DNA of 11,924 nucleotides from Microcaldota archaeon (GTDB lineage Archaea > Micrarchaeota > Micrarchaeia > Anstonellales > VGKX01), in contig JAKALW010000010.1 of NCBI GenBank assembly GCA_021823945.1, forward strand, positions 1 to 11,924, written 5' to 3'. Numbering within the stretch: position 1 is the stretch's first letter; the number at the start of each line of letters is the position of its first letter. A program made the position numbers and the translations under genes. The notes beneath the pieces are model-generated. The model had not been told where the DNA came from and did not search any database. It was given only the letters and a program-made list of their open reading frames with translations. Shown piece after piece: positions 1 to 11,924 of the stretch.

Positions 1-21
1 AAGGCAAAATTCGTGGTCTAA
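1..21 (+). CDS. C-terminal end of an upstream gene (partial)
   Basis: Reading from base 1 gives six codons (K-A-K-F-V-V) and then TAA at 19-21. That stop overlaps the ATG of the next gene (21-23) by one base, as TAATG. Such stop-start overlaps are typical of translationally coupled genes in compact archaeal operons, so an upstream gene probably ends here. Only six residues are visible, so nothing can be said of its function, and a chance open frame cannot be excluded. Confidence 0.4.
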   Translation, partial: KAKFVV

Positions 22-1070
22 TGAAAGAAATCGACAGGTGCTGGGCAATACTTCCGCAAGTCTCGCGCAGCTTTGCCCTCTGCATCCGTATCCTGCCCCA
101 TCCGATAAGCGAGCAGATGATGCTTTCCTATCTGGTTTACAGGATACTCGACACCATAGAGGACTCCAAGGCCCCTCTCGATACAAAAAAGCTCCTGTTC
201 GACCAATTCCTCGCAGTGCTTTCGGCAAGGCAGGACGACTCGGAAGCCTCGGGGAAATGCGCCCGGGACATGCTCTCAAAGCTCGACTACACTTACGAGC
301 GCGAGCTTTTGGCAGACACGCCAACAGTCGTGGGCGCGTACTTTGCCCAGCCCAAGGCGGCGCGGAAATACATACTCAAATGGGGCAGGGTCATGGCAAG
401 GGGCATGTACGAGTTCCAGAAGAGGAAAATCGAGACTTTCGAGGACCAGAACAAGTACAGCTATTACGTCGCAGGGGTAATCGGCCACCTTTTCAACGAC
501 CTCCTCTTCTTCAACAAGATAATCACGCTTGCAATCAAGCGTAAGCTGCAAAGATATGCAGTGAAGTTCGGGCTTGCCCTCCAAAAAGTCAATATCCTGC
601 GCGACATAGCGCATGACCTGCGCGCAGACAGGTGCTACTGGCCCGCTGCGCTTTTGTCAAAATACGGGGTCAGCTCCGAGAACATCTGCTCAAAGGAGAA
701 GCGCGCCGCTGCAATGAAGGTCTTGCACGAGCAAATCCAGGACGCGCGCGATTACCTTTACGCTGCGATGAAATACATCCTTCTTTTGCCAAAGAAGGCG
801 CTTCGCGTCAGGATGTTTTGCCTCATCCCGCTTTTCATGGCTGCAGAGACATATGCCAAGTGCATCGACAACAACGACGTTTTCGAAGAGGAGAAGGCCG
901 TCAAGATAGGCCGGCTCCAGGTCCAGGAAATAGTCGCAAAGTCCGGGCTCATCGGCAGCTCGAATGAAAAGCTTGCCGGCTGGTTTTTGGAAACAATGAC
1001 GCGCGCGGGGCCTGATTTTGTCCGCGAGGAATACAAAAGGAGTCTCGCAGTGCCAGTGCCTGCCAAGTGA
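21..1070 (+). CDS. squalene/phytoene synthase family protein, closest to squalene synthase
   Basis: This 349-residue protein belongs to the trans head-to-head prenyl synthases, which join two prenyl diphosphates (two farnesyl diphosphates for squalene synthase) through a presqualene-type intermediate. Seen in the sequence: the first aspartate-rich motif DTIED at residues 44-48 within YLVYRILDTIEDS, the Y-x-x-YVAGVIG stretch near residue 145, and the second motif DIAHD at 195-199 within LQKVNILRDIAHD, followed by CYWP. These blocks resemble eukaryotic squalene synthase (LRALDT.ED, YCHYVAG, LQKTNIIRD, FWP) more than bacterial CrtB. The C-terminal membrane anchor of eukaryotic enzymes is absent. 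The ATG overlaps the stop of the preceding frame, suggesting an operon. A short T-tract follows the stop. No desaturase or cyclase gene is nearby, so the exact product (squalene, dehydrosqualene or phytoene) is open. Confidence 0.85.
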   Translation: MKEIDRCWAILPQVSRSFALCIRILPHPISEQMMLSYLVYRILDTIEDSKAPLDTKKLLFDQFLAVLSARQDDSEASGKCARDMLSKLDYTYERELLADTPTVVGAYFAQPKAARKYILKWGRVMARGMYEFQKRKIETFEDQNKYSYYVAGVIGHLFNDLLFFNKIITLAIKRKLQRYAVKFGLALQKVNILRDIAHDLRADRCYWPAALLSKYGVSSENICSKEKRAAAMKVLHEQIQDARDYLYAAMKYILLLPKKALRVRMFCLIPLFMAAETYAKCIDNNDVFEEEKAVKIGRLQVQEIVAKSGLIGSSNEKLAGWFLETMTRAGPDFVREEYKRSLAVPVPAK

Positions 1071-1080
1071 ACTTTTTTCC
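1071..1080 (+). terminator. T-rich terminator after the squalene-synthase-like gene
   Basis: A run of six T (1074-1079) lies immediately downstream of the TGA stop, in the 31-base gap before the convergent neighbour. Archaeal termination depends mainly on U-rich stretches, so this is a plausible terminator. There is no clear hairpin. Confidence 0.45.
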
Positions 1081-1101
1081 CGCGCCGGCAGAAAGGAAAG
1101 C

Positions 1102-1749
1102 CTAGAACTCAAAACTCTTCTCATCATCCCCATTGCCGAATATGCGCGGCTTTTCAAACCATGGCAGCTTTACCCTTACAAGCTTCCTTTGTGAAAACCT
1201 GAGCCCTGCCTTTTCCCTTTTCACGAGCTTTTCATACGCGTAATGGTACCTGCCGCCAAGCTCGGAAAAATATGTTATGTCAATGGTTATTTTGGCGGAC
1301 TGCGCCTGCCCGAGCGCCTTTGAGAAGTAATCGCCGAGCGGTATGACGTATTTTCTTGGGGTTTCTGGCGAGGATTCCTCAAGGTGCCTTTCATGGATTT
1401 CCTGCTCTATCCCGTTGCAGGCAAGCCGCGCCTCAAAATCAAATGCCTGGTTTTTCAGGGATTCTATCTCTATGTAAGGGTGCATGCCCTTGGGCATCAC
1501 GTTCCAGTGCATGTCCGGCCTGCTCGCAAGCTCGCTTGCCGAAACGGCCTTCTGCCTTGCGGCCTCAAGGGACAGGTAGGCTGAGAAAAGCACGCTCAGG
1601 GTGACTACGATGTAAAGCGCCTGGAGGGACACGCTTGCCTGTTCATAGGTAAAAACGCCTCTCAGGTAAATTGCGCAGATTGAAATTGCCACTGCAAGGA
1701 AAATAATCACAAGGGCTGTAACAGGTCTGTATTCTATTTTCATTTCCAT
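1102..1749 (-). CDS. hypothetical two-helix membrane protein
   Basis: I do not recognise a family. From the chosen start the protein has 215 residues. Two hydrophobic helices lie near residues 9-28 and 41-62. A soluble domain of about 150 residues follows, rich in charged and aromatic residues (for example VIPLGDYFSKALG and ITYFSELGGRYHYAYEKL). By the positive-inside pattern the soluble part probably faces the cytoplasm, but this is inference. The open frame extends 16 codons further upstream, but a TATA box (1770-1781) sits inside that extension. Its centre is 26 bases before the ATG at 1749, so translation most likely starts there on a leaderless transcript. The gene converges with the squalene-synthase-like gene and diverges from uppP. 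Confidence 0.7.
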   Translation of the reverse strand: MEMKIEYRPVTALVIIFLAVAISICAIYLRGVFTYEQASVSLQALYIVVTLSVLFSAYLSLEAARQKAVSASELASRPDMHWNVMPKGMHPYIEIESLKNQAFDFEARLACNGIEQEIHERHLEESSPETPRKYVIPLGDYFSKALGQAQSAKITIDITYFSELGGRYHYAYEKLVKREKAGLRFSQRKLVRVKLPWFEKPRIFGNGDDEKSFEF

Positions 1750-1769
1750 GGGAAAATATTGCATGAACC

Positions 1770-1781
1770 TTATATATAAAA
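1770..1781 (-). promoter_or_regulatory. TATA box for the two-helix membrane protein gene
   Basis: On the minus strand the sequence reads TTTTATATATAA, an almost ideal archaeal TATA box. Its centre lies about 26 bases upstream of the ATG at 1749, so transcription would begin on the start codon itself. No typical purine-rich BRE is obvious upstream. Confidence 0.65.
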
Positions 1782-1854
1782 GAAAGGGCTTTGCCATTTC
1801 CTTTTTCGCACGGTCTGGCCAAACCCGCGCGGGCGGCGCCTGCCGCCCATCTGG

Positions 1855-1863
1855 TAATTAATA
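1855..1863 (+). promoter_or_regulatory. TATA-like box for uppP
   Basis: The sequence TAATTAATA is centred about 28 bases before the ATG at 1887. It would place transcription start at or within a couple of bases of that ATG. It supports the inner start rather than the longest open frame, whose first 32 codons would lie mostly upstream of the transcript. Confidence 0.5.
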
Positions 1864-1886
1864 CCTTTCTAATGGAAATACTTTGC

Positions 1887-2795
1887 ATGGACACAATTCA
1901 AATACTAATCTTGGGCATAGTGCAGGGAATAACCGAATGGATACCCATCAGCTCCAAAACCCAGCTGGCCGTGGTCTATCTCGGCATATTCAAGCAGGAC
2001 CCGGCGTTCCTGCTTTCAGTGGTCCTTTTCGCGCACATAGGGACGCTGCTTGCGGCTACAGTCTATTTCAGGAAAGAAATGGCTGAAATAGCGAAAAAGT
2101 TTCTTGCAAAGCCGCTGGCAAGGGACACCTATGCGAAAGGCGAGACAGGCTTCATTTTCGGCGCGATTGCCATGACTGGAATAATAGGCGTGCCAATCCT
2201 CATTATCGAAAGCATGGTCTTCCAAAACCTGGACGGCATGATAATCTACTTGCTGCTTGGCGGCGGCCTCATATTCACCGGGCTCCTCCTGCACTCGCAA
2301 AAGGGCGCGAAGCAGAGGGAAACCAAGTCTGCCGGCCTGCTTGACGGCATTGTCACCGGCGCATTGCAGGGCTTGTCCACGATACCCGGAGTTTCGCGCT
2401 CAGGCACGAGCACGACTGGCTTAATATGGCGCGGCTTCGACGCTGAAAGCGCATTCCACTTGAGTTTCCTCCTAAGCGTGCCCACTGTCCTCATTGCTGA
2501 AATGCTGCTCTATTCATGCGGGCTTGGTTCAGGCCCTGTAAGCTTTGCCACAAACCTGCTTTCTGGCTCCGGAATACCATTCCTTGCCGGGCTTGGGGCA
2601 AAAGTGGCGGCAAAGTGCGCCGGCACCACAGTAATGGCGCTTCCGGACGCGCTGCTTCTGGCACTGACCAGTTTTGTCGTGGGGTATCTTACCATAGGCT
2701 TCATACTCAAGACCATGAAAAAGGTCAACCTGGCTTATGTTGCAATTGCCTGGGGCATTCTTGTAATCGTGTTCGGGCTTCTTGGCGCAAGCTAG
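1887..2795 (+). CDS. uppP: undecaprenyl/polyprenyl pyrophosphate phosphatase (UppP/BacA family)
   Basis: This 302-residue integral membrane protein removes one phosphate from a C55-type polyprenyl pyrophosphate, recycling the lipid carrier used for cell-surface glycans. Both family signatures are visible: QGITE at residues 13-17 (the [E/Q]xxxE motif) followed by WIPISS, and PGVSRSGTST from residue 167 (the PGxSRSxxT motif, with S then T at its end). The conserved histidine of the bacterial SS-T-G-H motif is replaced by glutamine (SSKTQ, Q26). I recall SSKTQ from other archaeal homologues but could not check. About eight hydrophobic segments follow. The open frame extends 32 codons upstream, but the TATA-like box at 1855-1863 and the start of homology favour this ATG. 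In archaea the likely role is recycling dolichyl or polyprenyl carrier for N-glycosylation; the nearby surface protein is rich in N-x-S/T sites. Its stop shares the palindrome CTAG with the convergent antiporter gene. Confidence 0.88.
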   Translation: MDTIQILILGIVQGITEWIPISSKTQLAVVYLGIFKQDPAFLLSVVLFAHIGTLLAATVYFRKEMAEIAKKFLAKPLARDTYAKGETGFIFGAIAMTGIIGVPILIIESMVFQNLDGMIIYLLLGGGLIFTGLLLHSQKGAKQRETKSAGLLDGIVTGALQGLSTIPGVSRSGTSTTGLIWRGFDAESAFHLSFLLSVPTVLIAEMLLYSCGLGSGPVSFATNLLSGSGIPFLAGLGAKVAAKCAGTTVMALPDALLLALTSFVVGYLTIGFILKTMKKVNLAYVAIAWGILVIVFGLLGAS

Positions 2796-4639
2796 ATTTC
2801 ACCCTTTCCATCAGGCCTTTCCTGGGGCAATTTTCCCGGGCTCTTTTCAATGTTACCGCCCAGCTTTGCGCCCATCTTTTCCTTAAGCCGCTTGTGCATG
2901 GCTGCAAGTCCCCTGGGCTCGTGATGCCCCCTGGCGCGCATGCGGAGGACCTTTGACGCGGACATGCTCGCGTCGTATAAGAATATGAGGCTTATGGCAA
3001 AGGGCGCAAGTGCCACGTAATTGAATTGCCTTGGAAGGGATATGGCAGTGAAGAACACGGGTATGATGGCGGAAATCACGAAAAACAGGAGGAACGCGCC
3101 AAAGTCCCTCTCAATCCTGACATCGAGCTGGGCTCCCTCCCCCTTGTCAATCACGAACCCGCGCGCAAGCACGGCGAGCATGTTCTTGGCCTCCCGCAGC
3201 GCGAAAAAGAGCGGGATGAGCGAGAGCAGGAAGCCGCCGGCAATCACGTAATGCGACAGCAGGACGTCCTGGCTTGTGATGTTCCTCACGTCGATTATAA
3301 TGGCGAGGACAACCGCGCTGCCGGCGACAAGCATTGATATTACCATGTTGTTGAGCATGCTTTTCCCGTGATTGATGAAATCCCCGAATCCCTGCCCTCC
3401 TGGCTCGAAATAGGAAATCACCGTGTCCGCGTAGGACGATATGTTTTTCATGGAGGAGAGGACGCCTGCCGGGACGAAACGCACAATGGCGCCCTCGACC
3501 ATTTCCTCGCGGTAGACCATCCTCGAGGAGACTATGGCTGATATTATGACTGCGCATGCCGTGATGCTGACAATGTCCAAAGACGCGTAAGGCGCTAGCT
3601 GGCCCGCCATGAGAAGCGAGAATTCGCCTATGGGTATCAGCGCCAGGCCCGCGTATATGGAGTTCTTAGAGTCAAAGCCGAACAAGTAAGTGGAAAGCGA
3701 GCCCGCCCCGAACTTGGCAAGTATGTTCATTGCGCAGACCGCCGCGAGGATGAGGACAAATGTCAAGCTCGGCTCGAGCTTGAATGCCATGCCTATGGAA
3801 AAGAAGAAGAACGCGGCGAAGACCGCGTTGAACTGGATTATGGACTGCTCGATTTTCCTGAAGCCGTCCACAGAGGATACAAGGCTGCCAGCCAGGAAAG
3901 CGCCTGTGGAGAGCGGCAGGCCAAGCATGTCTGACAGGAAAATGAAAACAGCAGCCACCGACAGGGACGCGAGTATCATTGCGTCATTGTTGTCATAGCA
4001 TTCCAGGCATCCCAAAAACCACTTGACAACCCTTTCAAGCACCACGTATACGACGCCAATTATGGCAAAAGAGAAAGCCACGGGGACGAAAAGCGAGAGA
4101 ATCCCCGTAGAGCCGGAGGTTATCTCGGAGTTCTTGAACCCGGCTATTGCAGTGAGGACCAGGATGCTTGCCGCGTCCTCGACAATCTGCTCGGCCGTAA
4201 GGAACCCGTTGATTTCCCTGCCCCTGAAGCCCTGCTGGTTTATCACGTTCATCATGATAGAGGTGCTGCTGAACGCGATTAGCAGCCCGATTATCAGGGA
4301 ATCCAGGATTGGCAGGTTGATTGCCTGTGACAGGAGATAGGCAATCAGGAAGGCAAGGCCGATTTTAATGACACCGACCGTTATTGCGCGAAGGGAATAC
4401 TTGAATATCTTTGCAAGGGAGAACTCTATGCCTATGGTGAAAAGCAGGAGCACGGAGCCTATCTCGGAAAAAAGGGTTATTGCCTCGCTGTTGGTGACGA
4501 TGCCAAGCGCGTTTGGGCCTATTGCCGCGCCAATCACAAGCAATCCTATGACGGGCGGGAATTTGTACTTTATCGCGACCGCCGACCCGACGAGGGAAAA
4601 AAGTATTATGATGCCGATTTCGGCAATGCTGCTGAACAT
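2792..4639 (-). CDS. cation/proton antiporter, CPA2 (Kef/NapA-like) family
   Basis: This 615-residue membrane protein is predicted to exchange Na+ or K+ for H+. The N-terminal part (about residues 1-375) has the CPA2 core of 12-13 helices, including PPVIGLLVIGAAIGP, SVLLLFTIGIEFSL, the TM5 region EQIVEDAASILVL with the acidic pair ED, and STGAFLAGSLVSS. Residues about 375-610 are unlike the usual RCK/TrkA-N nucleotide-binding tail of Kef proteins. Instead there is a linker, about four more hydrophobic segments (near 420-440, 450-475, 505-530 and 535-555), and a basic, charged C-terminus of about 60 residues. An in-frame GTG at 4651 would overlap ubiA by 11 bases. I prefer the ATG at 4639, one base after the UbiA stop (TAA-C-ATG), implying coupled translation. 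Ion specificity cannot be read from the sequence. Confidence 0.85.
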   Translation of the reverse strand: MFSSIAEIGIIILFSLVGSAVAIKYKFPPVIGLLVIGAAIGPNALGIVTNSEAITLFSEIGSVLLLFTIGIEFSLAKIFKYSLRAITVGVIKIGLAFLIAYLLSQAINLPILDSLIIGLLIAFSSTSIMMNVINQQGFRGREINGFLTAEQIVEDAASILVLTAIAGFKNSEITSGSTGILSLFVPVAFSFAIIGVVYVVLERVVKWFLGCLECYDNNDAMILASLSVAAVFIFLSDMLGLPLSTGAFLAGSLVSSVDGFRKIEQSIIQFNAVFAAFFFFSIGMAFKLEPSLTFVLILAAVCAMNILAKFGAGSLSTYLFGFDSKNSIYAGLALIPIGEFSLLMAGQLAPYASLDIVSITACAVIISAIVSSRMVYREEMVEGAIVRFVPAGVLSSMKNISSYADTVISYFEPGGQGFGDFINHGKSMLNNMVISMLVAGSAVVLAIIIDVRNITSQDVLLSHYVIAGGFLLSLIPLFFALREAKNMLAVLARGFVIDKGEGAQLDVRIERDFGAFLLFFVISAIIPVFFTAISLPRQFNYVALAPFAISLIFLYDASMSASKVLRMRARGHHEPRGLAAMHKRLKEKMGAKLGGNIEKSPGKLPQERPDGKGEI

Positions 4640-4640
4640 G

Positions 4641-5510
4641 TTAGAACGCACCCGCTATTATGCCGGCAAGTCCGACCCCAAGCGCAAGCAGGCTCAGCGT
4701 CCGCGCGCTTTTCAAGAATTCCGCGTCATTGTGGGCAATGATTATCCTGGCGCCCAGATAGAAAAATGCCGTGTTTGATGCAAGCACCAATGCCACTGAC
4801 AGGGGCACGGGCTTTATGCCATATGCATAGACAAGGTATGTAAGCGGCAATGCGAGGAAATAGCACAGCGCGCTTATTATGGCGCTTGCCCTGCTTCCTA
4901 TTAGTATGGCAATGTGCCTGGAGCCGCGCGCCTTGAAGTCGCCTTTCGCGTCCTGTATAGTCTTTGCGATTTCTCTGCCGAACCCGACTACGAATGCCAA
5001 AATGCATACTGATATGACCGACATGGACGACTGCGCGCCTGCAGACGCAGCGCCAAAATAGAATGGCACCGCCATGCTAAGCCCAATGAACGCGTTGCCG
5101 ACAAGCGGGTAATCCTTGAGCCTGTAATTGTAAAATACCGAGATTATCCCGAAAAACAATGCTATCCAAAATGCCAGCGGGTTTATGAACCAGGCGAGGG
5201 CGATGCTTAGGGCATAGCCAAAAATGGTTATGGCCCACGCCGCGCTTTCCGATATCTCGCCAGACACCAAAGGCCTGTCGGTTTTCCCGTTCATCCTGTC
5301 CGTTTTCACGTCGAGTATGTCGTTTAGGGAAAATGAGGCGACTTCGTTTAGCATGGGCACGAGGGCTATGAGCGCAACCAGGGCATAGCTTGTGCCAAGG
5401 GAGCCAGTGGCTATCACCATGCCTGCCAAAGAGGCAATTCCAAGCATTATGGCATGCTCGAATCTTGTAAGCCGCCATGCGGCGCCAAGCGGAAAAGCAA
5501 GGTGTCCCAT
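4641..5510 (-). CDS. UbiA family prenyltransferase, probable digeranylgeranylglyceryl phosphate synthase
   Basis: This 289-residue protein has about nine hydrophobic helices and the two aspartate motifs that bind Mg2+-prenyl diphosphate: NDILDVKTD at residues 63-71 (NDxxDxxxD) and DAKGD at 187-191, preceded by GREIAKTIQ. In archaea the commonest UbiA protein with this E-(I/V)-x-K-x-I-x-D pattern is DGGGP synthase. It adds the second geranylgeranyl chain to geranylgeranylglyceryl phosphate in ether-lipid synthesis. Other UbiA enzymes (quinone, haem or chlorophyll type) remain possible, and the region after the second motif (ARGSRHIAILIG) is not the most typical. The ATG at 5510 is supported by an A/T-rich TATA-like box about 28 bases upstream, pointing to a leaderless transcript. 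It is the first gene of a two-gene unit with the antiporter. Confidence 0.85.
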   Translation of the reverse strand: MGHLAFPLGAAWRLTRFEHAIMLGIASLAGMVIATGSLGTSYALVALIALVPMLNEVASFSLNDILDVKTDRMNGKTDRPLVSGEISESAAWAITIFGYALSIALAWFINPLAFWIALFFGIISVFYNYRLKDYPLVGNAFIGLSMAVPFYFGAASAGAQSSMSVISVCILAFVVGFGREIAKTIQDAKGDFKARGSRHIAILIGSRASAIISALCYFLALPLTYLVYAYGIKPVPLSVALVLASNTAFFYLGARIIIAHNDAEFLKSARTLSLLALGVGLAGIIAGAF

Positions 5511-5532
5511 CAGACGATATTATCCTGGGAAA

Positions 5533-5545
5533 GGTTTTTAAGCAA
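5533..5545. promoter_or_regulatory. TATA-like element between ubiA and the small membrane protein gene, possibly bidirectional
   Basis: The element reads GGTTTTTAAGC on plus and GCTTAAAAACC on minus. In the minus direction its centre (about 5538) is 28 bases from the UbiA ATG. In the plus direction +26 falls at about 5564, two bases before the GGTGAT ribosome binding site of the small gene. A single element could therefore serve both genes, although a second A/T-rich patch (5551-5556) leaves room for a separate plus promoter. Confidence 0.45.
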
Positions 5546-5576
5546 GGACGAATATACGCCATATCGGTGATGCTTT

Positions 5577-5774
5577 ATGCCAGAGAAGAAAAATGCGCAC
5601 ATGGAAATTCCATTCGATTTCATAGTCAGCGTCCTTATGGGATTTGTGATTTTCTACCTGCTCTATATCATCTTCAGCCTCCTCTTCGTGTACTCCGGCG
5701 GGGCAGAGCTGAGCGCGGCGATTGGCGCGGGCGCCATCACGCTGGGCTCTCTCCTGGCAATGAAAAGGCAATAA
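5577..5774 (+). CDS. small two-helix membrane protein
   Basis: This 65-residue protein is of no recognised family. It has a short charged N-terminus (MPEKKNAHMEIP), a first hydrophobic helix at about residues 13-40, a two-glycine turn (YSGGAEL), a second hydrophobic helix at about 43-62 and a basic tail (KRQ). The start is well supported by GGTGAT at 5566-5571, a strong match to the Shine-Dalgarno core, five bases before the ATG; this favours it over the internal Met9. A hairpin plus T-tract terminator follows the stop, so this is probably a single-gene transcript. It diverges from ubiA. Function is unknown. Confidence 0.7.
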   Translation: MPEKKNAHMEIPFDFIVSVLMGFVIFYLLYIIFSLLFVYSGGAELSAAIGAGAITLGSLLAMKRQ

Positions 5775-5780
5775 ATAAGC

Positions 5781-5827
5781 AAGGGCTCTTGCCCTTATTT
5801 TTTCCTTATTTTTCCCTTCTTTTTTTA
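5781..5827 (+). terminator. hairpin and T-tract terminator of the small membrane protein gene
   Basis: A 6-bp stem (AAGGGC at 5781-5786 with GCCCTT at 5791-5796, loop TCTT) is followed by three T-runs between 5798 and 5827. This is a strong terminator-like arrangement six bases after the stop codon, in the gap before the convergent XRE gene. Confidence 0.65.
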
Positions 5828-5869
5828 TCAGATTTCCGGCATTTCCGCTTCCTGCCGCTCCGCTCTTTT

Positions 5870-6061
5870 TCATTCAAAAATAAAAACGTCCTCTATCTTG
5901 GATTTCAGGATTCGGGCAACGTCATGGGCCAGTTTCAGGGAGGGGATGTATTTCCCCTGCTCGAGAAACACTATTGTTTCGCGCCTGACCTTGGCCTTGC
6001 CGGCAAGCTCCTCCTGCGTGAGGCCGTGTCTTGCCCTAAGCTCCTTTATCCTTGTCCTCAT
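5870..6061 (-). CDS. small XRE-family helix-turn-helix transcriptional regulator
   Basis: This 63-residue protein is little more than one HTH domain. It runs [22 protein letters not shown] (residues 4-25), with the helix-turn-helix formed by [12 protein letters not shown] and [12 protein letters not shown], then [20 protein letters not shown], the usual fourth and fifth helices. There is no ligand or dimerisation domain, so it probably binds DNA as a small dimer. Its ATG overlaps the TGA of the upstream membrane gene (ATGA), and GGTGAGG at 6066-6072 is a good ribosome binding site, so the two are co-translated. The two palindromes at 6628-6664 upstream of the operon are the obvious operator candidates, which would make it an autorepressor. 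Target and signal are inference. Confidence 0.9.
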
Positions 6062-6603
6062 TCGTCCTCACCGCGCGTTAGCAGGTATTTTTTTATCAAT
6101 GCCTGCGAGACAAGCATTACTATGAACACAATCGTGCCGAACGAGACAACTGAAAGCTCCACAAGGCCCGTATAGTCAAACCAAAGCATTAGCGCTATTG
6201 TCATGTAAGCAAGCCACCACGAGTATGCCATTGCCCTGTTGCTTATCTTGATGACGCGCTCGTCAGAGGCTATCTCCTCTTTCCGTTTGCGGGCGTTGTA
6301 AATTATTATCACCCATATCGCAAGCCCGATTATTATGGCTGCAATCCACGCCTCATTGCCTTTCGGGTTGGACACGAGAATCAGTATTGCTGCAATCCCA
6401 AGCGCCGCAACTGAGAAAAGCACCTGCTTCACTGCTTTTTCCTTCATTATGAACGCGAACGCGAAAAGCCCGATTATTGCAAGGGCAAAGCCAATCCTCG
6501 CGTCTAGCATTGTTGTCGCAAGCACCAATAGTGCTGCAACTATGCCAAGTGCGTTTTCCAAAGTGCCAGTTTTTTCAGGTTTTTTCGCTTTTCCGCCAGC
6601 CAT
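6058..6603 (-). CDS. six-helix membrane protein, DUF2178-like, partner of the XRE regulator
   Basis: This 181-residue protein has about six hydrophobic helices: near 18-31, 35-52, 59-77, 85-102, 124-141 and 149-168. After the fourth comes a charged loop with [17 protein letters not shown] (about 105-121). The DERxxKIS-type loop between helices is characteristic of DUF2178-like small membrane proteins, which in archaea and bacteria are often encoded beside a tiny XRE regulator, as here. The family function is not established to my knowledge. The open frame extends 76 codons further upstream, but those codons translate the 3' part of the tRNA and the operator region and must be rejected. The ATG at 6603 is preceded by GGTGAGGG at 6606-6613, five bases from its GGTGA core to the ATG. 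Family assignment is from memory of the motif. Confidence 0.75.
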
Positions 6604-6605
6604 TT

Positions 6606-6613
6606 CCCTCACC
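6606..6613 (-). promoter_or_regulatory. ribosome binding site that fixes the start of the DUF2178-like gene
   Basis: GGTGAGGG on the minus strand lies five bases (counted from GGTGA) before the ATG at 6603. It matches the archaeal 16S 3' end and decides against the 76-codon longer frame that runs through the tRNA. Confidence 0.75.
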
Positions 6614-6627
6614 TGCTTGTCAATGTT

Positions 6628-6643
6628 GTTAGAATGTTCTAAC
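6628..6643. promoter_or_regulatory. palindromic operator candidate, proximal copy
   Basis: GTTAGAATGTTCTAAC is a 16-bp inverted repeat with seven of eight half-site positions symmetric (GTTAGAA/TTCTAAC). It lies 25 bases upstream of the DUF2178-like ATG. It shares the arms GTTAGA and TCTAAC with the distal copy. Confidence 0.75.
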
Positions 6644-6648
6644 TTTAT

Positions 6649-6664
6649 GTTAGATATATCTAAC
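6649..6664. promoter_or_regulatory. palindromic operator candidate, distal copy
   Basis: GTTAGATATATCTAAC is a perfect 16-bp palindrome. Its centre is exactly 21 bp from that of the proximal copy, about two helical turns, so two dimers would bind the same DNA face. It lies just downstream of the TATA box and covers the expected transcription start region, an ideal place for repression. Confidence 0.8.
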
Positions 6665-6669
6665 AAAGG

Positions 6670-6678
6670 CTTATAAGC
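6670..6678 (-). promoter_or_regulatory. TATA box of the DUF2178-like/XRE operon
   Basis: CTTATAAGC on the minus strand is a good TATA box. A start about 26 bases downstream would fall near 6648, between the two palindromes, giving a leader of about 45 bases with a ribosome binding site. The operators thus sit on and just after the start site. Confidence 0.6.
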
Positions 6679-6786
6679 TTTGCCACTGGCTTGGTCAAGA
6701 AGCGCTGGGCAGATAAAAACGAGATAAATGAATGAGCTAAGAAAGATGAGTGCCCAGGGCGAGATTTGAACTCGCGGCTTCCAGAT

Positions 6787-6844
6787 TTCGCAGTGCCTTT
6801 GTATATCATAGCCCGAAGGCTCATCACTCACAAGGCATTGTACT
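6787..6844 (-). other. tRNA intron 2, canonical position 37/38, 58 nt
   Basis: The intron interrupts the anticodon loop between A37 and A38. A near-canonical bulge-helix-bulge can be drawn: exon stem CCAGA/TCTGG, 3' bulge AAA, central helix CTCA/TGCG with one mismatch, 5' bulge TAA, then GT/AC and GCCTT/AAGGC in the intron with a 5-base bulge. Cutting after the second base of each bulge regenerates the standard loop. The intron also contains AGCC-TTCG-GGCT, a UUCG-capped hairpin (6811-6822). No protein is encoded. Confidence 0.85.
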
Positions 6845-6868
6845 TATGAGTCTGGCACTCTAACCAGG

Positions 6869-6923
6869 CTCCTCCGCCATAAGCGGTTATCTATGCGTAT
6901 GCAAAATAACCGCAAAAAGGCGT
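6869..6923 (-). other. tRNA intron 1, non-canonical D-loop position, about 55 nt
   Basis: The intron separates acceptor, D-stem 5' strand and A14-G15 from the rest of the D-loop. It folds into a hairpin: CGCC (6922-6919) with GGCG (6878-6875), then an internal loop, then an 8-bp stem GCGGTTAT/ATAACCGC (6913-6906 with 6890-6883). At its base CTC of the D-stem can pair with GAG (6874-6872), leaving a 3-base bulge AGA at the 5' junction and GAG at the 3' junction, a relaxed bulge-helix-bulge. AG occurs at both junctions, so the exact boundary is ambiguous by one or two bases (54-55 nt). Confidence 0.85.
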
Positions 6924-6963
6924 CTGAGTTACCTGGGCACTTGGCAATTCTTGGGAATACAAG

Positions 6964-6972
6964 TAATAAAAA
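6964..6972 (-). promoter_or_regulatory. TATA-like box for the tRNA gene
   Basis: TTTTTATTA on the minus strand is centred about 30 bases upstream of G1 of the tRNA (6938). This is the expected place if transcription starts a few bases before the mature 5' end. It independently supports exon 1 as the true 5' end. Confidence 0.5.
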
Positions 6973-7050
6973 GCTGACTTTGGGGGAATGGCGGCAAAGC
7001 ATTGCAATATGCCTGGTGGCTGCAACTTTTCCCTCCCTATGGTCACGTCA

Positions 7051-7060
7051 AGTATTAAAA
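7051..7060 (+). promoter_or_regulatory. TATA-like box for the LamG surface protein gene
   Basis: AGTATTAAAA is centred about 28 bases before the ATG at 7084, which places the transcript start on or next to that ATG. It supports the short start that begins with a signal peptide. The region 6973-7050 between this box and the divergent tRNA promoter shows no other feature. Confidence 0.5.
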
Positions 7061-7083
7061 GAAAAGAACAAGATAAGGATGGC

Positions 7084-9894
7084 ATGCGAACAAGGGGGGC
7101 GTTTGCCTTACTGTGCATCTTATTCTTAGCCGCAGCCCCGGCAATTTTCGCGGCCTACCCGCCGGGGCTGGTTTCATACTGGCCTTTCGACTCAAATGCC
7201 AATGACGCGCTTGGCGTGAACAACGGGACGGTCAGCGGCGCGACATTGCAGGCCGCAGGCGGCCAGGTCGGGGGGGCTTACAGCTTCAATACCAGCCAGT
7301 ACATAGCGCTTCCGAACGCTTCTTCAAGCCTGAACCTGCCCGTGTTCAGCATATCCGTGTGGGTAAGGCCCGCATCTTTCACTACCTCATACCCTACAAT
7401 CATACGCAAATACGGCGTGAGTGACCAGGGCTATAACGAGAACTATCATCTCCGGGTGAGCGCAAATGCAAACGACGGCTTGGTCCTTTTCAGGATAGGC
7501 TCTGGCCCTCCGTCAAACCAGTCCGCAAGCGTCGTGTCAACAGCCCCGATTCCGCTGAACCAGTGGACACTGATAACTGCCACATTTGACGGCTCAAATT
7601 CGAGCCTCTACATCAACGGCATTCTCAACTCCTCGGCTTCCGTAAACTTCACGCCGCAGTATTCCCAGACTACCAAGGACTACGTGGGCATATACGGCGG
7701 CGACGGCTATAACACATACGGCTTCAACGGCTCGATTGACGAGCTTGCTATTTACAACCGCTCGCTTTCCGCCTCGGAAGCCTCGCAGCTCTACAATGCT
7801 TCCAAGGGTGGCGTAACGAATTATTTCGGCGACTGCGTCCAGTCCTGCCCCTCATTTGGCCTGGGCACAGAATCCAATAATTCAATACTTGCAAGGACAA
7901 GTGCGTTTGTGAATGTAACCATCCAGTCTATCGCATCTCTTGCCAATTTCACATTCAACTGGAACGGCACGTCTTACAGTCCTTACGACAGTTCTCTTTT
8001 GGGCATGTGGAACCTCGACAACAATTCCGCCGTCGGCGATTCAGCCACAGTGGCTGCGGATGCCAGCGGCAATGGCAACAATGGCAACATAGTGTCGGCG
8101 CAGTGGGGCCCTGGAAAATACGGCTTGGGCCTCCTGTTTTTCGGCAATGCCACTGGCTCCAGGGCCAGCGTGCCTGACAACAACAGGACCGACATTTATT
8201 CGGCCAACATCACGCTTAGCGCCTGGATAAAATTCACCCAGCTCCAGGAATACTTTTCTAGCGGCTATTACTTCGGCTCAATAGCCGGCAAGGGCTGGCT
8301 TGCAACCGTGCCTGACGGCGGCTATGGCCTCTATGTGGGAAATGATAGCATATACTGGCAGGTCAGGAAAGACCCCGCAGTTGTCTTTCTTACAAGCCCG
8401 GGCGCTTACAGGGACGGCCAGTGGCACAATGCGGTCGGCGTCCTTTCCAGGGGCTCAAGCCCCAACCTGCTCCTCTACGTAGACGGCGCGCTTGTGAACT
8501 CTACCACCAATACTTCTCTTGACAGCCTCAGCCTCAATTCCAACTATAGCTTCGACATCGGCGTCTCGGAAGCAGTTCCTGGCACTTACAGGTTCTATTT
8601 CAACGGCTCCATAGACGAGGTGAGGCTCTACAACCGCTCCCTCTCCGCATCCGAGGTAGCAATGCTCTACGCGTCGAACATGCAGAAAATAAATTCGACT
8701 TCCTGGGCGTTCGTCTCAAACCAGACCGGGCTTACAAATGGCAATTACACATATTACGCCTATGGCTCTGACACCAGCGGCAATTCGAACTCCACGGCTC
8801 CAGTGACATTCACGGTTTCAAGCCAGTCTTTTTCTGGAAGCGGCAGCGCGAGTTCGTGTATCAACCTCACCCAGTCGGGCAACTACACACTTGCCGCGAA
8901 CTTGTCGTCTTCCGTCACGTGCATTGGCATACTATCTGACAATGTCACGCTCGACTGCCAGAACCATTCCATAACGGGCAATAATTCTGCCTCGTCTTAC
9001 GGCATTTACGTGGCAGGGGCCAATGCGGCTGTCAGCAATTGCCAGATATCGAATTTCACCGACGCGCTCCACCTTTCCGGCGCGGACAACGGGGCTTATT
9101 CAAACAACACTTTCATTGCAAGCTCCAACGCCCACGTCTACATGGACGCCGTATCATATGGCAACGTGATATCCGCCAACAACTTCACGGGCGACCCTGC
9201 GTATTATGTCTACGACCTTAACGGCGGCAACAGCCTCAACGGCACAGCGGCCTCGCATCCGCAGGGAAACATCTACTCGAACGTGATGAACGGCAGCGTC
9301 ACAGTCATATCGTTCAACAGGACGGCCTCCTCAATACCGGGCTTGTTCATAGGCGACATTGGCTCCGGCTATCCTTACAATTCCACTACCTCGCAGGGCA
9401 AGGTCTTCGGCTCTGGCGCGGACTACGCGCCCCTCACGCAGCTGGACACATACAACCAGATATCGGTCTACGCCTCCGACAATTCCAGCACCATCGTCTT
9501 CAACAACCCAGGCTTCAGCGGCCAGGCATACATTGTGCAGGTCTCCAATTCCACCACGGACATGGCCGGCGGGATTACGGGCTTCTACGTGCTGAACCTT
9601 GGCAACGTCAACGTGAGCATAAGCGAGCTTTCCACGCAGTCAGCAGCGCAGTTCATAGGCGGCTCCGGGGCGCAGTTCGGCTTTTTCGGCGGCGTTACAA
9701 AGGCGGGCGCATGCGTTTCCGGTCTCGTGACGTCCTATTCCGAGTTCAATGGAACCTACCAGCCGGTATGCGGCAAGCTCGGCTATGCGCCGTCGCCAAA
9801 TGAAATCGCCTCTTACCTGAGAATACAGGTGCCGTCAGATTCGCCCACGCACGCTAGCTATACCACCATAACCTTCACGGGCACGCCAAACTAG
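7084..9894 (+). CDS. secreted surface protein with two LamG-like domains and a beta-helix region
   Basis: The protein has 936 residues. A signal peptide (MRTRGAFALLCILFLAAAPAIFA, residues 1-23) is followed by a first concanavalin A-like/LamG domain (about 27-240). A linker with a Cys pair and a second LamG domain (about 300-532) come next. Both domains end in the same signature, FNGSIDE..(6)..NRSLSASE. Then come a short Ig-like stretch (about 535-580), a right-handed beta-helix-like region (about 590-720) and a C-terminal domain (about 720-936). N-x-S/T sequons are very frequent, suggesting heavy N-glycosylation. No C-terminal membrane anchor or sorting signal is visible, so the protein may be released or held by partners. 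The open frame runs 32 codons further upstream, but the signal peptide and TATA spacing fix this ATG. LamG domains commonly bind carbohydrates, so adhesion or glycan binding is likely; no catalytic motif is seen. Confidence 0.85.
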   Translation: MRTRGAFALLCILFLAAAPAIFAAYPPGLVSYWPFDSNANDALGVNNGTVSGATLQAAGGQVGGAYSFNTSQYIALPNASSSLNLPVFSISVWVRPASFTTSYPTIIRKYGVSDQGYNENYHLRVSANANDGLVLFRIGSGPPSNQSASVVSTAPIPLNQWTLITATFDGSNSSLYINGILNSSASVNFTPQYSQTTKDYVGIYGGDGYNTYGFNGSIDELAIYNRSLSASEASQLYNASKGGVTNYFGDCVQSCPSFGLGTESNNSILARTSAFVNVTIQSIASLANFTFNWNGTSYSPYDSSLLGMWNLDNNSAVGDSATVAADASGNGNNGNIVSAQWGPGKYGLGLLFFGNATGSRASVPDNNRTDIYSANITLSAWIKFTQLQEYFSSGYYFGSIAGKGWLATVPDGGYGLYVGNDSIYWQVRKDPAVVFLTSPGAYRDGQWHNAVGVLSRGSSPNLLLYVDGALVNSTTNTSLDSLSLNSNYSFDIGVSEAVPGTYRFYFNGSIDEVRLYNRSLSASEVAMLYASNMQKINSTSWAFVSNQTGLTNGNYTYYAYGSDTSGNSNSTAPVTFTVSSQSFSGSGSASSCINLTQSGNYTLAANLSSSVTCIGILSDNVTLDCQNHSITGNNSASSYGIYVAGANAAVSNCQISNFTDALHLSGADNGAYSNNTFIASSNAHVYMDAVSYGNVISANNFTGDPAYYVYDLNGGNSLNGTAASHPQGNIYSNVMNGSVTVISFNRTASSIPGLFIGDIGSGYPYNSTTSQGKVFGSGADYAPLTQLDTYNQISVYASDNSSTIVFNNPGFSGQAYIVQVSNSTTDMAGGITGFYVLNLGNVNVSISELSTQSAAQFIGGSGAQFGFFGGVTKAGACVSGLVTSYSEFNGTYQPVCGKLGYAPSPNEIASYLRIQVPSDSPTHASYTTITFTGTPN

Positions 9895-9902
9895 GGGGGG
9901 GG
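9894..9902. repeat. nine-base poly-G tract directly after the surface protein stop codon
   Basis: The last G of the TAG stop begins a run of nine G. The tract lies outside the reading frame, so slippage would not alter the protein. The rest of the gap to the pilin gene (9903-9988) holds only that gene's promoter; I see no T-rich terminator for the surface protein gene. Confidence 0.9.
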
Positions 9903-9949
9903 CAAAGGCGCAATGGCTTGGCAGTTTCTGGGGCTTTTCATGTCCGCCG

Positions 9950-9966
9950 ATATATAGTATTAAAAA
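9950..9966 (+). promoter_or_regulatory. TATA region of the pilin-like gene
   Basis: Two overlapping A/T-rich elements, GATATATA (9950-9957) and TATTAAAAA (9958-9966), lie 25-40 bases before the ATG at 9989. The second puts the expected start within about two bases of the ATG (leaderless). The first gives a leader of about nine bases. Confidence 0.5.
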
Positions 9967-9988
9967 CATCCTCAGGGCACATGAGAAT

Positions 9989-10462
9989 ATGGCACATGGA
10001 AACAAGCTGCGCCGCGGCCAGGCAGCGACAGAATACCTGATAATTCTCTCGGTAGTGGTAATAATCGCGCTCATAGTGGTGGGCGTGCTGCGCGGGTTTG
10101 CGTCCCAGTCAACGGGAGACATTGCCAATACCCAGCAGAAGCTTGCGTGGCAAAGCCAGGACGTTGTCCTGGAAGCATACACTGTATATTCCAATGGGCA
10201 CGGAGTGTTCCTAATCCAAAACAGGCTCGATTACCCAATAAAAATCTCCAATGTCTCGGTAGGCGGGAATTGGCATGAAATATCAAAGTCAGACGCAATC
10301 AACCCTGGGGCCAAGTATTCCCTTGACATTCCGGCAGGCGCAATCCAGCCGGGAGAGCCCCGGGCGCCTTATTCTTTCGATATTGTGATGAAATATGCCC
10401 ACGCCCAGTACCCGGAGATTGTGAATTCAGTTAGCGGCACAATAGCGGGCAATTACGAGTAG
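9989..10462 (+). CDS. class III signal peptide-containing pilin-like protein
   Basis: This 157-residue protein begins with a basic n-region (MAHGNKLRRG), then QAATEY at residues 11-16, then a hydrophobic helix (about 17-35). This is the archaeal class III signal peptide, in which a prepilin peptidase of the EppA/FlaK type cuts before the Q of a QxxxE motif and the helix becomes the core of a pilus-like filament. Here cleavage is expected between G10 and Q11, with E15 as the conserved glutamate. The remainder (about 36-157) is a small beta-rich domain with one N-x-S site (NVS). It follows the LamG surface protein on the same strand 94 bases downstream, so the two may be parts of one attachment apparatus. 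Peptidase and assembly ATPase genes are not in this window. Confidence 0.85.
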   Translation: MAHGNKLRRGQAATEYLIILSVVVIIALIVVGVLRGFASQSTGDIANTQQKLAWQSQDVVLEAYTVYSNGHGVFLIQNRLDYPIKISNVSVGGNWHEISKSDAINPGAKYSLDIPAGAIQPGEPRAPYSFDIVMKYAHAQYPEIVNSVSGTIAGNYE

Positions 10463-10477
10463 TTTTTTCTACTTTTT
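10463..10477 (+). terminator. T-rich terminator of the pilin-like gene
   Basis: TTTTTT directly follows the TAG stop, then CTAC and TTTTT. Two T-runs in the first 15 untranslated bases form a plausible archaeal terminator. Confidence 0.6.
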
Positions 10478-10553
10478 CAGTAGGTTTGCCCCAAAGGGTC
10501 AAGGCCGGCTATACCCTTTTTGCAAAGCCCGCAGCCTCCGCTATGCTAAGCGG

Positions 10554-10574
10554 AAAAAAAAGGCTGGAAAAAAA
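10554..10574 (-). terminator. double T-tract terminator of the M42 peptidase gene
   Basis: On the minus strand, T7 (10574-10568) and T8 (10561-10554) follow the stop codon at 10578 within 25 bases. The rest of the convergent gap (10478-10553) holds an inverted repeat CCGCT/AGCGG (about 10538-10553) and no open frame I would support. Confidence 0.65.
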
Positions 10575-10577
10575 GGT

Positions 10578-11636
10578 TCAGAACTTGCCTTTGAGCGCCA
10601 AGCCTACAACCAGGTCAATTGTCCTTTTCAGGTCCGCAAGCGAGCAGACTGACACGTTCGAGTGGATGTACCTTGACGGCACGCAAATTGCGACCGAGGG
10701 TATCCCGCCCTTGAGGTTATATACTGAAGACGCGTCAGTGGCGCCGCCCTCGACAACCTCCAGCTGGCACGGGATTTTGAGCTTTTTCGCTGTTTCGAGC
10801 ACCATTGCCGCGAGGCGCTTGTCAACCACATTGCCCCTTCCTGATGCCTCGACCATCGTAATGGCTGGGCCTTTCCCGAGGCAGACAGCGCCGTCCTCCT
10901 CGCGCATCTCCGGATGGTCGCCAGCTACCGAAGTGTCCACTGCTATGAAGCTTGAGGGTTCCAGGTTCCACGCGGAAATCATGGCGCCCTTGCCAAATGT
11001 CGAGACCTCCTCCTGGACAGTGCCGACTATGACCACGTTCTTGGCCTTGAGCCTTTTCGCAATCTCCACAAGCGCGAAACAGCCAATCCTGTCGTCGAGC
11101 GCCTTGCCTGTAACAAGGTCGTTTCCAAGCCGCGCAAGGTCCATCTCAAATGAAATCGGGTCGCCAATCTCAACGCCCATCTTGCGCGCCTCCTTGTCGG
11201 ACTTCGCGCCAATGTCAATGAACATGGATTGCGCGTCGTACGCCTTGTCCATCTCCGACGCCTTGGTGACGTGCGGCGGTTTCGTGCCTATTACTCCGAA
11301 AATCTTGCCCTTCTTCGTCTTGACAATCACGCGCTGGTTCGGGAGCATCCTGCTGTCAATGCCGCCTATTTTGGCGAACTTCAAGAAACCCTTTTTGGAA
11401 ACGTACTTGACGAGCATGCCTATCTCGTCCATGTGCGCCGCGATAACCATGGGCTTCGACTTCTTGTCAAACGCCGGGGAATACGCAATGACGTCCCCCA
11501 TCATGTCAAACTCTACTTTGTAGCCGAGCTTTGCGAGCCTGCCTTTTAGGAGTTCAGATATCTCCTCCTCGTGCGCCGGTATGCCGAACGCCTCCGTGAA
11601 CCTTGCGATTTCCTCAAAATCAAACTGCGTTGCCAT
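10578..11636 (-). CDS. M42 family metallopeptidase (TET-type aminopeptidase)
   Basis: From the chosen start the protein has 352 residues, the usual length of M42 aminopeptidases. These form large tetrahedral cytosolic complexes and trim peptides from their N-terminus using two metal ions (often Zn or Co). All expected residues are visible: AHMDEIG (H68, D70), KALDDRIG (D181/D182), VQEEV (E209 base and E210 ligand), AVDTS (D234) and RYIHS (H325). Positions agree closely with those I recall for Pyrococcus TET. The stretch after EEV reads STFGKGA, slightly longer than the common GLRGA. The open frame extends 68 codons upstream, across the promoter and the start of the divergent RNase Z gene. AGGAGG at 11644-11649, seven bases before ATG 11636, fixes the start. 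Older annotations may call such proteins cellulase or endoglucanase M. Confidence 0.93.
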   Translation of the reverse strand: MATQFDFEEIARFTEAFGIPAHEEEISELLKGRLAKLGYKVEFDMMGDVIAYSPAFDKKSKPMVIAAHMDEIGMLVKYVSKKGFLKFAKIGGIDSRMLPNQRVIVKTKKGKIFGVIGTKPPHVTKASEMDKAYDAQSMFIDIGAKSDKEARKMGVEIGDPISFEMDLARLGNDLVTGKALDDRIGCFALVEIAKRLKAKNVVIVGTVQEEVSTFGKGAMISAWNLEPSSFIAVDTSVAGDHPEMREEDGAVCLGKGPAITMVEASGRGNVVDKRLAAMVLETAKKLKIPCQLEVVEGGATDASSVYNLKGGIPSVAICVPSRYIHSNVSVCSLADLKRTIDLVVGLALKGKF

Positions 11637-11643
11637 ATGTATT

Positions 11644-11649
11644 CCTCCT
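11644..11649 (-). promoter_or_regulatory. strong ribosome binding site of the M42 peptidase gene
   Basis: AGGAGG on the minus strand, seven bases before the ATG, is the best Shine-Dalgarno sequence in the window. It excludes the upstream 68-codon extension. Confidence 0.85.
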
Positions 11650-11673
11650 TTCCGAGAATTAGCATCGTACTGG

Positions 11674-11683
11674 AAAAATATAG
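11674..11683 (-). promoter_or_regulatory. TATA-like box for the M42 peptidase gene
   Basis: CTATATTTTT on the minus strand would place the start near 11653, giving a short leader that just includes the AGGAGG site. The alternative is use of the neighbouring box at 11694-11702 in the minus direction, with a leader of about 36 bases. Confidence 0.45.
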
Positions 11684-11693
11684 GCGCGAAACC

Positions 11694-11702
11694 GTTTATA
11701 AG
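11694..11702 (+). promoter_or_regulatory. TATA box of the RNase Z gene
   Basis: GTTTATAAG is centred about 27 bases before the ATG at 11725 and preceded by a purine-rich CGAAAC (11687-11692), a good BRE. Transcription should begin on or next to the start codon. The core TTATAA is palindromic and could also work in the opposite direction. Confidence 0.65.
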
Positions 11703-11724
11703 CGTGCCTAAAGATATACTACCC

Positions 11725-11924
11725 ATGCTAAGGATAACTGTATTGGGGAGCGGCGCGTCGGTGCCGTCAGTGGCCAGGAACCTTCCGTCAATCTGCGTCA
11801 GGTACGGAGGCTTGTACGTTTTCGACTGCGGCGAGGGCACCCAGCGCCAGATGATGAGATACGCCGTGGGCTATGGCTCAGTGAAAGCCATATTCATAAC
11901 CCACCTGCACCCCGACCATTACCT
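11725..11924 (+). CDS. rnz: ribonuclease Z, N-terminal part (cut by window end)
   Basis: The first 66 codons are present and the gene runs off the window. The protein begins MLRITVLGSGASVPSVARNLPS, then VFDCGEGTQRQMMRY, then FITHLHPDHY. This is the N-terminal signature of RNase Z, a metallo-beta-lactamase-fold endonuclease that removes the 3' trailer of pre-tRNA. It fits the tRNA here, which encodes no CCA. The zinc motif HxHxDH is intact (HLHPDH), with proline where glycine is common (HLHGDH). The FDCGEGTQ motif separates it from other metallo-beta-lactamases. Start: ATG preceded by a TATA box at leaderless distance and by no ribosome binding site. It diverges from the M42 peptidase gene. 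Confidence 0.92.
   Translation, partial: MLRITVLGSGASVPSVARNLPSICVRYGGLYVFDCGEGTQRQMMRYAVGYGSVKAIFITHLHPDHY

What the first reader, a model, noticed from the sequence alone, without database searches (positions are those of the whole stretch)
6751..6938. tRNA(CAU) broken by two introns, one inside the D-loop
Read continuously, the tRNA seems to have a defective acceptor (mismatches at 3:70 and 4:69), no T8 and no D-stem. All defects vanish when bases 6869-6923 are treated as an intron, because GCCCAGGTAACTC at 6938-6926 supplies a perfect acceptor and D-stem 5' strand. A second intron of 58 nt lies at 37/38 with a near-canonical bulge-helix-bulge. D-loop introns are uncommon, and two introns in one tRNA are mainly known from some Thermoproteota and DPANN archaea. 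The D-loop intron has a relaxed motif with a 3-bp helix, so it suggests a splicing endonuclease with broad specificity.
Basis: partly seen in the sequence, partly recalled or inferred. Interest (0 to 1): 0.8.

Follow-up and report, generated by a model that had tools for sequence, protein, structure and literature searches.

The report
Two-intron tRNA whose intron guides methylation
A tiny archaeon's methionine tRNA gene is interrupted by two introns, and the second one looks like a built-in guide that marks the anticodon for methylation before it is cut out.

Summary
The minus strand 6938-6751 is one elongator tRNA-Met(CAU) with a 55-nt D-loop intron (6923-6869) and a 58-nt intron at 37/38 (6844-6787); removing both gives a perfect cloverleaf. 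The genome encodes a three-unit (4FZ2-type) splicing endonuclease; its one other detected CAU tRNA looks like the initiator. Ten further of 69 parsed relatives carry a D-loop intron with the same relaxed splice motif. That much is a known kind of thing.

It is complete in 49 of 72 parsed introns (shuffles: mean 0.013) and its guide register in 0 of 9 other introns called in this genome. A second segment pairs with exon 22-28 and follows its changes. Most likely the intron is a box C/D-like guide for C34 of elongator tRNA-Met. Nanoarchaeum equitans has a stable C/D-like tRNA-Met intron in print, target not named in the section read. No RNA data here.

The parts
6924..6938 (-). exon 1 of elongator tRNA-Met: acceptor 5' strand, T8 A9, D-stem 5' strand, A14 G15
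   Evidence: only exact match in the window
6869..6923 (-). 55-nt D-loop intron; relaxed splice motif CTC(11-13)/GAG 3 bp plus A-G mismatch, bulges AG^A and AG^C, outer helix CGCC/GGCG
   Evidence: same motif in 10 relatives (read by eye)
6845..6868 (-). exon 2: rest of D-arm, anticodon stem 5' strand, anticodon CAU (C34 = 6848), A37
6787..6844 (-). 58-nt intron at 37/38
   Evidence: ARAGORN -i on the sequence without the D-loop intron
6826..6834 (-). guide CTTGTGAGT, 9 pairs with ACTCATA + AG (31-37 and first two intron bases); the base opposite C34 is 6829, the 5th base upstream of the D'-type box
   Evidence: free MFE fold; register test
6821..6824 (-). D'-type box AUGA (among the 47 introns in the C34 register: AUGA 28, CUGA 14, UUGA 3, GUGA 2)
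6811..6820 (-). hairpin GCC-UUCG-GGC, the stem of a kink-turn-like motif
   Evidence: 3-bp stem in 46 of 49; MFE, which adds an A-U pair that would use the last base of the box
6805..6809 (-). C'-type box AUGAU, one base after the hairpin
6792..6797 (-). GGCACT, pairs with exon 2 AGTGCC (23-28)
   Evidence: MFE; follows position 25 in relatives
6751..6786 (-). exon 3: A38, anticodon stem 3' strand, variable loop, T-arm, acceptor 3' strand, A73 (CCA not encoded)

Best explanation
This is the elongator tRNA-Met gene of a Micrarchaeota-like archaeon with two introns that a three-unit splicing endonuclease removes. The 37/38 intron also serves as a methylation guide for C34 of elongator tRNA-Met, most simply in the precursor that carries it. 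There the intron's CTTGTGAGT pairs with the anticodon loop; the adjoining AUGA-hairpin-UAUGAU would fold into a kink-turn, bind L7Ae, then Nop5 and fibrillarin, and C34, opposite the 5th base upstream of the D'-type box, would be 2'-O-methylated. A second pairing (GGCACT with exon 23-28) clamps the target. Afterwards the RNA refolds into the splice form and both introns leave. Shown here: anatomy, register, covariation, presence of the protein families. Inferred: binding, methylation, order of steps, splicing, cis action.
For: Spliced RNA is a perfect tRNA-Met. The unconstrained MFE of the precursor, with or without the D-loop intron, shows the guide-anticodon helix (9 bp), the hairpin and the GGCACT-AGTGCC helix. 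Of 77 elongator genes picked by an exon string, 72 introns were parsed: 47 have at least 6 consecutive guide pairs with box NTGA in the register for C34, against a mean of 0.6 and maximum of 4 in 200 shuffled sets; at 7 or more pairs 41 introns have the C34 register and 1 another. Whole module: 49 of 72; 300 shuffled sets mean 0.013, maximum 1; reversed introns 0. In the 34 parsed introns from genomes outside the first search it is 18. Of 70 TGAGT occurrences in 60 introns, NTGA follows after 1 nt in 54, after 2 nt in 1, and not within 12 nt in 15. Hairpin: 3-bp stems in 46 of 49 against 15.5 (maximum 25) after permutation. Pairing with exon 22-28 of 4 or more Watson-Crick pairs in 36 of 49, 6 of 49 when base 25 is exchanged in the script. 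0 of 9 other introns that ARAGORN calls in this genome have the guide register. Fibrillarin, Nop and L7Ae-family genes are present. The endonuclease aligns with 4FZ2 over residues 2-351, E 3e-102, keeping the residues aligned to Y236, H251, K282 and K161 (roles from PMC6379350, passages). Outside text: archaeal elongator tRNA-Met C34 is 2'-O-methylated by C/D RNPs (PMC6601510, passage).
Against: No RNA, RNP or methylation data. The window's boxes are not consensus (AUGA for CUGA; UAUGAUA for RUGAUGA; consensus recalled) and no second C/D pair was seen by eye in the intron. 23 of 72 introns lack the full module, 12 of them lack TGAGT altogether. In 13 introns, the window's among them, an overlapping GTGA three bases upstream would, with 6 pairs, point to position 37 instead. 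The window's guide pairs as well (8 pairs, C34 in the same register) with the initiator tRNA's anticodon loop, so only the clamp favours the elongator; and PMC7668247 reports Cm34 in tRNA-Met-i of M. maripaludis and P. furiosus and in tRNA-Trp of S. acidocaldarius, with no elongator named in the passage. The MFE pairs the last A of the box with U, which a kink-turn would not. Energies of the guide form and the enforced cloverleaf are close (-48.5 and -48.0). The sample shares ancestry, the idea arose on loci that are part of it, and the 219 genomes without the exon string were not examined. Rfam at E up to 10 gave 7 matches here, all below threshold; three are C/D families.
Confidence: 0.75

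Rival explanations
1. An ordinary two-intron tRNA; the conserved intron core only helps splicing or intron folding and guides nothing.
For: The intron must form a splice motif; some relatives have short introns without the module.
Against: The splice helix uses bases next to the 3' splice site, not the guide; the 1-nt spacing to NTGA and the C34 register are not explained by splicing; 9 other introns of the genome lack the guide register.
Confidence: 0.15
2. The intron is a guide but acts in trans after excision, as a stable sRNA, on tRNA-Met (elongator or initiator) or on another RNA. This is a variant of the best explanation, not exclusive of it.
For: The N. equitans tRNA-Met intron is a stable, abundant RNA (PMC3491384 section 9); [quoted passage not shown] the guide alone fits the initiator too.
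Against: Both pairings are nested in cis in the precursor and the clamp follows the exon of the same gene. Other targets (rRNA, other tRNAs) were not searched.
Confidence: 0.3
3. The gene is a decayed pseudogene or an assembly join and the D-loop insert is not spliced.
For: Interrupted structure; 209-contig assembly.
Against: All stems perfect after splicing; same intron place and splice motif in 10 other genomes; no other elongator tRNA-Met found.
Confidence: 0.02

Closest known systems
Archaeal tRNA-Trp intron guide (Cm34 and Um39; sR50 in Pyrococcus)
   Same: C/D-type guide inside a tRNA intron, directed at C34 of the host tRNA (PMC7994747, PMC4090602, passages)
   Different: Other tRNA; here only one box pair was seen, and a second pairing with exon 22-28 stands where the Trp intron has a second guide; this genome's own tRNA-Trp intron has no guide in the registers tested
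Nanoarchaeum equitans elongator tRNA-Met intron, 66 nt, C/D-like
   Same: Intron of the same tRNA with a consensus box D, a stable GC hairpin and an altered box C; stable RNA by RNA-Seq (PMC3491384 section 9)
   Different: No target is named in that section (its additional files were not seen); its sequence was not compared here; C34 register and conservation come
Separate C/D sRNA for tRNA-Met C34 (Pyrococcus; predicted in Haloferax)
   Same: Same target base (passages)
   Different: Encoded apart from the tRNA (for Haloferax this is recalled)
Methanopyrus kandleri tRNA-Glu D-loop intron
   Same: D-loop intron together with a canonical intron (PMC3695527, passages)
   Different: Other tRNA and other endonuclease type, (alpha-beta)2

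Membership tests
Archaeal bulge-helix-bulge tRNA intron | Removal restores a standard tRNA | tested here: met
Archaeal bulge-helix-bulge tRNA intron | Strict motif (3-nt bulge, 4-bp helix, 3-nt bulge) | tested here: not met
   both sites have 3 of 4 pairs, so relaxed form only; relaxed motifs are accepted by epsilon2 enzymes (PMC6379350, passages)
Archaeal bulge-helix-bulge tRNA intron | Endonuclease of a broad-specificity type in the genome | tested here: met
   by sequence only:
Archaeal bulge-helix-bulge tRNA intron | Excision in the cell | not testable with these tools
   no RNA data
Box C/D methylation guide RNA | Guide duplex with the D+5 base opposite a ribose-methylated nucleotide | tested here: inconclusive
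   C34 register found; methylation not measured
Box C/D methylation guide RNA | Box D CUGA | tested here: not met
   AUGA in the window; CUGA in 14 of the 47 introns in register
Box C/D methylation guide RNA | Kink-turn (stem, 3-nt bulge, tandem G-A pairs) | tested here: inconclusive
   NTGA-stem-N[AG]TGA in 49 of 72 and the stem covaries, but the window's MFE closes the stem with an A-U pair instead; no structure was determined
Box C/D methylation guide RNA | Two motifs, C/D and C'/D' | tested here: not met
   one motif seen on inspection of the 58 nt; so it is said to work like, not to be, a standard C/D sRNA

The most novel reading that the evidence does not exclude
The 37/38 intron of elongator tRNA-Met in many DPANN archaea is a minimal one-kink-turn methylation guide that works in cis, holds its own exon at two places, and is incompatible with the splice fold, so that C34 must be methylated before the intron can be cut out: an order-enforcing RNA switch that also explains why this intron is kept.
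Probability: 0.4. Interest if true: 0.65.

Novelty: new variant of a known kind. Interest (0 to 1): 0.5.

Why it matters
It gives a concrete reason why the elongator tRNA-Met intron persists in very small genomes, would extend intron-borne C34 guides from tRNA-Trp to tRNA-Met over several DPANN groups, and offers a compact natural system to test whether modification controls the order of tRNA splicing. The two-intron architecture itself is ordinary for archaea with broad-specificity endonucleases.

Tried and rejected
Considered and dropped: (a) GTGATGA in the window intron as a box C: it overlaps guide and D'-type box, and in relatives where the box is CUGA the GTGATGA reading is lost while the guide stays. 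The related GTGA reading that points to position 37 fits 13 introns with exactly 6 pairs; I prefer C34 because it fits 47 and the longer runs, but this is a choice. (b) GGCACT as the guide of a box D at the intron's 3' end: CUGA occurs there in some relatives but coincides with the splice helix and would point into 22-28; I read it as a clamp. (c) A terminal C/D pair made by circularising the intron: not seen by eye. (d) Rfam hits to C/D families are far below threshold and were not used. (e) The first core finder lost hairpins whose greedy stems left loops under 3 nt and allowed any NNGA box; corrected (41 became 49 of 72). (f) The pattern search was too unspecific to use.

Dropped rows: 5 of 77 introns (L121, L150-L153) failed the strict anticodon-stem rule and are left out of the 72; L151-L153 are visibly short and lack TGAGT, L150 runs off its contig after 20 nt, L121 is longer than the stretch read and holds a TGAGT-G-ATGA. 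L184's intron may be cut short. Of the 77 genes 69 had a matching acceptor; L121, L144, L150-L153, L189 and L190 did not and are left out of the D-loop and T-loop counts. The 77 places lie in 76 of 295 genomes; the other 219 were not examined. Of 56 loci, L074 is not a tRNA. The search (40 of 59 genomes matched) served to find the idea; 38 of the 72 introns come from its genomes (31 with the module), 34 do not (18 with the module), but some of the latter recur among the loci, which I had seen.

Literature: searches were answered; searches and look-ups 51, 52, 53, 57, 60, 64 timed out, so Fujishima 2011, Joardar 2011 and Tripp 2017 were not read; Hirata 2012 was not asked for. Whether the C34 guide in DPANN tRNA-Met introns is already in print is not settled. 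Odds: after re-reading and adding I lowered the best explanation from 0.8 to 0.75 and set the trans variant at 0.3.

Full report
The tRNA. The minus strand of 6938-6751 was read. As it stands it is not recognised: ARAGORN finds no gene, and Rfam's tRNA family reaches 23.3 bits against a threshold of 29 from within the D-arm (6869-6751). Removing 6923-6869 lets ARAGORN -i call tRNA-Met(cat) with a 58-nt intron at 37/38; removing both introns gives a 75-nt tRNA-Met(cat) in which every stem is paired. GCCCAGGTAACTC is the only exact match of its pattern in the window; six others have 2 or 3 mismatches.

Which methionine tRNA. The tRNA family search gives 25 places in this 1.21-Mb, 209-contig, 85%-complete genome. 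ARAGORN on those loci finds one other CAU tRNA, and it has an A1-U72 end (recalled as an initiator mark) and three G-C pairs at the end of the anticodon stem (a mark named in a passage of PMC7668247). The exon string GAGTGCCAGACTCATA occurs once in the genome. The window gene is therefore taken as the elongator, and no intact copy was found.

Splicing machinery. One protein with two tRNA_int_endo matches in a 351-aa open frame is present. It aligns over 2-351 with 4FZ2 (E 3e-102) and keeps the residues aligned with Y236, H251, K282 and K161 (alignment). PMC6379350 (passages) gives 4FZ2 as the three-unit epsilon2 enzyme of ARMAN-2, names those residues as catalytic triad and specificity lysine, and lists the type as broad in specificity. 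This fits both introns: the D-loop site has a 3-bp CTC/GAG helix, the 37/38 site 3 of 4 central pairs.

The D-loop intron is inherited. An exon-only pattern found 77 places in 76 of 295 genomes of the phylum. For 69 the acceptor could be matched: 11, the window included, have a D-loop insert and 24 a T-loop insert, the longest of these less certain; two (L119, L129) have D-loop, anticodon-loop and T-loop inserts together. In the 11, read by eye, the 5' site is CTCAG^ and the 3' site G[AG]GN-A[AGT]^, so the same relaxed motif is kept.

The 37/38 intron. The free minimum-energy fold of the precursor, with or without the D-loop intron, contains three helices that a cloverleaf lacks: ACTCATAAG (31-37 plus two intron bases) with CTTGTGAGT, a hairpin AGCC-UUCG-GGCU, and AGTGCC (23-28) with GGCACT. 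The hairpin stands between AUGA and AUGAU. Read as box D', hairpin and box C', it could be the stem of a kink-turn with a 3-nt bulge and tandem G-A pairs, though the MFE instead pairs the last A of the box with the U after the hairpin. The 5th base upstream of the box is opposite C34.

Test of the guide. 72 of the 77 introns were parsed. 47 have at least 6 consecutive pairs plus NTGA in the C34 register; 200 shuffled sets average 0.6, maximum 4. With 7 or more pairs, 41 introns have the C34 register and 1 another; with 6, 15 introns have another register. Of these, 13 point to position 37 with exactly 6 pairs and are the same guide read with an overlapping GTGA. The complete module is in 49 of 72 introns, in 16 of the 25 families of the 77-gene sample, against a mean of 0.013 in 300 shuffled sets and 0 in reversed introns. 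The idea came from loci that recur in this sample; in the 34 parsed introns of genomes not used the module is in 18, in the other 38 in 31. The hairpin covaries (46 of 49 with 3 bp; permuted mean 15.5, maximum 25). The clamp with exon 22-28 has at least 4 Watson-Crick pairs in 36 of 49, and in 6 when base 25 is exchanged. After GGC stands A in 16 and G in 4 of the 24 genes with U25, and G in 16 and A in 0 of the 25 with C25; the remaining 4 and 9 have no GGC there. The misses are 11 introns with TGAGT but without the full module and 12 without TGAGT. In this genome 0 of 9 other introns called by ARAGORN, tRNA-Trp included, has such a guide register.

Specificity. The window's guide fits the initiator's anticodon loop with 8 pairs in the same register. 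Only the clamp, which matches the elongator's own 22-28, favours the elongator. PMC7668247 names Cm34 in the initiator of two archaea and in one tRNA-Trp (passage), while PMC6601510 states that the elongator's C34 is methylated in Archaea by C/D RNPs (passage). The target is thus likely but not certain.

Spread. A pattern of exon plus guide plus TGAG hit 56 stretches of the named genome collection; read by eye, 55 are elongator-like tRNA genes in records titled Micrarchaeota, Aenigmatarchaeota, Woesearchaeota, Nanoarchaeota, ainarchaeum, DPANN or plain archaeon, and 1 (L074) is not a tRNA. The pattern fixed the exon, so it says nothing on archaea with another anticodon stem. 53 of the 56 have a hairpin of at least 2 bp followed by N[AG]TGA, which the pattern did not ask for; no shuffle control was run for this, and some of the stems, such as those of L096, L098, L101 and L113, look doubtful.

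How it would work. Fibrillarin, Nop and L7Ae-family genes are present. Haloferax has an sRNA predicted for Cm34 of tRNA-Met (PMC2584109, title of an additional file). The simplest reading is that here the guide sits in the intron, as in archaeal tRNA-Trp (PMC7994747, PMC4090602, passages). Because the guide helix uses bases of the splice helix, methylation should come before splicing; on the precursor without D-loop intron the free fold is -48.5, the enforced cloverleaf -48.0 and the enforced splice motif -43.8 kcal/mol. Binding, methylation and order are inferred.

What is known. The 66-nt elongator tRNA-Met intron of N. equitans is a stable RNA with box D, a GC hairpin and an altered box C, suggested as a C/D sRNA, with no target named in the section read (PMC3491384 section 9). 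A D-loop intron with a second intron is documented in M. kandleri tRNA-Glu (PMC3695527, passages). So the window is a new variant of a known kind: the two-intron gene is ordinary for this group, and the C34-directed, two-point guide module is the part worth following. Several paper searches timed out, so its absence from print is not shown.

Noticed in passing
L119 and L129 (L060 shows the same gene as L119): Elongator tRNA-Met genes with three inserts, in D-loop, anticodon loop and T-loop.
   Followed up: partly
24 of 69 parsed genes, e.g. L126, L145, L175: Inserts inside the T-loop of elongator tRNA-Met are common in these relatives.
   Followed up: partly
L058, L070, L096, L098, L101, L113: A second guide-like stretch (TTTGCCGAGT-NNTGA) follows the first in these six introns (records titled Aenigmatarchaeota, Nanoarchaeota, DPANN or archaeon); by eye its TGCCGAG could pair with the acceptor 3' strand of the same tRNA.
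   Followed up: no
L164-L166: Introns without TGAGT that still keep GGCAC, the exon 24-28 clamp.
   Followed up: no
13 introns incl. the window's (list): An overlapping GTGA box would put the same guide in register for position 37 instead of C34; not explained.
   Followed up: partly
L024: The tRNA-Trp intron of this genome (48 nt) shows no guide in the registers tested, unlike the Trp intron guides in print.
   Followed up: partly
window 6972-6964: T/A-rich stretch TTTTTATTA 26-34 bases upstream of the tRNA on its strand, a possible TATA box (by eye).
   Followed up: no
window 6058-6831: The ORF downstream on the same strand begins (GTG) inside the tRNA intron in the mechanical list; its true start is probably after the tRNA.
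   Followed up: no
window 6988-9894: Divergent 968-aa ORF with Laminin_G_3 matches, possibly a surface protein.
   Followed up: no
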